The translations under genes and the position numbers were made by a program. Source: Nitrososphaerota archaeon (GTDB lineage: Archaea; Thermoproteota; EX4484-205; JAAOZP01). From it: a DNA stretch of 64,000 bases. The notes beneath the pieces were generated by a model. That model made no database searches. It saw nothing but the letters and a program-made list of their open reading frames with translations, and was not told where the DNA came from. The stretch spans positions 75,228 to 139,227 of the forward strand of contig JAAOZP010000009.1 in the NCBI GenBank assembly GCA_011605725.1, in the 5' to 3' direction. Below are positions 1 through 64,000 of the stretch, one piece after another (within the stretch, counting starts at the first letter, position 1; each line of letters begins with the position of its first letter).

Positions 1-881
1 CGTGCGCCATCGACGATTATGAGATGAGGGTTTCCCACGTGATAAGGGGTAAGGAGCATTTGACAAACGAGGTACGCCAATCCTACGTTTTCAAATATTT
101 GAACTCTCCGCAACCGGTTTCAATACATATAGGTAGGGTTAGGCTTGAGGGTAGTGTGTTAAGCAAGTCTAGGATAATGAGGGGGCTGGCGGAGGGTGCT
201 TACACTGGTCTGGATGATCCTAGGCTCGGCACGCTTAAGGCTTTGAGGAGGAGAGGATTCAAGCCTGAGGTGATAAGGAGGGTTGTGCTTGAAATGGGTT
301 TAAACATAACTGAGTCAACCGTTAAATGGGAGAACCTTTACGCTTACAACAGGGAGGCTGTAGACTGGGAGGCGGAGAGATACTATTTCGTGAAAAACCC
401 GTTCACGATGATTGTCAGAAGCATTCCTCAGCAGGTTGAGGCGAGGCTTGTAAGACACCCGAGTAGGCCTGAGCTTGGATACAGGAACATTGTTTTAAAG
501 CCTTTAAACGGAGAGGCTCAGCTCATTGTTTCCTCGAAAGACGTTGAAAACCTGGCGCCTGGTTCAAGGCTTAGGCTGATGTCGCTTTTCAACATTGAGG
601 TTGAGCATGTCGATCCGCATAGTAAGACGGTTAAAGCGTTTTTCAAGAGTCTAGAGGTTCCTGAAAAGTCATCCGGGATAAAGCTTATCCACTGGGTTCT
701 TCCCAGTGACGCTGTGAAAACAGTAGTCTTAATGCCTGACGCGAGTCTTGTCGAGGGCTTGGGCGAATCCCATTTAACACGGCTTGAGCCGGGCAGAATT
801 ATTCAGCTGGTTCGATTCGGCTTCTGCAAGGTGGAGAAGGTTTCGAAGAACGTTGTCAACCTGGTTTTTTCACACCCTTAG
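1..881 (+). CDS. gltX: Glutamyl-tRNA synthetase, archaeal type, C-terminal part (5' truncated by window)
   Basis: Frame open from base 3; CAIDDYEMRVSHVIRGKEHLTNEVRQ...LSKSRI motif typical of archaeal GluRS/GlnRS. Confidence 0.93.
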   Translation, partial: CAIDDYEMRVSHVIRGKEHLTNEVRQSYVFKYLNSPQPVSIHIGRVRLEGSVLSKSRIMRGLAEGAYTGLDDPRLGTLKALRRRGFKPEVIRRVVLEMGLNITESTVKWENLYAYNREAVDWEAERYYFVKNPFTMIVRSIPQQVEARLVRHPSRPELGYRNIVLKPLNGEAQLIVSSKDVENLAPGSRLRLMSLFNIEVEHVDPHSKTVKAFFKSLEVPEKSSGIKLIHWVLPSDAVKTVVLMPDASLVEGLGESHLTRLEPGRIIQLVRFGFCKVEKVSKNVVNLVFSHP

Positions 882-949
882 AAGGTTCAAGTTTAAGTTT
901 TTATACCCCTCTGTCCCCGTCTGTGGAAGGGTAGAGGTGCTTAACGGAA

Positions 950-1342
950 ATGGTTAGGGTTACAACGGCTGACTACGAGCCGAGTAAAGAACTTGTTGAA
1001 GAGGCTTTAGAGCTGCTTAGAATCGCCTCCAAGACTGGTAAGGTTAAAAGAGGCACCAATGAAACCACGAAAGCCCTTGAAAGAGGAGTTGCTAAACTAG
1101 CGTACGTGGCTGATAACACTGACCCTGTTGAGGTGGTGCTCCACATACCTTTACTAAGCAGGGATAGGAAAATCCCTTACATAGTTGTTCCGGATAAGAA
1201 ACAGCTGGGTGAGGCTGCTGGGCTCTCTAACGTTTCAGCCGCGGCCGTGGCGATAATAGACCCGGGTGAAGCTGCTCCAATGCTTGAAAGCGTGGTTAAG
1301 AAGATAGAGTCTGCAAGGGCTAAGGCTGGGGGAAGCGGTTGA
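950..1342 (+). CDS. rpl7ae: Ribosomal protein L7Ae
   Basis: ORF 130 aa; [14 protein letters not shown]...[20 protein letters not shown] signature. Confidence 0.96.
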
Positions 1343-1545
1343 GCGAAGAAGCTACTCCGGCAGAGGTTGTCGAACTGGTGGCGAGATCAGGCGCCTCGGG
1401 CGAGGTTACTCAAGTTAGGGTCAGGATTCTCTCGGGCAGGGATAGGGGCAGAGTTATTCTTAGAAACGTGCGGGGCCCGGTTAGGGTTGGAGACATACTT
1501 ATGCTTAGGGAGACTGAGAGGGAGGCTAGAAGGTTCTCGGGGTGA
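1339..1545 (+). CDS. rps28e: Ribosomal protein S28e
   Basis: [45 protein letters not shown]. Confidence 0.96.
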
Positions 1546-1548
1546 TGA

Positions 1549-1746
1549 GCCACGCCCACAGCCTTCAAGTGTAGCTTCTGCAACAGGACGTTCCTGATCG
1601 GGGAGGGCATACTTTATGTTAAGAAGGATGGAAGCATCTTAAGGTTTTGCAGCTCCAAGTGTTTCAGGAACTCTGTGAAACTAGGTAGGAATCCTAGAAA
1701 GGTTAAGTGGGTAACCAGTAAAACGCGGACTGGAGGCACGTCTTAA
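1549..1746 (+). CDS. rpl24e: Ribosomal protein L24e (no canonical start codon visible)
   Basis: Own translation [65 protein letters not shown]; the frame is preceded by TGA TGA with no ATG/GTG/TTG before the zinc-ribbon CxxC. Confidence 0.88.
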
Positions 1747-2402
1747 TGAGGCTTGTGATCTTCGGCCCGCCTGGCTCAGGCAAGGGAACGTATGCTTCAA
1801 GGCTTGCTCCGAGGCTCGGGGTACCGCATATTTCAACCGGGGACATTTTGAGGGATGAAGTGAAGAGCGGCTCAGAGCTGGGTAAAAACATATCGAGCTA
1901 TGTTTCAAGCGGGAAACTTGTTCCAGACGAGGTTGTGAACAGGGTTATGGAGAAAAGGCTTTCACAGGAAGACTGTAAGAGAGGCTTCATACTTGACGGT
2001 TACCCGAGGACACTGAAACAGGCTTTTTTCTTGGAAAAGATTTCGAAAATAGATTTCGTGGTAAACCTGAATGTTCCGGATGAGGTTATAGTCAGACGCT
2101 TGTCTTCAAGGCTTGTCTGCAGGAGATGTGGTGCAATATACAATAGGATAACGCTTCCGCCTAAGGTTGACGGTGTCTGCGACAAGTGTGGAGGAGAGCT
2201 TTATCAGAGGGATGACGATAAGCCTGAAGTAGTAAGAGAAAGGATAAGAGTGTATAAGAATGAGGCTGCTCCGCTGCTTGAACACTATCGTAAGTCCGGG
2301 GTGGCGGTAATTGATTTCTACTATGAACCTGATGAGACTGGTGGCGATGTTTCGCCAGACACCGTTGTAGACAGGATTATTAAGGCTCTTAAAGGCTCTT
2401 AA
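1746..2402 (+). CDS. adk: Adenylate kinase, bacterial-type with zinc LID domain
   Basis: RLVIFGPPGSGKGTYASRLA...STGDILRDE...CRRCGAIYN...CDKCGGELYQRDDD. Confidence 0.95.
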   Translation: MRLVIFGPPGSGKGTYASRLAPRLGVPHISTGDILRDEVKSGSELGKNISSYVSSGKLVPDEVVNRVMEKRLSQEDCKRGFILDGYPRTLKQAFFLEKISKIDFVVNLNVPDEVIVRRLSSRLVCRRCGAIYNRITLPPKVDGVCDKCGGELYQRDDDKPEVVRERIRVYKNEAAPLLEHYRKSGVAVIDFYYEPDETGGDVSPDTVVDRIIKALKGS

Positions 2403-2552
2403 AGCTGTTTTTCACTGTATCCTTTGAATGCTTCAAAAGCTTTAATCGCGGGGAGGACGCGTTTTAGGACTAGTATTCGTTTCGCAAAACCTCCTGCTTC
2501 CTTGCCTTATGCTAAAAAGAAGTAGATAGAGATTAATACTTCTGCTCCACCA

Positions 2553-4346
2553 ATGTCTCCAGGGTGTGGTAAGCAGATGGGCGTTAGGGAGCCTATTGTA
2601 GTTGTGCTGGGGCATGTTGACAGCGGCAAGACTTCTCTACTGGATAAGATACGGGGCACTTTCGTTGCGATGAGGGAGGCCGGTGGAATTACTCAACACG
2701 TCGGAGCAAGCCTGATTCCGGCTGAAGTCATAGTTAGAGTCGCGAAAACACTTAACATAAGGCTTGAAGAGAAGCTTAGGGTCCCCGGCATACTTTTCAT
2801 CGACACTCCTGGGCACGAGGCTTTCGTAAACCTTAGGAGAAGAGGCGGGTCCATCGCGGACTTCGCCATTCTCGTGATAGACCTGGTTAAAGGGGTTGAG
2901 CCTCAAACCGTTGAGTCCCTGGACATCCTTAGGACTAGAAGAACCCCTTTTCTGATTGCAGCCAATAAGATTGACCTTCTTCCAGGATGGAGGCCACAAG
3001 GGGTTTTAAGCGTGCTTCAATCCCTCTCGAAACAGGATGAGCGGGTTAGACGTAGCTTAGACGAGCATCTCTACAGGATAATCGGAGACCTTTCAACAAT
3101 GGGCTTCAGGTCTGACAGGTTCGACAGGCTGACGGATTTCAGAAGGAATGTTGCAATAGTGCCTGTCAGCGCGTTAACAGGGGAAGGAGTCTCGGAGCTT
3201 ATAGCTGTCTTAATAGGGCTTGTCCAACAGTTTCTCATAAGTGGCCTCGAATACACGGAGGGTCCTGCCAGAGGTGTTGTACTGGAGGTTGTTGAAGAAA
3301 TGGGGATGGGTATTACTGTCAACGCAATTATTTTCGACGGTGTGCTGAGAAGCGGTGACACAATTGTGCTGATGGGTTTGAACAAGCCGATCGTCACAAA
3401 GGTAAGGGCCCTGCTTATGCCTAAGCCTCTTGACGAGATGAGGGATCCGAGAGACAGGTTCAACCAGGTTGAGGAGGTAAGGCCATCAGCTGGAGTTAAG
3501 ATTGTTGCACCAAATCTTGAGGATGCTCTACCGGGCTCTCCGCTTACCGTAGCCTCCGGGAACATTGAGGAGGCTGTTGAAAAAATCAGGGCTGAGGTGG
3601 AGTCGATTAGGATTAGAAGTGGAGAGGAAGGTGTTGTGGTTAAGGCGGATACGCTAGGTTCTCTCGAAGCCATAGTCGGGGAGCTTGAGAAAAAGAGTGT
3701 TCCTGTCAGGCTTGGAGACCTGGGTCCAGTTTCCGAGAGGGATGTGATTGAAGCCTCTATTTCCTCGAAGGATCCGACGCTCAGGGTCCTGTTAGCGTTC
3801 AACGTTAGACTGATGCCTGAAGCAGTTGAGGAGGCTAGGAGGAGGAACGTCCCGGTTTTCCAGGGAAAGATTATCTACAGGTTGATCGAAGAGTTTTTAG
3901 AATGGCGTAGGCTGGAGAAGCAGAGGGAGGCAAGCATGCAGCTTGAGCAAATCATACTTCCCGGCAGGATTAGAATCCTGCCTGCATACGTCTTCAGAAG
4001 GAGTAAGCCTGCGATAGTCGGCGTTAAGGTTGAAGCAGGCTGTATAAAGCCGGGCTACCCGTTGATCAATAGTAAGGGTGAGAAAATAGGTGTTATCGAG
4101 CAGATTCAGAAGGAGGGTAAGAGCATTCCTAAGGCTGAGGCTGGGGAGGAGGTTGCGATCTCTATACCTGAAGGAATAGTCGGTAGAAACCTGAGGGAGG
4201 ATGATGTTCTACTCGTCGACGTGCCGAGTAAGGATGCTTCGCTGGTAAACAGAGTTTTCAAGGAGCAATTGGAGCCTCATTATTTTCAGGCGCTGGATGA
4301 AGTCACTAGGCTGAAAAAGAAGGAAAACCCGTTTTACGGGCTATAG
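2553..4346 (+). CDS. infB: Translation initiation factor aIF5B/IF2
   Basis: VVLGHVDSGKTSLLDKIRGT...GGITQHVGAS...FIDTPGHEAF; 597 aa; start may be at 2574. Confidence 0.96.
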   Translation: MSPGCGKQMGVREPIVVVLGHVDSGKTSLLDKIRGTFVAMREAGGITQHVGASLIPAEVIVRVAKTLNIRLEEKLRVPGILFIDTPGHEAFVNLRRRGGSIADFAILVIDLVKGVEPQTVESLDILRTRRTPFLIAANKIDLLPGWRPQGVLSVLQSLSKQDERVRRSLDEHLYRIIGDLSTMGFRSDRFDRLTDFRRNVAIVPVSALTGEGVSELIAVLIGLVQQFLISGLEYTEGPARGVVLEVVEEMGMGITVNAIIFDGVLRSGDTIVLMGLNKPIVTKVRALLMPKPLDEMRDPRDRFNQVEEVRPSAGVKIVAPNLEDALPGSPLTVASGNIEEAVEKIRAEVESIRIRSGEEGVVVKADTLGSLEAIVGELEKKSVPVRLGDLGPVSERDVIEASISSKDPTLRVLLAFNVRLMPEAVEEARRRNVPVFQGKIIYRLIEEFLEWRRLEKQREASMQLEQIILPGRIRILPAYVFRRSKPAIVGVKVEAGCIKPGYPLINSKGEKIGVIEQIQKEGKSIPKAEAGEEVAISIPEGIVGRNLREDDVLLVDVPSKDASLVNRVFKEQLEPHYFQALDEVTRLKKKENPFYGL

Positions 4347-4457
4347 TGTTAAACGGGTGTAAATGGGTTTTTAGCACGAGCCATCTTAAGGTTTTAAACG
4401 CTGGTGAAGCCTTGCTTAGGTAATGTTTTAATACTGGTTTAATAGTCATAGTGCTGC

Positions 4458-4793
4458 ATGCCCCCCGAATTCAAACTATGCATATCTGACCCTAAGCGTG
4501 GTAAAACCGAGTCGGTTAAGCTCGAGGGAAGCAACGCTGTCCCTCTGCTTGGCTTAAAGATAGGGAGTATTGTAGACGGTTCTATCGTCGGTAAACCTGG
4601 GGTTAAGCTGATGATAACCGGTGGGTCAGACAGGTCTGGTATACCAATGGTTTCCTCCGTGCAGGGCGGTGTTAAAAAGGAGATCTGGGTTAGGAAGAAG
4701 AGTGTCGTAGGTGAAACAAGGAGGAAAATGCTGGTGAGAGGCAATCAGGTTTCTGAAGAGATCTACCAGATTAACATGAAGATCGTCTCGTGA
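4458..4793 (+). CDS. rps6e: Ribosomal protein S6e
   Basis: MPPEFKLCISDPKRGKTESVKLEG...LMITGGSDRSGIPM. Confidence 0.95.
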   Translation: MPPEFKLCISDPKRGKTESVKLEGSNAVPLLGLKIGSIVDGSIVGKPGVKLMITGGSDRSGIPMVSSVQGGVKKEIWVRKKSVVGETRRKMLVRGNQVSEEIYQINMKIVS

Positions 4794-4884
4794 ACGCTTG
4801 AAAACCAAGTTTGTATGAGCATCAAGTCCGTATAATCATCACATTTAAAGATTATAAATAGGCTCTGAGCTATCGTGTCGGAGT

Positions 4885-6177
4885 ATGTCACAGTCAGACG
4901 AGTCCATGAAGACGATTGTTTCTTCTTCAGATAAAGAAATAGATAATTATAGATTTATTCAACCATGTTTAAATTTAGGAACTTTGGGTCATGTCGACCA
5001 TGGGAAGACCACTCTCGTCCAAGCTATTACAGGAGTTTGGACGAGCAAGCATAGTGATGAGTTGAAGAGAGGTATTACGATTAAGCTCGGCTATGCGAAC
5101 TTCGCTGTTTTCCAATGTCCGAAATGTCCTCCCCCGTACAACTTCACAACTTCTCCACGGTGCTCATGCGGGTCTGAGGCTGTCTTCCAGAGAAAGATAA
5201 GCATCGTGGATTCGCCTGGCCACGAGATACTTATGACGACCATGCTGAGCGGCGCTGCTGTTATGGATGCCGCAATACTTGTGATCGGTGCAGACGAGGT
5301 TTGCCCGCAGCCCCAGACATATGAGCACCTTTTAGCTGCTGAGATAATGGGGATTAAGAGGCTAATCGTTGTCCAGAACAAGATTGACATAGTTTCTAGG
5401 GAGCGGGCCTTGAAAAACCTGGAGGAGATTAAGAGCTTTCTTTCTGAGACAAGGTTCGCCGACGCCACTATAGTACCAATGTCTGCGCAACATAAGGTTA
5501 ACGTAGACGTGTTGCTTTACGTTATTCAGAAAGAAGTTCCTACACCGGTTTTCGACCTAAACTCTCCGGCAAGAATGATTGTCATAAGGTCTTTCGACGT
5601 TAACAGGCCTGGTATTCCGGTCAGGGATATGCGTGGCGGTATACTGGGTGGTTCAATCATCAGGGGGGAGATAAGGGTTGGCGACGAGATTGAAATACTG
5701 CCTGGTCTAAGGGTTAAGAAGGATGATACTGTTGAAACAGTGCCGCTTGTTGCGGAAGTGGTTTCAGTGGGTTTCGACAATGTTTTTGTTGAAAGCGTTA
5801 GAAGCGGGGGTCTCGTTGGAATTGGAACAACTCTAGATCCTTCTCTAACTAAGAATGACCTGCTGGTTGGAAACATGGCTGGGAAACCCGGTACGCTACC
5901 GCCTGTTACACGAAGCATCACTTTAGAGTACAGCATGTTTGAGAGGGTTGTCGGCGTCAGGGGTCTTGTGAAGACGGAACCCATCCGAACCGGGGAGGTT
6001 TTGAACGTTAACGTCGGTTCAGCTTTGACACAGGCTGTTGTGAAAGATGTTAAGGATAACAGGATTAACCTAAGCCTTAAGATGCCTGTTTGCGCGGAGA
6101 AGGGTCAAAGAGTTGCGGTAAGCAGGCTTGTCGAGAGGCGCTGGAGGCTTATTGGACACGGTGTGCTTATCGGTTGA
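4885..6177 (+). CDS. eif2g: Translation initiation factor aIF2 gamma subunit
   Basis: NLGTLGHVDHGKTTLVQAITGVWTSKHSDELKRGITIKLGYA; zinc knuckle CPKCPP...CSCGS. Confidence 0.96.
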   Translation: MSQSDESMKTIVSSSDKEIDNYRFIQPCLNLGTLGHVDHGKTTLVQAITGVWTSKHSDELKRGITIKLGYANFAVFQCPKCPPPYNFTTSPRCSCGSEAVFQRKISIVDSPGHEILMTTMLSGAAVMDAAILVIGADEVCPQPQTYEHLLAAEIMGIKRLIVVQNKIDIVSRERALKNLEEIKSFLSETRFADATIVPMSAQHKVNVDVLLYVIQKEVPTPVFDLNSPARMIVIRSFDVNRPGIPVRDMRGGILGGSIIRGEIRVGDEIEILPGLRVKKDDTVETVPLVAEVVSVGFDNVFVESVRSGGLVGIGTTLDPSLTKNDLLVGNMAGKPGTLPPVTRSITLEYSMFERVVGVRGLVKTEPIRTGEVLNVNVGSALTQAVVKDVKDNRINLSLKMPVCAEKGQRVAVSRLVERRWRLIGHGVLIG

Positions 6178-6563
6178 TGGTTCTCCTCGACTCTAGCGCT
6201 CTGCTGGCTCCATTCGAAACCGGGGTTGATTTCATAAACGGAATAACTGGGTTGACTCAAGGCAGAACATTGTTCCTAATACCTTTCGAAACGCTTATAG
6301 AGCTTAAGAGACTGAGCATTAATGGGCCTAGGCTTTCCGGTATGGCTAGGCTAGCCCTATCTGTTGCAAGCGGTTTCAGAACACTGCTTCCAACCGGTAT
6401 GAGCTGTGACGATGCACTCGTTTACCTTGCAAAAACTTATAAGGCTGGTGTGGCAACAGCCGACAGGACGTTAAGCAGGAGGCTTAGAGCCTTGGGTATA
6501 CCTGTTTTCTATCCTTCGGGGGGAAGAAGGATAGTTGGGAAAGGATGGTTCGAAAAGGGGTGA
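6177..6563 (+). CDS. PIN-domain protein (rRNA-processing type, translation cluster)
   Basis: MVLLDSSALLAPFE...VATADRTLSRRLRALGIPVFY; ATG overlaps aIF2gamma TGA; the longer ORF from 6090 is in the same frame. Confidence 0.8.
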   Translation: MVLLDSSALLAPFETGVDFINGITGLTQGRTLFLIPFETLIELKRLSINGPRLSGMARLALSVASGFRTLLPTGMSCDDALVYLAKTYKAGVATADRTLSRRLRALGIPVFYPSGGRRIVGKGWFEKG

Positions 6564-6569
6564 TGAGGG

Positions 6570-7151
6570 TTATTCAAGATAATCGAGCTTGAAGACGTGG
6601 TGAAGGTTCCGCCTTCCAGGCTCGGCGACCCTGTTGATGAAATTTTCAAAAACGTTCTTAAAGACAGGTATGAGGGTATGGTTATAGAGGGAATCGGATA
6701 CATAATTCTGCTGGTGGATTACGACTTTAACCCAGTGGGTCAGATATCCCCTGGGGACGGTCACAGCTATCACAAGGTTAGGGTGAAGGTGCTCTCCTAT
6801 TATCCGGAGGTTAACGAGGTTGTTGAGGGGAGAGTTGTCGAAGTGGAGGAGTTCGGGGTTTTCGTGAGGCTCGTGACCACTGACGCTTTAATGCACGTGA
6901 GTCAGATTACTGACGATTACATGGATTACAATAGTTCCCAGGGCATTCTCGTCGGGAGACAGACTAAGAGGATAATTCAGAAGAACGATTGGGTTAGGGC
7001 TAGGGTGGCTGCAGTATCTATAGGCAGGGGAGCCATGACTGACAAGATTGGGTTAACCGCTAGACAGCCCTTCCTGGGGAAGATCGAGTGGATTGAAGAG
7101 GACATTAGGAGGCTGGCTGGTGAGAAGCCTAAGCAGGAGGCTAAGGCTTAA
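6570..7151 (+). CDS. rpoE1: RNA polymerase subunit Rpo7 (RpoE'); start ambiguous (canonical GTG only at 6597)
   Basis: (L)FKIIELEDVVKVPPSRLG...VVEGRVVEVEEFGVFVRL; conserved N-terminus lies upstream of the first canonical start. Confidence 0.9.
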   Translation, partial: LFKIIELEDVVKVPPSRLGDPVDEIFKNVLKDRYEGMVIEGIGYIILLVDYDFNPVGQISPGDGHSYHKVRVKVLSYYPEVNEVVEGRVVEVEEFGVFVRLVTTDALMHVSQITDDYMDYNSSQGILVGRQTKRIIQKNDWVRARVAAVSIGRGAMTDKIGLTARQPFLGKIEWIEEDIRRLAGEKPKQEAKA

Positions 7152-7336
7152 TGCCTCTCAAAGCATGTTTAAACTGTAAAATGATAAGCGACTCACCTAA
7201 GTGTCCAAACTGCGGTGGAGAAGAGTTTACGCAAGAGTGGAGTGGCGAGGTTCTTGTTTTCAACCCTGAAGCTTCTTCAATAGCTAAACTCATTGGGGCA
7301 AGGGTTCCGGGAAGATACGCAGTGAGGCTGAAATAA
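7151..7336 (+). CDS. spt4: Transcription elongation factor Spt4 (RpoE'')
   Basis: 61 aa zinc ribbon CLNCKMISDSPKCPNCGGEEFTQEWSGEVLVFNPE. Confidence 0.92.
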   Translation: MPLKACLNCKMISDSPKCPNCGGEEFTQEWSGEVLVFNPEASSIAKLIGARVPGRYAVRLK

Positions 7337-7338
7337 GT

Positions 7339-7836
7339 GTGTTAAAAGCTTCTGAGGAAACCAGGAGGATAGTTAGAAAACCACTGGGAGTTCTGCTTGA
7401 TACGGAGGAGTTGAGAAGGAGGCTTAAAGGGTTCAACGGGATCGTTATCTCTGTTGGCGACGTTGTTTCCCAAAGCCTTTTAGAAATGGGCTTTAAACCA
7501 AGTGTCTGCGTGGTTGACGGGAAAACTCTGCGGACATGTGCTCATAGTGTTGAACGCTTCCAGCAGGGAAGAATTGTCTTGAAGCTTGTTAACCCTCCTG
7601 GAACAATATCCGAGGAGTCTTGGAGCATCTTTAAACAGGCTCTCGACTCACAGCCATCGACGATACTGGTTGAAGGCGAGGAGGATCTTCTTACGCTTGT
7701 AGCTGTTGAAACAGCACCCTATGGTTCCCTAGTGGTATACGGGCAGCCGGGAGAGGGTGTGGTGCTGATAGAGGTTAACGAGTCTTCTAAAAAAATGGTC
7801 CTGGAAATCGTTGGAACTATGGAGGCATGCGGCTAG
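7339..7836 (+). CDS. GTP-dependent dephospho-CoA kinase (DUF359)
   Basis: GIVISVGDVVSQSLLEMGFKPSVCVVDGKTLR; LVEGEEDLLTLVAVETAPYGSLVVYGQPGEGVVLI. Confidence 0.87.
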   Translation: MLKASEETRRIVRKPLGVLLDTEELRRRLKGFNGIVISVGDVVSQSLLEMGFKPSVCVVDGKTLRTCAHSVERFQQGRIVLKLVNPPGTISEESWSIFKQALDSQPSTILVEGEEDLLTLVAVETAPYGSLVVYGQPGEGVVLIEVNESSKKMVLEIVGTMEACG

Positions 7837-7969
7837 CTGCTGCCGTCAGGCTTCCCACCAATCCGTATCAAGCATTCCCCATGCTTCTTGTAGATTTCCC
7901 CTTACGGCGGCTTCCTGCATCATCTACAGTAATGTTTAAAGCCTGACTAGTGGGGGGAAGCATAGCCAC

Positions 7970-8329
7970 ATGATGGAGATCAGAATAATTAAGGAAACCG
8001 AGAACCCTCTTTTAAAAAGGAGGGAAATAGTGTTTGAGATCCAGCATCCCAAGGGTAGGACGCCCACTATTGCTGAAGCAAGGGAGGCGGTTTCAGCTTT
8101 AAAAAAGACTCCCGTCGAAGCAGTATACGTGAGAAATCTTAAAAGCGTTTCAGGCAGACAATCGTCAATCGGAGAGGCGCATGTCTATTTTTCAACGGAG
8201 GACGCTAGGATCGAGCCCATGCACGTTAGGGTTGCTAACCTGCCTCCTGACGAGAAGAAGCGTAGGAAAGAGGAGCTTAAGAAGATGAGGATGGAGATGA
8301 AGGCTAAGGCAGCTGGTGGTAAGAAATGA
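7970..8329 (+). CDS. rps24e: Ribosomal protein S24e
   Basis: [36 protein letters not shown]. Confidence 0.95.
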
Positions 8330-8487
8330 AGGACACCTTAAAATACTACGAGGTTGACGTAAGTAAATCCTCTGTAAGGCTTAGGAACAGGAAATGCCCA
8401 CGGTGCGGCAGGGTTATGGCATTCCATAGAGAGGGCAAGCCGAGATGGCACTGCGGCGCATGCAACTATACTGAGTTCCAGAGGTAA
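8326..8487 (+). CDS. rps27ae: Ribosomal protein S27ae
   Basis: Own translation [53 protein letters not shown]. Confidence 0.93.
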
Positions 8488-8504
8488 GGAGGAGCGTCTA
8501 GCCT

Positions 8505-9506
8505 GTGGGGGAGCGTCTCACATGCATCGGGGTTGAATCTACTGCCCACACTTTCGGAATAGGTGTTGTGAGACATTCTCCCTTCGAGATTCTCTGCGAT
8601 ATCCGCCGTGTTTACAGGCCTTCTTCAGGCGGAATCCATCCGAGTGAGGCTGCGAAGCATCATCTTCAGAACGCGTCTAACGCTCTTAAGGAAACACTGT
8701 CTAAAATCAGAGTTGAAGACATAGATCTGGTTGCGTTTTCACGCGGCCCGGGTCTGGGGCCATGTCTAAGGGTTGGAGCAGCCTTGGCGAGAATGATCGC
8801 TATAAAACTTGGAAAACCACTGGTAGGGGTTAACCATGCTGCTGCACACGTGGAGATCGCGAGGGTTCTAACCAGGGCTGCCAACCCGGTTGTGCTCTAT
8901 GTTTCCGGTGGTAACACACAGGTGATTCATCCTTCTGAGGGGAGATACGTGGTTCTGGGAGAGACGGAGGATATTGCCGTCGGAAACCTTATCGATGCTT
9001 TCGCTAGGAAAGCTGGTCTCGAATTCCCAGGGGGTCCGAGAGTCATGGAGCTGGCTTCAAAGTCAAGCAGGCTGATAAGGCTGCCCTATAGTGTTAAGGG
9101 CATGAACGTGTCTTTCTCAGGGATGCTCACCATGCTTGAAAGCCTCGTTGGGAAGGAACCGATTGAAGACCTTTGTTTTTCATTGCAGGAAACTGCTTTC
9201 TCAATGCTGATCGAGGTTTCGGAGAGAGCTATGGCGATGCTTGGGGTTGACGAGTTCATAATAGCTGGCGGCGTAGGCGCCAACCGGAGGCTCAGGGAGA
9301 TGGCTGGGGAAATGTGTAGGGATAGGAAAGCCTTCTTCCTCGATTATCCGGTTGAGTATTATGCTGACAACGGTGTCATGATCGCTTGGGAGGGAATCGT
9401 GCAATACAGGTTGGGAGAGTCGCTTAGAGTTGAAGAGTCTATTGTTAAGCCAAGGTGGAGGCTGAGTGATGTCAAGTCTCCTCCCTCAGGGTTGTACTCG
9501 AATTAA
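8505..9506 (+). CDS. kae1: KEOPS subunit Kae1 (tRNA t6A synthesis)
   Basis: GVESTAHTFGIGVV...HAAAHVEIAR...LYVSGGNTQV...GGVGANRRLREM. Confidence 0.96.
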   Translation: MGERLTCIGVESTAHTFGIGVVRHSPFEILCDIRRVYRPSSGGIHPSEAAKHHLQNASNALKETLSKIRVEDIDLVAFSRGPGLGPCLRVGAALARMIAIKLGKPLVGVNHAAAHVEIARVLTRAANPVVLYVSGGNTQVIHPSEGRYVVLGETEDIAVGNLIDAFARKAGLEFPGGPRVMELASKSSRLIRLPYSVKGMNVSFSGMLTMLESLVGKEPIEDLCFSLQETAFSMLIEVSERAMAMLGVDEFIIAGGVGANRRLREMAGEMCRDRKAFFLDYPVEYYADNGVMIAWEGIVQYRLGESLRVEESIVKPRWRLSDVKSPPSGLYSN

Positions 9507-10134
9507 AACCCTCTACCAGGGTGCGGAGGCAATCGTAGACCTGTGCGAATGGCTGGGCAGAGAGGTTGTTGTGAAAACCAGGATCGCTAAGAGCTACAGG
9601 GTTAGGGAGCTCGATGACTTGATAAGGCGTTCCAGAACAATTAGGGAAGCATCTCTCTTGAGCTCAGCTAAGAAGGCTGGTGTCGAAACCCCTTTCATCT
9701 ACCATGTAAACCCGGTTGAAGGATGGATATTGATGAGCTATGTTAAAGGAGAGAGCCTTAGAAGCATGCAGGGCTCAAGCATGTTCCCAAGCCTTGTTAA
9801 CAGGCTTGGAAGCATAGTCGGCAAGCTTCACGCAGCAGGCATAGTGCATGGCGACCTTACTCCGGCGAACGTGATCATATCTGGCGGAAGACTTGTGCTC
9901 ATAGACTTCGGCCTAGGCGAATACTCTAACGAGGTGGAGAAGAAGGCTGAGGACATATACATGCTGGTTTCAAGCCTGGCGCCGCTTCCAGACCACGAGG
10001 TTCTCGCAAAAATGTTTCTAGAAGGATACAGGTCTTCAGCCGGGGAGTCGGCTGGCAGGGTTGAAGAAAGGCTTAGAGAGATCAGTGTGAGAGGCAGATA
10101 CGTGGAGAAGGAGCTGAGGCGGCGAACAGGTTAG
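9469..10134 (+). CDS. bud32: KEOPS kinase Bud32, separate gene overlapping the kae1 3' end
   Basis: GAEAIVDLCEWLGREVVVKTRIAKSYRV...GIVHGDLTPANVI...LIDFGLGEYS. Confidence 0.95.
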   Translation: MSSLLPQGCTRIKTLYQGAEAIVDLCEWLGREVVVKTRIAKSYRVRELDDLIRRSRTIREASLLSSAKKAGVETPFIYHVNPVEGWILMSYVKGESLRSMQGSSMFPSLVNRLGSIVGKLHAAGIVHGDLTPANVIISGGRLVLIDFGLGEYSNEVEKKAEDIYMLVSSLAPLPDHEVLAKMFLEGYRSSAGESAGRVEERLREISVRGRYVEKELRRRTG

Positions 10135-10213
10135 CTATTCTCTTAACGCCTTCTTATTCGCCGGTTTTAAGACTCAGATAAAAATAATTTGGGGAAGCTT
10201 AATTGGCGTGCTG

Positions 10214-11566
10214 TTAAACACTTAGAATAACCTTTTCATGAACCGCCTTAACAGCTTTCTCCGCATCCTCCATCAGCACTACGAAGGATATGCTTGTCTC
10301 AGACGAGCCTTGAGCTATGGCTAGAACGTTAACACCTGCTTCAGCAACAGCGGAGAATATTCTTGCTGCAACACCCTTAGTCCCCCTCATGCCCTCCCCA
10401 ACGGCGGATATTACTGCAACACCCCTCTGTATCCTGATTCTTTTAATAAGCCTCTGTCTGCTAAATCCTTCTCTCAACCCTTTCAAAGCCATGTCTAAAT
10501 CCCTATCTTTAACAAGCAGGGTTATTCCGATTTCTGAAGCATCCTGACTTATCATGGAGATGCTCACCCCTCTCTTCGCAACCTCGCCGAGTATGGCGGA
10601 AGCCACGCCCGGCGTACCTGCCATAGCAGCCCCCTCAACGGTTAAAATACTCATGTCAGGTATCATCGCTACAGCTTTAACTATTTGCTTCTCAACAGCT
10701 TTTTCAAAGCCTATTGTGGTGCATTCTTTAAAGGGTTCCTGGATGCTTGAAACTATGATTCTTACCCCCAGCTCTTCAGCAAGCTCCACTGCCTGAGGGC
10801 TCATAACCCATTCTCCAAGCCTTGAAAGCTCCAGCGCCTCCGAGTATGATAAACTAGGTATGGTTCTCGCCTTATCGGTAATCCAGGGGTCGGCTGTGTA
10901 AATGCCGCCGTTAGCCTTTGGAACATAGACCTCGTCTACTCTCAACTCGCTTGCAGCAAGTATTGCCACTACGCTGCCCATCCCCTTTTTAAGAAAGGCT
11001 TCACTACCCTCATGGTCAACGCAGGACCTGCCGGATACTACAAGAACTTCTTTTGAAACATTTTTCAACCTATCCGGCTTAACAAGGCTCACGTGATGAC
11101 TCCACGGCGGCTCATAATCTTCTATGAGCATGAATCCTGCTTGTCCGGCTGTAACCCATTTAGTGTCAACACCGATTGCGTTCAAATGGCTGGAAAAAAC
11201 TCTAGCAACAGTGTTTCCAAGCAGGTTAAGCATTACAGGCAGCCCTCTGGGTGTTGCACCGCCAGCCTTCTTCTCAGCGTGCAAATACTCAATGATCTTG
11301 TTTAAGCTTTCAACAATCTCGGCTTCAACACTCTTCCTCAGATCCTCCGGGATCCCCTTCGCAAGACTGTTAAGCTCACCGGCCAGCTTTGCTAAAGCTT
11401 CCTCCTCGCTTACACGTGAGGCAGCAGCCTCGGTCAGAGCCTTCAAGATCTCTTCACGCGGCTCAACTATTATCACTAACCCGCCGGAGGCTTTTTCAGC
11501 AAGCTTCTCGCAAAGCCCTCTCAATTCAAGCCCTGTGTTCTCAAGGTTAATGTTTACAATCCTCAA
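10214..11566 (-). CDS. Aspartokinase with C-terminal ACT domains
   Basis: Tandem ACT region ILTVEGAAMAGTPGVASAILGEVAKRGVSISMISQDASE; followed by hom and thrC orientation and overlap. Confidence 0.85.
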   Translation of the reverse strand: MRIVNINLENTGLELRGLCEKLAEKASGGLVIIVEPREEILKALTEAAASRVSEEEALAKLAGELNSLAKGIPEDLRKSVEAEIVESLNKIIEYLHAEKKAGGATPRGLPVMLNLLGNTVARVFSSHLNAIGVDTKWVTAGQAGFMLIEDYEPPWSHHVSLVKPDRLKNVSKEVLVVSGRSCVDHEGSEAFLKKGMGSVVAILAASELRVDEVYVPKANGGIYTADPWITDKARTIPSLSYSEALELSRLGEWVMSPQAVELAEELGVRIIVSSIQEPFKECTTIGFEKAVEKQIVKAVAMIPDMSILTVEGAAMAGTPGVASAILGEVAKRGVSISMISQDASEIGITLLVKDRDLDMALKGLREGFSRQRLIKRIRIQRGVAVISAVGEGMRGTKGVAARIFSAVAEAGVNVLAIAQGSSETSISFVVLMEDAEKAVKAVHEKVILSV

Positions 11567-12573
11567 CGCTTCTCTTCCTCCAATATTTCAAAAATATCTC
11601 TAATTATTGCGGCTGCTGTTTCGAACGGTCCAGCTCCCCTCCCAAGCAGGTAAACCGGTCCAGCTCTCTTCATTCTGAACTCCACCGCGTTCAGTGTCCC
11701 ATTCACGTCAAGCATACTCCCCTTCTTAAGCTTTGAAGGACCGACCCTGAGCCTACCTTGCTCAGTGAATTCTCCAACAAGCCTGATCGAGTACCCGTTT
11801 AAAGCAGCTTCAAGCAGGTCATTAGGCTTAACTTCTTCTATTCCTTTCAACTCGACTTCATCAGCCCTATGACCGCCTTCAATAGTGTTAGCTATTATGG
11901 TTATCTTATAAGCAGTATCCATCCCCGATACGTCCATAGTCGGGTCGGCTTCAGCAATACCTATTTCACGTGCAAGCCTCAAAGCTTCATCATAGCTTCT
12001 TCCCTCCTCCATTAATGTGAGGATATAGTTTGAAGTAGCGTTTAAAACTCCACGGATGCTTTCAACAACATCTCCAATCATGAGGGTTCTGAGTGTTTTC
12101 AAAACAGGCAGCCCACCTCCAACTGTTGCACTGTACTTCACTATCCTACCATGGGACAAAGCTGTCCTCATAATCAGGTCATAATCATATGCGAAAGGAG
12201 CCTTGTTGGCTGAGACAACGTGGGAACCATGCTCTAGAGCCTTAAGAATATGTCTTAAAGCAGGTCCTGACCCGCCTCTGCTCGTCGGAGTTACTTCAAC
12301 AGTCACATTAGGCTGTGCAATCCCTATGGCTTCAGCCGCGTCCATGCTCGGGAAACCACCCTGCTCAGAATAGGCTACGGAGCCCTTCTCAAGCTTGGTT
12401 GTTAAAAGACTACTAACCTTAACACCGTTCTCAGAGAGCGTCGCGCCCCCTCTATCCACTATTCCAACGATCCTCGGCTCTGCTCCAAGCCTCCTGAACC
12501 TCCGCCTCTCTTCCTCCATGAGCTGTAGGAAGGCTCTTCCAACGTTTCCAAAGCCGATTAGAAGAATCCTCAT
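11563..12573 (-). CDS. hom: Homoserine dehydrogenase
   Basis: LLIGFGNVGRAFLQL...VSANKAPFA...GILNATSNYIL-like GVLNATSNYILTLMEEG. Confidence 0.95.
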   Translation of the reverse strand: MRILLIGFGNVGRAFLQLMEEERRRFRRLGAEPRIVGIVDRGGATLSENGVKVSSLLTTKLEKGSVAYSEQGGFPSMDAAEAIGIAQPNVTVEVTPTSRGGSGPALRHILKALEHGSHVVSANKAPFAYDYDLIMRTALSHGRIVKYSATVGGGLPVLKTLRTLMIGDVVESIRGVLNATSNYILTLMEEGRSYDEALRLAREIGIAEADPTMDVSGMDTAYKITIIANTIEGGHRADEVELKGIEEVKPNDLLEAALNGYSIRLVGEFTEQGRLRVGPSKLKKGSMLDVNGTLNAVEFRMKRAGPVYLLGRGAGPFETAAAIIRDIFEILEEEKR

Positions 12574-13787
12574 GAAAGCTTCCTCAAAGCCTCCGCAGGG
12601 TTTTCACCCGGATGAATTACGAGCTCAGCATAAGGCTCTATGTTTATACTCGGATCTTTCAAACCATGTCCCGTAACTACGGCGACGACTGTTTCATCAC
12701 CCTTGAAGAATCCTTCTTTAGAAAGTTTTTCTAAACCTGCCACTGAGGCTGCTCCAGCAGGCTCTGCGAACAAGCCCTCCATCCTAGCAAGGTCTACCTG
12801 CGCCTTCAATATTTCCCTGTCGCTGACAGCAACCGCTGTTCCCCGAGAATCCCTTATCGCCCTCAACGCTTTCTTCCAAGATAATGGTTTCCCGATCCTT
12901 ATCGCTGTAGCAACAGTCTCCGGCTTTTCAACAGGCTCTATGGTTTCCCTATTTTGAAGACAGGCTTTCACTATTGGAGCAGCTCCCTCAGCCTGAACCC
13001 CGATCATCCGCGGTTTAGACTCAGCCAGACCAGCTTCAACCAGCTCTTTAAAACCTTTCCAGCCTGAAGAAATGTTTGCAGCGTTTCCCACGGGGTATAC
13101 AGTGAAATCTGGCACACTTTTAAGGCTCTCCCATATTTCGAAAGCGATTGTCTTCTGCCCTTCAATCCTATACGGGTTTACAGAATTCAAAACATAAACC
13201 CCAAGCTCCTCCCTGTGCATGAGAAGTGTTTTCAAAGCGTCGTCGAAATTTCCCCTGACCCTGACTATCGTGGCGCCATGGGCAACAGCCTGCAGAAGCT
13301 TCCCTGGCGCAACATAGCCGTCTGGAAGAAAGACGAGGCTTCTTAAGCCAGCCCTAGCCGCGTAGGCTGACATCGATGCTGAAGTATTTCCAGTTGAAGC
13401 ACACGCTACGCTTTTAGCATTAAACTTGAGGGCGATGCTTACAGCCACAGTCATACCCCTGTCTTTAAAAGAACCGGTTGGATTAGCTCCTTCAAACTTC
13501 ACGTAGAGGTTTTTCAAGCCTAAGTATTTCCCAAGCCTTTCAGCCTTAACCAGCGGAGTGTCTCCTTCACTCAGAGTGACAATTCTCTCAACCTTTGGAA
13601 GGAGGCTCCTATACCTCCAAACACCCCTACCGTTAAACGAGACGCTTCTGAAAACGCTCCTGGGGTAAGCAACCTCTAAGAGCCCTCCGCATTTCACGCA
13701 GACAAGCATGTTTCCCCCGGGCTCATGGGTTGCGCCGCAATCTATGCATTCCAGAGCCTCGCCGTCCCGATACTCCATTACCCGCAT
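12570..13787 (-). CDS. thrC: Threonine synthase
   Basis: LECIDCGATHEPGG...PTGSFKDRGMTVAVS...ASTGNTSASMSAYAARAG. Confidence 0.95.
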   Translation of the reverse strand: MRVMEYRDGEALECIDCGATHEPGGNMLVCVKCGGLLEVAYPRSVFRSVSFNGRGVWRYRSLLPKVERIVTLSEGDTPLVKAERLGKYLGLKNLYVKFEGANPTGSFKDRGMTVAVSIALKFNAKSVACASTGNTSASMSAYAARAGLRSLVFLPDGYVAPGKLLQAVAHGATIVRVRGNFDDALKTLLMHREELGVYVLNSVNPYRIEGQKTIAFEIWESLKSVPDFTVYPVGNAANISSGWKGFKELVEAGLAESKPRMIGVQAEGAAPIVKACLQNRETIEPVEKPETVATAIRIGKPLSWKKALRAIRDSRGTAVAVSDREILKAQVDLARMEGLFAEPAGAASVAGLEKLSKEGFFKGDETVVAVVTGHGLKDPSINIEPYAELVIHPGENPAEALRKLS

Positions 13788-13843
13788 ACTCGCCTCATGA
13801 GAAGTTTTAAGCTTTAATATCTCTCAACCGTGAGAAATGGCTG

Positions 13844-14410
13844 ATGAAGCTACTGTTCATAACTGGGAACCCTGGGAAATTCATAGAGGCGCAGAAGCTG
13901 CTCGGAGAATTCGGGATAACGCTTGAACAAGCTGATATTGAAATAATCGAACCCCAGTCGGAAACCCTGGAAGAAGTCGCTGAGAGATGCGCTCAGGAAG
14001 CTTTGAAAAAAATAGGGGAACGCTTCATAATCGAGGACTCAGGGCTGTTCGTAAACTCTCTAAACGGCTTCCCAGGAGTATACTCCTCCTACGTCTACAG
14101 GAAGATAGGGTGCGAAGGAATACTTAGGCTTCTAGAAGGCTCCTCAGACAGATCAGCATACTTCATGACCGCACTAGCATACGGCGAGCCACAGGGAGAA
14201 ATCAGAATATTCACAGGCAGGGTGGACGGCACAATATCCAAAGAGCCGCGTGGAAAAAGCGGGTTTGGTTATGACCCCGTCTTCATACCTTTCGGCTCCA
14301 ACCTGACTTTCGCGGAGATGAGCGTTGAGGAGAAGAATAAGTTTTCTCACAGGGCTAGGGCGTTGAGGAGCTTTGCATCATGGTTCGTGAAGAGACATGG
14401 GGAAAAGTAA
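13844..14410 (+). CDS. XTP/dITP pyrophosphatase (RdgB/HAM1 family)
   Basis: LLFITGNPGKFIEAQKLL...FIEDSGLFV-type IIEDSGLFVNSLNGFPGVYSSYV...KSGFGYDPVFIP. Confidence 0.95.
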   Translation: MKLLFITGNPGKFIEAQKLLGEFGITLEQADIEIIEPQSETLEEVAERCAQEALKKIGERFIIEDSGLFVNSLNGFPGVYSSYVYRKIGCEGILRLLEGSSDRSAYFMTALAYGEPQGEIRIFTGRVDGTISKEPRGKSGFGYDPVFIPFGSNLTFAEMSVEEKNKFSHRARALRSFASWFVKRHGEK

Positions 14411-14610
14411 ACGTGGTGTCTAGCGCGCGAGGCTCATCTGGATAGGACTTATGGGGCACATTATTTGGAGATATATGCTCAAGATCGGATAAGGTTCATC
14501 GAAGAAATAGGGAGCTACAACCCTGCACATGTAGAGAAATTCGAAGAATTCTTAAAGGCATATGAGGAGGGTAAATTAAGGGGAGGAAGACCAAAAAAGG
14601 GAGGATAATA
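14411..14610 (+). pseudogene. 5'-truncated ORF fragment immediately after a TAGCGCGCG motif
   Basis: Open frame without start: (TWCLAR)EAHLDRTYGAHYLEIYAQDRIRFIEEIGSYNPAHVEKFEEFLKAYEEGKLRGGRPKKGG*; no ATG/GTG/TTG in frame. Confidence 0.55.
14421..14429 (+). repeat. GCGCGC junction motif, copy 1 (TAGCGCGCG)
   Basis: Direct reading; borders truncated ORF. Confidence 0.8.
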
Positions 14611-14611
14611 G

Positions 14612-15373
14612 ATGAGTAGGATCACTGTTTGGGGATGGGGTGATAAATACGAGGCGGCAAGAGTTAATAGCGAAGCATGCGTCGAAAAGTTTTGGAGAGA
14701 AGCGACTAGAGAGTGTCATATAGCTTTAGTGGGTAAAGATAGGCGTGAGGGTATGATTTTTGGGATTGATGTTTACACAGATGATCCGAAGAGCGTCGGA
14801 TTTTTAGTGGAAAGATTGCTCAACCTAGTCCTTATGAGGAAAAATAAGGTTTACGAAATTACGATGGAATTTCTTATTGAGGAAGCCTCGTATAAGGAAC
14901 GCTTTAAGACGCTTGAGGAGGTTGAGAAGCAGTACGAAACCCTTGCAGATATGTGTATTGAGAAGGTTAAAGACGATCCACGGGTGAAACCATTAACGGA
15001 TGGAAGGAAAATATTGGTCTTCCCGGATATGAGCTTGTTCGTCAAGCTTGAACCCGAGTACGGATTAAGGATGTCGGTAGGGGCCTCACATTTCAACTTC
15101 AATGAGGTGCTTGGATTCATCCAATCCCTATCGGAGGATTTAATTAAAAGCAAGCTGGCTAAAAGCATTCTAGGCTATAAACTCTTGTTGGACGTAGATA
15201 GGCTTGAGATTTCTGATGTTGATGTTACCGAGGATGAGGTTCTGGTAGACCTTGCAGTATTTGAGCCTAAAAATCTGGAATCTAATACTTATTGGTTTCA
15301 TCGTTATTGCAACGAGTTATGTCCCCCGGTTGTGCCATCGGGTTTTCCGCTGGCTGCCGTTTTAACCAGGTAA
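14612..15373 (+). CDS. Hypothetical protein (no recognised family)
   Basis: 253 aa ORF MSRITVWGWGDKYEAARVNSEACVEKFW...; accessory position. Confidence 0.6.
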   Translation: MSRITVWGWGDKYEAARVNSEACVEKFWREATRECHIALVGKDRREGMIFGIDVYTDDPKSVGFLVERLLNLVLMRKNKVYEITMEFLIEEASYKERFKTLEEVEKQYETLADMCIEKVKDDPRVKPLTDGRKILVFPDMSLFVKLEPEYGLRMSVGASHFNFNEVLGFIQSLSEDLIKSKLAKSILGYKLLLDVDRLEISDVDVTEDEVLVDLAVFEPKNLESNTYWFHRYCNELCPPVVPSGFPLAAVLTR

Positions 15374-15489
15374 TCCTCCTTCTGCTTCTTCCCTTAGTGT
15401 TTAAAATAAGTGCTGCCTATGCCATAGGCTTGGTAACGCTGTCAGAGAAGCTTATATAGGGGTTTGCTGGAAGGAATTTGGCTTAAAAA

Positions 15490-15930
15490 TTGGCTAGGAT
15501 GCATAGTCATAAGAGGGGTAAGTCGGGTTCGCGTAGAGTAGTGTATAGCGGGGCTCCGCCATGGTTATCGTTAAAGCCTGAGGAGGTTGAGGGGCTCGTG
15601 GTTAAGCTGGCTTCAGAAGGGTATGGTCCTTCTCAAATCGGGCTGATACTGAGAGACTCGTATGGGGTTCCCTCCGTCAGGAACATAACGGGTAAGAAGA
15701 TTTCGAGAATACTTCTTGAAAAAGGTGTGAAGTTCTCTAGGACGGAGGATCTCGATAGGCTTGTGGCTAAGGCTGAGAGGATGGTTACTCATTTAACCAG
15801 GAATAAGTCCGACCGTTTTAACGTTCATAATCTTCAACTGGTGGAGTCTAAGATTAGGAGGCTTGCCCGTTACTATTCTAGGAGGAAAGTGCCTCTTCCC
15901 GACCTGAAGGTTCTTGAAGCCAAGATATGA
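15490..15930 (+). CDS. rps15: Ribosomal protein S15 (TTG start)
   Basis: MARMHSHKRGKSGSRRVV...LILRDSYGVPSVRNITGKKISRIL. Confidence 0.96.
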   Translation: MARMHSHKRGKSGSRRVVYSGAPPWLSLKPEEVEGLVVKLASEGYGPSQIGLILRDSYGVPSVRNITGKKISRILLEKGVKFSRTEDLDRLVAKAERMVTHLTRNKSDRFNVHNLQLVESKIRRLARYYSRRKVPLPDLKVLEAKI

Positions 15931-17366
15931 GCAATGCGTCGGAGACTCAGAGGAGATTCATTTTTGAAGCAAGGGATTTCGCGAGCAAACTTGGTTCTTT
16001 CGACTGGAATGATACTCTAATAGTTTTTCACGCTGATGCAGATGGGACTGCTGCTGCAGCAATAGCCTGCCTCGCTTTGAGAAGCATGGGTGTCTCCTTC
16101 TCCGCCGTGTCCGTGACGCAGATAGACAGGGTTTTTCTGGAGAGCATTGCATTCCCGTCGAGGCCGGTGCTTTTCCTAGATATTGGGGCAGGATACTTAA
16201 ACGAGATAACGAGTGTTCTTGAACCTTCGAGAGTCGTTATACTTGACCATCATGAGGTTGAAGGGAATTCTGGTAATATTCTTATGTTAAACCCTAACGA
16301 GCATGGTTTAAACGGTGGTTCAGATGTCTCCGGCTCAGGTGTCTCATACCTGGTTTTCAAGAACCTTGTTGAAGATTTTTCCAGGATGAATGAGCTGGCG
16401 ATAGTGGGCGCCTTGGCAGACATGCAGGACGTGGGTGCTAACAGGTCGCTCACAGGATTAAACTCGACGATAGTTCTTGAAGGGGAAGAGATGAACATAG
16501 TAAGGGTCGAGGAGGACTTCGTGTTCTTCGGCAGGGAAACCCTGCCGATACATGTTTCAATCTCTTCCTCATCGAACTTCATAATACCGGGACTAAGCGG
16601 CGATGAGAACGTTGCTCTAAACCTTTTAAGAAGTCTAGGAATAGAGGTTAAGACGGATGATAAGTGGAGGACTTTCAACGATCTCTCGCAAGCCGAGAGG
16701 TCGAGGCTTCTCACAGGGTTGATGCAGTATACTGCTGACTTAGGCTTCTCGCCTGAGAGTGCTCAAAACCTGTTCGGCACCATATATGTTTTCGAAAAGG
16801 AGCCTAGAGGCACTGTTTTAAGAGATGGAAGGGAGTTCTCAGCCCTGTTGAACTCCTGCGCAAGAATGGGGCGTTCCGCGATAGGCTTGGCGGTTGCAAT
16901 GGGTGAAAGAGGTAGAATGTTCGAAGAAGCTCAACAAGTTAGCCGAGAATACAGGTCAGCCATCTCCAAGTCTCTATCAAACCTTATAAGCGTACCCGGG
17001 GCCAAGGTTGAATCTGAGAAAATACTGCTTTACAATGGTGAAGGAATCATTGATCAGAGAGTATTAAGCCCAGTTGCCTCAATAATATTCTCCAGTCTCC
17101 CTAAGGATTTTCAAAAGATCCTAATCGTAACGGCTGATGATGATGATTCGTTAAAGGTTTCAATAAGGGTTCCGAGGATCCTTGTTGAGAAGGGCATCAG
17201 GGGGAGCCTGCTGGCTTCAAATGCTGCCAGGGAAGCCGGGGGATTCGGGGGAGGACATGATGTTGCAGCAGGGGCAACTGTACCTAGGAGAAGATTCCAC
17301 TCTTTCATGGAGGCTTTTGAAAGAAATGCTACAGAACAATTCGGCAGAATGCTTCGCAATTCTTGA
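15927..17366 (+). CDS. DHH-family phosphoesterase, archaeal RecJ-like
   Basis: LIVFHADADGTAAAAIACLALR...VILDHHEVEG...GGFGGGHDVAAGATV. Confidence 0.9.
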   Translation: MSNASETQRRFIFEARDFASKLGSFDWNDTLIVFHADADGTAAAAIACLALRSMGVSFSAVSVTQIDRVFLESIAFPSRPVLFLDIGAGYLNEITSVLEPSRVVILDHHEVEGNSGNILMLNPNEHGLNGGSDVSGSGVSYLVFKNLVEDFSRMNELAIVGALADMQDVGANRSLTGLNSTIVLEGEEMNIVRVEEDFVFFGRETLPIHVSISSSSNFIIPGLSGDENVALNLLRSLGIEVKTDDKWRTFNDLSQAERSRLLTGLMQYTADLGFSPESAQNLFGTIYVFEKEPRGTVLRDGREFSALLNSCARMGRSAIGLAVAMGERGRMFEEAQQVSREYRSAISKSLSNLISVPGAKVESEKILLYNGEGIIDQRVLSPVASIIFSSLPKDFQKILIVTADDDDSLKVSIRVPRILVEKGIRGSLLASNAAREAGGFGGGHDVAAGATVPRRRFHSFMEAFERNATEQFGRMLRNS

Positions 17367-17616
17367 GGCGGTTTTCAAAAGCGAGTTTGAAGCGAGGCTT
17401 GCATACTTAGCGTTAAAGCCGGATGAGGCTTTAAAGGTTAAGGGGTTAAGAGTATCATCCAGTTTAAGAGGCCGGAGGATACTTCTCAAAGTCGCGTGTA
17501 GAAGAGGATTAATGTCTCTCGCGTACACTTTGCTCGACTACCTGAATCATCTTAAGATGATTCAGGAGGCTTCTTTAAGGCTCGAGGAGGCCAAGTGTCC
17601 ATGGTCACAGGCTTAA
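17326..17616 (+). CDS. pcc1: KEOPS subunit Pcc1
   Basis: AILEAVFKSEFEARLAYLALKPDEALKV...VACRRGLMSLAYTLLDYLNHLKMIQEA; start chosen within ORF 17182..17616. Confidence 0.78.
   Translation: MLQNNSAECFAILEAVFKSEFEARLAYLALKPDEALKVKGLRVSSSLRGRRILLKVACRRGLMSLAYTLLDYLNHLKMIQEASLRLEEAKCPWSQA
17541..17566. repeat. 26-bp perfect palindrome CCTGAATCATCTTAAGATGATTCAGG
   Basis: Left half CCTGAATCATCTT is the reverse complement of right half AAGATGATTCAGG; spans the serS stop and lies inside pcc1. Confidence 0.95.
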
Positions 17617-19123
17617 AGTTTGGCCATAGCCTCTTCACCTCTACAGGCCAGTCTTCAGCGTTGAAACCGTGTCTAGCTAGGAAGGCGTAAACCCATCTTT
17701 CAAGACCATTGCCTGAGCAACCTGTCCAGACTTCTCTTCCTTTCCTCTCTTTAATGTTAAACCAATCAACATACTTATCGTAGTGGACTGATGCGTTAGC
17801 TATTTCAAGCCACTCGCTTCCCCTGTATCCCCTGAACGGGAGATAGGCTTCAATATCGAAGGTTGCAACTATTTTTCTAGAAACATCCTCGACAACACCT
17901 GCGTGAGCCATCCAGACGGGAGTTACTTCCGCGGACCTGACCTCTATGTCAAGCGTCTTGTCAAGCAGGCTCAGATAGTTATCCACCAACCTATCCCTAA
18001 TCTCAGCAACTTCTTCAGGTTTCCCCAGATAGACTATCTCTATCCGTGTGAAAGCCGTAAGCCTCTCCAGGCTTCTCAACCCCCCAGCTTCATGCCTGAA
18101 GCTGAACCCTGACCTGTCGTAGAGTCTGATAGGCGGATTGTCAAGGTTCACGGTTTCTCCGGCGAAAAGCTCGTAGAAAGGTTCGCACTGTGCGTAGGGA
18201 AGGGTGAACGCGGGCTCCTTCAAAAACTTTTGCAAGACTTCAGGCCTAGGCTCGTTGAAAACCTTCACTAAATCGGTGTATTCTTCAAAGTAGGACAGCT
18301 CTCTGGATCCGGGTTCACAGACGTAAAGCATCTCGCTAGGGATCCCGGAGAGATGACCCTTCTTCCTCGCGACTTCAAGTGGTATGAGCTTAGGTAGGAC
18401 AACCTCTTGGAAGCCCAGTGGCTTAGCCACCTTCTCAATTATCATTTCCTCAAGTATTCTGAGAAGACTGGTGTAGGGTTGGAGATAGTACCATATGCCT
18501 GGGTGGAATCTTTTAACCCAGCCCTCCTCCTCCAGCAGCGGCCCCGGGTCCAAAGCGTACTTAACAGGCTTCGCAGGACTGCACCAGACAACTCTGTGAA
18601 CCTCTCTACCTGTTACACGTTCCTCCTGCTTCTCCATGAAAAGACTTATAATCCTATCCGGAACCTGGGCATAGAGATCAGACTCGTTGAGTTCAAGCCA
18701 GTATTTCAAGCCTTCTTCCGTCTTCTCAACCTTTCTGGCGAACGGTAGCCTCACCTCCCTCAGGTTTTCACCTATGAAAGTTACTTCGAAAAACTTGACG
18801 CTGATTCCTCTGACCCCCAGCCCCATTTTAGGCCCCAGTTCTTCACCCAGCGCTTTCCTAGCCCTTTTAACGGCTTCATGCGCTCTGACTCTTCTCCCAG
18901 ACTCCACTGTGATGCTCAGCTTCTCCCTAGTGACGGTTAGCTCAACTATCTTAGGCTCCTCACCCTTAACCGCTCCCCGCGCGAATACTGTTGGAAAGCT
19001 TGAAACAGCATACTCTGCAACCTTTTCAAGCTCGTCTCCACGCAGCTCCCGACTCAAGTAAAGGTCTGCCGCCACCCTCAGCCTTAAATCTTTGACCGCT
19101 GTCTGCTTCTCCTCCAATTTCAC
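17552..19123 (-). CDS. serS: Seryl-tRNA synthetase, methanogen-type (class 2 / SerS2); ORF open to 19207
   Basis: IESGR-type VESGRRVRAHEAVKRARKALGEELGPKMGLGVRGI; YAQCEPFYELFAGETV; EVWTGCSGNGLERWVYAFLARHGF (zinc ligand pattern of rare SerRS). Confidence 0.87.
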   Translation of the reverse strand: MKLEEKQTAVKDLRLRVAADLYLSRELRGDELEKVAEYAVSSFPTVFARGAVKGEEPKIVELTVTREKLSITVESGRRVRAHEAVKRARKALGEELGPKMGLGVRGISVKFFEVTFIGENLREVRLPFARKVEKTEEGLKYWLELNESDLYAQVPDRIISLFMEKQEERVTGREVHRVVWCSPAKPVKYALDPGPLLEEEGWVKRFHPGIWYYLQPYTSLLRILEEMIIEKVAKPLGFQEVVLPKLIPLEVARKKGHLSGIPSEMLYVCEPGSRELSYFEEYTDLVKVFNEPRPEVLQKFLKEPAFTLPYAQCEPFYELFAGETVNLDNPPIRLYDRSGFSFRHEAGGLRSLERLTAFTRIEIVYLGKPEEVAEIRDRLVDNYLSLLDKTLDIEVRSAEVTPVWMAHAGVVEDVSRKIVATFDIEAYLPFRGYRGSEWLEIANASVHYDKYVDWFNIKERKGREVWTGCSGNGLERWVYAFLARHGFNAEDWPVEVKRLWPNFKPVTMDTWPPRALKKPPESS

Positions 19124-19241
19124 GACGACAATTCTGCTTAAAAATAGGTTTTTATAGGTTATGATGCTGGCAAAAACCACGTAGATACGGTGCTTCTTAA
19201 AGAGCATAGTTTAAATACGCTGTCCACAAGCCTCTTCCAGA

Positions 19242-19844
19242 TTGGTGAAGCAGAAAAAGGCTAAAAAATGGTTTCCAGTGGTTGCCCCGGATTACCTCGG
19301 GGGCAAGCCGTTATGCAGCGTCTTGGCTTCGGAGCCAAGCGGCCTAATAGGCAGGACTATAAGCGTTCTTCTAAGCGAGCTTACTGACGATCCTTCTCAT
19401 ACGACGGTTAAAATAAAGTTCAAAATCACTGGTGTAAAAGGGGAGACTGCTTTCACAGAACTATGGGGCTACGAGCTTGACAGGGATTTCGTGAGAAGTC
19501 TTCTTAGGAAAGGCTCTTCAAGGGTTGACATTATTTTCAACGCTAGCACGAAAGATGGTTACCGGATGCGTGTCTCAGCGATCGCCGTTACCCGTTACCG
19601 TGCTTCGCAATCTCAGAAGAAGAAGATGAGGAAAGCGATGATGAACATAGTGCTGGATAAGTGCAGTAGGCTGAACTATTCTCAACTGGTTCAGGAACTC
19701 GTCTTCGGAAAGATTGAGTCTGACCTTTATAATGAGGCTAAGAAGTTTCACAGGATAAAGCTCGCAGGCGTTAAGAAGATGAAGGTTCTCGAGTCGCCGC
19801 TTAAACTCGAAGAGGTTAAGGCAAGCCTGGCTGAGGCTGTTTAA
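19242..19844 (+). CDS. rps3ae: Ribosomal protein S3Ae (eS1)
   Basis: KKWFPVVAPDYLGGKPLCSVLASEPSGLIGRTISVLLSELTDD. Confidence 0.95.
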   Translation: MVKQKKAKKWFPVVAPDYLGGKPLCSVLASEPSGLIGRTISVLLSELTDDPSHTTVKIKFKITGVKGETAFTELWGYELDRDFVRSLLRKGSSRVDIIFNASTKDGYRMRVSAIAVTRYRASQSQKKKMRKAMMNIVLDKCSRLNYSQLVQELVFGKIESDLYNEAKKFHRIKLAGVKKMKVLESPLKLEEVKASLAEAV

Positions 19845-19845
19845 A

Positions 19846-20130
19846 ATGTCTGCAAGCCTAAGTGAGGAAGAGTTGATGAAGATAGCGGTGGAGGGATATT
19901 CTGAGAGCCTTGAGCCTAAGACTCTTAAAGGGTATGTTCCGAACGTTTTCGACTATATTAGGAGGTGCGACAGTGCGGAGGAGGCTTTCCAAATAATTGA
20001 CTTTCTAGTCTCTAGGAAAGAGCTTTCTGAGAATGTTGCTCGCGTCATAAAAAGAAGGATAATGGAGAAAGGTGTCAGGTTCTACGGTCCTAAGAAGCAG
20101 ATTGGCTACTACGTTGAAAAATATAGATAA
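19846..20130 (+). CDS. Conserved archaeal hypothetical protein
   Basis: 94 aa ORF directly after S3Ae, TAAAATG spacing. Confidence 0.65.
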   Translation: MSASLSEEELMKIAVEGYSESLEPKTLKGYVPNVFDYIRRCDSAEEAFQIIDFLVSRKELSENVARVIKRRIMEKGVRFYGPKKQIGYYVEKYR

Positions 20131-20143
20131 AGATTTTAAATAG

Positions 20144-21355
20144 TTAGCTTTTCTGTCTGCCAATTGCCACGATGCTCACGACATCATCATCCTTCAAAAC
20201 ATAATCCTCACTCAGCCTGATCTTACGCTTAGCGTCAATGGCGTAGAGAAAATTATTCATAAGGTCGCTGTGTATGAGACCAGCAAACTCTCTAACACTC
20301 ATCCCTGTTGGAACAAGGTAAACATCGGGAAGAACATTACCCTTCTTATCGGTGAGCTTGCTCGGATCCTCAACAGGGTAGACAGTTATCATTTTAAGAG
20401 CCTTGAAATACACGCTGTTCAAAAGCTCCTGGACACCCGTTGAGCCCCAGGGCTTCAAAACCTTCTCCCTAACCATTTCAAGAGCCTCTTTCTGCTTTTC
20501 TCTAAGAGCCTCAGGCCTAATAATCTTGAAGTCACTATCTCCAGGGAAATATTCTACAAGCCCTGCTTCAGCAGCTCTCCTGAGGACAAGCTCAGCCTCA
20601 GCGCTGATCGGAATAGGATCATAACCAGCCTTCCTAATCTGTCTAACCCCCTCCTCCGCACCCTTCCTGTCAACCTTGTTCGCAGCTATAACCATCGGCT
20701 TAGCAATAATCCTGACGGTCCTAGCCAGCTCAACTATTGTCTCCCTGCTCCACTTTAAGAAATCGTCAGGCGGATTAACTTTCTCAACGGCCTTCTCAAC
20801 ATCCCCCCTGCCTATAGCCAGGCCGCTTAAAACTTGGCTTAGAGCCTCTTCAACACTTCTCCTGTTTAGCCTCGCCTTAGAAAACTTCTGGAGGCCTCTT
20901 TCAATAATCCCGGCAAGCCAATGATCATACTCGTCCTCCAGAAACCTTATGTCCCTTATAGTGTTCTCAGGGTTCGGATCAGTCGGCCTACCCTCAGCAT
21001 CCAGGCTTCCCGAGGCGTCGACAACATGTATCAAAGCATCCGCCATACTTATCTCAGAGAGAAACTGGTTGCCAAGACCCCTGCCTTCATGCGCACCTGG
21101 AACAATACCCGGAAGGTCAACGAGCTCAACCGGGATGAACCTGAAGCCGTTGACACATCTGGAATTCACAGGATTATCAGTGACGCCAAGACTCTTGCAG
21201 ACGCACTTCTTCCTCACGTAGCCAACACCCCTGTTGGGAGTCAAGGTGGTGAAAGGATAATCGGCAATCTTAACAATATTCATGGTTAGAGCTGAGTATA
21301 AAGTTGATTTCCCAACGTTAGGCTTACCGGTTAGGCCAACCAGCCTCGTAACCAT
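20144..21355 (-). CDS. YchF-like GTPase/ATPase with TGS domain
   Basis: VGLTGKPNVGKSTLYSALTMN...DLPGIVPGAHEGRGLGNQFLSE; C-terminal TGS-like VREFAGLIHSDLMNNFLYAIDAKRKIRLSEDYVLKDDDVVSIVA. Confidence 0.92.
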   Translation of the reverse strand: MVTRLVGLTGKPNVGKSTLYSALTMNIVKIADYPFTTLTPNRGVGYVRKKCVCKSLGVTDNPVNSRCVNGFRFIPVELVDLPGIVPGAHEGRGLGNQFLSEISMADALIHVVDASGSLDAEGRPTDPNPENTIRDIRFLEDEYDHWLAGIIERGLQKFSKARLNRRSVEEALSQVLSGLAIGRGDVEKAVEKVNPPDDFLKWSRETIVELARTVRIIAKPMVIAANKVDRKGAEEGVRQIRKAGYDPIPISAEAELVLRRAAEAGLVEYFPGDSDFKIIRPEALREKQKEALEMVREKVLKPWGSTGVQELLNSVYFKALKMITVYPVEDPSKLTDKKGNVLPDVYLVPTGMSVREFAGLIHSDLMNNFLYAIDAKRKIRLSEDYVLKDDDVVSIVAIGRQKS

Positions 21356-21559
21356 TGTGAGTAACCACTACGCCACTGGGATTTAAACAGTATTCTCCAC
21401 CCTCTCTTTTGAATACTAGAAACATGGCTAGCGTGCTGAGCGAACGATCCTGAGGATTATTCTTCTCCTCGCCGGCGGGAGCCATAATAATCCGTTCCTC
21501 CACGCTTTTAAATAGGGTTGTTTCCAGAAACATACGGGTGGCGTAGCCGACTGAATAGC

Positions 21560-21566
21560 TTATATA
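21560..21566 (+). promoter_or_regulatory. Putative TATA box of L15e leader/ncRNA
   Basis: TTATATA about 140 bp before the L15e start. Confidence 0.45.
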
Positions 21567-21704
21567 CAGGTGGGTTGGGTGAGATAGCTGCGCTATGCCG
21601 AGTCTAAGGTGCGGAACGCTGGTGGTCGACGATAGTCTAGCCCAGGGGTTTGAGTTATACTCGTCTCCCTGCGGCACATGCTTTTCTAAGGGTGGTGACG
21701 CGGC

Positions 21705-22160
21705 TTGAAGAGGATTAGGCTTTCAAAGGAGTCTGAAAGCCTTCTACTGGCTTCTGTTGAAGAGGTCCGTAGGAAGAGGCTGATAGAGTGGAGGCGTCAG
21801 CCGGCTGTAATCAGGGTTGAGAACCCTACTGACGTGAATGCTGCGAGAAGGCTTGGCTACAGGGCTAAGCCTGGCTTCATAATAGTCAGGTCGAGGGTTA
21901 GGAAGGGTGGTAGGAGGAAGCCTAGGCCAAGGTCAGGGAGGAGGCCTAAGCACCTGGGGGTCGTCCTGTTTAAACCCGGTAAGAGTAGGCAGAAGATGGC
22001 TGAGGAGAGGGCTGCCCGTAAATATCCTAACATGAGGGTTCTGGGCTCCTACTGGGTTGGGGAGGACGGGGTCTACAAGTGGTTTGAAGTCGTGATGGTG
22101 GATCCCAATCATCCGGCTGTCGCCGGCGACCCGAGGTTGAAATGGCTTAGGAAAGATTAA
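21705..22160 (+). CDS. rpl15e: Ribosomal protein L15e
   Basis: [58 protein letters not shown]. Confidence 0.94.
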
Positions 22161-22162
22161 CC

Positions 22163-23728
22163 TTGGAGGACAGTAAGATCCTTATTTTCGACACGACTCT
22201 CAGGGATGGTAACCAGGCTGTTGGCATAAACTTTTCGCTTGAGGACAAGATTAAGATTGCTCTAAAGCTTGACGACCTTGGGGTGAACTATATTGAGGGT
22301 GGATGGCCTAACGAGACTAACCCGGTTGACGTTTCTTTCTTCAAGCAGATACTGAAATACAGGCTGAGGGCTAGGGTTTCAACATTCGGAAGGACTCGTA
22401 AGCCATGGGTCAGGGTTGAGGAGGATCCTGATTTAAAATACCTCATTCAGCCCAATATTCCTACTGCAACGATTTTCGGAAAATCTTGGATCCTACACGT
22501 TAAGGATGTTTTGAACACGACGCTCGAAGAAAACTTAAGCATGATTTACGATAGTGTTAAGTATTTGAAGGAATCTGGTAGAGAAGTAGTTTTCGATGCT
22601 GAGCATTTCTTCGACGGCTACAGGGATAATCCGGACTATGCCCTAGAGGTTTTAAAGACTGCTGAGAAAGCAGGCGCGTCCTTCCTAGTTTTAGCTGACA
22701 CACGAGGGGCCTCAGACCCTTTAGAGGTTTATGAAGTTGTCAGGAAGATTAAAGAGGTTTTTGAAACCCCATTGGGTATTCACGCTCACAACGATACCGG
22801 TATGGCTGTTGCTAACACTATTGCTGCTGTTAAGGCTGGAGCCACGATGGTGCAGGGAACGATAAACGGAATAGGGGAGAGATGTGGTAACGCTGATCTT
22901 GTTCAAGTCATAGGAGTACTGGCTGTGAAGTTCAACTATAAGATGGACGTTAACCTGAGAATGCTCTCCATGGTTTCACGGTATCTGCGCGACATTGCTT
23001 CGCTAGAGGAGAACCCTAGACAACCTTTTGTAGGAAAGTATGCTTTCTCCCATAAGGGGGGTGTGCACGGCGACGCTGTGTTGAAGAATAGGGAGGCGTA
23101 CGAGTTTACTGATCCAGCTATCTTCGGCAGCACAAGCGCCATAGTCGTCTCCTCACAGTCGGGTACTGCAAACCTTGCGGCAAAAGCTTGTGAAATGGGT
23201 TTTGAAGTAGACAGGAGGGATCCAAGGATCATGGAGGCCCTGAAAAAGATTAAGGATCTGGAGTCGAAAGGATATGTTTTCGAGGATGCTGACGGAAGCC
23301 TTTTCCTGCTTCTCCATGAGGCTCTTCACGGTCCTACGCAGCTTTTCGAGCTTGAACACTGGACCTCTATTGTAACATGGCTTGGAGACAGGCAGATTGT
23401 TGAATGCGTTGTTAAAGTGAGGGTCGGCGGGGTCAGCATGTCTGCTTCAGCAGAGGGAAACGGGCCTGTGAATGCTTTCGACAGTGCTTTGAAAAAGGCT
23501 CTAAGCCCCATATATCCTGGAATCGCCTACGTCTCCCTGACGGGTTTCAGGGTTAGGGAGATAGACGCCCCATCCGGAACCGCGGCCTCGGTGAGAATAC
23601 TTGCTGAGTTTGAATCCAACGGCAGCAGGTGGACGACGATAGGTGTTTCAACAAACATTTTGAAGGCTGCTGAGGAGGCTCTTGTAACAGGCTACAAGTA
23701 TTTCCTTCTGAAGCATAATAAAAAGTGA
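22163..23728 (+). CDS. cimA: Citramalate synthase-like (CimA/LeuA family)
   Basis: ILIFDTTLRDGNQAVGINFSLEDKIKIALKLDDLGVNYIEGGWP...GIHAHNDTGMAVANTIAAVKAGATMVQGTINGIGERCGNADL. Confidence 0.88.
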   Translation: MEDSKILIFDTTLRDGNQAVGINFSLEDKIKIALKLDDLGVNYIEGGWPNETNPVDVSFFKQILKYRLRARVSTFGRTRKPWVRVEEDPDLKYLIQPNIPTATIFGKSWILHVKDVLNTTLEENLSMIYDSVKYLKESGREVVFDAEHFFDGYRDNPDYALEVLKTAEKAGASFLVLADTRGASDPLEVYEVVRKIKEVFETPLGIHAHNDTGMAVANTIAAVKAGATMVQGTINGIGERCGNADLVQVIGVLAVKFNYKMDVNLRMLSMVSRYLRDIASLEENPRQPFVGKYAFSHKGGVHGDAVLKNREAYEFTDPAIFGSTSAIVVSSQSGTANLAAKACEMGFEVDRRDPRIMEALKKIKDLESKGYVFEDADGSLFLLLHEALHGPTQLFELEHWTSIVTWLGDRQIVECVVKVRVGGVSMSASAEGNGPVNAFDSALKKALSPIYPGIAYVSLTGFRVREIDAPSGTAASVRILAEFESNGSRWTTIGVSTNILKAAEEALVTGYKYFLLKHNKK

Positions 23729-23948
23729 TGCTTTGCTTAACCAATATTTACCATCTTTAGAATCAGCATGGAATTATAAACGGCAGTAATAGGCAGCAAG
23801 CCTCGTAAGTAAAATTTTTAAACAGCCCGACCCGTGCGGCTCTATGCTTAAATTCCAGAAACCAGTTGAAAAACCTCCTGAAGTCCTTGAGATTTCAGGA
23901 GGAAGCTTTTCCAGCATGTTTCAATATTATTAAAAACCCTAGGAGGTT

Positions 23949-25178
23949 TTGGAGAAAATGGGTTGCAACGGAATTTTCGTTGTCAAGTTTGGGGGTGCTG
24001 CTCTCTCGACGAAGGAGAGGGTTGAGCATGCTGCTGAGCTGGTCGCCCAAGAGGTTAAGGGGGGGAATAAGGTTGTGGTTGTCGTTTCAGCAATGGGTTC
24101 AACCACAGACACTCTCCTCCAGCTTTTCAAGGATGCTGGAGACCCCCGGTTCATGGATGAGGTTTTATCAATGGGTGAAAGGACGAGCGCCAGGGTTTTC
24201 TCAACCATCCTTCGCCAGAAGGGTGTTAAAACCACTTTTCTAGACCCGTCTCAAGACGATTGGCCCATTCTGACGGACAGCAACTATGGTAATGCAAGAA
24301 TAATCGTCCAAGAGTCTTGCAGGAGAATCAAACAGGTTGTAGGGGGTCTGCTGGAGGAGTTCGACGTTGTTGTTGTGCCTGGCTTCGTAGGCAAGGATCC
24401 TGCTGGAAATGTTACGACGCTCGGCAGGGGTGGGAGTGACTCTACTGCCTTCATACTTGCCTCAGCCCTAAACCCTAAGGACACTATTCTGGTTACAAGC
24501 GTCTCCGGAATAATGTCTGCTGATCCTCGTTTAGTGAAGTCTGCCAAGAGGCTTGAGGAGCTTACGACAGAGGAGCTCGCAGCCTTGGCTGACGTCGGGG
24601 TCAAGTTCATACACAAGTCATCCTTAAAGTATATTCCGCCATCGCTTAAAGTCAGGGTTATAAGCTATGATTCTAAAAGTTTAAGCGGCGGCGGCACGCT
24701 TATACTTGCCTCAACCTCCCCGTTAAGCATGGAGATTATTAACAGTAGTGTGTCTGCAGTCATGTTCGTCGGAAGAAGCATTAAGGCTGTTAGCAGAGCA
24801 ATGGATGTTCTGAAGAATGTTAACACGGGTGAGCCTAGGCTCCTCGGCATTGTTTCCAACAACAAGGAGGTACTCGCATATTTCTCAGGCGGTCTTCAGG
24901 ACGAGGCTGTTCAAAGAATGCATGACGAGTTCCTGTTGGAGAAGGATGCTGTCGGCCTCGCGGTGAGGCAGGGTCTGCGTGGAATAATCATCAGGGGGAC
25001 GGATCTGCATGAGACTCCCGGCGTCCTATACAGGATTTCTGCCCCCATGGCTAAGGAGGGCATAAACATACATGGCATTCTTACACTCGGCTCCTACTTT
25101 ATAGTGCTTATTCCTGAGGAGCATGTGGAGAAGGCTTTTAAGCTTCTTGAGGAGGCTTTCAGGATTGAGGAGGACTAG
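23949..25178 (+). CDS. lysC: Aspartokinase (second copy)
   Basis: IFVVKFGGAALSTKERVEHAAELVAQE...TTLGRGGSDSTAFILASALNPKD. Confidence 0.92.
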   Translation: MEKMGCNGIFVVKFGGAALSTKERVEHAAELVAQEVKGGNKVVVVVSAMGSTTDTLLQLFKDAGDPRFMDEVLSMGERTSARVFSTILRQKGVKTTFLDPSQDDWPILTDSNYGNARIIVQESCRRIKQVVGGLLEEFDVVVVPGFVGKDPAGNVTTLGRGGSDSTAFILASALNPKDTILVTSVSGIMSADPRLVKSAKRLEELTTEELAALADVGVKFIHKSSLKYIPPSLKVRVISYDSKSLSGGGTLILASTSPLSMEIINSSVSAVMFVGRSIKAVSRAMDVLKNVNTGEPRLLGIVSNNKEVLAYFSGGLQDEAVQRMHDEFLLEKDAVGLAVRQGLRGIIIRGTDLHETPGVLYRISAPMAKEGINIHGILTLGSYFIVLIPEEHVEKAFKLLEEAFRIEED

Positions 25179-26205
25179 TGTAGCTGTCCTCGGAGCCACG
25201 GGCCTAGTTGGCCAAAGGTTCGTAAAGCTTCTCTCCAACCACCCGTTTTTCGAACTAAAGGTTTTAACGGCTTCAGAAAGGTCTGCCGGAAAGAAGTATA
25301 GGGAGGCTGTGCACTGGCTCCTAGGAGGCGACCCGCCTGAACCCACTTCGGAAATGATTGTTCAAGAAACCAGGGTCGAAGTGTTGAACGATGTTGAGCT
25401 TGTGTTTTCAAGCCTGCCGAGTGAAGCCGCTTTTAAATTGGAGCCTATGCTTGCAGAGCAGGGTTTTAAAATCATCTCCACCGCGAGTGCATTCAGAATG
25501 GATCCGCTAGTGCCAATGATAATCCCAGAGGTTAATCCTAGCCACGTAAGCATGATAGAGAGGCAGCGTGAGGAGAAGCGGTGGAAAGGGTTCCTCGTCA
25601 CTAAGTCAAACTGCACAACGATGCCTCTAGTAATATCGTTGAAACCAATTCTAGACGCGTTCGGCTTGAAAAGAGTTGTAACCGTTTCGCTGCAAGCCTT
25701 GAGCGGAGCAGGCTACCCGGGTGTTCAATCGCTAGACATCATTGACAACGTAATACCCTTCATAAAGGGTGAGGAGGAAAAACTTCAGTCTGAAACAGTT
25801 AAGATACTGGGTGAACCAGGCAGGCCGCTTAACATACCGGTTTTAGCAAGCGTGAACAGGGTTCCGACTCTAGATGGCCATCTGCTACACGTATTCGCTG
25901 AACTCGAGCATGATTTTGAAACCGAGGATGTTAAGAGGGTTTTAAGAGAGTTTAAACCTTTGCCGCAGAGAATGGGGCTATACTCGGCGCCAGACCCAGT
26001 TATACAGGTTAGGGAGGAGGAGGACAGGCCCCAGCCTAGGCTTGACAGGGATTACAAGGGTGGGATGGGGGTTGTCGTGGGGAGAGTTGGGAAATGCGAC
26101 TCTTCAACAGTTAAGTATACTGTTCTCTCGCATAATACTGTGAGGGGTGCTGCAGGAGGATCAATACTTGTGGCAGAGCTCCTTAGGGAGATGAGGCTTA
26201 TTTGA
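25165..26205 (+). CDS. asd: Aspartate-semialdehyde dehydrogenase
   Basis: RRTSVAVLGATGLVGQRFVKLLSNHPFF...LVTKSNCTTMPLVISLKPI; TTG start assumed. Confidence 0.93.
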   Translation: MRRTSVAVLGATGLVGQRFVKLLSNHPFFELKVLTASERSAGKKYREAVHWLLGGDPPEPTSEMIVQETRVEVLNDVELVFSSLPSEAAFKLEPMLAEQGFKIISTASAFRMDPLVPMIIPEVNPSHVSMIERQREEKRWKGFLVTKSNCTTMPLVISLKPILDAFGLKRVVTVSLQALSGAGYPGVQSLDIIDNVIPFIKGEEEKLQSETVKILGEPGRPLNIPVLASVNRVPTLDGHLLHVFAELEHDFETEDVKRVLREFKPLPQRMGLYSAPDPVIQVREEEDRPQPRLDRDYKGGMGVVVGRVGKCDSSTVKYTVLSHNTVRGAAGGSILVAELLREMRLI

Positions 26206-27005
26206 GCATGCTGGATGTTCAGGAGCCAGGTAAAAGGAGGAGGCTTAGGCGGATTTTCAAGGATGATGGGAGAAGCGTCATAGTGCCGATGGATCACGGC
26301 GTCTCAATAGGGCCTGTGAAAGGCTTGGAGAACATGGCGCAGCTGGTTTATGAGCTTGCTAAGGGTGGTGTTGACGCGATAGTTATCCACAAGGGTTGGG
26401 CTAGGATGATTGACACAGCTGGGCTTGGCCTCATTGTACACGGCTCAGCCGGGACAGACTTGAGTTCAGACAGGCTTAGAAAGACCCGTTGCGCAACGCC
26501 TCTCGAAGCACTTTCACTCGGTGCAGACGGCTTCTCGCTGCATGTTAACGTTGGCTCTGAAACAGACTTTGAACAACTGGCTTTCCTGGCTGAGTCCGCA
26601 AGAGTCTGCAGGATTCTAGGCATGCCTCTTCTGGCGATGATGTACCCGAGGGGTCCGAAGATTACTGACGAGCATTCTCTAAAGGAGGTTGCTCACGCTG
26701 CGAGGATAGGAGTGGAGCTTGGTGCTGACGTTGTTAAGACTAACTACACAGGCTCACCTGAGTCGTTCAGAATCGTTGTAGAGTCTACGCGCATACCGGT
26801 GGTTATAGCTGGCGGCCCAAAAACCTATTCGACAAGAGATTTCCTCAAGATGGTTAGCGATGCTATTTCAGCTGGCGCCGCAGGCGTCTCGATAGGCAGG
26901 AATGTTTTTCAACACGAGAATCCGAGAAAGATGGCTGAGGCTCTGAAGGCGATTGTTCATGAAAATGCTTCAGTCGGGTACGCGCTGGAGGTTGCTGAGT
27001 CTTGA
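26202..27005 (+). CDS. 2-amino-3,7-dideoxy-D-threo-hept-6-ulosonate synthase / class I archaeal aldolase (AroA')
   Basis: RRIFKDDGRSVIVPMDHGVSIGPVKGLEN...GADVVKTNYTGSPESF. Confidence 0.9.
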   Translation: MSMLDVQEPGKRRRLRRIFKDDGRSVIVPMDHGVSIGPVKGLENMAQLVYELAKGGVDAIVIHKGWARMIDTAGLGLIVHGSAGTDLSSDRLRKTRCATPLEALSLGADGFSLHVNVGSETDFEQLAFLAESARVCRILGMPLLAMMYPRGPKITDEHSLKEVAHAARIGVELGADVVKTNYTGSPESFRIVVESTRIPVVIAGGPKTYSTRDFLKMVSDAISAGAAGVSIGRNVFQHENPRKMAEALKAIVHENASVGYALEVAES

Positions 27006-27997
27006 AGGAAATATGGATTGTCGCTGAGGATGTTAGCCGGGCTCCAGGAGTGGACAGGGTTGTTTCCAGAAGCCGGGGGACAGTGGAGGGTAAGGGTGAA
27101 AGCCTTAAGCTGGTGAAATGGTCTTCAGAACCCTATGAGTATGCTGACCCCGGTTCAGCAGTGCTTGAGCTTGAAGTCAGGAGCTCTAGAGATGAGGAGA
27201 ATGCTTTGAAGGCTGTGGAGAAAGGCTTTAGAAAAATACTTGTGAAAACATCCGACTGGAAGGTTATTCCTTGGGAAAACCTAGTCGCTAAGCTGAGGGG
27301 CAGGGCTATGATTATTGCTGAGGCTTCCAGCGTGGAGGAGGCTAAGCTCGCCCTCAGGGCTCTTGAGCTTGGGGTTGACGGTGTGGCTCTGAACATGCCT
27401 GTCCGAGACGCTTCAAGAGCTGTGGAGGAGCTTAAGAGTATTGAAGCCATACTGAGTCTCCGGGAGGCTACTGTAGAGAAGGTTTCTGAGGCTGGTGTCG
27501 GGCTCAGAGCATGCATAGATGCCTGCGACACCATGAATCCTGGGGAAGGCATGCTGATAGGAGCGTTTTCTTCAATACTTGTGCTTGTGGAAGCGGAGGT
27601 TGCTGAATCCGGGTTTACGAAGCCGAGGCCCTTCAGGGTTAACGCAGGAGCAGTATCCCAATATGTTCTGTCAACTAAGGGTCTTTCACCCTACATCAGC
27701 GATCTTAAGTCTGGGGATATTGTACTGGCTGTTTCACGAACAGGTGAGGCTAGGCCTCTCACAATATGCAGGATGAAGGTTGAGAGGAGGCCTCTCAGGA
27801 TGATTGAGGTCTGTTTAAACGGTTCAACCGGGAAAGTGTTTCTGCAGGATGCTGAAACTATAAGGGTGGTGGCTCCAGAGGGCTCAACGAGCGTTAGAGA
27901 CCTTAAACCCGGCGACAGGATTCTTGCCTATGCTCAGGCAAGGGTTGGAAGACACTTCGGAACCCCTGTGGAAGGAGAGCTGATGCTCGAGTTTTGA
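27002..27997 (+). CDS. 3-dehydroquinate synthase II (AroB')
   Basis: MKEIWIVAEDVSR...GEGMLIGAFSSILVLVEAEVAESGFTKPRPFRVNAGAVSQYV. Confidence 0.92.
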   Translation: MKEIWIVAEDVSRAPGVDRVVSRSRGTVEGKGESLKLVKWSSEPYEYADPGSAVLELEVRSSRDEENALKAVEKGFRKILVKTSDWKVIPWENLVAKLRGRAMIIAEASSVEEAKLALRALELGVDGVALNMPVRDASRAVEELKSIEAILSLREATVEKVSEAGVGLRACIDACDTMNPGEGMLIGAFSSILVLVEAEVAESGFTKPRPFRVNAGAVSQYVLSTKGLSPYISDLKSGDIVLAVSRTGEARPLTICRMKVERRPLRMIEVCLNGSTGKVFLQDAETIRVVAPEGSTSVRDLKPGDRILAYAQARVGRHFGTPVEGELMLEF

Positions 27998-28674
27998 GGC
28001 CTAGAATATGTGTTTCAGTGAAGGCAGATAATGCTTCAAGGGTTTCGAGAGCCATCATGGTTGCCGAGAGGCTTGGCGCCAGCCTTGTTGAGCTCAGGCT
28101 TGACCATGCCGGTGAGAAGCAGTATGAGGCTGTTTTGAAAACAGTAGAGTCGTCGCATGTCGGCTGCGTAGCCACGATAAGACCCAGCTGGGATGGCGGT
28201 GCTTATCATGGTGATGAAAGCAGGAGGTTAAGGCTTTTCGAAAAAGCTTTGGAAGCCCCCTTCAAATATGTGGATGTTGAGCAGAAATCCAAGATTGCCA
28301 GTATTGTTTCGAGACTCGCCTCAGAAAGGAGTATTGGCCTGATTCTTTCACGCCACGAGTGGGCCGGGACTCCGGGTGTGAAGACCCTTAGCAAAATTCT
28401 TTCAGAGATGAGGAAGAAGGATGCAGATATGTATAAGATTGTCACGAGGGTTAGGAGCCCATTGGACGAGGCGAACATACTGTTCTTCATCAGCAGTATC
28501 CGGGGAAGCAGGGTTGTTTGCTTCGGAATGGGGGAGGAAGGCTTAGTCACGAGAATACTTGCACCCTTGCTCGGAGGCTTCATGACTTATGCTTCCTACG
28601 GGGAGCCTCTTGCACCCGGTCAGCTGAACCTGAGGAGAATGGTCTCAATATACAGGAGAATGGGCGTATGGTAG
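27994..28674 (+). CDS. aroD: 3-dehydroquinate dehydratase type I
   Basis: LVELRLDH...CVATIRPSWDGG...LILSRHEWAGTPG. Confidence 0.93.
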   Translation: MRPRICVSVKADNASRVSRAIMVAERLGASLVELRLDHAGEKQYEAVLKTVESSHVGCVATIRPSWDGGAYHGDESRRLRLFEKALEAPFKYVDVEQKSKIASIVSRLASERSIGLILSRHEWAGTPGVKTLSKILSEMRKKDADMYKIVTRVRSPLDEANILFFISSIRGSRVVCFGMGEEGLVTRILAPLLGGFMTYASYGEPLAPGQLNLRRMVSIYRRMGVW

Positions 28675-29525
28675 GGTGGCTTCCAACCTCGGAGTCAAGA
28701 CTCCTCTTCGTGATAGGAGACCCGGTTTCACATTCAGTGAGCCCGGCGATGCATAACAGGGCTATAAGAAGACTTGGCATAGACGCTGTCTACCTTGCTC
28801 TAAGAGTAACCGGCGAAATGCTCGGGTTCTTCGTCTCCCTTTGCAGGCTTAACAGGGTGCTGGGTTTCAACGTAACCATACCGCATAAGATTGCTGTAGC
28901 AAGCCTCGTCGACAGGCTGGACGACTCTGCAGAGCTAACCGGCTGCGTCAACACGGTTAGGGTAAGAGAAGGGTTTCTCGAGGGTTTTAACACGGATGTG
29001 GCTGGGGTTGAGAAATCCTTGAGAAACGCTGGCTTCAAGGGTGGTGGTGTTGCGGCAGTCGTAGGCGCCGGCGGGGGTGCTAGGGCCGCTGTCTTAGCGT
29101 TGCTTTCAATGGGGTGCAGGGTGGTTGTGTTGAACAGGAGTCGTGCGAGGGCGCTTGAGCTGGAGAAACACTTCTCCGGAAAAGGCTTTAAGGTTGAGAC
29201 GCTTGGTTTAGAGAATGCTCAACGAGTGTTTAAGGAGGCTGACCTTATCGTTAACGCGACGCCAGTAGGCATGGGGAACAGTGTTGAAACGCCTTTCCCC
29301 GTAGAGTTCCTCAGAAGGGGTCAGACTCTTCTAGACATGGTTTATACCCCGCATCCTACAAGGCTCGTCAAGGAGGCTTCTGAAAAAGGGTTGAACGCTG
29401 TGCCCGGTGTCGAAATGCTTATTCACCAGGCTGCTGAAAGCTTCGAAATATGGTTTGGAATGAAGCCGCCCATGGAGGAGATGAGGGATGAAGCCTTAAG
29501 GAGGCTCAGGATTGAGCAGGGCTAG
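28668..29525 (+). CDS. aroE: Shikimate dehydrogenase
   Basis: FVIGDPVSHSVSPAMHNRAIRRLG...GFNVTIPHKIAVASLVD. Confidence 0.95.
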   Translation: MVGWLPTSESRLLFVIGDPVSHSVSPAMHNRAIRRLGIDAVYLALRVTGEMLGFFVSLCRLNRVLGFNVTIPHKIAVASLVDRLDDSAELTGCVNTVRVREGFLEGFNTDVAGVEKSLRNAGFKGGGVAAVVGAGGGARAAVLALLSMGCRVVVLNRSRARALELEKHFSGKGFKVETLGLENAQRVFKEADLIVNATPVGMGNSVETPFPVEFLRRGQTLLDMVYTPHPTRLVKEASEKGLNAVPGVEMLIHQAAESFEIWFGMKPPMEEMRDEALRRLRIEQG

Positions 29526-30360
29526 GGTTCACGGTGCAGTAAGCATTGTCAACGCGATGGCGAATGGTCTTGGCGCAGCCCTAGGGGTTGGGCTTAGGGT
29601 TGAAGCAAGCTGCCGGCTGGTTGAGAAACCCGTGTTCAGAATACGCTCGGGAGGGAGGCTTCTCAAATCGGGCAGCCTGCCTGAGAAGGTTTGCAGACTA
29701 ATACTCAGGGACTACGGTTTGCAGAAGGGCTGTGAGGTAAACGTTTACTCTGAAATACCTGCAAGGAAAGGGTTGAAGTCGAGCAGCGCCGTTTCCTCAG
29801 CAGTTGCCCTCGCATGCCTTAAAGAGGTTACTGGAGAAGCTGAACTCATGGAAGCAGTCAAGTACTCTGTTGAGGCAAGTATTCAGACAGGAGTGTCGGC
29901 GACGGGGGCTTTCGACGATGCTTCAGCATGCCTCCTAGGCGGGATGGTGGTGACGAATAATTTCGAGAGGAAGCTTATTGCGAGGAGAATTGTCGACAAT
30001 AGTCTTAGGGTCATCATACTGATACCTCCAGGCGGAATGCTCAGCGGGAGGGTTGACACTAGTCTGTTCAAGCCTGTTGAACCCTTAATGAGGCTTGCCC
30101 ACAGGCTGGCTTTAAACGGTGAGGAGTGGCTGGCGATGACTTTAAACGGGCTTGCTGTTTCAACAGCCCTCAGCCTAGATGCGAAGCCAGCCTTAGAAGC
30201 GTTGAAGAACGGTGCTATTGCCGCGGGTGTTTCCGGAAAAGGGCCTGCTGTGGCTGCCGTAGTAAGGCCTCAGGATGTTGAAGAAGTTGGTAAAGCCCTC
30301 TCAAGGTTCGGCAGGATTGTTGAAACAGGTGTGTGCAACGAGAATGCAAGCGTCGAGTAA
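29512..30360 (+). CDS. aroK: Shikimate kinase, archaeal GHMP type
   Basis: GAVSIVNAMANGLGAALGVGLRV...IPARKGLKSSSAVSSAVALACL. Confidence 0.93.
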   Translation: MSRARVHGAVSIVNAMANGLGAALGVGLRVEASCRLVEKPVFRIRSGGRLLKSGSLPEKVCRLILRDYGLQKGCEVNVYSEIPARKGLKSSSAVSSAVALACLKEVTGEAELMEAVKYSVEASIQTGVSATGAFDDASACLLGGMVVTNNFERKLIARRIVDNSLRVIILIPPGGMLSGRVDTSLFKPVEPLMRLAHRLALNGEEWLAMTLNGLAVSTALSLDAKPALEALKNGAIAAGVSGKGPAVAAVVRPQDVEEVGKALSRFGRIVETGVCNENASVE

Positions 30361-31627
30361 CGTGTTAAAAGTTAAGGGTGGGCTGACTGGAAGCATCAGC
30401 TATATGGCTCCACCGTCGAAATCCTATTCTCACAGGAGCCTCCTGATATCAGCCGTCTCCAAAGGAGTTTCAAGAATAACCGGGGTCTCAAAATGTGACG
30501 ATGTGGAAGCAACTCTGAGAGCACTAAGCCTAATGGGCATACCTGTCTCAACACGCGGCGGGGAAATGCTTGTTGAAGGCGGGGAGCTCCAGAGTCCGGC
30601 GGGGGAAGTCTACTGCGGCGGCTCAGCCTCAACACTCAGAATGCTCGCGCCGGTTTTAGCAGCTAAATCCTCTTACGCTGTTTACACTGGTGACGAGAGC
30701 CTTAGGAGAAGGCCTGTCAGAATGCTTGAGGAAGCATTCACCATGCTAGGTGTTGAAGCGAGCTCGGTGAACGGGAAGCCTCCTTTAAAAGTTAGGAGCA
30801 GCGGCTTCAAGAGTAACACTGTTCTCTTAGATGCTTCAGAATCCAGCCAGCATGTTTCAGGCTTCCTGATCGCCGGAGCCAGGCTTGAAAACGGGTTCCG
30901 CATTGTTTTGAAAAACAAGGTGCTCGTCTCAAAGCCTTACGTGGACCTTACTCTGAGAATGCTTCGTATGCACGGGGTTGAAACACGCGTATGCGAAGAT
31001 TCTATAACGGTTGAACCCGGATCGCTTAAGCCTTTTAACCATACTGTTCCAGGCGACTATTCTCTTTCAGCAATACCATTAGTCATGGCGGCGGTTTCAG
31101 GCATTACTGTTAAGATTCATGGGCTGGTGGATGAGCCTCAGCCAGATAGAGAGGTTGTTGAAATACTCAGGCGCATGGGGCTTAAAATATGCTGGTCGGG
31201 CAATACGCTTATAGCTGAGAACACTGGCCTCCTAAAAGCATGCGTAATAGACTGCTCGGGAAACCCGGATCTTGTTCCGGCTCTAGCGCTTGCCGCGACA
31301 GCGGCGGAGGGTGAGACGGTTCTGAGTAACGTTGGCAGGCTTGAGGCGAAGGAGTCGGCGAGGGCGACACTGATCACTAGGGCTCTTTCAAAAATGGGTG
31401 TGAAAATTTTTTTCAACGGCAACAATATTCTGGTTAAGGGACCCTGCAGGTTGAGGGGTGCAACTGTTGACGCTGGCAGCGACCACAGGATAGAAATGAT
31501 GCTCATAATGGCTGGGGCTGCGGCTGAGGGTGAGACAACCATACTCAACGCGGGCTCAGTCTCAAAGTCTAACCCTGGTTTTTACAGCTGGGTCTTAGAG
31601 ACGGGAGTTGACCTTAAATGGGTTTAA
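30344..31627 (+). CDS. aroA: 3-phosphoshikimate 1-carboxyvinyltransferase (EPSP synthase)
   Basis: MAPPSKSYSHRSLLISAVSKG...GDYSLSAIPLVMAA...DHRIEMMLIMAGAAAEG. Confidence 0.95.
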   Translation: MQASSNVLKVKGGLTGSISYMAPPSKSYSHRSLLISAVSKGVSRITGVSKCDDVEATLRALSLMGIPVSTRGGEMLVEGGELQSPAGEVYCGGSASTLRMLAPVLAAKSSYAVYTGDESLRRRPVRMLEEAFTMLGVEASSVNGKPPLKVRSSGFKSNTVLLDASESSQHVSGFLIAGARLENGFRIVLKNKVLVSKPYVDLTLRMLRMHGVETRVCEDSITVEPGSLKPFNHTVPGDYSLSAIPLVMAAVSGITVKIHGLVDEPQPDREVVEILRRMGLKICWSGNTLIAENTGLLKACVIDCSGNPDLVPALALAATAAEGETVLSNVGRLEAKESARATLITRALSKMGVKIFFNGNNILVKGPCRLRGATVDAGSDHRIEMMLIMAGAAAEGETTILNAGSVSKSNPGFYSWVLETGVDLKWV

Positions 31628-32712
31628 ACACTCTAGGCCGGCTGGTCGTGTTCAGCTTCTTCGGGGAAAGCCATGGGCAGCTCGTAGGCTCGCTTATACA
31701 GGGTTTTCCAGCTGGCTTAAGGGTTGACGAGGACAGGATTAGACTCAACCTTTCCCGCAGAAGAGCCGGATACGGCTCAACAACGAGGATTGAGGAGGAT
31801 TCTTTTGAAATCCTCAGCGGAGTTTTCAAAGGCTTCACTACCGGGGCTCCACTGCTCATAGTTGTTTGGAACACTGAGGCTGACCAGGGTTTCTACGAGA
31901 GGGTCAAGACCACTCCCAGGCCGAGTCACGTCGACTATCCTTACAGGGTGAGGTATGGAGGCTTCAACGACTATAGGGGAGGAGGCTTCTCCTCCGGAAG
32001 GTTTACTGCAGGCTGGGTTGCAGCAGGCTCGCTCGCAGCCCAGCTTCTAGAGAGAAAAGGAGTTAAAATATATGCGCACGTAACCAGGATAGGTGGGGCC
32101 AGCTATAGGGGTGAGCCGAGCGAGGAGGATTTGAAAAAGGTTTACGAGTCCCCAGTAAGGTGCGTAGACCCTGATGCTTCAAGGATGATGATGAGGGAGA
32201 TAGACGAGGCTTTACGTGAAAGAGATAGTGTAGGAGGAGTTGTGGAATGCAGGATATACGGTGTGCCACCGGGAATTGGAGACCCGCTTTTTGAAGGGCT
32301 CGACGTGGAGCTTGCGAGAGCAGTGATGTCCATCCCTGGTGTTAAGGGAGTGGAGTTCGGCAGGGGTTTTGAAGCCTCCTGCATGAGGGGAAGCGTGTTC
32401 AACGATGAGCTTACCGTCAGGGATGGGAGGATTGAGGTTGCGGGTGTCAGCGACGGCGGTGTTGTCGGCGGTGTTTCAACGGGAAGCATGATAGTTTTCA
32501 GAGCAGCTTTTAAGCCTACCCCATCCATAACGAGGGTTCAGCGCACGGTTAACCTTGAGGAGATGAGGAGTGTCAACCTGGATCTCTCGGGAGGAAGGTT
32601 CGACGTCTGCATCGCTCCCAGGGCTGTTCCAGTGGTTGAAGCAGTCTCCGCAATGGTTCTCATAGACCATTACGCTAGAGCCGGCCTAATCGGAAGGGTG
32701 GTTAAGGATTGA
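31618..32712 (+). CDS. aroC: Chorismate synthase
   Basis: FSFFGESHGQLVGSLIQGFPAGLRVDEDRI...RRAGYGSTTRIEED...GGVVGGVSTGSMIVF. Confidence 0.96.
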   Translation: MGLNTLGRLVVFSFFGESHGQLVGSLIQGFPAGLRVDEDRIRLNLSRRRAGYGSTTRIEEDSFEILSGVFKGFTTGAPLLIVVWNTEADQGFYERVKTTPRPSHVDYPYRVRYGGFNDYRGGGFSSGRFTAGWVAAGSLAAQLLERKGVKIYAHVTRIGGASYRGEPSEEDLKKVYESPVRCVDPDASRMMMREIDEALRERDSVGGVVECRIYGVPPGIGDPLFEGLDVELARAVMSIPGVKGVEFGRGFEASCMRGSVFNDELTVRDGRIEVAGVSDGGVVGGVSTGSMIVFRAAFKPTPSITRVQRTVNLEEMRSVNLDLSGGRFDVCIAPRAVPVVEAVSAMVLIDHYARAGLIGRVVKD

Positions 32713-33785
32713 GCATTGAGGAGCTGAGAAGAATGATGGATAAGGTTGACGAGAAAATTGTCGACGCTATTGCTGAAAGAATAAGGGTTGCGAGAATGAT
32801 AGGTGTAGAGAAGAAGAGACGGGGGCTTCGCGTGGTTGACGAGAAGAGGGAGAAAGAGGTTTACAAGCATGTTCTCGAAAAAGCCTCTGCGAAACGTTTA
32901 GACCCAAAGCTGGTTGAAAAGGTTTTCAGCATTCTCATAGACTACAGCAGGAGGATCCAGGGATTTTTTAAAGTCGCCTACCTGGGGCCGGGAGGCTCGT
33001 TCACGATGGAGGCTGCTGAGAAATATTTCTCAGGGAAGCCTTACGCTCTCCAGCCCTACCCTACGATTAGAAGCGTGTTTAAAAGCGTTGAGGAGGATGA
33101 GGCAGACTACGGGGTTGTGCCTGTTGAAAACAGCCTGGAGGGCCCTGTTTCCGAGACTCTTGACTGCCTAGCCTCCTCCAGCCTCAGCATCGTTGGCGAG
33201 GAGGTTTTGAAAATAGCGTTCCACCTTTCATCAAAGGAGAGGAGGCTTGAAGACGTTAAGATTGTTTTCTCCAATCCTCACGCGCTCGCACAGGTCAGGA
33301 TGTTTCTAGACAGGGTTATGCCCGACGCAAGGATAAGGGAGGTTTCAAGCACTTCTAAAGCTGCCTTGATGGCTGCTAAAACCAGGGGTGGGGCTGCAGT
33401 GTGTTCCGAGGCTGCTGCAAGAGAATACGGCTTAAGAATCTTAGCTAGAAATATTCAAGACGAGCGGGAGAACTATACTCGCTTCCTAGTCCTCTCCAGA
33501 GAAGCCTCTGAAAGGTTTAAGGGTGCTGCGAGAACAATGCTGATAATGATTCTTGAGCATAAGCCCGGTTCACTCTACAGGGCTCTCGGAGTGTTCGCGA
33601 AGCATGGTTTAAACCTGACTAGAATAGAGTCTAGGCCTGTCAGGGGAAAACCATGGGAATACATGTTTCTAGTAGAGTTTGAAGGCGCTTCTTGGGACCC
33701 TGGTGTGCGCAGGGCGCTGGAGAAGCTTAAGCGTAAGGCTGTGGAGACCAGGCTACTCGGCTCCTACAGGCCTGCTGGACACTAG
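32709..33785 (+). CDS. pheA: Chorismate mutase-prephenate dehydratase fusion with ACT domain
   Basis: IEELRRMMDKVDEKIVDAIAERIRVA; VAYLGPGGSFTMEAAEKYF; GVVPVENSLEGPVSETLD; ESRPVRGKPWEYMFLVEFEG. Confidence 0.94.
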   Translation: MSIEELRRMMDKVDEKIVDAIAERIRVARMIGVEKKRRGLRVVDEKREKEVYKHVLEKASAKRLDPKLVEKVFSILIDYSRRIQGFFKVAYLGPGGSFTMEAAEKYFSGKPYALQPYPTIRSVFKSVEEDEADYGVVPVENSLEGPVSETLDCLASSSLSIVGEEVLKIAFHLSSKERRLEDVKIVFSNPHALAQVRMFLDRVMPDARIREVSSTSKAALMAAKTRGGAAVCSEAAAREYGLRILARNIQDERENYTRFLVLSREASERFKGAARTMLIMILEHKPGSLYRALGVFAKHGLNLTRIESRPVRGKPWEYMFLVEFEGASWDPGVRRALEKLKRKAVETRLLGSYRPAGH

Positions 33786-33865
33786 GCTTCACAGGGTTTA
33801 GAAGACTGTCAACACGTCTTTTCCAAACCGTCTGAAGACTTTAGACACGATGTTTTTATATTCCT

Positions 33866-34648
33866 ATGGCTGGTTTAAAGCTCGTGGCGGAGGACGGCCT
33901 TGAGAAGGTTATACTGGCCCTCTCATACGGTAAGAGGAGAGCCCTGCTGATGAAGCTAGGGGAATCCGGTCCGATGAGCATTAAGGATCTTAAAAGGGAG
34001 CTGGGCCTGAGCACGGGCAGCCTCTACCATAATCTTCTCGCCCTCGGAGAGCTCGTTGAGCAGACCAGCGATAAGAAGTATGTTTTAAGCGAGCAGGGCA
34101 TGAGAGTCTACTCGGCTTTGAAATCAGGATTATTACCGCCTCCAACATCCGGGGAGCTTCCAAGGGTTTTTGAAACACTCGTGCCAGTATGGTTCTTCAC
34201 AGGAATGCCGAGCAGAATGATGACGCCGATGGCTACGTTAATAGTGCTCAGCCTCTCAGCGTCAAGCCTCTACACTAAGATGGGCATCGCCCTCCTGATC
34301 CCGGTTGCCAACGTAAGCTTCTCGTCAACACTGGGCAGCGTCGCCCTAAGCCTATTATTAGCCTACCTTATCCCGAGAACGGTTTTCCAGAAGAGGACTG
34401 TTGAAACAGGCTTCCTGACAGCCCTACCGTTCTGCTTTCTTCCTCAACTTTTTTTCAGCCTGATCCTGGTGGTTTCAAACCCGCCCAGCATAGTAACAGG
34501 GCTTATTCAAATAGTCTCCGGAGGCTTAAGCGCCCTCCTGCTTTCAGCAGCAATAGTATGCTGGTTTAAGGCAAGCCCCCAGGCAGCGATGCTCTCCTCA
34601 TTCCTAATGCTGTATTTAGGAGCAGCTATTCAACAATTCATGGCTTAG
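33866..34648 (+). CDS. ArsR-like winged-helix protein with C-terminal membrane helices
   Basis: N-terminal KRRALLMKLGESGPMSIKDLKRELGLSTGSLYHNLLALGELVEQ; hydrophobic C-terminal half. Confidence 0.75.
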   Translation: MAGLKLVAEDGLEKVILALSYGKRRALLMKLGESGPMSIKDLKRELGLSTGSLYHNLLALGELVEQTSDKKYVLSEQGMRVYSALKSGLLPPPTSGELPRVFETLVPVWFFTGMPSRMMTPMATLIVLSLSASSLYTKMGIALLIPVANVSFSSTLGSVALSLLLAYLIPRTVFQKRTVETGFLTALPFCFLPQLFFSLILVVSNPPSIVTGLIQIVSGGLSALLLSAAIVCWFKASPQAAMLSSFLMLYLGAAIQQFMA

Positions 34649-34765
34649 CCTACATTTGTAAAGGAATATCTAAAAACCTTTGGAGCATGTTAATCCGCGC
34701 CAGTTAAGCGTGTCGCCATACTTCTTAACGCTGCTCGACAAAAGCATGTGAAGCAGCTTACACGC

Positions 34766-35584
34766 CTACTCCTTAAGCTTCTTAACATACTCGTGAAGAG
34801 GCTCCAGAATAACTATTCCCTCCAGAGGCTTAATCTCATACACGTAAGGCGTTAAATCAACCCTAGTCCACCTTAGCTTCCTAACCATGAGAGTCCTCAA
34901 ATTCCTGTTTTCAACACTGGTTATCGACAGCTTAATGATTCCTGAGGAGAGGAACTCTTCCACTCCAAACCTGCTTAGAAGCCCACTGCCAGTAGGAACC
35001 TCGCTGGTTATGATAGTGGTGCATCCGAGAAACTTTTCCACGGCAGTGACGAAACCCCTTATGAAGTCCCTCGTCCAGGAAACGTCGACAACCTCTCCGA
35101 CGAGCGGTGCAACAGGATCTATGACGAGCCTCTTAGCCCCTATTTCTGAAACATGCCTCTTAAGCTCCTTAACGATCTCCCTCACAACCTCAGCCATAAA
35201 CTTCTCCCTCGTAACCTCGGCGAAGAAGGGCCTAGCATCCAGTATTCTAAGCATGTTTCTCCTCATCGGCGTCTCAAGATCCCAGCCGAGCGTCAAAGCT
35301 CCCTCAACAGTGCCCTCAACAGTCTCGTCGAAAGGAACGTAGACACACGGCTCACCTATTTCAATACCCTTCAGAATGAACCTGAGGCTGAAAATAGTTT
35401 TACCCGTGCCGGTTTCACCGGCAACCAGGTACGTCTTACCCCTCAACAGGCCCCCGTCAATAATCTTGTCTAAACCAGTTATGCCGGTCGGGGTTCTCAA
35501 AGAGTATTCTTGAGCATGCTCCTCTTCAGCCTCCTCGACCGGCGGCGGAGGCAGATTCTCATCCTCCTTCCTTCTTATGAGCAT
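34766..35584 (-). CDS. KaiC/RadA-like single-domain ATPase
   Basis: TGITGLDKIIDGGLLRGKTYLVAGETGTGKTIFSLRFILKG. Confidence 0.88.
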   Translation of the reverse strand: MLIRRKEDENLPPPPVEEAEEEHAQEYSLRTPTGITGLDKIIDGGLLRGKTYLVAGETGTGKTIFSLRFILKGIEIGEPCVYVPFDETVEGTVEGALTLGWDLETPMRRNMLRILDARPFFAEVTREKFMAEVVREIVKELKRHVSEIGAKRLVIDPVAPLVGEVVDVSWTRDFIRGFVTAVEKFLGCTTIITSEVPTGSGLLSRFGVEEFLSSGIIKLSITSVENRNLRTLMVRKLRWTRVDLTPYVYEIKPLEGIVILEPLHEYVKKLKE

Positions 35585-36005
35585 GCTTCAGCCTAATAGG
35601 AGAACGTTTAAATGTCTTTTTCAACCTCCGTTACCCGGTGTAAACATGCTATTTCTCCAAAGACTCGGTGAAGCGAAACTTTCTCTGGACTTTAAAGGCC
35701 TTTCTTGAGTTGCTGAAAGCGATACTCAAAAATATTTCTGGAAACATTCGCGGGCTGCTGAGAAACGTTTTCCTAGAACGCGTGGAGCTCCGTTTAGAAA
35801 CCTGTTAAGCAGGAAGCTGAAAGCATAGCTAGAGAAACATGGCTTATCTAACGGATACTGGGTTAACAAAAATCTACGGCTCGCTTGAGTGTGCGTTAAG
35901 CAGGTTGATAGGGATCACGCGCCCTTAGCGACCCTCAGCACCATCCTTATCTTTTCAATCATAAAACATCTACGCTTAAATAGCTAAGCGAGCATTATCG
36001 GGCAG

Positions 36006-36848
36006 ATGAATAATCTGAGGGAGGAGTTCATAGAGCTTCTGGAGAAAGATAAGGAGTTCCGTTACGCAGTTGCAGGCTACTTAGGATTATCTGAGATTTT
36101 GAAGAGGCTGGACAGGCTGGAGGAGGGTCAGAAAGGGCTTTGGGAGAGCCAGAACAGGCTTTGGGAGAACCAGAACAGGCTTTGGGAAGAGGTTAAGGCC
36201 CTTAGAGAGGGCCAGGAGAAGCTGTGGGAAAGCCAGAATAAGCTTTGGGAGGAGGTTAAAGCCCTTAGGGATGGCCAGAACAAGCTGTGGGAGGAAGTTA
36301 AGAGTTTGAGAGAAGGCCAGAACAAGCTGTGGGAGGAAGTTAAGAGTTTGAGAGAAGGCCAGAACAAGCTGTGGGAGAACCAGAACAGGCTTTGGGAAGA
36401 GGTTAAGGCTTTAAGGATTAACTATAGGCGGTTGGATAGGACGGTGGAGTCCTTAAGGGACTCGATGGTACACGGGTTCGGCGAGTTAAGCAGGTTCGCC
36501 GGCTTGACTTTCGAGGAGTTCGCCAGAAGATTCCTATCTCAATACTTGAGGAGTATGAACGTTATTCCAAAGGATGCGGAGTTGAAGAAGGCGGTTATCG
36601 ACGGTGAGGAGATAAACATGTTTTTCGAAAACCCTCTCATCGTCGGGGAGGTAACATCCCATGCTGAAAGCCTTGAAGAAGTCGATAAGCTTATGAGGAA
36701 AGCCGAGGCTGCTAGAAGCAAGTATAAGAGGGAGCCGTTGAAATACCTAGTAGTCTTAACGGCTGGAAGAGAAATCGCGAAGGAAATAAGGAAAAAGGCA
36801 GAGGAGAGCATGATTGAACTGATAATTGGGAAAGAGATAGAAGATTAA
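36006..36848 (+). CDS. Heptad-repeat coiled-coil protein with C-terminal PD-(D/E)XK-like (DUF3782-type) domain
   Basis: (LWEEVKALREGQNK)n repeats, then FARRFLSQYLRS...INMFFENPLIVGEVTSHAESLEEVDKL. Confidence 0.72.
   Translation: MNNLREEFIELLEKDKEFRYAVAGYLGLSEILKRLDRLEEGQKGLWESQNRLWENQNRLWEEVKALREGQEKLWESQNKLWEEVKALRDGQNKLWEEVKSLREGQNKLWEEVKSLREGQNKLWENQNRLWEEVKALRINYRRLDRTVESLRDSMVHGFGELSRFAGLTFEEFARRFLSQYLRSMNVIPKDAELKKAVIDGEEINMFFENPLIVGEVTSHAESLEEVDKLMRKAEAARSKYKREPLKYLVVLTAGREIAKEIRKKAEESMIELIIGKEIED
36279..36376 (+). repeat. Exact 42-bp tandem repeat (2 full copies plus 14 bp)
   Basis: AACAAGCTGTGGGAGGAAGTTAAGAGTTTGAGAGAAGGCCAG at 36279-36320 and 36321-36362. Confidence 0.9.
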
Positions 36849-37252
36849 ACATTCACTCCGTATTTATTTTCATCATGGAATGAGAAACACGTCGGCTTTT
36901 TTCTAAGGTTCTTCCAAAGTATGTTTGCGCGAGGCCTCTTCGCGAAGCATGGAGGATGTCTAATTTTGATGCACGGGTTTGTTTCTCATCGTGGAAAACT
37001 TGTTTGAAGCATTTAAGTCTTGGCGCAATATCTTTTTTAAGGCGTGCTGATTGAAATCGCTTCCAATGTGAAAGACTTACGTTTCCACGTTTAAAAGAAA
37101 GACCCGGTTTTTGCGCATGCACAGGTGGTGCAGGCCAAACCCGGAAACTAAGCGGTTCTACTCTTGCAGGCGCTCCATGGTGAATGGAGGTGAAGCGTGC
37201 TAATAAGGACTTGTTGAGAAAAGGTTAAATAGTAATATGGTCTTTTTCCCAC

Positions 37253-37528
37253 ATGCCTGGTCTCAGGATTCAAATAAGGAGAGATTTAGAGGCTAGGTTC
37301 AGAGAAGCTGCGATGCGCAGGTTCGGCTATTCAAAGGGGGCTCTAAGCCGTGCTGCTGAAGAAGCTATTGAAAAATGGCTCTCCAGCATTGAGGAGGTTG
37401 TTTTTGAAGAGGATCCTGTCGAGGCTATAAAAGGACTGCTTTCAGACGTCAAGGTTAGCTCCGTCGAACTTCAGCACTCGGCTGCAAAGTCATGGTTCGA
37501 AGCTGCTTCTGAAAATGTACCTCGTTGA
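37253..37528 (+). CDS. VapB-type antitoxin
   Basis: 91 aa, overlaps PIN gene start; RIQIRRDLEARFREAAMRRFGYSKGALSRAAEEAIEKWL. Confidence 0.7.
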   Translation: MPGLRIQIRRDLEARFREAAMRRFGYSKGALSRAAEEAIEKWLSSIEEVVFEEDPVEAIKGLLSDVKVSSVELQHSAAKSWFEAASENVPR

Positions 37529-37919
37529 CACGAATATTTTTCTAGAAGTCATGCTTTCTCAAGCCAGAAGCAAAGAGTGCGAAGTCTTTCTGAAAAGCGT
37601 TAAGGAGGGTGTTTCAAAGGCGTTCGTAACAGATTTCTCAATATACTCCGTCATGATTATAATGTCAAGCCTTTCCAAGACGGATGAATTGAGAGTTTTC
37701 CTTTCAAGCCTTTCAGCGTATAAGGGACTTGCGATACACCGTAACGGGCTTAAAGACTTGTTGAGAGCAATAGGTATAATGATGGAGAAGCGCTTAGATT
37801 TGGATGACGCCATACAGTACTCGGCAGCTGTGTCGCTCGGGGTGAAAGCCATAGTTTCTTTCGACAAGCATTTCGACGGCCTGGAGGTTCCGAGGGCGGA
37901 ACCCGCTCAGCTGATTTAA
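37515..37919 (+). CDS. PIN-domain toxin (VapC-like)
   Basis: MYLVDTNIFLEVMLSQ...LDLDDAIQYSAAVSLGVKAIVSFDKHFD. Confidence 0.85.
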   Translation: MYLVDTNIFLEVMLSQARSKECEVFLKSVKEGVSKAFVTDFSIYSVMIIMSSLSKTDELRVFLSSLSAYKGLAIHRNGLKDLLRAIGIMMEKRLDLDDAIQYSAAVSLGVKAIVSFDKHFDGLEVPRAEPAQLI

Positions 37920-38375
37920 GGAGAAACCAGTTTTGCCTTCACCCCTTGAAGAAATCAGTATCACGCACCACACCACTATACTGCTTCCCACTGATTCGTC
38001 ACGCGTGTAGCTTTTTCAAGCAGGCTGCTTGTCTACTAACCAGCATGGCGCCAGCTTACGGTTTAGGGAAAGACTGCAAGCCTGGAAAATGGTCCTGAAT
38101 ACTCTCAGATAACGTGTCTGAGCCTATGCTTTTTACAGCTTAATTGGCTATGGTGTGAAAGACCTGTGGGGACCTGGGGGGGTGGGCGAAAACTTTTGGA
38201 TACGGCTAATATCGAATGAGCGGCTCCAGTGGAAGCTGAGGTTGAGTTAATGGGTTAAAACAGCCTGAAAACAGTGTTCTACTCCACTAGAACTTTCTAA
38301 GCAATGTTACGCTGAGCTGGAACAAGTAAACATTTAAAACATGCCTAGAGAGGCGAAACCGAAGGTGAAACGGAT

Positions 38376-41300
38376 TTGAATCACCCGAGTTTGAAGAAAA
38401 CATGCTCGATCGCAGCAATACTCGCGTTAATCCTGGTGGTTACGCCGCTAGCCGTAACGGCTCAGCAGGCGTACCCGCCTGGAGAATGGAAGTTCCAAAT
38501 AGTCGACGACTGGGGAAAACCTGTTTCAAGCGCGGTAGCATACCTCTATAATAGCACTGTGCCAGTATCTTGGAGTACTCCGTGGAGCTTTGAAAACTGG
38601 CCCCTTATTAAATGGGGTGAGGCAGACGCCGATGGATGGGTAACAATACCTGAGCTTCCAGGAGACGCTTGGGACAGGTGCACAATATCAGGCAGAGAGA
38701 TAAACTACACTCTCGTAATAAAGCTGAAGATAGGGACTGAAATAACTCCAATAACCATATTCAACGCGACAGTCCTCAGAATAGGCTATGCTTCAGGCAC
38801 GCCGACGGCGATGGGCCTCTACACCCTTCTAAACGCAACGACGATCCAAGGAACGTATCCGGGTAAAACATGGGTAACCAGCCCGGCTCAAGTGAACTTC
38901 ACGAAAACCGTTGGAGGAAAGGTTTACGGAGGATACAAGGTTTGGCTATACTACGTTGCCCTCCAACCCCTGGATGAGCTAGGCTTCCCAATAACAGGCG
39001 CGACGCTCGAAGTAAGATATACTTCAGACTATAACGGCAAAACCTACATTGAGAACAAGCCTGTCAGCGCTTGGAAGAACAAGCTCTACGGAACCTACAC
39101 TACCAACGGAACACTTGGAAGCGAGCTCGTCGTAGACCCCACATACATATACCATGCTAACTACCAGGTTGGATGGGTAGTCCTGAGAATACCCATGATA
39201 AACAGCACCACCGCATCCGACTTAGAATACAGGTCCTCGCTGGTAAGCAACCTGACTTTCATATGGAGGTTTAAGACCGGGACAGTCATAAACGTGACGA
39301 AATACTATGCTTTAGCCCCCATTGACTTCACTCCAACCTCCCCATGGGGACACCTTGTCGATGCTAATCAGCCTGCGGTCGGAAAATACTCTGACTACCT
39401 TGGAAACCTGATGGTCAACTCAACGCACCAGGTTAACGCAACCGTGAGGTGGGTACCTATAGACCTGCTCGACTGCAACCGCAACAACTGGTTCACGATG
39501 AAGGCTGAGGTCTATGCTTTCGACACTGCAGACAAGAACCAGTACATGCTCGCAGGCGTTAGAGTCGGCCCAGGCTCCTATGTTTTAAGGTATCCTGTTC
39601 CAGTTCCGCCCTATGGGAACATTACTCTAGCGCTGGCTGTCGAATGGTACTACAGCGTAGTCAACGTTTCAAAGTGGAAAGTAGGATACACAGTATCGCC
39701 ATACGAGATATACGATGAGCTTTCAGACAACTCGTGGAGCAAAGACGTATACGGAGTCCTCTATACTCCCTTGTACTCCTCTCCGGGTTTCACGCCTACG
39801 GGGATTAAGAACAACATGACCTGGGTGGACGTGAACTTCTGGAGCGCCGCAGAGCTTCCTCAGCAGCCAGCTGACTTCGCAGCAAAAATATGGCTTCCAG
39901 CAACAATAGGATACAGGAAGGCTGAGCCACTAACTGTGTGGTGGAACGGCAAGAATGGCTTTGTAGTACTGCCCGACATGGAGTACTATGCTGGTCCCAA
40001 TCATGCCACGATAGATGAACTTGACCCGTGGAGAATTGCATCCAATAAAGGATTCTGGGACTTTCACAGGCAAATGTCAATGGGCTGGGCTTACCCAGGA
40101 TTCGCCGGTAGCGGCTGGCTTCCCACGAGGGAAGTAGGCTGGGTGGACTTCGAAGCATACTACGAGGGAGTTAAAGTCTTGGACACCTATGCTGAAGGAA
40201 AGAGCCTTAAGCTGGACTGCTGCGAAACCGATTTATCACCTTTCCCACCAAGCCCAGATACTGTTTGCCACTTCAACTTCACGCTGAAAATCTACGAGCT
40301 AGGGTTCCGCATAGTCTTCGAGTCATGCGGGCTGAAGATGGATGCTCCGACAGGGGTACCGTTCTTCTTCACGCATCCCAATCCTGAGATAGGGCTAGTT
40401 GGGCCGAAGGCTGTTAGCGAAGGAAAGGTTGATATTGTTAAGGCGCCGACTGGAAACTACAGTAACTTCGCAATAGTCTGGCAGATGAGCCTCCTGAGGC
40501 CCTATAAGATTCTCTACCTGCTTGACAACGGGACCACTGTAGAGCTGAAAGAGCCGATTAAGCTGACTGCGAACATGAGGAATATTCAGCTATACTTCAA
40601 GCTTTACAACCTTACTGTAGACACTTGGAGCCAAGACCCGTTCAGAATAGTCAACGTGAACGTCACACTGTTCTCAGTTAGCGACTTCGGAATAGCTCCT
40701 GGAATAGGCATAACGAAGAGGATGCTCGACCAGATAACTGATTCTAAAAGCATTTACTACAAGTATGTTCTCCCACCAGGCTGGAAGATCTATAAGACTG
40801 AGACGGATGCATACGGCTACCCGGTGGTTTACTACCATACTGACACTCAGACCAACTACTGGAATAAGCACCCGTCTTGGACATACCTGCCTGAGAAAGA
40901 CTACTGGATATACGTGAGGGTTCCAGGTGGTAAATGGTACGATATTCCGGCCGACTCGCAGAAGGCTGTGAACGCCGGCTTTAGAGCCGTGGATGCTAAC
41001 GCAACCCTGTACTGGAGCGGAGACCCGTGGAACAAGCCGCTCCACCTGAGCGCCTGCTACGGCAACGACAACCCGTACATAGTTTACACCTACGTGTACA
41101 ACCCGAAGATAGCGCTGAAGACGGCTTGCGGAGCACCATTAGTGTTCGACGAAACAATGAACTCCGCGTTAATACTGGCTGAGCCATGGGACAGTGGCAA
41201 CCTGCTCTACTTCATGCAGCAGATAGACCCGAATTCGCGGGTGACAATAGGTACGCCGAGCGGAGTAATAGCCGCACCGTACAACGCATACCTGGTTAGG

Positions 41301-44300
41301 AAGAACGCTACCGACAGTAATGGCGTCGTAACCCTCAGCTCGGTTAACGCTACGAGCGTCTCGCCGCCGAACGACCCAGACCTTTGGAACCCGACCACAG
41401 GATGGGTAGCTAAATACTACCCGAATCAGAGCAGGTACCTGATTGGGCAGAGCCCAGGCTCAGGCCCGATTAAGAAGACCACGCCGAAATACAGGTTCAT
41501 GGTGTATTACAAGGGTGTCCTAGTCTACAACGAGTCCACGGTTTTGAGAAACCCGTACGATGGTAAGGAGCATACTCTAACGACTTCAGTCTATCCATAC
41601 GTGTTCAGGGTTACGAACGACCCGCTTAAAGGCGGGACAGTCTTCGGAATAGCCAACATTAAGGTGACAGTGTTCTGGGCAGGGTTAAACGTCACATGGT
41701 GGCCTACGAAACACTTGACCTACGAGACTGCGCCCATAGAGTTCTCACTGCTGAACGCCAGCAAGCTTAACAAGGGCTTCAACATGAGCGTAGTCAAAAG
41801 GCTCTGGGGTCCGAAACAGGTTGTGACAAGATACTTGGAGAACATACCTTACCAGCCTGTGCCACCCTACTTCAGTAGTATGGTTGTCGTAGAGTCAGCG
41901 TTAACCGACTCCAACGGGAAGGCAACCTTCCTAATACCAGTCTGGAACTACAGCATAACCCCGAAGATATACACGTATGTTGACGGCGATGACGGTGTAA
42001 TCGGTGGAACCTACAAGGGAGGTCCAAGCAACCCGTGGAACAAGGCTCTTGGACCATTGTCGATAAACCTGATGACTGCTGGTGCAGCGGGTAGGACTGG
42101 AGCGCTCTTCGGAACACCCGTCTACGCGAACTTCACAACCGTGCCGGGAGTGACGAACAACATTCCTGCCGGCGACGTTCCGAGGCTGGTTGGAGTGTTA
42201 ACTGCCTCCGCTTACGGCAGATGGATACAGCACTCTATGAACGCGACAGGCCTGGTTAACACTGCCACGAAAACATGGGAGAACACTAGGGTTAAACTAA
42301 CCTACTCAGATGGTTCAAGCGTCTACAAGGATGGTGTCTCGCTGAACACGACGTACCGTTCCGGCACCATTTACGGGACAAGCTGGGAGGCTGCAGTAGG
42401 CATGCTCAGCGGAGGAGCATACCAGCACAGGACTCCTGACAGCGAGACTGGGACAACAGTTTCTCCGCCTCAGCCGGCTGCAAACTGCTACGCTAAGGCT
42501 GAGGAAAGAATCATGGCTAACGACATCGGCGTAGTCGTGAGAAACCTGGATAAGGTTGGGCTTCCAAACCAGAAGGTGACGATAACGAGGGAAGCAATAT
42601 ACGTGGACTCAACTAAGGTTGCCGACAAGGCTGTGCTGATGGAGGACTATACGCCGACGAAGCCTAACGCGGATCCGAGCGACTATTACATACTCTACCT
42701 AAGGTCGACGCCGAGCAACATCCTATGGGGCATCTACGACTTCACAGTTAAGACTGAGAACCTGACCAAGGGCATGACGAATACTCTGCTTAAGCTGAAC
42801 GACCCGCAGTTCCTCGTTAAGAAGCTGGTAGGCGGAGCTGTAGACTGGAAGTCGGGCATAGTCTACCTAAACTGGACTGCAAGGCTGAGGGTGACGATAC
42901 TGACTGAGGACGGCAGACCATTGGAGAAAGCATGGGTTTACGTCGTAGACGCTTACACGAGGGGCAACGTCACCGCTGCGATAACCGACACTTATGGGCA
43001 TGCTGGGACACTGTTCGTCGGAACAGGAAACGCTGTCCCACCGCTGATGATCGAGCCTGGAGACAGGGTTGACATAGGATTCAACCTGCTAAGAGGATGG
43101 TACTGGGTCGACGCGGACAAGAGGCTTACAGGAATAGCTGTAAATGAGGAGTGGGACATAACACCATATACTAAAGAGGTTCCGGCGCAGCCGACCGGAG
43201 CTGAATGGATCCAGAGCATAACGTATGGTGACAAAACTGGATGGGCAAGGTTCTACGGCAAGTACTACATCTACGTCTACTATAAGCCTGCTGGCTGCAG
43301 CGAAGTTCAGGGACCAGTGTTCTCAGAAGTAGTGTTCGACAGCTACACTGCTGAAGGCCAGTACCAGTACATATACCTTGGAATACATCCCGAGGCTGTT
43401 GCCCCGACAGCTGAGTATGCTGCAAGCCAGGCGAAGGACTATCGTGCGAGCGTGAGAGACCTTAGGATAAGCTTCATAGACTCCGCTGGAAGGCCTGTGA
43501 CCGGTGTCACAGTGAAGGCTAGACACCCAGTATACGGCTGGGAGAGCGAGCTCGCTAAAGCCCTCAGTGTTGAGACGAACACCGCGACGCTGAACAAGGT
43601 TCCGATGAAAACAGGTACAAGCTACATGATAGAGGCTGAGTGGACAAGCAGGTACGGTACGAAGGCCACGGCAAAGGCCTCAGTAACACAGACTGAGACA
43701 ACGATCTCGCTACCAATATACGATGTTACTCTGAGGCTCCTAACCCCGAGGGGAGCACCATTAGTAGGTGTTCCAGTGAAGGTTGCCGGTGTTGACGTTG
43801 GAGCAACATCCGCAACCGGAGAAGTGGTGGTGCCTCAGATACCTCCAGCAACATATACGGTGGCAGCATCATGGCTGGATACTGCTTTAAGCCTGCCCTC
43901 GCTAACAGTGTCTGGACCAGGTGCAGTAACGTTGACGCCGAGCAACGTGCATGCTCTGACTGTCAGAGTGATAGGTGCTCAGGGACAGTCGCTTGAAGGC
44001 GCTACGGTGAAAGTGACGAAGGGCACTGTGACGGTTACGAGGCTGACTGATAAGGATGGTAAAGCTGAGATAGAGCTTCCTGACGCAAGCTACAACATTG
44101 AAGTCACGTACGGACAGTTCGGAAAGACTGACTCAGTATCCATGACTGCTGACACTCTTAAGACCGTTAACCTAGACGTGTTCGTAGAGTTCCTAGGCGT
44201 AGGCATGAGCATGTCCCAGTTCCTGCTGTTCATAGTGATGATCATAATCATCGTAATAGTGCTCGCCATCGTGGTGCACGAGTACCACATCTACAGGCGT

Positions 44301-44345
44301 AAGAGGCTTCCGCAGCTCTTCGGAGCACCGGCAGGACCAAAGTAG
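38376..44345 (+). CDS. Giant secreted/S-layer-like surface protein, 1989 aa, Ig/carboxypeptidase-regulatory-like repeats and C-terminal TM anchor
   Basis: Signal peptide SIAAILALILVVTPLAVTAQQ; C-terminal MSQFLLFIVMIIIIVIVLAIVVHEYHIYRRKR; repeated VTLRLLTPRGAPLVGVPV / LTVRVIGAQGQSLEGATV modules. Confidence 0.85.
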   Translation: MNHPSLKKTCSIAAILALILVVTPLAVTAQQAYPPGEWKFQIVDDWGKPVSSAVAYLYNSTVPVSWSTPWSFENWPLIKWGEADADGWVTIPELPGDAWDRCTISGREINYTLVIKLKIGTEITPITIFNATVLRIGYASGTPTAMGLYTLLNATTIQGTYPGKTWVTSPAQVNFTKTVGGKVYGGYKVWLYYVALQPLDELGFPITGATLEVRYTSDYNGKTYIENKPVSAWKNKLYGTYTTNGTLGSELVVDPTYIYHANYQVGWVVLRIPMINSTTASDLEYRSSLVSNLTFIWRFKTGTVINVTKYYALAPIDFTPTSPWGHLVDANQPAVGKYSDYLGNLMVNSTHQVNATVRWVPIDLLDCNRNNWFTMKAEVYAFDTADKNQYMLAGVRVGPGSYVLRYPVPVPPYGNITLALAVEWYYSVVNVSKWKVGYTVSPYEIYDELSDNSWSKDVYGVLYTPLYSSPGFTPTGIKNNMTWVDVNFWSAAELPQQPADFAAKIWLPATIGYRKAEPLTVWWNGKNGFVVLPDMEYYAGPNHATIDELDPWRIASNKGFWDFHRQMSMGWAYPGFAGSGWLPTREVGWVDFEAYYEGVKVLDTYAEGKSLKLDCCETDLSPFPPSPDTVCHFNFTLKIYELGFRIVFESCGLKMDAPTGVPFFFTHPNPEIGLVGPKAVSEGKVDIVKAPTGNYSNFAIVWQMSLLRPYKILYLLDNGTTVELKEPIKLTANMRNIQLYFKLYNLTVDTWSQDPFRIVNVNVTLFSVSDFGIAPGIGITKRMLDQITDSKSIYYKYVLPPGWKIYKTETDAYGYPVVYYHTDTQTNYWNKHPSWTYLPEKDYWIYVRVPGGKWYDIPADSQKAVNAGFRAVDANATLYWSGDPWNKPLHLSACYGNDNPYIVYTYVYNPKIALKTACGAPLVFDETMNSALILAEPWDSGNLLYFMQQIDPNSRVTIGTPSGVIAAPYNAYLVRKNATDSNGVVTLSSVNATSVSPPNDPDLWNPTTGWVAKYYPNQSRYLIGQSPGSGPIKKTTPKYRFMVYYKGVLVYNESTVLRNPYDGKEHTLTTSVYPYVFRVTNDPLKGGTVFGIANIKVTVFWAGLNVTWWPTKHLTYETAPIEFSLLNASKLNKGFNMSVVKRLWGPKQVVTRYLENIPYQPVPPYFSSMVVVESALTDSNGKATFLIPVWNYSITPKIYTYVDGDDGVIGGTYKGGPSNPWNKALGPLSINLMTAGAAGRTGALFGTPVYANFTTVPGVTNNIPAGDVPRLVGVLTASAYGRWIQHSMNATGLVNTATKTWENTRVKLTYSDGSSVYKDGVSLNTTYRSGTIYGTSWEAAVGMLSGGAYQHRTPDSETGTTVSPPQPAANCYAKAEERIMANDIGVVVRNLDKVGLPNQKVTITREAIYVDSTKVADKAVLMEDYTPTKPNADPSDYYILYLRSTPSNILWGIYDFTVKTENLTKGMTNTLLKLNDPQFLVKKLVGGAVDWKSGIVYLNWTARLRVTILTEDGRPLEKAWVYVVDAYTRGNVTAAITDTYGHAGTLFVGTGNAVPPLMIEPGDRVDIGFNLLRGWYWVDADKRLTGIAVNEEWDITPYTKEVPAQPTGAEWIQSITYGDKTGWARFYGKYYIYVYYKPAGCSEVQGPVFSEVVFDSYTAEGQYQYIYLGIHPEAVAPTAEYAASQAKDYRASVRDLRISFIDSAGRPVTGVTVKARHPVYGWESELAKALSVETNTATLNKVPMKTGTSYMIEAEWTSRYGTKATAKASVTQTETTISLPIYDVTLRLLTPRGAPLVGVPVKVAGVDVGATSATGEVVVPQIPPATYTVAASWLDTALSLPSLTVSGPGAVTLTPSNVHALTVRVIGAQGQSLEGATVKVTKGTVTVTRLTDKDGKAEIELPDASYNIEVTYGQFGKTDSVSMTADTLKTVNLDVFVEFLGVGMSMSQFLLFIVMIIIIVIVLAIVVHEYHIYRRKRLPQLFGAPAGPK

Positions 44346-44360
44346 AACACTCTAACCCTA

Positions 44361-44388
44361 TTTCCTTTTTTTTCTTTTCTCCTTTTTT
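44361..44388 (+). terminator. T-rich archaeal terminator after surface protein gene
   Basis: TTTCCTTTTTTTTCTTTTCTCCTTTTTT. Confidence 0.65.
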
Positions 44389-44467
44389 AAGCAGTCCGCC
44401 ATGTCTTTTTACCGCTGATTAATAGTCTAGAAACCTTTTTTAACAAGGCAGCGTTGAAACAAACGTC

Positions 44468-45301
44468 TTGAGTCAAGGAAGAACATGCCCGAGGTGCGGT
44501 GCTGCAGTAAGCGTAGACGACGAGTTCTGCAGCCTGTGCGGCCTCCGCCTCCCGAAACCGGGTTCAGAGGAGGTTTTTGAAGAAACTGTTGAAAACAGGT
44601 CGGACTTGACGGAAGAGTATGCTCCTGAAAAGCCTCCTGTTAAAAAACCTGTGAAAACCATTAAGCCTGTTCAACGCAAGCCAGCCGCGGTTAAAGCCGT
44701 GCCGCCCAAGACTCTGGTTTTGAAAAAGTGTCCAAACTGCAACACTCCCGTCAGGGAGGACTTGAAGTTCTGCCCTAACTGTGGTTTCAACCTTGAGGTT
44801 GCAAGGATGAGGCTAAGAATGAGGCAGCAGGGCGTCCAGCAGAAATACTCGAGGAGAGAGTTCTTCAGCTTCGAAGGCTACCAGCTTGAAGGAGTCCCCA
44901 TGACCGCGTTAATGCTGATAATATGGGCTGTCTGGAACTTCGGGGTCGCGGTTGTTTCCTCAATGGGCTTCATCCAGCCGCAGCTTCCACCATTGCTCTC
45001 AATAGTTCCACCAGCCGTCTTCACCACGCTCATAGGAGTTCTCTCCATACTCTCAGCCATAGGCCTCCTAATGGTTATACGCCCACTGTTCTACATTGTG
45101 CTTGCGCTCGTGCTTCTGGAGATACCTGTGTCAATAATGCAGATAATCTATGCTGCCTCCCCGCCCCCAACATCCCCCTCGCCGAGAGGTACATCGGTTT
45201 TCGAAAACTTCGCCGCCGGCCTAGTCGGCCTAGTCATAGTCATAGGCTTGACGATCCAGCTTCTAAGGGTCCACAAGTATTTCACGGGAGTGACTGTTTA
45301 A
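44468..45301 (+). CDS. Double zinc-ribbon membrane protein
   Basis: CPRCGAAVSVDDEFCSLCGLRLP and CPNCNTPVREDLKFCPNCGFNL; four hydrophobic segments. Confidence 0.8.
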   Translation: MSQGRTCPRCGAAVSVDDEFCSLCGLRLPKPGSEEVFEETVENRSDLTEEYAPEKPPVKKPVKTIKPVQRKPAAVKAVPPKTLVLKKCPNCNTPVREDLKFCPNCGFNLEVARMRLRMRQQGVQQKYSRREFFSFEGYQLEGVPMTALMLIIWAVWNFGVAVVSSMGFIQPQLPPLLSIVPPAVFTTLIGVLSILSAIGLLMVIRPLFYIVLALVLLEIPVSIMQIIYAASPPPTSPSPRGTSVFENFAAGLVGLVIVIGLTIQLLRVHKYFTGVTV

Positions 45302-45388
45302 ATGAACAGGAAGGTCGTGGCGATAATCCTCCTACTCCTCTTCCTTATGAGCATGGTTGCAGGCATTATTCTAAGCATTTTTAAATGA
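45302..45388 (+). CDS. Small membrane peptide (28 aa) coupled to preceding gene
   Basis: TAAATG junction; MNRKVVAIILLLLFLMSMVAGIILSIFK*. Confidence 0.45.
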   Translation: MNRKVVAIILLLLFLMSMVAGIILSIFK

Positions 45389-45627
45389 CTCCGCATCCCT
45401 AGGAAGCGATTCGCCGCTGTTTCTTCCATAGTCCCAGCTATAAATAACCAGGTTTTTTCTCATTACGCGGAAAACCGGATGAAGGATTTTTCGGAAGATG
45501 CTTGGATAACTTGCTAGTGTTGTTTCCTTAGGGTTTGTCTCTAACTGTTAGAAGCCGGTTCAACGCTGTCTGCTTTGCTTTAAAGGTGATGGGTGTTTAA
45601 ACAGGAGGCTATTCTGGGAAAAACGTT

Positions 45628-45653
45628 TATAAGGATTCCCGTTAATCCTTATA
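45628..45653. promoter_or_regulatory. 10-bp inverted repeat TATAAGGATT-CCCGTT-AATCCTTATA, candidate RHH operator
   Basis: Perfect 10-bp arms, 6-bp spacer, ends 10 bp before the ATG at 45664. Confidence 0.7.
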
Positions 45654-45663
45654 TGCGGTAACT

Positions 45664-46074
45664 ATGGTTAAGACAACCATTGAGGTCGACGAAGACCTTT
45701 GGAGGCGTTTCAGCCTGCTTGTGCTACGAGAAAGGGGTGACCGGAAAAAGAACGAGGTTATTGTCGAGATCCTCAGGGATTATGTTGAGCAGAAAGGCTT
45801 ATTTGTTGACGACCAACAGCTAGAATCCATTCTTCGAATTGAAGAGGAGCGGGAGGTTTTTCTTAAAATCTGGGACAAGCTTATTCACGACCCTTTTTAC
45901 AACGGGAAGTACGTCGCCGTTTTCCGGGGGTCGGTTGTAGGGTGCGATGAGGAAAAGGGGAGGCTGGCGGAAACAGTATATAAGAAGTATGGGTATGTCC
46001 CGATTTACATCGACAAGGTGGCTCCCGGCGAAAGAAGTGTGGAGGTGCCTTCACCCGAGTTGGCTGTCCCATGA
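45664..46074 (+). CDS. RHH-like DNA-binding N-terminus with DUF5678-like C-terminal domain
   Basis: MVKTTIEVDEDLWRRFSLLVLRERGDRKKNEVIVEILRDYVEQ; GKYVAVFRGSVVGCDEEKGRLAETVYKKYGYVPIYIDKV. Confidence 0.75.
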   Translation: MVKTTIEVDEDLWRRFSLLVLRERGDRKKNEVIVEILRDYVEQKGLFVDDQQLESILRIEEEREVFLKIWDKLIHDPFYNGKYVAVFRGSVVGCDEEKGRLAETVYKKYGYVPIYIDKVAPGERSVEVPSPELAVP

Positions 46075-46442
46075 ACTATAGTTTCGAGTATTCTCCTCCA
46101 GCACCGTCTTTAAAGGTTAGGCTCACCAGACCCTTCTCCGACCGTTCGCTGGAGCTCCAGGCCAAGCTGGATACGGGTGCCGACATGACTGTGCTTCCAC
46201 AGCAGACTGTAGGTGAACTCGGGCTCATCCCAGCGAGCCGCGTATCCGTTTTATCGTTCGACGGACGGAGAGCTTGGAGATACACCTATTTTGTAAACCT
46301 TTCCTTCAACGGCTTCGAGTACAAGATGGTTGAAGTAATCGACGCCAAGCGTCACGACGCACTTCTAGGCCGAGACGTTCTCAACAGGTTGAAAATTTCC
46401 CTAGACGGTAAATCGTTAAGCTTCAGCCTCCTAGACCCGTAA
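46071..46442 (+). CDS. Retropepsin-like (clan AA) aspartic protease
   Basis: ELQAKLDTGADMTVLPQQTVGELGL...DALLGRDVLNRLKI; ATGA overlap with previous gene. Confidence 0.85.
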   Translation: MNYSFEYSPPAPSLKVRLTRPFSDRSLELQAKLDTGADMTVLPQQTVGELGLIPASRVSVLSFDGRRAWRYTYFVNLSFNGFEYKMVEVIDAKRHDALLGRDVLNRLKISLDGKSLSFSLLDP

Positions 46443-46514
46443 AGACGGTCCACGCGAGGAAATAACAACTATTGCGCAGGCATTATATGCCAAAGCTATA
46501 TTATTAAGCAGACC

Positions 46515-46550
46515 CGCTAGCTCCCCATCGGCACGAGACTATTCTCATGC
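46515..46550 (-). repeat. Decayed direct copy of the thrS 3' end
   Basis: CATCGGCACGA(-)GACTATTCTC at 46526-46546 matches 47259-47280 inside thrS. Confidence 0.8.
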
Positions 46551-46832
46551 TAGATGTGTGCTTCTCAAAATTAAGAGGTCTTGTTCGAAATCTCCAGAAT
46601 CATCTTCATGACTTTTACTTGAAAGACCCTTTGGATCAAATTTCTCTGCTATCACGTATGCTTCTTTAAGCCTGTCTTCATAAAATTCTCTTGAAACTAG
46701 CGCGCGCTCATATTTTTCAACAATGCGATAAGCCTTTGAGCTTCTTCCCGATATAATAATCGTGAATAGAACACTACTATTGACTACTAAAGCAGTCCCT
46801 TCCTTTCGTACTCTTTCTCGACCTCTTTCCAT
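46545..46832 (-). pseudogene. PIN-domain toxin gene with apparent internal deletion
   Basis: LVVNSSVLFTIIISGRSSKAYRIVEKYE | RALVSREFYEDRLKEAYVIAEKFDPKG...; the central region expected in this PIN family is missing at the AGCGCGCGCT motif. Confidence 0.6.
46698..46708 (+). repeat. Junction motif, copy 2 (TAGCGCGCGCT)
   Basis: Direct reading; within deleted PIN gene. Confidence 0.85.
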
Positions 46833-47023
46833 GCCTCATCTCTCGTTTCCTCAAATTTTCTAATTGCTTCATCCAAGTCTACACTTAATCCTTTTTCAAG
46901 GCTCTTTAGAATCAGCTTCTTAGCCATTTTGCGAGCTAGCCCTTCAGCAACCCAGCGAACAATATCGTCTTCAGACACATCCTCTGGTACCTTGATGCTG
47001 ATAACTTTAGCCAAACTTTTCAC
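46787..47023 (-). CDS. VapB-like antitoxin partner
   Basis: MKSLAKVISIKVPEDVSEDDIVRWVAEGLARKMAKKLILKSLEKG; overlaps PIN ORF. Confidence 0.65.
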   Translation of the reverse strand: MKSLAKVISIKVPEDVSEDDIVRWVAEGLARKMAKKLILKSLEKGLSVDLDEAIRKFEETRDEAWKEVEKEYERKGLL

Positions 47024-47171
47024 CAGGATTTATTGTTCTGTTGAACTTCTCCTCAAGGCAACCGGGCTCGAGATTACCTAGGGGCCCGTCCCCTTTCCGA
47101 AGCCTTTAACTTTGACGTTCTTCATGACTAAATTCCGGGGAAATCTAGGTTTTCAGCCCAATTGCTTCTCA

Positions 47172-47225
47172 CGGGTTCAGTCATACGCGCATTAACTCTA
47201 AATAAGGGTGCCGACGTGACTGGGT
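47172..47225 (+). pseudogene. Retropepsin remnant
   Basis: TGSVIRALTLNKGADVTG vs DRSLELQAKLDTGADMTV of the 46071 gene; DNA GGGTGCCGAC at 47206-47215 and 46175-46184. Confidence 0.55.
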
Positions 47226-47231
47226 GCGCGC
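47226..47231. repeat. Junction motif, copy 3 (core GCGCGC only)
   Basis: Between retropepsin remnant and thrS stop. Confidence 0.7.
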
Positions 47232-47237
47232 AAACTT

Positions 47238-49166
47238 TTAGGCATACTGCTGGCTCCTCATCGGCACGAAGACTATTCTCTTGCTCAACTCTCGGGGGAC
47301 GTAGAGTGGTCTAGTCGGCATGCCCTCAACCCTTCTCCGGAAGTATTCTGCAAACTCCTCCAGACTCATCTCCTCAACACGATCCCTCTCAAGAGTAGAC
47401 TCCTCCCTCACGACGATCCTCAGGGTCCCGCTCTGCTCCTCCCTCTCGCCATAGACTATTATGAAAGGTATCCAGCGGGTCTTAGCTTCAGCAACCCTTT
47501 TAGAAACCGTCAGGCTCCTGTCGTCAACACCAACTCTAGCACCCTCCTTCTCAAGCCTTTCAGCAATCCTAATGCTCTGCTCAAGATGTCTCTCAACATC
47601 CACAGGTATTATCCTAACCTGCTCCGGTGAAAGCCAAACCGGAAGCATCGGGGGCTTACCCTCTGAAACCCTGCCGGCAGCGTTCTCAAGCATAGCTGCA
47701 ACAGCCCTTTCAACACTTCCGAACGAAGAAGCATGTATAATGACTCCAACAGGCTTCTTAACACCGTCAGCATCATAATAGCAAATGTTGAACCTCTCCC
47801 CATTCTTCACATCCCACTGAACCGTTGAAATCTGGAGGTTCTCACCGTTCGGGAATATTGCTTGAAACTCGTTTTTGAAAGCATAGTAGTGAGTCATCTC
47901 CCTCATAAGCTTAAAGAAAGCCGGAACCCTCAGCGTCTCAACAATCCTTTTAAAAAGCCACCTGTACTTCTCGTAATACTCCTCAACAACCTCGAAGCCC
48001 AGAACCCAGTTTCCACCAGCAATAACATTATCCATAAGCCCGCCGAAAAGAACGCTCAGCCTCAAATACTCCTCAGAAGCCTGCTCCCCATCCCTGCAGA
48101 ACGCATGCATGTCCGTCATCCAGAAGTTCCTAACTCTCATAAGCCCGGTGAGCTCGCCCTTCTGCTCCTTCCTGAAGCATATTGCCTCTTCATAAACCTT
48201 GACAGGCATATTCCTGTATGTGAACACGGTTTTCTGGATGAATGGGAACGCGCCTGGGTCGCTTGCAAACCTTAAAACCAGTCCATCCTCAACCCTGTAA
48301 TCCCTCTCGTGGAACTCGCCCTGAAGCTGCCTTATCGCCTCGACGTCAGTCCTGTAGAGAAGCGGGTTCTGCATCTTCATAGCCCCCCAGGGTAGGGCAA
48401 TATTCTTGAAAGCGTAATCCATAATAAGGTCTTTCAAGAGAATCCCGCTTGGATACCATTTAAGGTTTCCAGCGTCGCTCTCAGGACAATAGTCGACGAG
48501 CTCGAGCTTCCTCATGTTGACGATGTGGCTGGGCTCCTCTCCTCTTCCAGCCTTCTCCTCAAGCTCGTTCTCCACGAATTGTTTAAGCATCATTCCCCTC
48601 CTGCTCTTTAAGAATGCTTCGCAGCTCCTCCAGTTCTCCTTAGCGACCTCGTACTCCACCCCGTCCTCATCCATAACTATGAACCTGTGGAACTTCTCCT
48701 TCTTCTCAACATGCTTCTCAACAGTCCCCGGCTTAATGCTGCGCGAAAGCTCCGCTAAAGCATGTCCCTTATTGACGAGGGTGAAGCTCTTATACCAGCC
48801 GAAAGCAGCCCTATGCGTTTCAACACCCTTCTCGCTAAGCTTCTCGTGAACCCTCTTAAGAATGCTTATTGCACTCACTGCATCAGCCAGCTCGCTTGAA
48901 AGATGAGCGTAGGGATATAGTAGAACGCGCTCCGCCTTAACAGTTTTGAAGACGTTGAGTATCTCCTGTCCGGCTTGCTCTGCAACGCCTTCAGGATTCT
49001 TCACATCCTCTTTCTCGACGCTCGTAAAAACCACTAGAACGTTCTCAAACCTCCCTGCCCTATTAGACTCATCCAAATCCTCAGCTTTCTCAACAGCTTT
49101 TTCTCTAGCATTATACTCGAACTTCTCGCAGTGGATGAGGAGTATTCTCAAGCCCTCATATTCCAC
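47238..49166 (-). CDS. thrS: Threonyl-tRNA synthetase, archaeal type
   Basis: MRILLIHCEKFEYNAREKAVEKAED-like N-terminal editing domain; VRNFWMTDMHAFCRD; LPVWLSPEQVRIIPV. Confidence 0.95.
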   Translation of the reverse strand: MEYEGLRILLIHCEKFEYNAREKAVEKAEDLDESNRAGRFENVLVVFTSVEKEDVKNPEGVAEQAGQEILNVFKTVKAERVLLYPYAHLSSELADAVSAISILKRVHEKLSEKGVETHRAAFGWYKSFTLVNKGHALAELSRSIKPGTVEKHVEKKEKFHRFIVMDEDGVEYEVAKENWRSCEAFLKSRRGMMLKQFVENELEEKAGRGEEPSHIVNMRKLELVDYCPESDAGNLKWYPSGILLKDLIMDYAFKNIALPWGAMKMQNPLLYRTDVEAIRQLQGEFHERDYRVEDGLVLRFASDPGAFPFIQKTVFTYRNMPVKVYEEAICFRKEQKGELTGLMRVRNFWMTDMHAFCRDGEQASEEYLRLSVLFGGLMDNVIAGGNWVLGFEVVEEYYEKYRWLFKRIVETLRVPAFFKLMREMTHYYAFKNEFQAIFPNGENLQISTVQWDVKNGERFNICYYDADGVKKPVGVIIHASSFGSVERAVAAMLENAAGRVSEGKPPMLPVWLSPEQVRIIPVDVERHLEQSIRIAERLEKEGARVGVDDRSLTVSKRVAEAKTRWIPFIIVYGEREEQSGTLRIVVREESTLERDRVEEMSLEEFAEYFRRRVEGMPTRPLYVPRELSKRIVFVPMRSQQYA

Positions 49167-49200
49167 AGGCCTCGTCTATAAAAACCTTCGTTTCAGGCAA

Positions 49201-49797
49201 CTAAACCTTAAACCCGTACATGTGTTTCTCGTAGAGCCGTCTCTCTGTGTATAGCTTCCCAAGTCTCCTGCACTCCAGCTCCCGGGCCCTATCCTCCGGC
49301 GGTATTAGCTCATAAACCCAACCCCTCTTCGTGAAGGGATAGGAGGACAGTATGCAGTCCCTCTCCGCCTCGAGAAGCGCCCGCTCCGCCTCCTCCGCAG
49401 AAAGCCCCTTGCTGGTTAGAATCTCCTTCAGCTCATCCTCGGAGAGCTCCTCCACACCCTTCTCCATGAAGACCTCTTCGACGAGCTTTTCGAGTTCTCT
49501 AGTCCTCTGTTTCTCCATCTCCCTCCTCCCTGGAGGGATCCAGAGATACGTGAACCATGTTCCATAGTTGATTGTAATCACTTTTTCCCTCCCAGCCTCA
49601 TTGATCACGTCCTCCGTGTCATCATAGGATACGCCCCTTTCCTTCAGTTTATCAAGAAGCTCTTTTCTCGTCATTGCCTTTATTTTTCCGTCCTCGAATA
49701 TGGAACTGATTAGCGAAGGAGCCTGCCGGATGGCCTCGCGCCACTTCTTAATCACCTTCTCCTCGTCTAAGTCGTCTGGGTATTCCATTTCTCTCAT
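49201..49797 (-). CDS. Hypothetical protein with two wHTH-like segments
   Basis: TRKELLDKLKERGVSYDDTEDVINEAGREKVITINYG; ELSEDELKEILTSKGLSAEEAERALLEAERDCILSSYP. Confidence 0.6.
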   Translation of the reverse strand: MREMEYPDDLDEEKVIKKWREAIRQAPSLISSIFEDGKIKAMTRKELLDKLKERGVSYDDTEDVINEAGREKVITINYGTWFTYLWIPPGRREMEKQRTRELEKLVEEVFMEKGVEELSEDELKEILTSKGLSAEEAERALLEAERDCILSSYPFTKRGWVYELIPPEDRARELECRRLGKLYTERRLYEKHMYGFKV

Positions 49798-49799
49798 TC

Positions 49800-50200
49800 C
49801 TCATGACGATGTTTATCCTTCGGCAACCTAAGCCCTTCAATCACTCTGTTGCGCTCCTCCTTCTGGGTGATGTTCACGCACCACGTTATTCGATACTCGC
49901 CTTTCGCTGTGATATACATATCCTTGGGTTTGGGCTCGGGCTTCACACCGCATGTCTCCTCCGACATTTTCATTTCCTCTTCTAAGAAGGGAGGTTTCGA
50001 TTTCTCTATAATCTCCCATATTTCGGCGCGCTACCGCCTTTGGGAAGTCGATGTAAACAGGCATGTCCCAGCCGGCGACACCGTCAAAGCCTCCTTTTTT
50101 AATGAGCTTCAAGGTTGTTTTAAAAGTCTGGATATTCAGAGGCGGATCTACAGAAGGCTTTCACTGGGTCTTGAAGTGTAGCGTGCGCTTCACGATTAAA
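49800..50200 (-). pseudogene. Decayed gene(s): two fragments joined at GGTAGCGCGCC with frame change
   Basis: Fragment 1 ...TLKLIKKGGFDGVAGWDMPVYIDFPKAV (internal stop upstream); fragment 2 EIWEIIEKSKPPFLEEEMKMSEETCGVKPEPKPKDMYITAKGEYRITWCVNITQKEERNRVIEGLRLPKDKHRHEE* in another frame. Confidence 0.55.
50026..50033 (-). repeat. Junction motif, copy 4 (TAGCGCGC on minus strand)
   Basis: Joins two out-of-frame gene fragments. Confidence 0.8.
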
Positions 50201-50247
50201 CTCCCAGCTGTTTTCCTTATTCTGTACTTATTTTTCGCATCGAAAAC

Positions 50248-50457
50248 TTAAGGCTTCCACCTCATCCTCTCAACTTTATCAACGCTTCTCCTCGCCTTCT
50301 TAAACTCCTTGTAATGCGCCTCGCACAAGTATGCTCTCCTAGACTCGCCTCTAAGCCTAAGCCCTGCTTCACTAACCCTTTTAAACGCTATCGACCTTAC
50401 AGCGTCAGCCTCGCATCCGGCTACGCTGCACTTAACACCCTTCTCCACCCTGCCCAA
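50248..50457 (-). CDS. Small conserved Cys-containing archaeal protein
   Basis: VKCSVAGCEADAVRSIAFKRVSEAGLRL...RAYLCEAHYKEFKKARR. Confidence 0.65.
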   Translation of the reverse strand: MGRVEKGVKCSVAGCEADAVRSIAFKRVSEAGLRLRGESRRAYLCEAHYKEFKKARRSVDKVERMRWKP

Positions 50458-50502
50458 ACCCAGTCAACCCCTGCCAGCCACTTATAAAAACATTATTTTT
50501 TC

Positions 50503-51111
50503 TCAAACGACTGCCTGAACACCAGTCCTCTTAGAAGCCCAGAACTTCCAGGTCGCGTAAAGCCTCTGAAGCACAGTAATCTGGCCGAGCACAATCATAA
50601 GTATCATGGAGAACCATATCACCCCGTCTACCAGAGGATTCAGAAAAGTAGCTGCAGATATTATAAGTATCTTCTCAACCCTCTCAAGCACGCCGACCGA
50701 AGCATCCTTCATGCCGCCGACACTCTCAGCCCTAGCCCTAACATAGCTCGACGCAATAATGCTGAACATGGTTACGAAAGCAAGAGGCCAATCCACATAC
50801 CCGCCTAAAGCCGGGCCGAGAACATAAAAAAACTCAGTATATCTATCCACTAAAGCGTCCAGGGTTCCGCCGAACCCAGTGGCCCTGTTGCTGACCCTGG
50901 CGACAACACCGTCAAGAACATCGAACAATCCTGAGAAAAGAATTGCCACACCAGCCAGGAAAAGATGCCTGTATGAATAGAAGAGGGTTGCGACAACCGA
51001 GGACAATAATCCTAGAATAGTCAGCCCAGTGGGAGTAATGACTGGAGCCAGGATTCTTCCAATTCTGGAGAAGAACTTCTCACTCTTTTTCCTCAGGCTT
51101 CCCAGAACCAC
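50503..51111 (-). CDS. CDP-alcohol phosphatidyltransferase (archaetidylinositol phosphate synthase-like)
   Basis: LFSGLFDVLDGVVARVSNRATGFGGTLDALVDRYTEFFY = DGxxARxxxxxxxxGxxxDxxxD motif. Confidence 0.9.
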   Translation of the reverse strand: MVLGSLRKKSEKFFSRIGRILAPVITPTGLTILGLLSSVVATLFYSYRHLFLAGVAILFSGLFDVLDGVVARVSNRATGFGGTLDALVDRYTEFFYVLGPALGGYVDWPLAFVTMFSIIASSYVRARAESVGGMKDASVGVLERVEKILIISAATFLNPLVDGVIWFSMILMIVLGQITVLQRLYATWKFWASKRTGVQAVV

Positions 51112-51448
51112 TCTGCCCCGCCCCCTCTAGGAGCTGGAGCCTACTCTTAAGATACTCAATACCCTTCTCAAGCGTCTCCCTACCCTTATCCGTCTCCCTG
51201 TAGTAGACTTTTCTAATATTAACCCTACCGCCTTCAACTTGAGAAGGCTCCATCCTCTCCACGAGACCCTCCCTCTCCATCTTGTAAAGAACAACGTAAG
51301 CCGTTATCGTAGCAATAGGAATCTTAAAATCACTCTTAAGCCGTGAAGCAATCTCGTAGCCGTACATGGGTCCGTTTTTGAGTATTGTTAGTATGTATAG
51401 CCATAGGTTTTCCTTGGTGAGTTTTTCTACGAGTCTCTCGTATGCCAT
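51080..51448 (-). CDS. PadR-family transcriptional regulator
   Basis: LWLYILTILKNGPMYGYEIASRLKSDF...YYRETDKGRETLEKGIEYLKSR. Confidence 0.85.
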   Translation of the reverse strand: MAYERLVEKLTKENLWLYILTILKNGPMYGYEIASRLKSDFKIPIATITAYVVLYKMEREGLVERMEPSQVEGGRVNIRKVYYRETDKGRETLEKGIEYLKSRLQLLEGAGQSGSGKPEEKE

Positions 51449-51451
51449 TTT

Positions 51452-51754
51452 TTATTCTGCCCCCAGTCTTTCTTCTCTGGATCTTACTCTTACTATTCCG
51501 GCGTGGACGGCGCATGAGACGCAGTAGTATTTTGTGACGCTGACTTTTGGCAGGAAGGTTCCTGATTTTTTAAGTTCTCTGGCTAGGACTGGGTCGACGT
51601 ATGAGACTCTTTTCGTTGTCTTTATTGCTTTGTCAACTGGGATTCTGCTTCCGCAATTGGTACAGCTGACGTATTCGGACCTTCCCTTCCCGCCTTTCGA
51701 CCGTCCCCTAGACTTTCTTTTCTTACCCATTTTTCCCATTTTACACTTGTACAA
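51452..51754 (-). CDS. rps26e: Ribosomal protein S26e
   Basis: KKRKSRGRSKGGKGRSEYVSCTNCGSRIPVDKAIK...KYYCVSCAVHAGIVRVRSREER. Confidence 0.93.
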   Translation of the reverse strand: MYKCKMGKMGKKRKSRGRSKGGKGRSEYVSCTNCGSRIPVDKAIKTTKRVSYVDPVLARELKKSGTFLPKVSVTKYYCVSCAVHAGIVRVRSREERLGAE

Positions 51755-51818
51755 GCCCCGTATTTAGCTTTTTCATGCCACAATGTTTTAAAAACCCTTA
51801 ACGCTGGAATCTGCAGGC

Positions 51819-53270
51819 TTGACTGTTGAGAGAGGGGAAATAGGCTTAACCATAGGTAAAAACGAGGATTTCGCGGAATGGTATAGTCAGGTTGTTACGA
51901 AGTCTGGTCTTGCAGACTATGCTCCTGTTCACGGCTGCATTGTTTTCAGGGAGCTGGCCTACGCTATTTGGGAGAGAGTGATGAGTATTCTCGACTCTGA
52001 GTTTAAGAAGACGGGTGTGAGGAATGTTTACTTTCCGCTTCTGATTCCTGAGAGGCTTCTCAGGAAGGAGGCTGAACATTTTAAAGGGTTCACTGTTGAA
52101 GTAGCTTGGGTTACGCATGGCGGCGACGAGCCTCTTTCCGAGAGGCTTGCGATAAGGCCGACTTCGGAGACGATAATGTACGAGATGTATGCTAAATGGA
52201 TCAGGAGTTGGAGGGACTTGCCTCTTAAGCTTAACCAGTGGTGTAACATTGTAAGGTGGGAGATAAAGTCTACTAAGCCTTTTCTCAGGAACACTGAGTT
52301 TCTCTGGCAGGAGGGGCATACTGCGCACGCCACCAGGGAGGAGGCGTTGCAGCAGGCGCTGGAGATACTTGGGATATACAAGAGGTTTGTCGAAGAATAC
52401 TTGGCGATACCTGTTTTAGACGGTGTTAAAACCGATTGGGAGAAGTTCGCCGGCGCGGAAGCCACCTTCACTATCGAGGCTTTAATGCCTGACGGTAGGG
52501 CTCTTCAAGCAGGAACCTCACACTTTCTCGGCCAAAACTTTTCAAAGGCTTTCGAAATAACCTTCCTAGACCGGAGTGGTTCCACGAGCTATGTTTGGCA
52601 GACATCTTGGGGTGTTTCCACTAGGCTCATAGGTGCGGTAGTGATGGTGCATGGTGATGACAGGGGGCTTGTGCTACCGCCGAGGATAGCCCCAGTGCAG
52701 GTTGTCGTGATCCCGATATTCTACAGTGAAGAGGAGAAGAGGATTGTTGTCTCCAAGTGTAAAGAGGTTGAGCAGAGGCTTTTGAAAAAAGGTTTTTCAG
52801 CGCAGGCTGACCTCAGGGAGGACTACACGCCTGGCTGGAAGTATAACGATTGGGAGCTTAAAGGCGTCCCGGTGAGAATAGAGATCGGCCCGAAGGACGT
52901 TAGGGAGAAAATGTTGACAGTCTTCAGAAGGGATGAGTTTAAACGGGTTAAGATGCCTGACGACAGCCTTGAAGAAGAAATCGGTAGGCTTCTCGAAGAT
53001 ATTCAGAGAAACATGTATGAAAAGGCTAGGAGGATGATGGTTGAGAAAACAGGTAGGGCTGAAACGATGAGCGAGCTCTCGGAAATGGTTTCCAAGGGGA
53101 TGATGGTTAAAGCATGCTGGTGTGGCTCAAGAGAGTGCGACGAGGCTGTTAAGAGTGAGACGGGGGCGTCGATAAGGCTGATCCCGTTTAAAGAGGAGCC
53201 GGTGTTCTCAGGATGCGTGAGGTGCGGCAAACCGGCTTCGAAAGTCGTCTACTTCGCGAAATCATACTGA
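51819..53270 (+). CDS. proS: Prolyl-tRNA synthetase, archaeal/eukaryal type
   Basis: LADYAPVHGCIVFRELAYAIWERVMSILDSEFKKTGVRNVYFPLLIPE; EFLWQEGHTAHAT. Confidence 0.96.
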   Translation: MTVERGEIGLTIGKNEDFAEWYSQVVTKSGLADYAPVHGCIVFRELAYAIWERVMSILDSEFKKTGVRNVYFPLLIPERLLRKEAEHFKGFTVEVAWVTHGGDEPLSERLAIRPTSETIMYEMYAKWIRSWRDLPLKLNQWCNIVRWEIKSTKPFLRNTEFLWQEGHTAHATREEALQQALEILGIYKRFVEEYLAIPVLDGVKTDWEKFAGAEATFTIEALMPDGRALQAGTSHFLGQNFSKAFEITFLDRSGSTSYVWQTSWGVSTRLIGAVVMVHGDDRGLVLPPRIAPVQVVVIPIFYSEEEKRIVVSKCKEVEQRLLKKGFSAQADLREDYTPGWKYNDWELKGVPVRIEIGPKDVREKMLTVFRRDEFKRVKMPDDSLEEEIGRLLEDIQRNMYEKARRMMVEKTGRAETMSELSEMVSKGMMVKACWCGSRECDEAVKSETGASIRLIPFKEEPVFSGCVRCGKPASKVVYFAKSY

Positions 53271-53276
53271 TGGGAA

Positions 53277-53939
53277 ATGGTTTTAATCACGGGTGTCGAC
53301 GAGGCTGGAAGGGGGTGTGTCATAGGCCCGCTAGTCATAGCTGCGGTGGGTGTTGAAGACAGGGCTGTTCAAAGGCTTGTTGAAGCTGGTGTTAAAGACT
53401 CTAAGAGGCTTAGCCCACGTAGCAGGATTCGGATCGCTTCAAGCATAAGGAGGATCGCCCAGCTTGTTGAAACAAGAAGGGTAAGCGCCAGCCGAATAGA
53501 TAGGCTTAGGGCTAGGGGAGTAAGCCTGAACGAGATTGAAGCCATGCTCATAGGAAGCATTCTAAGTAAGCATCGTCGAGGAGTCTTCTACGTGGATTCT
53601 GTCGACAAGAATTGTGAAAGATTTAGAATGATGATGCTTAGCCACGCGCCTGGTTTCAAGGGTATTCTTATTGTTAGGAACTATTTAGACGAGTCCAACC
53701 CTATGGTTGGTGCTGCAAGCATAATTGCTAAGGTTGAGAGGGACAGGGCTGTTCAAAACCTTTTGAGGAAAGCAGGGTTGCCTGGGTGCTCAGGATACTC
53801 GAGCGACCCTAGGACAATAAGCATCATAGAGCAACTTTTACGGTCCAACTCTAAGATAAGCATGCTTAGACGGAGCTGGAGCACTGTTGGAAGAGTAGGG
53901 GCAAGCCTAAACCAGGATAGTTTAAAAAGGTTCCTCTAG
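53277..53939 (+). CDS. rnhB: Ribonuclease HII
   Basis: GVDEAGRGCVIGPLVIAAVG...GVKDSKRLSPRSR...GAASIIAKVERDRAV. Confidence 0.95.
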   Translation: MVLITGVDEAGRGCVIGPLVIAAVGVEDRAVQRLVEAGVKDSKRLSPRSRIRIASSIRRIAQLVETRRVSASRIDRLRARGVSLNEIEAMLIGSILSKHRRGVFYVDSVDKNCERFRMMMLSHAPGFKGILIVRNYLDESNPMVGAASIIAKVERDRAVQNLLRKAGLPGCSGYSSDPRTISIIEQLLRSNSKISMLRRSWSTVGRVGASLNQDSLKRFL

Positions 53940-54616
53940 GCCCGTCTGGAGACGATCAGCTCATGCATCATTGCGAATGGCTCAAGGTCTACCGTCTCCT
54001 CTATTCTGTACCTGCCAGAAGCCTCCAGCCTGGCTTCCTCAGCCCTGTATATGTCTATTGGCCTTCTTGTCGAGTCGACGCTGCTGGCTTTCAGCGCGAC
54101 AACTAGAAACCCTTTCTCCCTGAGAAACAGGTCTGCGTTTCTAACAGCTATGTCTACCTCATCAGGCTGGGCAACATCACAGTAAACAGTGTCAACAACC
54201 TGCAGGAGCCAAGCGTATTCGAAAACCTGTCTAGCGTCGGCAAGAATCGGCACAACGTTACTCCTTTTCGCAGCTACCTTGTCAAGAAACTCTCTGAAAG
54301 GCCTGTGGGCGACTTCAACCGCGTAGACAAGTCCTGTGGGCCCAACTATGTCTGAAACATGGCTGACAGTTGTGCCGGAGGCTGCTCCAAGATAAAGGAT
54401 CCTCCACCCCGGCTTTATGAAGAAGCTTCGCAACCCTTTCAGCAGGGCTGCAGCTATCTTACTCCTATACGGGTTCCAAACCCTGTATTCCGCTTCCCCA
54501 ACCCTGATAGTCTTCTCACCGTAGACAACTGTTCCAGGCGCGATGCTCAGCGTTGCGAGACGGGTCTCCTCCTCATCCTCAACCTCGTAAACCCCTTTGA
54601 AAATTTCTCTAATCAT
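53936..54616 (-). CDS. flpA: Fibrillarin (C/D RNP methyltransferase)
   Basis: EYRVWNPYRSKIAAALLKGL...ILYLGAASGTTVSHVSDIVGPTGLVYAVEVAHRP. Confidence 0.96.
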   Translation of the reverse strand: MIREIFKGVYEVEDEEETRLATLSIAPGTVVYGEKTIRVGEAEYRVWNPYRSKIAAALLKGLRSFFIKPGWRILYLGAASGTTVSHVSDIVGPTGLVYAVEVAHRPFREFLDKVAAKRSNVVPILADARQVFEYAWLLQVVDTVYCDVAQPDEVDIAVRNADLFLREKGFLVVALKASSVDSTRRPIDIYRAEEARLEASGRYRIEETVDLEPFAMMHELIVSRRA

Positions 54617-55617
54617 CAGCCAACACTCTCCTTCAAAGCCTTAAGCCTGTTCTCAATATCCTTCTTCAACTCGTCTCCTATGAATCTTCCTGAGAAACAG
54701 TCAACCCTGGCTGCGATAGCAATCCTGCTGGCGAGCAGTCTTGCAACTTTACCCCTAATCTTCTTTGGAGACATGTGGACAAAAGGATGTTGAAATATTA
54801 TCCCGTGCTTAGGAGGTCTTCCCCTCTTCCTCAGGGCTCTGAAGAGAGCCTTCTCAGCACCAAGTACCTGTATGGTTGAGGCTGGCAGGCTGGCCAGCTT
54901 GGAAATGGAACCTGTTTTAGAGATAAGCCTAGCACCGAGCAGTGGGCCGATAACTGTGCTAAGGTTCGGAGCGGTTTCATCCATAAGCATGCCAATATGC
55001 TTCTCGACAACTCCTCTACAATCCTCGGTTTCAAGATAAAGCTCAGCAATCTTCTTAACATACATCGGGGTGTTTGAAGAAGCTATTCGCCTAACAATCT
55101 TCTCAACATCCTTGCTCTCCTCCAGTAAACGTGGCTCCCTCTCCTTAACCCATATTAGAATTCTGTCTTGAAGAATGTTAAGCATCTTGACAAGCTCGTC
55201 GTAAGCCTGCATTGCTATAACAATATCCAGGTCGCTGCTCTTAGCAAGCTCCTCAACCCTTGTCTGAGCAAGCTTCGCCGCGACACTGATGGTGAAAACC
55301 CGATACTCATCCATATTTAACCCTAAGAGCTTCAGAGCTTCCTCAACATCAGCTCTGAGCTCAACAGCCTTCTCCAAAGGCTCCTGCACAACAGGCTTCA
55401 AGCCTAGGCGTGTCAAGGCTTCCGCAAGGCTCCTTCTCTCAACCATTATGCTTCTCCCCCTCCAGCCTTGAAGGAAGGATGCAACACCCTGTGGAATAGC
55501 GCCGCTATAATGCTTAACAGCCTCGTCAACATTCTTGAAGAGATATGGCTTAGCCTCGTCTCCTTCGAAAACAATAAGGCCTGCAGCAGTCTCCACTAGG
55601 CTAAGACTCTTCTCCAA
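54616..55617 (-). CDS. nop5: Nop5/Nop56-like C/D RNP protein
   Basis: DETAPNLSTVIGPLLGARLISKTGSISKLASLPASTIQVLGAEKALFRALRKRGRPPKHGIIFQHPFVH. Confidence 0.96.
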   Translation of the reverse strand: MEKSLSLVETAAGLIVFEGDEAKPYLFKNVDEAVKHYSGAIPQGVASFLQGWRGRSIMVERRSLAEALTRLGLKPVVQEPLEKAVELRADVEEALKLLGLNMDEYRVFTISVAAKLAQTRVEELAKSSDLDIVIAMQAYDELVKMLNILQDRILIWVKEREPRLLEESKDVEKIVRRIASSNTPMYVKKIAELYLETEDCRGVVEKHIGMLMDETAPNLSTVIGPLLGARLISKTGSISKLASLPASTIQVLGAEKALFRALRKRGRPPKHGIIFQHPFVHMSPKKIRGKVARLLASRIAIAARVDCFSGRFIGDELKKDIENRLKALKESVG

Positions 55618-55667
55618 CCTGTTTCACCCTGACTTTCAGAAGGTATTAACTTTTCCTAGCCTTTAAG

Positions 55668-55874
55668 CTAGACGCGGCTCCTCCTATAGGCCTCGTAAGA
55701 CTCCTTAACCCAGAGCGAGTATCCTCTAGGAGGGCTTTTAGGCCGTATTATCAGGATTATCTTCCTATATTCCGGAACCCTGGGGGTTACAGCGTAGAGA
55801 AGTTTAGCCTGCGTTATCGCTTCAAGAATCTTCTCCCTGTCTGTATGAAGATTCGCATGGTCCTCGACGAGCAT
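55668..55874 (-). CDS. Small conserved hypothetical protein
   Basis: 68 aa ORF following nop5/fibrillarin on the same strand. Confidence 0.5.
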   Translation of the reverse strand: MLVEDHANLHTDREKILEAITQAKLLYAVTPRVPEYRKIILIIRPKSPPRGYSLWVKESYEAYRRSRV

Positions 55875-56167
55875 CTACTGCGTCGAATATGAATGGCGGG
55901 ACAATATTTAAGCGTTTTTAAAGAATTTGGAGAATACGCGGGCCATAAAGTAGGCAGGCATCCCTAACGCTTGTTATCACGGCTCGAGTTATGTTCAACC
56001 CAAATTACACTTAAACATAACGGGAGCGGTTAATCTGTAAACATGGTAGCGCGAGCTAGAAACTTAATTTTAAGCAGCATACTTTCCCACCGATTTTTCT
56101 ACCAGATTTAATAGCGTTCCACTGCGGTTTATTGTGTGCACTAACCAAGCGTCCTGCAAGCAGAAAC

Positions 56168-56473
56168 CTATAGTCCTATTAGGGAAAGAAGTATGAAAAA
56201 GTATATTGCAAGCGCCAGGGCTGCGATGAACCCGAAGCATGCTTTCCTAGTCTTATGATGAAAGATCACCATTCCTAGAAAGACTCCAAACGGTCCTCCA
56301 GCCATGGAAAGTACGAAGAACCATTTCTCCGGTATCCTCGACTCGTTTCGAATAGCACTGGCTTTATCCACACCCATAAGGATGAAACTCGCGATGTTAA
56401 CCAGTAGAAAGTAATCATGGGCAAGCTCCTTAAGGAGGGTGGTCAACCCTCCTCTGTTAACGCGGCGAAGCAT
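56168..56473 (-). CDS. DUF1294 membrane protein
   Basis: NIASFILMGVDKASAIRNESRIPEKWFFVLSMAGGPFGVFLGMVIFHHKTRKACF. Confidence 0.85.
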   Translation of the reverse strand: MLRRVNRGGLTTLLKELAHDYFLLVNIASFILMGVDKASAIRNESRIPEKWFFVLSMAGGPFGVFLGMVIFHHKTRKACFGFIAALALAIYFFILLSLIGL

Positions 56474-56777
56474 TTAAACACCAATGCAAGAACCTAGGAT
56501 GGATACGTGCTCCTTCTTTCCGTCTCTTTCGACTCAGCAATATACTGCTCTAATGCCTGACCATTATGGCGTGCACTATAATCAATCTTTTCTTTCACGT
56601 AAATAAGCTCTACGATGTTGACAAATTTTTTCATAGCTTTTAGTCTTGGAAAACGCGTATTCAAGTCCATGCGGGAAGCGTTATGATGCCGGAGAAAACC
56701 ATTTTGTTGAGGGAAACGTTTAAAAACCGCCTCCTGATCTCATAGGCAGGAAACATATAGAGAGGTGTTAATGGGGA

Positions 56778-56951
56778 ATGGTTACCCACGGGAACGTAAC
56801 GCTCGCAGGCAAGGTTCGCAGTCTTACTCCTAAGGTTGCGGCTCGTGAGCGTCCTCCAGATATGCCGCGTAGGAGGATTAGGAGTATTTATCGTAAAAGG
56901 GTTGTTTTGAACAGGCAGCCCGGGCAGATTTGGAAGCAGATGCGTGTTTAG
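56778..56951 (+). CDS. rps30e: Ribosomal protein S30e
   Basis: Own translation MVTHGNVTLAGKVRSLTPKVAARERPPDMPRRRIRSIYRKRVVLNRQPGQIWKQMRV*. Confidence 0.85.
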   Translation: MVTHGNVTLAGKVRSLTPKVAARERPPDMPRRRIRSIYRKRVVLNRQPGQIWKQMRV

Positions 56952-57057
56952 TGTGCTAGATACTTAATTGTTTTCCTTATATGCATGTATTCGTGTGCTG
57001 TAGATGGGTTGCGTTAACCTGTGTGTTGTTTTAGGGGCTTCAGCATTCTGATTATTT

Positions 57058-57068
57058 TAGCGCGCGCT
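57058..57068 (+). repeat. Junction motif, copy 5 (TAGCGCGCGCT)
   Basis: Left border of the elp3 5' copy. Confidence 0.9.
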
Positions 57069-57071
57069 CGG

Positions 57072-57216
57072 TTTATGAGTAGCTTGCATACTAATTACTT
57101 CCAGTATAGCCTTTTTCTGCTGATACCGCAAATTTGGTAAGCCGTGTAGTTTCCTAAGAGTAAGTGCTGGGATCAGAAAGCCCCAGAACTATTAAGACCG
57201 GGGATTACTGGGCTGC
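57072..57216 (+). repeat. Decayed direct copy of the elp3 promoter plus first codons (parent 58584-58730)
   Basis: Shared exact words in order: TTTATG, TTGCATACTA, GCAAATTT, GTAGTTTCCTAAGAGT, ATTACTGGGCTGC; offset 1508-1514 bp. Confidence 0.9.
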
Positions 57217-57222
57217 GCGCTA
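57215..57222 (-). repeat. Junction motif, copy 6 (TAGCGCGC on minus strand)
   Basis: Right border of the elp3 5' copy. Confidence 0.9.
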
Positions 57223-57255
57223 TGCAAATTTTGCGTTACTTCTTATTTCTCCGTG

Positions 57256-57678
57256 TTAAATATCTTTTATTCTTCTAATGTGCTTCAAGCAGTCTTCCTT
57301 CAATCTTTCTACGAGTTTCTCGTCTGCCGTATACATGTAACTATTTTTCATGATCGCTAGGGAAATATAGGAGGCGTCATAAATTGTTATATTGTTTTTG
57401 AACGCAACCTCTATAGTTTTTTCAGCATATTTGCCTCTGAGGGGGTATAAATCTAAAAAATATGCGTCTAAGGCTTCTGAAACTTCTTTTATCTCGCTTT
57501 CTGAAAAGAGTTTTTTATAATACAACGCATTTAAAACTTCGAAGTTAATGATTTCAGGGGCTATAAGTTTTAATTCTCCTTCTATATACTTATCCCTAAT
57601 CGTCACGGCTTTATCGGAATTCTCTTCTTCAACGAACCACTTCACCACTACGCTTGCATCAACTACTGCTACCGACAT
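57256..57678 (-). CDS. vapC: PIN-domain toxin VapC
   Basis: MSVAVVDASVVVKWFVEEENSDKAV...NNITIYDASYISLAIMKNSYMYTADEKLVERL. Confidence 0.9.
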   Translation of the reverse strand: MSVAVVDASVVVKWFVEEENSDKAVTIRDKYIEGELKLIAPEIINFEVLNALYYKKLFSESEIKEVSEALDAYFLDLYPLRGKYAEKTIEVAFKNNITIYDASYISLAIMKNSYMYTADEKLVERLKEDCLKHIRRIKDI

Positions 57679-57901
57679 GCCGTTCTTCCCTGAACTTTCG
57701 TATGATCTCTTCAGCCCTAGCTTCACCTCTGCTTTTCTTTCTTATTTTTTCGTTTATTAGAACTGCTTTCGCCAAGTTTTTTCTTTTTTCCTCTTCCACC
57801 TTCATTCTTATCGCATTTCTGATGAAATCACTCCAATTAACTTTAATCTCTTTCATCATCTTCTTGGTTTCTTCATCTACCCTTATCGTAATTACTGTCA
57901 T
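57659..57901 (-). CDS. vapB: VapB antitoxin
   Basis: MTVITIRVDEETKKMMKEIKVNWSDFIRNAIRMKVEEEKRKNLAKAV. Confidence 0.88.
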   Translation of the reverse strand: MTVITIRVDEETKKMMKEIKVNWSDFIRNAIRMKVEEEKRKNLAKAVLINEKIRKKSRGEARAEEIIRKFREERHVGSSS

Positions 57902-57966
57902 ACAAGTATTACATGTATAATTTACATATAAACTTTGCTTTTTAGACCTATTCCTGCCAAGAAAGC

Positions 57967-57977
57967 TAGCGCGCGCT
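57967..57977 (+). repeat. Junction motif, copy 7 (TAGCGCGCGCT)
   Basis: Left border of the TnpB remnant. Confidence 0.9.
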
Positions 57978-58336
57978 TTCTCCACAAGCTATCAAGGTTC
58001 TACGTGAACAACTATGATGTGATTTGTGTTGAAAACTTGGCCATAAGCAACATGGTTAGAAACCACATCTTAGCCCAGAAGATACTTGATGCCTCTTGGG
58101 GAAAGTTCCTTCAACTGCTCGAATACAAGGCTGAAAGCGCCGGTGTTCGGGTGGTGAAGGTGAACCCGAGAGGCACATCTAAAGGATTAAGATCTCTTGA
58201 GACTGGATATCGGCAAATAGAATATTGATGAGGGGATGGGGGCGGCCCTGATCCGCCTGCCGGGATGAAGCCCTTACTGGTAGAAATACCAGCAAGCCTC
58301 ATCGTTGAAGCAGGAAGCCAACACCCCTTCTGGTGA
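57967..58336 (+). pseudogene. IS200/IS605-family TnpB (OrfB) 3' remnant
   Basis: RFLHKLSRFYVNNYDVICVENLAISNMVRNHILAQKILDASWGKFLQLLEYKAESAGVRVVKVNPRGTSKG; then frameshifted GGGPDPPAGMKPLLVEIPASLIVEAGSQHPFW*. Confidence 0.88.
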
Positions 58337-58348
58337 GGGTAGCTCACC
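58332..58348. repeat. Hairpin GGTGAG-GGTAG-CTCACC at TnpB remnant 3' end (IS605-like right-end hairpin)
   Basis: 6-bp perfect stem, 5-nt loop, overlapping the remnant's stop codon. Confidence 0.6.
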
Positions 58349-58540
58349 GTGACTCCGAAAACAATAAGGGAATCCGTGAAACTCGTTTTCAAATATCACT
58401 TGTATATGGCTGACGCTATTCAAATAATCTCTGCCAAACAGGCGAATGCGCGTAATCTCGTAACGGGGGATAGGAGGCTTGCCGAGGTATCTATGGTCGA
58501 GGGTTTGAAAAACGCTGTGCTTAGCCTAAACCCGCCCTGA
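58349..58540 (+). pseudogene. C-terminal fragment of PIN-domain protein
   Basis: VKLVFKYHLYMADAIQIISAKQANARNLVTGDRRLAEVS; lacks the N-terminal DxN motif. Confidence 0.7.
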
Positions 58541-58686
58541 AGTGGTTCGGAAGATGGTTAAAACGTGGATTCACAGGTTTCAATTTATGTGCAGTTGCAT
58601 ACTATTTTCCCTCGAGACCTTTCCTGCCCGTTACTGCAAATTTAATAAGTAAGGTAGTTTCCTAAGAGTGAAGCACCGGAATTAGA

Positions 58687-60285
58687 ATGAAGCCCGAGGA
58701 GACTGTTAAGACTGAGAATTACTGGGCTGCCTGCAGAGAAATAGCTGGGATCCTTGCCTCGGAGAAGCATGCTGACAGGAGGGTTGTCCACAGGGTTAAA
58801 CTCAGGGTTTCCTCAAGATTCAGGCTTCCCATGGTTCCCTCTAACAGCGATATTCTTGCAAGTGCCCCGGAGAGGCTTAGGGATAGGCTTAGAAGCATTC
58901 TGATGGTTAAGCCTTCTAGAAGCTCATCCGGGGTCGTGGTTGTTGCAGCGATGGCCATGCCCATGCCCTGTCCCCATGGGAGGTGCTTCTACTGCCCGGG
59001 AGGCCCCTCCAGGAATACTCCTCAGAGCTACACCGGCCTTGAGCCGGCTGCGATGAGGGCTATTCAGAACGATTATGATCCTTTCAAACAGGTTTCCCAG
59101 AGGATTAGGCAGCTTGAGGCTGCTGGGCATGTTGTTCAGAAGGCTGAGCTGATAATAATGGGTGGAACTTTTCCGGCAGCACCTTTAGATTATCAGAAAA
59201 CATTTGTCAAAGGATGTTTCGACGCCCTGAACGGTTTTGTCTCCCAGTCTTTGGAGGAGGCTCATAGGCTTAACGAGTCGTCAAGCATCAGATGCGTAGG
59301 CTTAACTGTTGAGACTAGGCCAGACTATTGCAGAGAGGATCATGTCGATAAAATGCTTAGCATGGGTGTCACTAGAGTTGAGATAGGTGTGCAAACTCTT
59401 AGAGACGATGTTCTTGAAAGAGTTGAGAGGGGACATAGGGTTGGGGATACTGTTAACGCTTTCAGGATTGCTAAGGACGCTGGCTTGAAAATAGTTGCGC
59501 ATATGATGCCCGGGTTACCGGGTATGAGTGTTGAAGACTCTCTGGAAGATTTTAGGAAACTCTACTTCGACGAGAGGTTTAGGCCGGACATGATAAAGAT
59601 ATACCCTACTCTCGTAGTCGAGGGAACAAAGCTTTACGAAGCCTGGATGAGGGGCGATTACAAGCCCCTGGAGGATGAGGAGGCTGCCGAGCTTGTCGCA
59701 AGGATACTGGAGATAACTCCGCCATGGGTGAGGATTATGAGAGTCCAGAGGGATATTCCTGCGAACGCGATTGCAGCAGGGGTTAGGAAAAGCAATCTTA
59801 GAGAAATAGCGCATAGAATTCTCGAATCCCGTGGCTCTAAATGTAGGTGCGTAAGGTGTAGGGAAGTAGGCTTTTCAAAATCTAGAGTCAGCCTGGAGAA
59901 CATTCGTCTCGTCGTTAGGAAATACGGGGCTTCCGGCGGGGTTGAGTACTTTCTGAGCTTTGAAGACTTGGAGAACGATGTCCTGCTCGCATACCTGAGG
60001 CTCAGGAAGCCTTCCCCGTATGCTCACCGGAGAGAGGTAAACGAGGCTTCTTCAATGATAGTGAGAGAACTAAAGGCGCTTGGAAGAGCAATACCCTTAG
60101 GTACTAGAGTAAAAGAGTCTTGGCAGCACAGGGGCTTGGGAGCAATGCTGATGGAGGAGGCTGAAAAAATCGCTGTCGAAAACGGTGCTGAGAAAATACT
60201 CGTGATCTCGGCAGTAGGCGTGAGGGAATACTACAGGAGGCTTGGCTACTTTTTCGACGGCACATACATGGTTAAGAATCTCTAA
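58687..60285 (+). CDS. elp3: Elp3-like radical SAM tRNA uridine acetyltransferase
   Basis: PCPHGRCFYCPGGPSRNTPQSYTGLEPAAMRAIQNDYDPF; C-terminal GNAT HRGLGAMLMEEAEKIA. Confidence 0.96.
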   Translation: MKPEETVKTENYWAACREIAGILASEKHADRRVVHRVKLRVSSRFRLPMVPSNSDILASAPERLRDRLRSILMVKPSRSSSGVVVVAAMAMPMPCPHGRCFYCPGGPSRNTPQSYTGLEPAAMRAIQNDYDPFKQVSQRIRQLEAAGHVVQKAELIIMGGTFPAAPLDYQKTFVKGCFDALNGFVSQSLEEAHRLNESSSIRCVGLTVETRPDYCREDHVDKMLSMGVTRVEIGVQTLRDDVLERVERGHRVGDTVNAFRIAKDAGLKIVAHMMPGLPGMSVEDSLEDFRKLYFDERFRPDMIKIYPTLVVEGTKLYEAWMRGDYKPLEDEEAAELVARILEITPPWVRIMRVQRDIPANAIAAGVRKSNLREIAHRILESRGSKCRCVRCREVGFSKSRVSLENIRLVVRKYGASGGVEYFLSFEDLENDVLLAYLRLRKPSPYAHRREVNEASSMIVRELKALGRAIPLGTRVKESWQHRGLGAMLMEEAEKIAVENGAEKILVISAVGVREYYRRLGYFFDGTYMVKNL

Positions 60286-60315
60286 ACAACCGGATGCTTA
60301 ATGTTTTAACAGAGG

Positions 60316-60714
60316 CTAAAGCGGGCCTCTGTAATACTTTGTAGAAGGACAGCCTAAACACTTCTTCTCATAGTAGCGTAAACACCTGCCGCAATTTATT
60401 CCGCATGGAGCATCCTCCGCCGTTTTGGTCGCGACAATTTTCACCGGCAGATACTTTGGGACTGCTGGCGCCTCGCCTATTATGGCTTCTGAACGCCTAA
60501 TGCCGCCCGTCCGCGCCCTCACGGAGCACCTTTCTATTATAGCGTTCAGCGTGTCAGCGTCCTCCGCCACCATGATGGTCATCAGGTTGTAGGCGCCTGT
60601 CGTCATGGCTAGAAACACCATTCTCGGACACTTGGAGAACATGTTTACGAGTTCCCGTAGACGCTGGGGTGTTTCAACCTCCGCGTTAGCCAACAAGATT
60701 CCAAGGCAGGTCAT
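60316..60714 (-). CDS. AsnC/Lrp ligand-binding (RAM) domain with C-terminal zinc motif, HTH absent
   Basis: MTCLGILLANAEVETPQRLRELVNMFSKCPRMVFLAMTTGAYNLMTIMV...CGINCGRCLRYYEKKCLGCPSTKYYRG. Confidence 0.65.
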   Translation of the reverse strand: MTCLGILLANAEVETPQRLRELVNMFSKCPRMVFLAMTTGAYNLMTIMVAEDADTLNAIIERCSVRARTGGIRRSEAIIGEAPAVPKYLPVKIVATKTAEDAPCGINCGRCLRYYEKKCLGCPSTKYYRGPL

Positions 60715-60934
60715 GCTCGTTAAGAAGATTAAACGCCTTATTGTTGTCGACGGTTGCCGCAACGAGTGTTCGAGAAAAATATTGGATGCTCTGGGGATCA
60801 GATACGATGAATATCTGAATCTGGAGAATGATCTTGGAATTGGAAAACTGGGGCCGTTCACCACTATGAATTATTCTAAAGAGGATGTTGAAAAGGTTTC
60901 TTTGGCCATAATGAAAAGGATACAGGAAACATGA
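60690..60934 (+). pseudogene. 3' fragment of DGC-type putative zinc-binding protein
   Basis: KKIKRLIVVDGCRNECSRKILDALGIRYDEYLNLENDLGI; N-terminal half not found. Confidence 0.5.
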
Positions 60935-61052
60935 TGCTAAGCCATCTTTCCTCCTCATCATGTTGTTAACGGCATCTTTTACATCCTTGTAATACGATTG
61001 CGTTCGATAGCTATGCTTTTAAACTGTTGGTAACACTAATCTTATAGGTAAA

Positions 61053-61826
61053 ATGAGCAAGGGCAGGGTCCTAGTCAAAGGCCCAAGGGTGCAGAATATT
61101 GGCTACAGGCTCTTCCTATTAAACCTGGCGGGCGAATCGAACTTAACAGGCTTCCAGGCTAGGAACATCGGTACCGATTGCGTCGAAGTGTTGTACGAGG
61201 GTGGTGATCAGGAGATTAGGGAATTTGTGGAGAAGGTTAAAGAATCCTCGCCTAAGGAGGCTGAAGTTTCCAGCATCGAGTTTAAAGAATACGATGGCCC
61301 CGTAAAAAGGATAGAGGTATTTCGAAGCGAGTTCACGACAATGCAGCTTGGGAAGATCGTTGAAATAGGCTTAGAGATGATCGGTAAGCAAGATAATTCG
61401 CTCAGTAAGCAGGACTCGATGCTTGATAAACAGGATAAAATGCTTGAAAAGCAGGATAGGATGCTTGAAAAACAGGACTTGATGCTTGGTAAACAGGATG
61501 GAATGTTAGGAAAGCTAGATCAGATGCTGGAAAAGCAAGACTTGATGCTTGAGAAGCAAGACTTAATGATCGAGAAGCAAGACTTGATGCTTGAGAAACA
61601 GGATGCGGTGCTGCAGAGACAGGATCAGATGCTTGAGAAGCAGGATAAGATGCTTGAGAAACAAGATACGATGATCGAAAAAATAGATGGACTTGGAGCG
61701 AAAGTGGATAACTTGGGCGTGAAAATCGATGGTCTTAGAGAAGACTTGAAATCTATGCTTGATAGACGGTTAACAACGCTGGAGAGAGACGTGGCTCTAA
61801 TAAAGAATAGACTGGGGATCGCCTGA
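61053..61826 (+). CDS. Acylphosphatase domain fused to KQDxMLE heptad coiled coil
   Basis: GRVLVKGPRVQNIGYRLFLLNLAGESNLTGFQARNIGTDCVEVLYEG; then (KQDxMLE)n about 16 copies. Confidence 0.85.
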   Translation: MSKGRVLVKGPRVQNIGYRLFLLNLAGESNLTGFQARNIGTDCVEVLYEGGDQEIREFVEKVKESSPKEAEVSSIEFKEYDGPVKRIEVFRSEFTTMQLGKIVEIGLEMIGKQDNSLSKQDSMLDKQDKMLEKQDRMLEKQDLMLGKQDGMLGKLDQMLEKQDLMLEKQDLMIEKQDLMLEKQDAVLQRQDQMLEKQDKMLEKQDTMIEKIDGLGAKVDNLGVKIDGLREDLKSMLDRRLTTLERDVALIKNRLGIA

Positions 61827-61950
61827 ATATAGGCTCACATATTATTCGTTTTTCCAGTGAAGCCCCACCCGTAGAAGCAAGATATGGTACAACGTAAAGC
61901 CAGCCATGACTATTAAGGTTAAAATACTTCTGTAAGCATTCCAGCTCGTA

Positions 61951-63819
61951 TTGAGCTCTCTGAAAGTAGGCTTAGAGTTTCACCAGCGCCTAGCGTTCCA
62001 CAAGCTTTTCTGCAGCTGCCCCTCCACTTCACTGGGAGAAGCCTCGGGTAAAGTGGTGAGGAGGCTTAGGGCCTCTCTTAGCGAGCTCGGTGAGCTAGAC
62101 CCCGCTGCGCTGGCTGAAGCATCTAGAAGCAGGGTCTTCACGTATCATGTTGACGATTCGTTCAACTGTCTCGTCGAGCTCGACGAGGAGCCTCCCCACC
62201 CTATTGACGATGAGGTTCTCGACGCCGCTCTCGAGATGGCCCTCTACTTCAACATGACTGTTGTCGACGAGGCTAGGGTGATGAGGAAGACTGTGATCGA
62301 CGGCAGCAATACTTCTGGCTTCCAGAGAACACTGTTGGTGGCGCTGGGGAACAATGATTCTGTTATCGAGACCAGCGAGGGGCCTGTGAGGCTTAAGAGC
62401 CTCTGCCTCGAAGAGGAGTCTGCCTTCATAGTTGAAAGCGGAAGGGAGGCTGCGGAGTACAGGCTTGACAGGCTTGGAATCCCGCTTGTCGAAATAGCCA
62501 CTGAACCCGATATTAAGAGTCCATCGCAGGCCCTGGAGGCTGCTGAAGAAGTGGGGCTAGCCTTAAGGATGACCGGTAAGGTTATGAGGGGCCTCGGCAC
62601 CATAAGGCAGGATATAAACATAAGTATTGAGGGCGGCGCCAGGCAGGAGATTAAAGGCGTTCAGAATCTTAAGCTGATCCCTGAGATAGTTGAGAGAGAA
62701 GCCTTGAGGCAGAGCAGCCTGATTAGGCTCAGAGACATTTTGAGGAAAAGGTGTTCCCAGCGCAGTTTCACCTATAATCCTGTCGACCTGACGGAGGTCT
62801 TCAGGGGAACCGCCTCTAAGATGATATCTAGAGCATTATCTAAGGGGGATGTTGTCTACGGTTTGAAGGCTCCTGGTTTCAGAGGCCTGCTGGGGATGGA
62901 GCTTCAACCCGGCAGGAGGTTCGGGACAGAGCTTGCTGACTACGCTAGAGTCTGGGGGGGCTTGCAAGGCATCATTCATACTGATGAGCTCCCAGGGTAC
63001 GGAATATCTGAAGCCGAGGTCAATAAGGTTTTCGAAGTGTTAGAAGCCTCTGGAGACGATGCTGCAGTCATAGTTGTGGGTGAACCTGCTAGGGTTGAGG
63101 CAGCGCTAAGAGCAGTCTACAGGAGGATGCTTCAAGCATTCGACGGCGTCCCTTCTGAGACCAGGAGGGCTCTTGAAGACGGTAATACTGACTACCTACG
63201 GCCACTCCCTGGCTCAGCGAGAATGTATCCTGAGACTGATATCCCTCCAATACCCATTACGGCCGAGAGGCTTGAGAAAATAAGGCGAGCGCTTCCGAAA
63301 AAGCCTCATGAGAAGGTTAGGGAGCTTGAGGAAATGGGTTTGAGCAGCCATATGGCTCAGCAACTAGTTAGGTCCCACTACCTCACGGTTTTCGAAAAAG
63401 TTTTGGAAAACACTAGCCTAACACCCTTGACGCTAGCCTCCTTCCTCCTGAATACTCTCCCCTATGTGAGGAGGGAGGGTGGAAGAGAATATGGTGACGA
63501 AGAGCTGATTCCGCTCTTAAGAACCTTTCCAAGCGATTTGCCTAGGGAAATGATACCGGATGCGCTGAAGCTTTTCGCCGACAAGGGCATGAGCCTGGGC
63601 GAGGTTTACGAGGAGCTTAGGCGTAGGAAAGTGGGGGAGGACGAGTTAAGGGCTGAAGCGAGGAAGCTTGTCGAAGAAAACATTTCCTACGTCAGGGAGA
63701 AGGGTATGGGCTCCGTTAAAATGCTGATGGGCAGAATGATGGAGAGATTCAGGGGGGTTGCGGAGGGCTCAACAATCTATAGGATCCTCATGGAGGAGGT
63801 TAAGAGGAGGCTGGAGTAA
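61951..63819 (+). CDS. gatE: Glutamyl-tRNA(Gln) amidotransferase subunit E
   Basis: KVGLEFHQRLAFHKLFCSCPS...VDGSNTSGFQRT-type IDGSNTSGFQRTLLVA...GTIRQDINISIEGGARQEIKGVQNL. Confidence 0.95.
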   Translation: MSSLKVGLEFHQRLAFHKLFCSCPSTSLGEASGKVVRRLRASLSELGELDPAALAEASRSRVFTYHVDDSFNCLVELDEEPPHPIDDEVLDAALEMALYFNMTVVDEARVMRKTVIDGSNTSGFQRTLLVALGNNDSVIETSEGPVRLKSLCLEEESAFIVESGREAAEYRLDRLGIPLVEIATEPDIKSPSQALEAAEEVGLALRMTGKVMRGLGTIRQDINISIEGGARQEIKGVQNLKLIPEIVEREALRQSSLIRLRDILRKRCSQRSFTYNPVDLTEVFRGTASKMISRALSKGDVVYGLKAPGFRGLLGMELQPGRRFGTELADYARVWGGLQGIIHTDELPGYGISEAEVNKVFEVLEASGDDAAVIVVGEPARVEAALRAVYRRMLQAFDGVPSETRRALEDGNTDYLRPLPGSARMYPETDIPPIPITAERLEKIRRALPKKPHEKVRELEEMGLSSHMAQQLVRSHYLTVFEKVLENTSLTPLTLASFLLNTLPYVRREGGREYGDEELIPLLRTFPSDLPREMIPDALKLFADKGMSLGEVYEELRRRKVGEDELRAEARKLVEENISYVREKGMGSVKMLMGRMMERFRGVAEGSTIYRILMEEVKRRLE

Positions 63820-63821
63820 AA

Positions 63822-64000
63822 ATGCCTTACTCTGAAGAGGTTGAGAAAAAGCTTTCTGAGAAGGGTGTTAAGCCGGGTGACAGGATTATGCTTAAACGGG
63901 GCAAGCTTATCGTGGAGGGTATTCTCCTTCCCAGGGAGGAGGTGGACTTTGGAGACGGGAGTGTCCTCGTGATAAAGCTTGACAACGGTTACAACGTGGG
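63822..64000 (+). CDS. gatD: Glutamyl-tRNA(Gln) amidotransferase subunit D, N-terminus (truncated by window)
   Basis: MPYSEEVEKKLSEKGVKPGDRIMLKRGKLIVEGILLPREEVDFGDGSVLVIKLDNGYNVG directly after gatE. Confidence 0.88.
   Translation, partial: MPYSEEVEKKLSEKGVKPGDRIMLKRGKLIVEGILLPREEVDFGDGSVLVIKLDNGYNV

Follow-up and report, generated by a model that had tools for sequence, protein, structure and literature searches.

Upstream of elp3 in a hot-spring archaeon of Candidatus Brockarchaeota lies a decayed local copy of the start of that gene, which is placed between two palindrome joints and is not an element with GCGCGC ends. The palindrome is a bare 12-bp motif, TAGCGCGCGCTA, with the core GCGCGCGC; throughout the genome it lacks a conserved flank or interior element and sits at joints, and the elp3 relic is therefore regarded as a scar-joined local copy. 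We are highly confident that the palindrome is a lineage-specific marker of joints at deletions, insertions, and fragment duplications. As a whole, the reading in which the elp3 relic and the palindromes are products of error-prone end joining that leaves TAGCGCGCGCTA at the joint appears reasonably probable. The window, i.e., the entire stretch of 64,000 nucleotides that was analysed, belongs to a genome (G000) that is 93% complete; the other genomes are drafts.

The rps30e-elp3 interval

The relic is located in an interval with the following features.

56778..56951, + strand: rps30e, conserved left neighbour (Pfam S30, E = 2e-7; synteny)
57058..57068: junction palindrome T1, TAGCGCGCGCT (genome-wide 134 vs. 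3 for the control)
57072..57216, + strand: decayed copy of elp3, promoter plus first 14 codons (80.7% identity, z = 34)
57215..57222: junction palindrome T2, GCGCGCTA (short form), bordering the relic on its right
57256..57678, - strand: VapC-type PIN toxin gene (Pfam PIN, E = 3.7e-8)
57659..57901, - strand: VapB-type antitoxin gene (NCBIfam TA_anti_VapB_Sulfo, E = 6e-11, below the curated cut-off)
57967..57977: junction palindrome T3, TAGCGCGCGCT, at the TnpB truncation point
57977..58228, + strand: IS200/IS605-type TnpB, C-terminal remnant (NF040570, E = 1e-22, profile 273-347 of 389; Pfam TNB domain)
58349..58540, + strand: ancestral vapC, C-terminal remnant (Pfam PIN, E = 0.003; 49-69% amino acid identity to the elp3-adjacent gene in G003-G006)
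58584..58730, + strand: source copy, intact elp3 promoter and start (pairwise alignment with the relic)
58687..60285, + strand: elp3, intact, with radical SAM and GNAT domains

The initial annotation proposed a collinear match between the relic and the elp3 start, and pairwise alignment of 57072-57216 with 58584-58730 bears this out: 113 of 140 aligned bases are identical, with a score of 122.5 and z = 34 against shuffles. The source span reaches from -103 to +44 relative to the elp3 ATG, and in a whole-genome search elp3 was the sole other copy of the relic sequence (E = 5e-13). The copy was also rightly described as decayed, because its start codon has been lost (AGAATGAAG has become AGAAAG) and small indels are present. 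The GCGCGC motif is indeed found at both edges: the left motif (57058-57068) is separated by approximately 3 nt from the onset of elp3 homology, and the first GC of the right motif (57215-57222) also forms the last bases of homology. The inverted orientation that had been ascribed to the two motifs is uninformative, since AGCGCGCGCT is its own reverse complement. The third copy of the palindrome (57967-57977) and the genome-wide repetition of the motif lie beyond that initial observation.

The relic scores 122 against the elp3 start of its own genome and at most 54 against the functional elp3 of any relative. Because its own elp3 matches far better, the copying most likely took place inside its own lineage, as judged from these sequence comparisons. 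An alignment search detected no elp3 relics in G001, G003, G004, G006, and G007. A separate decayed elp3 promoter and start, covering elp3 -50 to +109, is present in G005 (L034, G005:C3); there it lies between rps30e and elp3, about 950-1100 bp past the rps30e start. This second relic matches the elp3 of G006 and G004 at 82%, compared with 78% for the elp3 of G005 itself, which suggests that the working elp3 of G005 may have been exchanged, or have diverged, once its relic had formed.

It had been considered that the whole island 57058-58580 might be a single insertion missing from close relatives. Synteny does not support this. The neighbours rps30e and elp3 are kept in G000, G003, G004, G005, and G007, the same-genus genomes in which both are readable, and the sequence between them differs from one to the next; as noted above, that of G005 includes its own decayed elp3 start. 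In G003-G006, vapC abuts elp3, and because the PIN fragment at 58349-58540 derives from this ancestral vapC, the island is not one insertion. In G003-G006, this interval acts as a hotspot for decaying toxin-antitoxin genes, with content that differs between the species; judged by sequence reading, its genes are putatively HicAB-like, AbrB-PIN-like, and VapBC. In the palindrome-free G007, a partial rps30e-like frame (L035 2529-2591, residues 6-26, 57%) precedes the genuine rps30e by approximately 1 kb.

Homology to TnpB sets in at residues 13-15 of its ORF (57971-57977), at profile position 273 of 389. Among the collected loci of G000 and its relatives, no close relative of the remnant was found, and only distant ones occur, in phages and viral contigs. 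The sequence right behind the remnant (58230-58360) is GC-rich and hairpin-prone, and it may represent what was once the right end of an IS200/IS605 element together with its guide-RNA region. An Rfam scan of the locus gave nothing above the gathering score.

Abundance and distribution of the palindrome

The degenerate form TAGCGYGYGCT occurs 134 times in G000, compared with 3 occurrences of the reversed control (approximately 45-fold). Among the relatives, the corresponding counts are 64 vs. 1 in G004, 49 vs. 4 in G003, 21 vs. 1 in G005, and 17 vs. 1 in G006, with 3 vs. 2 in G002 and zero matches in G001 and G007. The full palindrome, of which G000 has 28 copies, is confined to five of 61 genomes, all of one genus; it is absent from G001, G002, G007, and 53 further genomes, of which four belong to the same order and the others to the same phylum. 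The same-genus MAGs stem from several independent projects. A text search of open papers found no prior description of the palindrome and, to our knowledge, no such fixed palindromic joint scar has been described.

Across 74 sites, no base is conserved beyond the palindrome, and the DNA between motifs is different at every site. The length distribution of GC-rich alternating purine-pyrimidine tracts has its maximum at exactly 8 bp, with 173 tracts compared with 34 expected. Motif variants are transitions (GT, AC), which is in line with decay of the palindrome. In about 151 kb, 41 of 44 motif sites lie outside ORFs, even though ORFs cover 70% of the sequence. The copies are grouped in array-like islands with irregular spacing, and many isolated copies without a neighbour are also present. 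HIP1 of cyanobacteria is comparable in that a short palindrome is over-represented in one lineage; however, HIP1 occurs within genes and conserved sequence, whereas the Brockarchaeota palindrome is almost never found inside genes or homologous sequence.

The palindrome at joints

Breakpoints were analysed in homologous-segment lists from whole-genome searches with six stretches, which had been picked as motif-rich or as holding the finding and not by where homology ends. In the complete HSP lists, 16 of 60 motif sites mark where a homologous segment ends and not one is spanned by such a segment, compared with 5.4 ends and 21.9 spanned sites for an offset control at positions 60-300 bp away (p about 1e-7 or lower). 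At the other 44 sites, no detectable homology reaches the motif on either side. A first version of the test, on the collected loci, gave 17 ends and 1 span (4.1 and 14.1 in the control), but these values are biased because some relative loci had been fetched for ending at a motif. A test of all homology ends was weaker (12-16 observed vs. 4-6 expected), since most such ends reflect ordinary divergence.

Several joints can be followed at the level of single bases. At L151:12369, a segment that is intact in G003, G004, and G005 stops at GG and is followed by TAGCGCGCGCTAG and then by a segment from another G003 contig. At L226:1349 of G000, a gene that is contiguous in G006 lacks 225 bp, with GCGCGCGC in place of the deletion. 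The motif at L152:2595 lies within a 251-bp residue of a region that spans 1.7 kb in three relatives. Two further sites are located in the window.

50026..50033: GCGCGCTA at a deletion joint, which fuses two genes that are 2.2 kb apart in G004
50179..50189: TAGCGTGCGCT between two conserved blocks (breakpoint only approximate)

The joints thus hold added bases between ends that are non-adjacent in relatives, and deletion joints carry a single palindrome, in genes without a copy in relatives. In one case the palindrome occupies the same orthologous place in two species (L215:1218 in G000 and L139:1501 in G003), so joints can be inherited across species divergence. Taken together with a motif-like promoter sequence in G006, this indicates that not all matches are fresh joints. 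The joints are not an assembly artefact, because the joined pieces have diverged by up to approximately 25%, the motif recurs in MAGs from independent projects, and one joint is common to G003.

Captured fragments and a vapBC-like insertion

Motif-bounded fragments of host genes measure 44-324 bp and are up to 98% identical to their sources, which carry no motif; at the other extreme, captured pieces diverge from their sources by up to about 25%. For example, L151:2798-2866 (69 bp) duplicates a segment of contig C20 with 97% identity, and L184:242-410 (169 bp) duplicates one of C1 with 98%; each has the octamer on both sides, and the source has none. In these two most recent fragments, the flanking GCGCGCGCTA is direct, i.e., in the same orientation on either side. 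The initial annotation offered, as one origin of the elp3 relic, that the end of a host gene had been captured between GCGCGC motifs; this was correct in outline and has many more cases. The other half of that proposal, an element with GCGCGC termini, is disfavoured by the 74 sites without a conserved flank, by the lack, in 279 kb, of any multi-copy block whose ends are shared, and by the single motif at deletions.

A vapBC-like insertion lies between two convergent genes (46462-47250 of the window), in an interval that is absent in G003 and G004.

46504..46552: decayed 49-bp duplicate of the 3' terminus of the adjacent gene (direct repeat, about 47245-47289)
47224..47231: motif-like GTGCGCGC, right joint of the insertion

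The 49-bp copy sits on the far side of the insertion from its source gene. This copy, the similar relic of G005, and the placement of the elp3 relic, which has the same orientation as elp3 and precedes it by 1.5 kb, together suggest that the insertion of a toxin-antitoxin block is often accompanied by duplication of the adjacent gene end. A motif at 46698-46708 is located inside the PIN-like frame of the insertion and is not accounted for as a joint.

Alternative explanations

The main rival to error-prone end joining is a staggered cut at a pre-existing palindrome, made by a nuclease or a Cas1-like integrase and followed by fill-in and fragment capture, so that the palindrome would be a target-site duplication and arrays would grow in an integron- or CRISPR-like manner. 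Such a process would fit the fragments that lie between two copies in array-like islands, as well as the same-orientation GCGCGCGCTA around the two most recent of them (97-98%). It is at odds with the single copy at plain deletion joints in genes that are copy-free in relatives and with the many copies that have no neighbour, and we consider it unlikely. CRISPR arrays and integron cassettes are similar in having a short repeat between unrelated segments in islands, but here the repeat is 8-12 bp long, the segments (44-850 bp) come from the host's own genes, and isolated single copies occur genome-wide. Less likely still is an excision footprint of a transposon with the ends TAGCGC...GCGCTA, the intact form of which would end in TAGCGCGC: when the element leaves, its ends fuse, often with adjacent deletions. 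TA-targeting transposons leave footprints with palindromic symmetry and a terminal TA, just as the motif has TA at both ends; nonetheless, neither a conserved interior nor a longer end was found at the 74 sites, and the 279 kb contain no multi-copy shared-end block. The same results set the motif apart from transposons and MITEs, which have conserved termini and a shared interior. Pack-type elements and MITEs also carry host gene pieces between short inverted motifs, whereas here there is no terminal repeat beyond the palindrome, no shared interior, and only a single motif at deletions.

It is equally improbable that the locus arose from elp3 by ordinary tandem duplication or by illegitimate recombination facilitated by homology, followed by decay, with the motifs being incidental (binding or fragile sites). 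The relic precedes elp3, shares its orientation, and is nearest in sequence to its own elp3, which would agree with this, as would the similar relic of G005, which is not tightly motif-bounded, and the 49-bp copy left by the insertion at 46.5 kb. However, the motif is 45-fold enriched, sits at breakpoints genome-wide, and is absent from the sources of captured fragments. Such duplication is thus disfavoured for the motif but possible for the origin of the elp3 copy itself.

Proposed mechanism

According to the end-joining reading, the elp3 promoter and start would have been copied locally, and error-prone DNA joining would have glued this copy between rps30e and the toxin-antitoxin block. A short self-complementary GC tail would be added to each broken 3' end, the two tails would anneal to each other, and the gaps would be filled and ligated, with the paired tail remaining as a fixed filler. 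Because identical self-complementary tails anneal, any two ends could be joined in this way, stray genomic fragments included, and the filler would always be the same. The tail-annealing step is put forward tentatively. The elp3 copy itself may have arisen by fill-in at a staggered break or by capture of a stray fragment.

NHEJ/MMEJ filler and the TdT N-additions of V(D)J joining likewise place extra bases between unrelated ends, with deletions and captured fragments. In those cases the filler is of variable length and sequence or is templated by nearby DNA, whereas the Brockarchaeota core is palindromic and fixed, as is its length. Variable-length N-addition is ruled out by the peak of alternating tracts at 8 bp, and the constant core GCGCGCGC is likewise not that of a variable filler. 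Searches of 8 incomplete genomes, with positive controls, returned no match for Ku (PF02735) or reverse transcriptase (PF00078), and neither classical NHEJ nor reverse-transcriptase-mediated MMEJ (G2L4-like) is thus indicated in them.

By analogy, archaeal primase (PriSL) would be the most plausible type of candidate enzyme. The fixed length of the filler and the confinement of the palindrome to one clade would call for a lineage-specific factor, a partner that sets the tail sequence, because primase itself should be present in all archaea. The sharp 8-bp length and fixed sequence count against plain untemplated tailing. As described in the available text of the report on Saccharolobus islandicus, a thermophilic archaeon, PriSL has terminal transfer activity, can anneal strands with no more than two GC pairs in common, and promotes double-strand break repair by GC-microhomology annealing (PMC12019639). 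This MMEJ resembles the proposed process in its terminal transfer and very short GC annealing at breaks; it differs in that the indels are mostly 1-2 bp and that the same text reports neither a fixed octamer nor gene-fragment capture (PMC12019639). The more general proposal, that one Brockarchaeota clade within a genus has an end-joining system that installs a fixed TAGCGCGCGCTA, ligates any ends or stray fragments, and builds islands of shuffled scraps, is a possibility that we rate slightly short of even.

Significance

How DNA breaks are joined in most Ku-less archaea is an open question. If the end-joining reading is true, a fixed joint sequence would be a natural label of end-joining events, so that the deletions, insertions, and fragment captures that a genome has undergone could be reconstructed from its sequence alone. 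The responsible enzyme could then be traced through its product. Such a process would also help to explain the build-up of toxin-antitoxin islands and decayed gene starts near housekeeping genes such as elp3.

Follow-up and report, generated by a model that had tools for sequence, protein, structure and literature searches.

Yeast mitochondrial GC clusters are short GC-rich palindromes that lie mostly between genes, merge and shuffle, and have been proposed to be recombination hotspots (PMC4478555). They are the closest in behaviour to the 12-bp palindrome TA(GC)4TA (the motif) reported here from an uncultured hot-spring archaeon of the Brockarchaeota. As in mobile GC clusters, the motif was a GC-rich palindrome, mainly intergenic, with a copy number that varied between close relatives. 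However, the mitochondrial clusters are longer (e.g. 42 nt), with looped hairpins and short flanking direct repeats (PMC4478555), whereas the motif has 12 bp, showed no target duplication at the sites examined and lies in an archaeal chromosome, where it borders genes, gene fragments and toxin-antitoxin operons. Integron cassettes, including those of archaeal integrons (PMC9668308), likewise form small units, each a single gene or toxin-antitoxin operon between copies of a recombination-like site. In the archaeon, by contrast, no conserved position was found beyond the 12-mer at 83 motif sites and thus no attC-like site, the cassettes were dispersed and stood in both orientations, many of the blocks were mere fragments, and the genome (a MAG, 93% complete) contained a single tyrosine recombinase gene, which looked ordinary.

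Two other systems share some of these properties. HIP1 of cyanobacteria is likewise an over-represented, GC-rich palindrome of one lineage, with one-base deviations concentrated at its ends (PMC4390886). The motif differs from it in having few copies, which are mostly outside ORFs and at which homology stops. HIP1 is far denser and located in homologous coding DNA. In the variable regions of Sulfolobus islandicus, degenerate IS copies stand on either side of vapBC modules (PMC3718332); here too a VapBC pair was found in an unstable mosaic archaeal region with IS remnants, but its flanks were a palindrome without an element body. Within the literature searched, no description of the motif in Brockarchaeota and no paper with the 12-mer were found.

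The mosaic island upstream of elp3

The window, the 64-kb stretch of DNA that was analysed, came from contig C19 of the archaeal MAG (G000). An earlier note had described the region upstream of elp3 as a mosaic in which three motif copies separated an elp3 5′ copy, a VapBC pair and a TnpB remnant, the last being followed by a hairpin and a PIN fragment. The motif 12-mer is TAGCGCGCGCTA and its core is AGCGCGCGCT. The features of the island were as follows.

56047-56058, no strand: decayed motif copy TAGCGCGAGCTA, 1 mismatch; the 83%-identical homology of G003 stops at 56047
57058-57069, no strand: motif copy TAGCGCGCGCTC with exact core; elp3-duplicate homology begins at 57072
57072-57216, + strand: degenerate second copy of the promoter, leader and opening codons of elp3, without the start codon; matches 58584-58730 at 73% identity, E ~1e-12
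57215-57222, no strand: half motif GCGCGCTA, fused to elp3-like GGGCTGC, the end of the elp3 duplicate
57256-57675, - strand: predicted VapC-type PIN toxin, 139 aa; Pfam PIN E 3.7e-8, solved PIN relative PAE0151 E 1.5e-6
57659-57901, - strand: VapB-type antitoxin; NF050799 E 6e-11, DUF6290 E 0.0013
57967-57977, no strand: motif copy TAGCGCGCGCT, exact match
57977-58228, + strand: C-terminal remnant of an IS200/IS605-type TnpB, cut at the motif; NF040570 E 1e-22, positions 273-347; TnpB structures from residue ~260
58229-58347, + strand: structured stretch 3′ of tnpB, probable right end of the element
58348-58528, + strand: C-terminal remnant of an older VapC; 70-73% nucleotide identity to the intact form of G004, G005 and G006, PIN E 0.0028
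58687-60285, + strand: intact elp3, 532 aa; Radical_SAM, ELP3_N and GNAT domains, 78-83% identity within the genus

The elp3 5′ copy, the VapBC pair, the TnpB remnant and the PIN fragment were all confirmed, and the partition by motif copies held in part. The motif scan of the window located TAGCGCGCGCT exactly at 57058-57068 and 57967-57977, but the copy at 57215 was only a half motif. The left end of the elp3 duplicate lay a few bases past the first motif and its right end inside the half motif. Two borders therefore fell on the motif within a few bases, namely the end of this duplicate and the start of TnpB at the third copy, whereas no motif was present at the border between TnpB and the PIN fragment (58347/58348). 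The decayed copy at 56047-56058, additional to the three described before, was the left border of a block with a DUF1294 gene and rps30e. Within the 64 kb of the window by itself, a count allowing up to two mismatches gave 17 motifs against 12.35 expected, which was not significant. A 257-aa ORF at 61053-61826 contained many tandem EKQD-type heptad repeats and probably encodes a coiled coil.

As read from the sequence, 57256-57901 is an intact type II VapBC pair, in which a PIN toxin with its acidic residues adjoins a small antitoxin gene. The four acidic PIN positions were found in VVDAS, NFEVL, IYDAS and YTADE of the toxin, the two genes overlapped by 17 bp, and the antitoxin scored 42.8 bits against the VapB family NF050799, under the curated cutoff of 60. 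No DNA homologue of the VapBC block was found in the genus genomes. That such a pair could select against loss of the region, as had been proposed, is plausible from the known behaviour of VapBC, but toxin-antitoxin cargo is not required, because many motif-bounded blocks elsewhere hold ordinary genes. Specificity of the motif for toxin-antitoxin modules was considered and rejected: several PIN genes lay near or between copies, yet ordinary genes were also motif-bounded, and no specificity is claimed since both the motif and these modules concentrate in variable islands.

Homology to TnpB, both to the NCBIfam family guided_TnpB and to solved structures, began at residue 14-15 of the frame (codons 57974-57979), coinciding with the last base of the third motif, and the N-terminal ~260 residues were absent. 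In the translation, TnpB with its RuvC and TNB regions can be recognized by its C-terminal part only, which identifies it as a remnant and not a working element. No DNA homologue of the TnpB block was found in the genus genomes, and the viral contigs searched contained one distant TnpB. The hairpin described behind it (58229-58347) did fold, at -50 kcal/mol, but the fold was not significant against shuffles (z -1.5), and no Rfam family matched this stretch. The border at 58347/58348 resembles an IS200/IS605-type right end lying inside the older vapC; because the hairpin was not significant and no Rfam family matched, this reading is drawn from the position between tnpB and vapC homology.

Comparison with the sister species was carried out at the species level, using the elp3 locus from six (L047-L052) of the seven same-genus genomes besides G000; all genomes compared were MAGs. 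An intact antitoxin-PIN pair directly preceded elp3 in G004, G005 and G006 and a damaged version in G003, so that the pair was intact in three of four sister species, and the PIN fragment of the window is the end of this older toxin. No motif copies were found in G001 and G007, yet the rps30e-elp3 interval was rearranged there and contained an arabinofuranosidase-like gene. The motif is thus not required for variation of the locus. Other relics of the elp3 5′ end were present in G005 and in G007, where the relic was upstream of rps30e. Because these comparable relics sit at different places, the idea that the elp3 5′ copy was the attachment-site remnant of an elp3-integrating element was dropped. 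The motif-free G007 also had, at L047 2850-2950 and upstream of a complete rps30e, a relic in which a 5′ part of rps30e was fused to the final portion of the older vapC. A motif with one mismatch, TAGCGTGCGCT, lay in G006 between the older vapC and the TATA box of elp3 (L048 ~1877-1887).

Distribution of the motif and homology at its copies

The core occurred 88 times genome-wide in G000, compared with 2 for the reversed control, and the 12-mer 28 times. Across the eight genomes of the genus the core counts were 88, 32, 18, 6, 3, 0, 0 and 0 and the 12-mer counts 28, 14, 9, 1, 1, 0, 0 and 0, showing that the motif was common in only a few species. A survey of the phylum found no 12-mer in 378 of 390 other genomes and mostly one or two in the remainder. 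One genome of another family (G205, f28) had 12 copies of TAGCGCGCGCTA against 4 of the control, and may represent a second motif lineage or may simply be GC-rich. In G000, 64 of the 84 examined sites (76%) were outside ORFs, though ~84% of the examined bases were inside ORFs. The forms (GC)3, (GC)4 and (GC)5 all occurred, together with one-sided and one-mismatch forms, and decayed copies were common; the mismatches were mostly at the outer base or were CpG transitions, and shuffled control palindromes were nearly absent. Direct repeats of 2-6 bp flanked the motif sites examined at chance level, and no shared sequence or element body was found beside full or half motifs.

The 84 motif sites were compared with ~0.5 Mb from G000 itself and 1 Mb from its relatives, sampled around motif sites and control positions. 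None of the 84 copies was crossed by a homology block at the DNA level in G000, where an informative homologue on a side was available at only ~10-15 sites. Homology covered 12-16 sites at distances of 40-200 bp, 8-9 sites at 20 bp and 1 site at the centre, thus falling off within ~15-40 bp of the motif. Among the 64 intergenic copies, 0 were crossed, against 11.6 ± 2.9 (minimum 2 in 2000 draws) for positions drawn at random from the intergenic DNA of these loci, ~1/5 of which were crossed by homology blocks; these figures derive from a crude ORF caller, non-independent BLAST blocks and partial sequence of the relatives. Fragments compared at the protein level crossed 0 of 84 motif sites versus 7-14 of 84. 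Blocks abutted the motif at 11 of the 64 intergenic copies, with 3.0 expected (P < 0.0005). The same was seen when G004 was analysed with its own copies, half motifs included: 0 of 29 intergenic copies were crossed (7.5 expected) and 8 of 29 were abutted (2.0 expected). Exact copies were uncrossed in both G000 and G004, unlike a site of the HIP1 type, which is kept within homologous DNA. These results establish statistically that TA(GC)4TA is a rearrangement-junction sequence in G000 and in the sister species G004. Of 63 indels between species, the majority lay away from motifs, so joining at the motif is only one source of variation. The species-level comparison of MAGs revealed no case, within one species, in which an empty site with one motif could be set against its cassette-bearing, two-motif counterpart.

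Blocks between motif copies

Some of the motif-to-motif blocks duplicated other sequence of the genome, as at L134 7766-7826, where 61 of 61 bases were aligned with 95% identity. Other blocks were single genes, encoding a NERD nuclease, an oxidoreductase, HIT and Rieske proteins and AAA ATPases, and whole toxin-antitoxin operons of the VapBC, HicAB and ParE types were also motif-bounded. A motif joined two distinct gene fragments at L223 1425. Relative to its intact form in G000, a PIN gene of G005 was broken by an insert of ~700 bp, in which a 206-aa ORF lay; TTGCGCGCGCAA stood on both sides of the insert, and ~100 bp of the PIN gene were lost.

Several further sequences were noticed. At L205 765 (contig C12 of G000), a motif directly followed a tRNA-like 3′ end, GGTTCAAGTCCCTTCCCAGCGCTCCA, and a fragment of a recombinase-like ATPase gene started on the other side. 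The motif-bounded block at L201 8137-8211 was the 3′ half of a tRNA gene. Repeats of ~80-190 bp at L132 7862-7960, 10780-10968 and 1585-1662 (contig C4 of G000) occurred at many places in all genomes of the genus.

Formation of the junctions

Joining by recombination at the palindrome is the preferred reading of the junctions, with a probability of roughly 0.6; the enzyme and the reaction are postulated. Pieces that end in the motif would recombine with resident copies in a reaction that uses the palindrome either as a short homology or as a specific site, each insertion or deletion would leave a motif copy at the joint, and the copies would later decay by mutation. No enzyme linkable to the motif was found among the G000 genes examined. 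The proposal of the earlier note that insertions and deletions used a common short site was well supported both genome-wide and in a sister species, although it does not account for the variation of the interval in the motif-free G001 and G007. In the elp3 island, the likeliest course of events starts with an IS200/IS605-type element bearing tnpB, which would have entered the older vapC upstream of elp3, as suggested by the abrupt border between the tnpB-hairpin stretch and vapC. A deletion up to a motif would then have taken the older antitoxin together with the first parts of tnpB and of that vapC; the border of motif and tnpB was observed directly, and the order of events is inferred. Finally, the VapBC pair, which is absent in the sister genomes, and the local elp3 5′ duplicate would have been joined at motif copies, where their borders were found. 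It is possible, though doubtful, that this amounts to a cassette exchange of the Brockarchaeota, in which genes and toxin-antitoxin operons move between the 12-bp palindromes by a further enzyme, with an outcome like that of integrons but another site and other machinery.

The main rival to recombination at the palindrome takes the motif as the product and not the director of rearrangement: end joining of double-strand breaks would add or expose TA(GC)nTA, with short local filler trapped in between. The intact counterparts of truncated blocks had no motif at the break point, short copies of other sequence lay between neighbouring motifs, and the variation in GC units and the one-sided forms are also consistent with such a scar. 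However, a fixed sequence of 12 bp would be unusually specific for end joining, the whole genes and operons between copies go beyond filler, and the G005 insert had an identical palindrome at both ends, which makes the scar an unlikely explanation. The motif could alternatively derive from a MITE-like or IS insertion element, as its end or as a footprint that remained after excision or adjacent deletion. The TnpB remnant abutted one motif copy, adjacent deletions made by IS elements stop exactly at the element, and the TA at both motif ends is reminiscent of TA-target elements. The half motifs without a body, the lack of target duplication and the lack of flank conservation at the 83 sites led to the rejection of a MITE or IS footprint, and an insertion-element origin is considered improbable.

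A site that is selected or maintained by methylation, as a HIP1-like or protein-binding sequence, might be merely enriched in the breakpoint-rich intergenic DNA of variable islands. The palindromic, GC-rich and over-represented motif, with three quarters of its sites outside ORFs, resembles such a site, and, as has been described for HIP1 (PMC4390886), its deviations were concentrated at the outer base. Matched intergenic positions of the same loci were nevertheless crossed by homology and rarely abutted, and the steep drop of homology beside the motif and the many decayed copies also argue against selection, leaving this explanation quite improbable. Misjoining of contigs at the palindrome, as an artefact of assembly or library, might be suspected because all of the genomes were MAGs and one sequence stood at many joints. 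G003 and G005 had an orthologous intergenic copy in common that differed by one GC unit (L181 4994 and L182 11096), which argues against an assembly artefact, as do the decay of copies by mutation, the preference for DNA outside ORFs and the high motif number in only some species of one genus. An artefact is hardly credible.

The presence of the palindrome at the exact joints of shuffled DNA suggests a way of gene reshuffling in these cells that is not described in the literature searched. With such a 12-bp sequence, the build-up of toxin-antitoxin modules and mosaic islands in uncultured archaea becomes directly accessible to study. As a recombination site, it would represent a cassette mechanism unlike that of integrons; as a repair scar, it would be the record of an unusual break-repair pathway.
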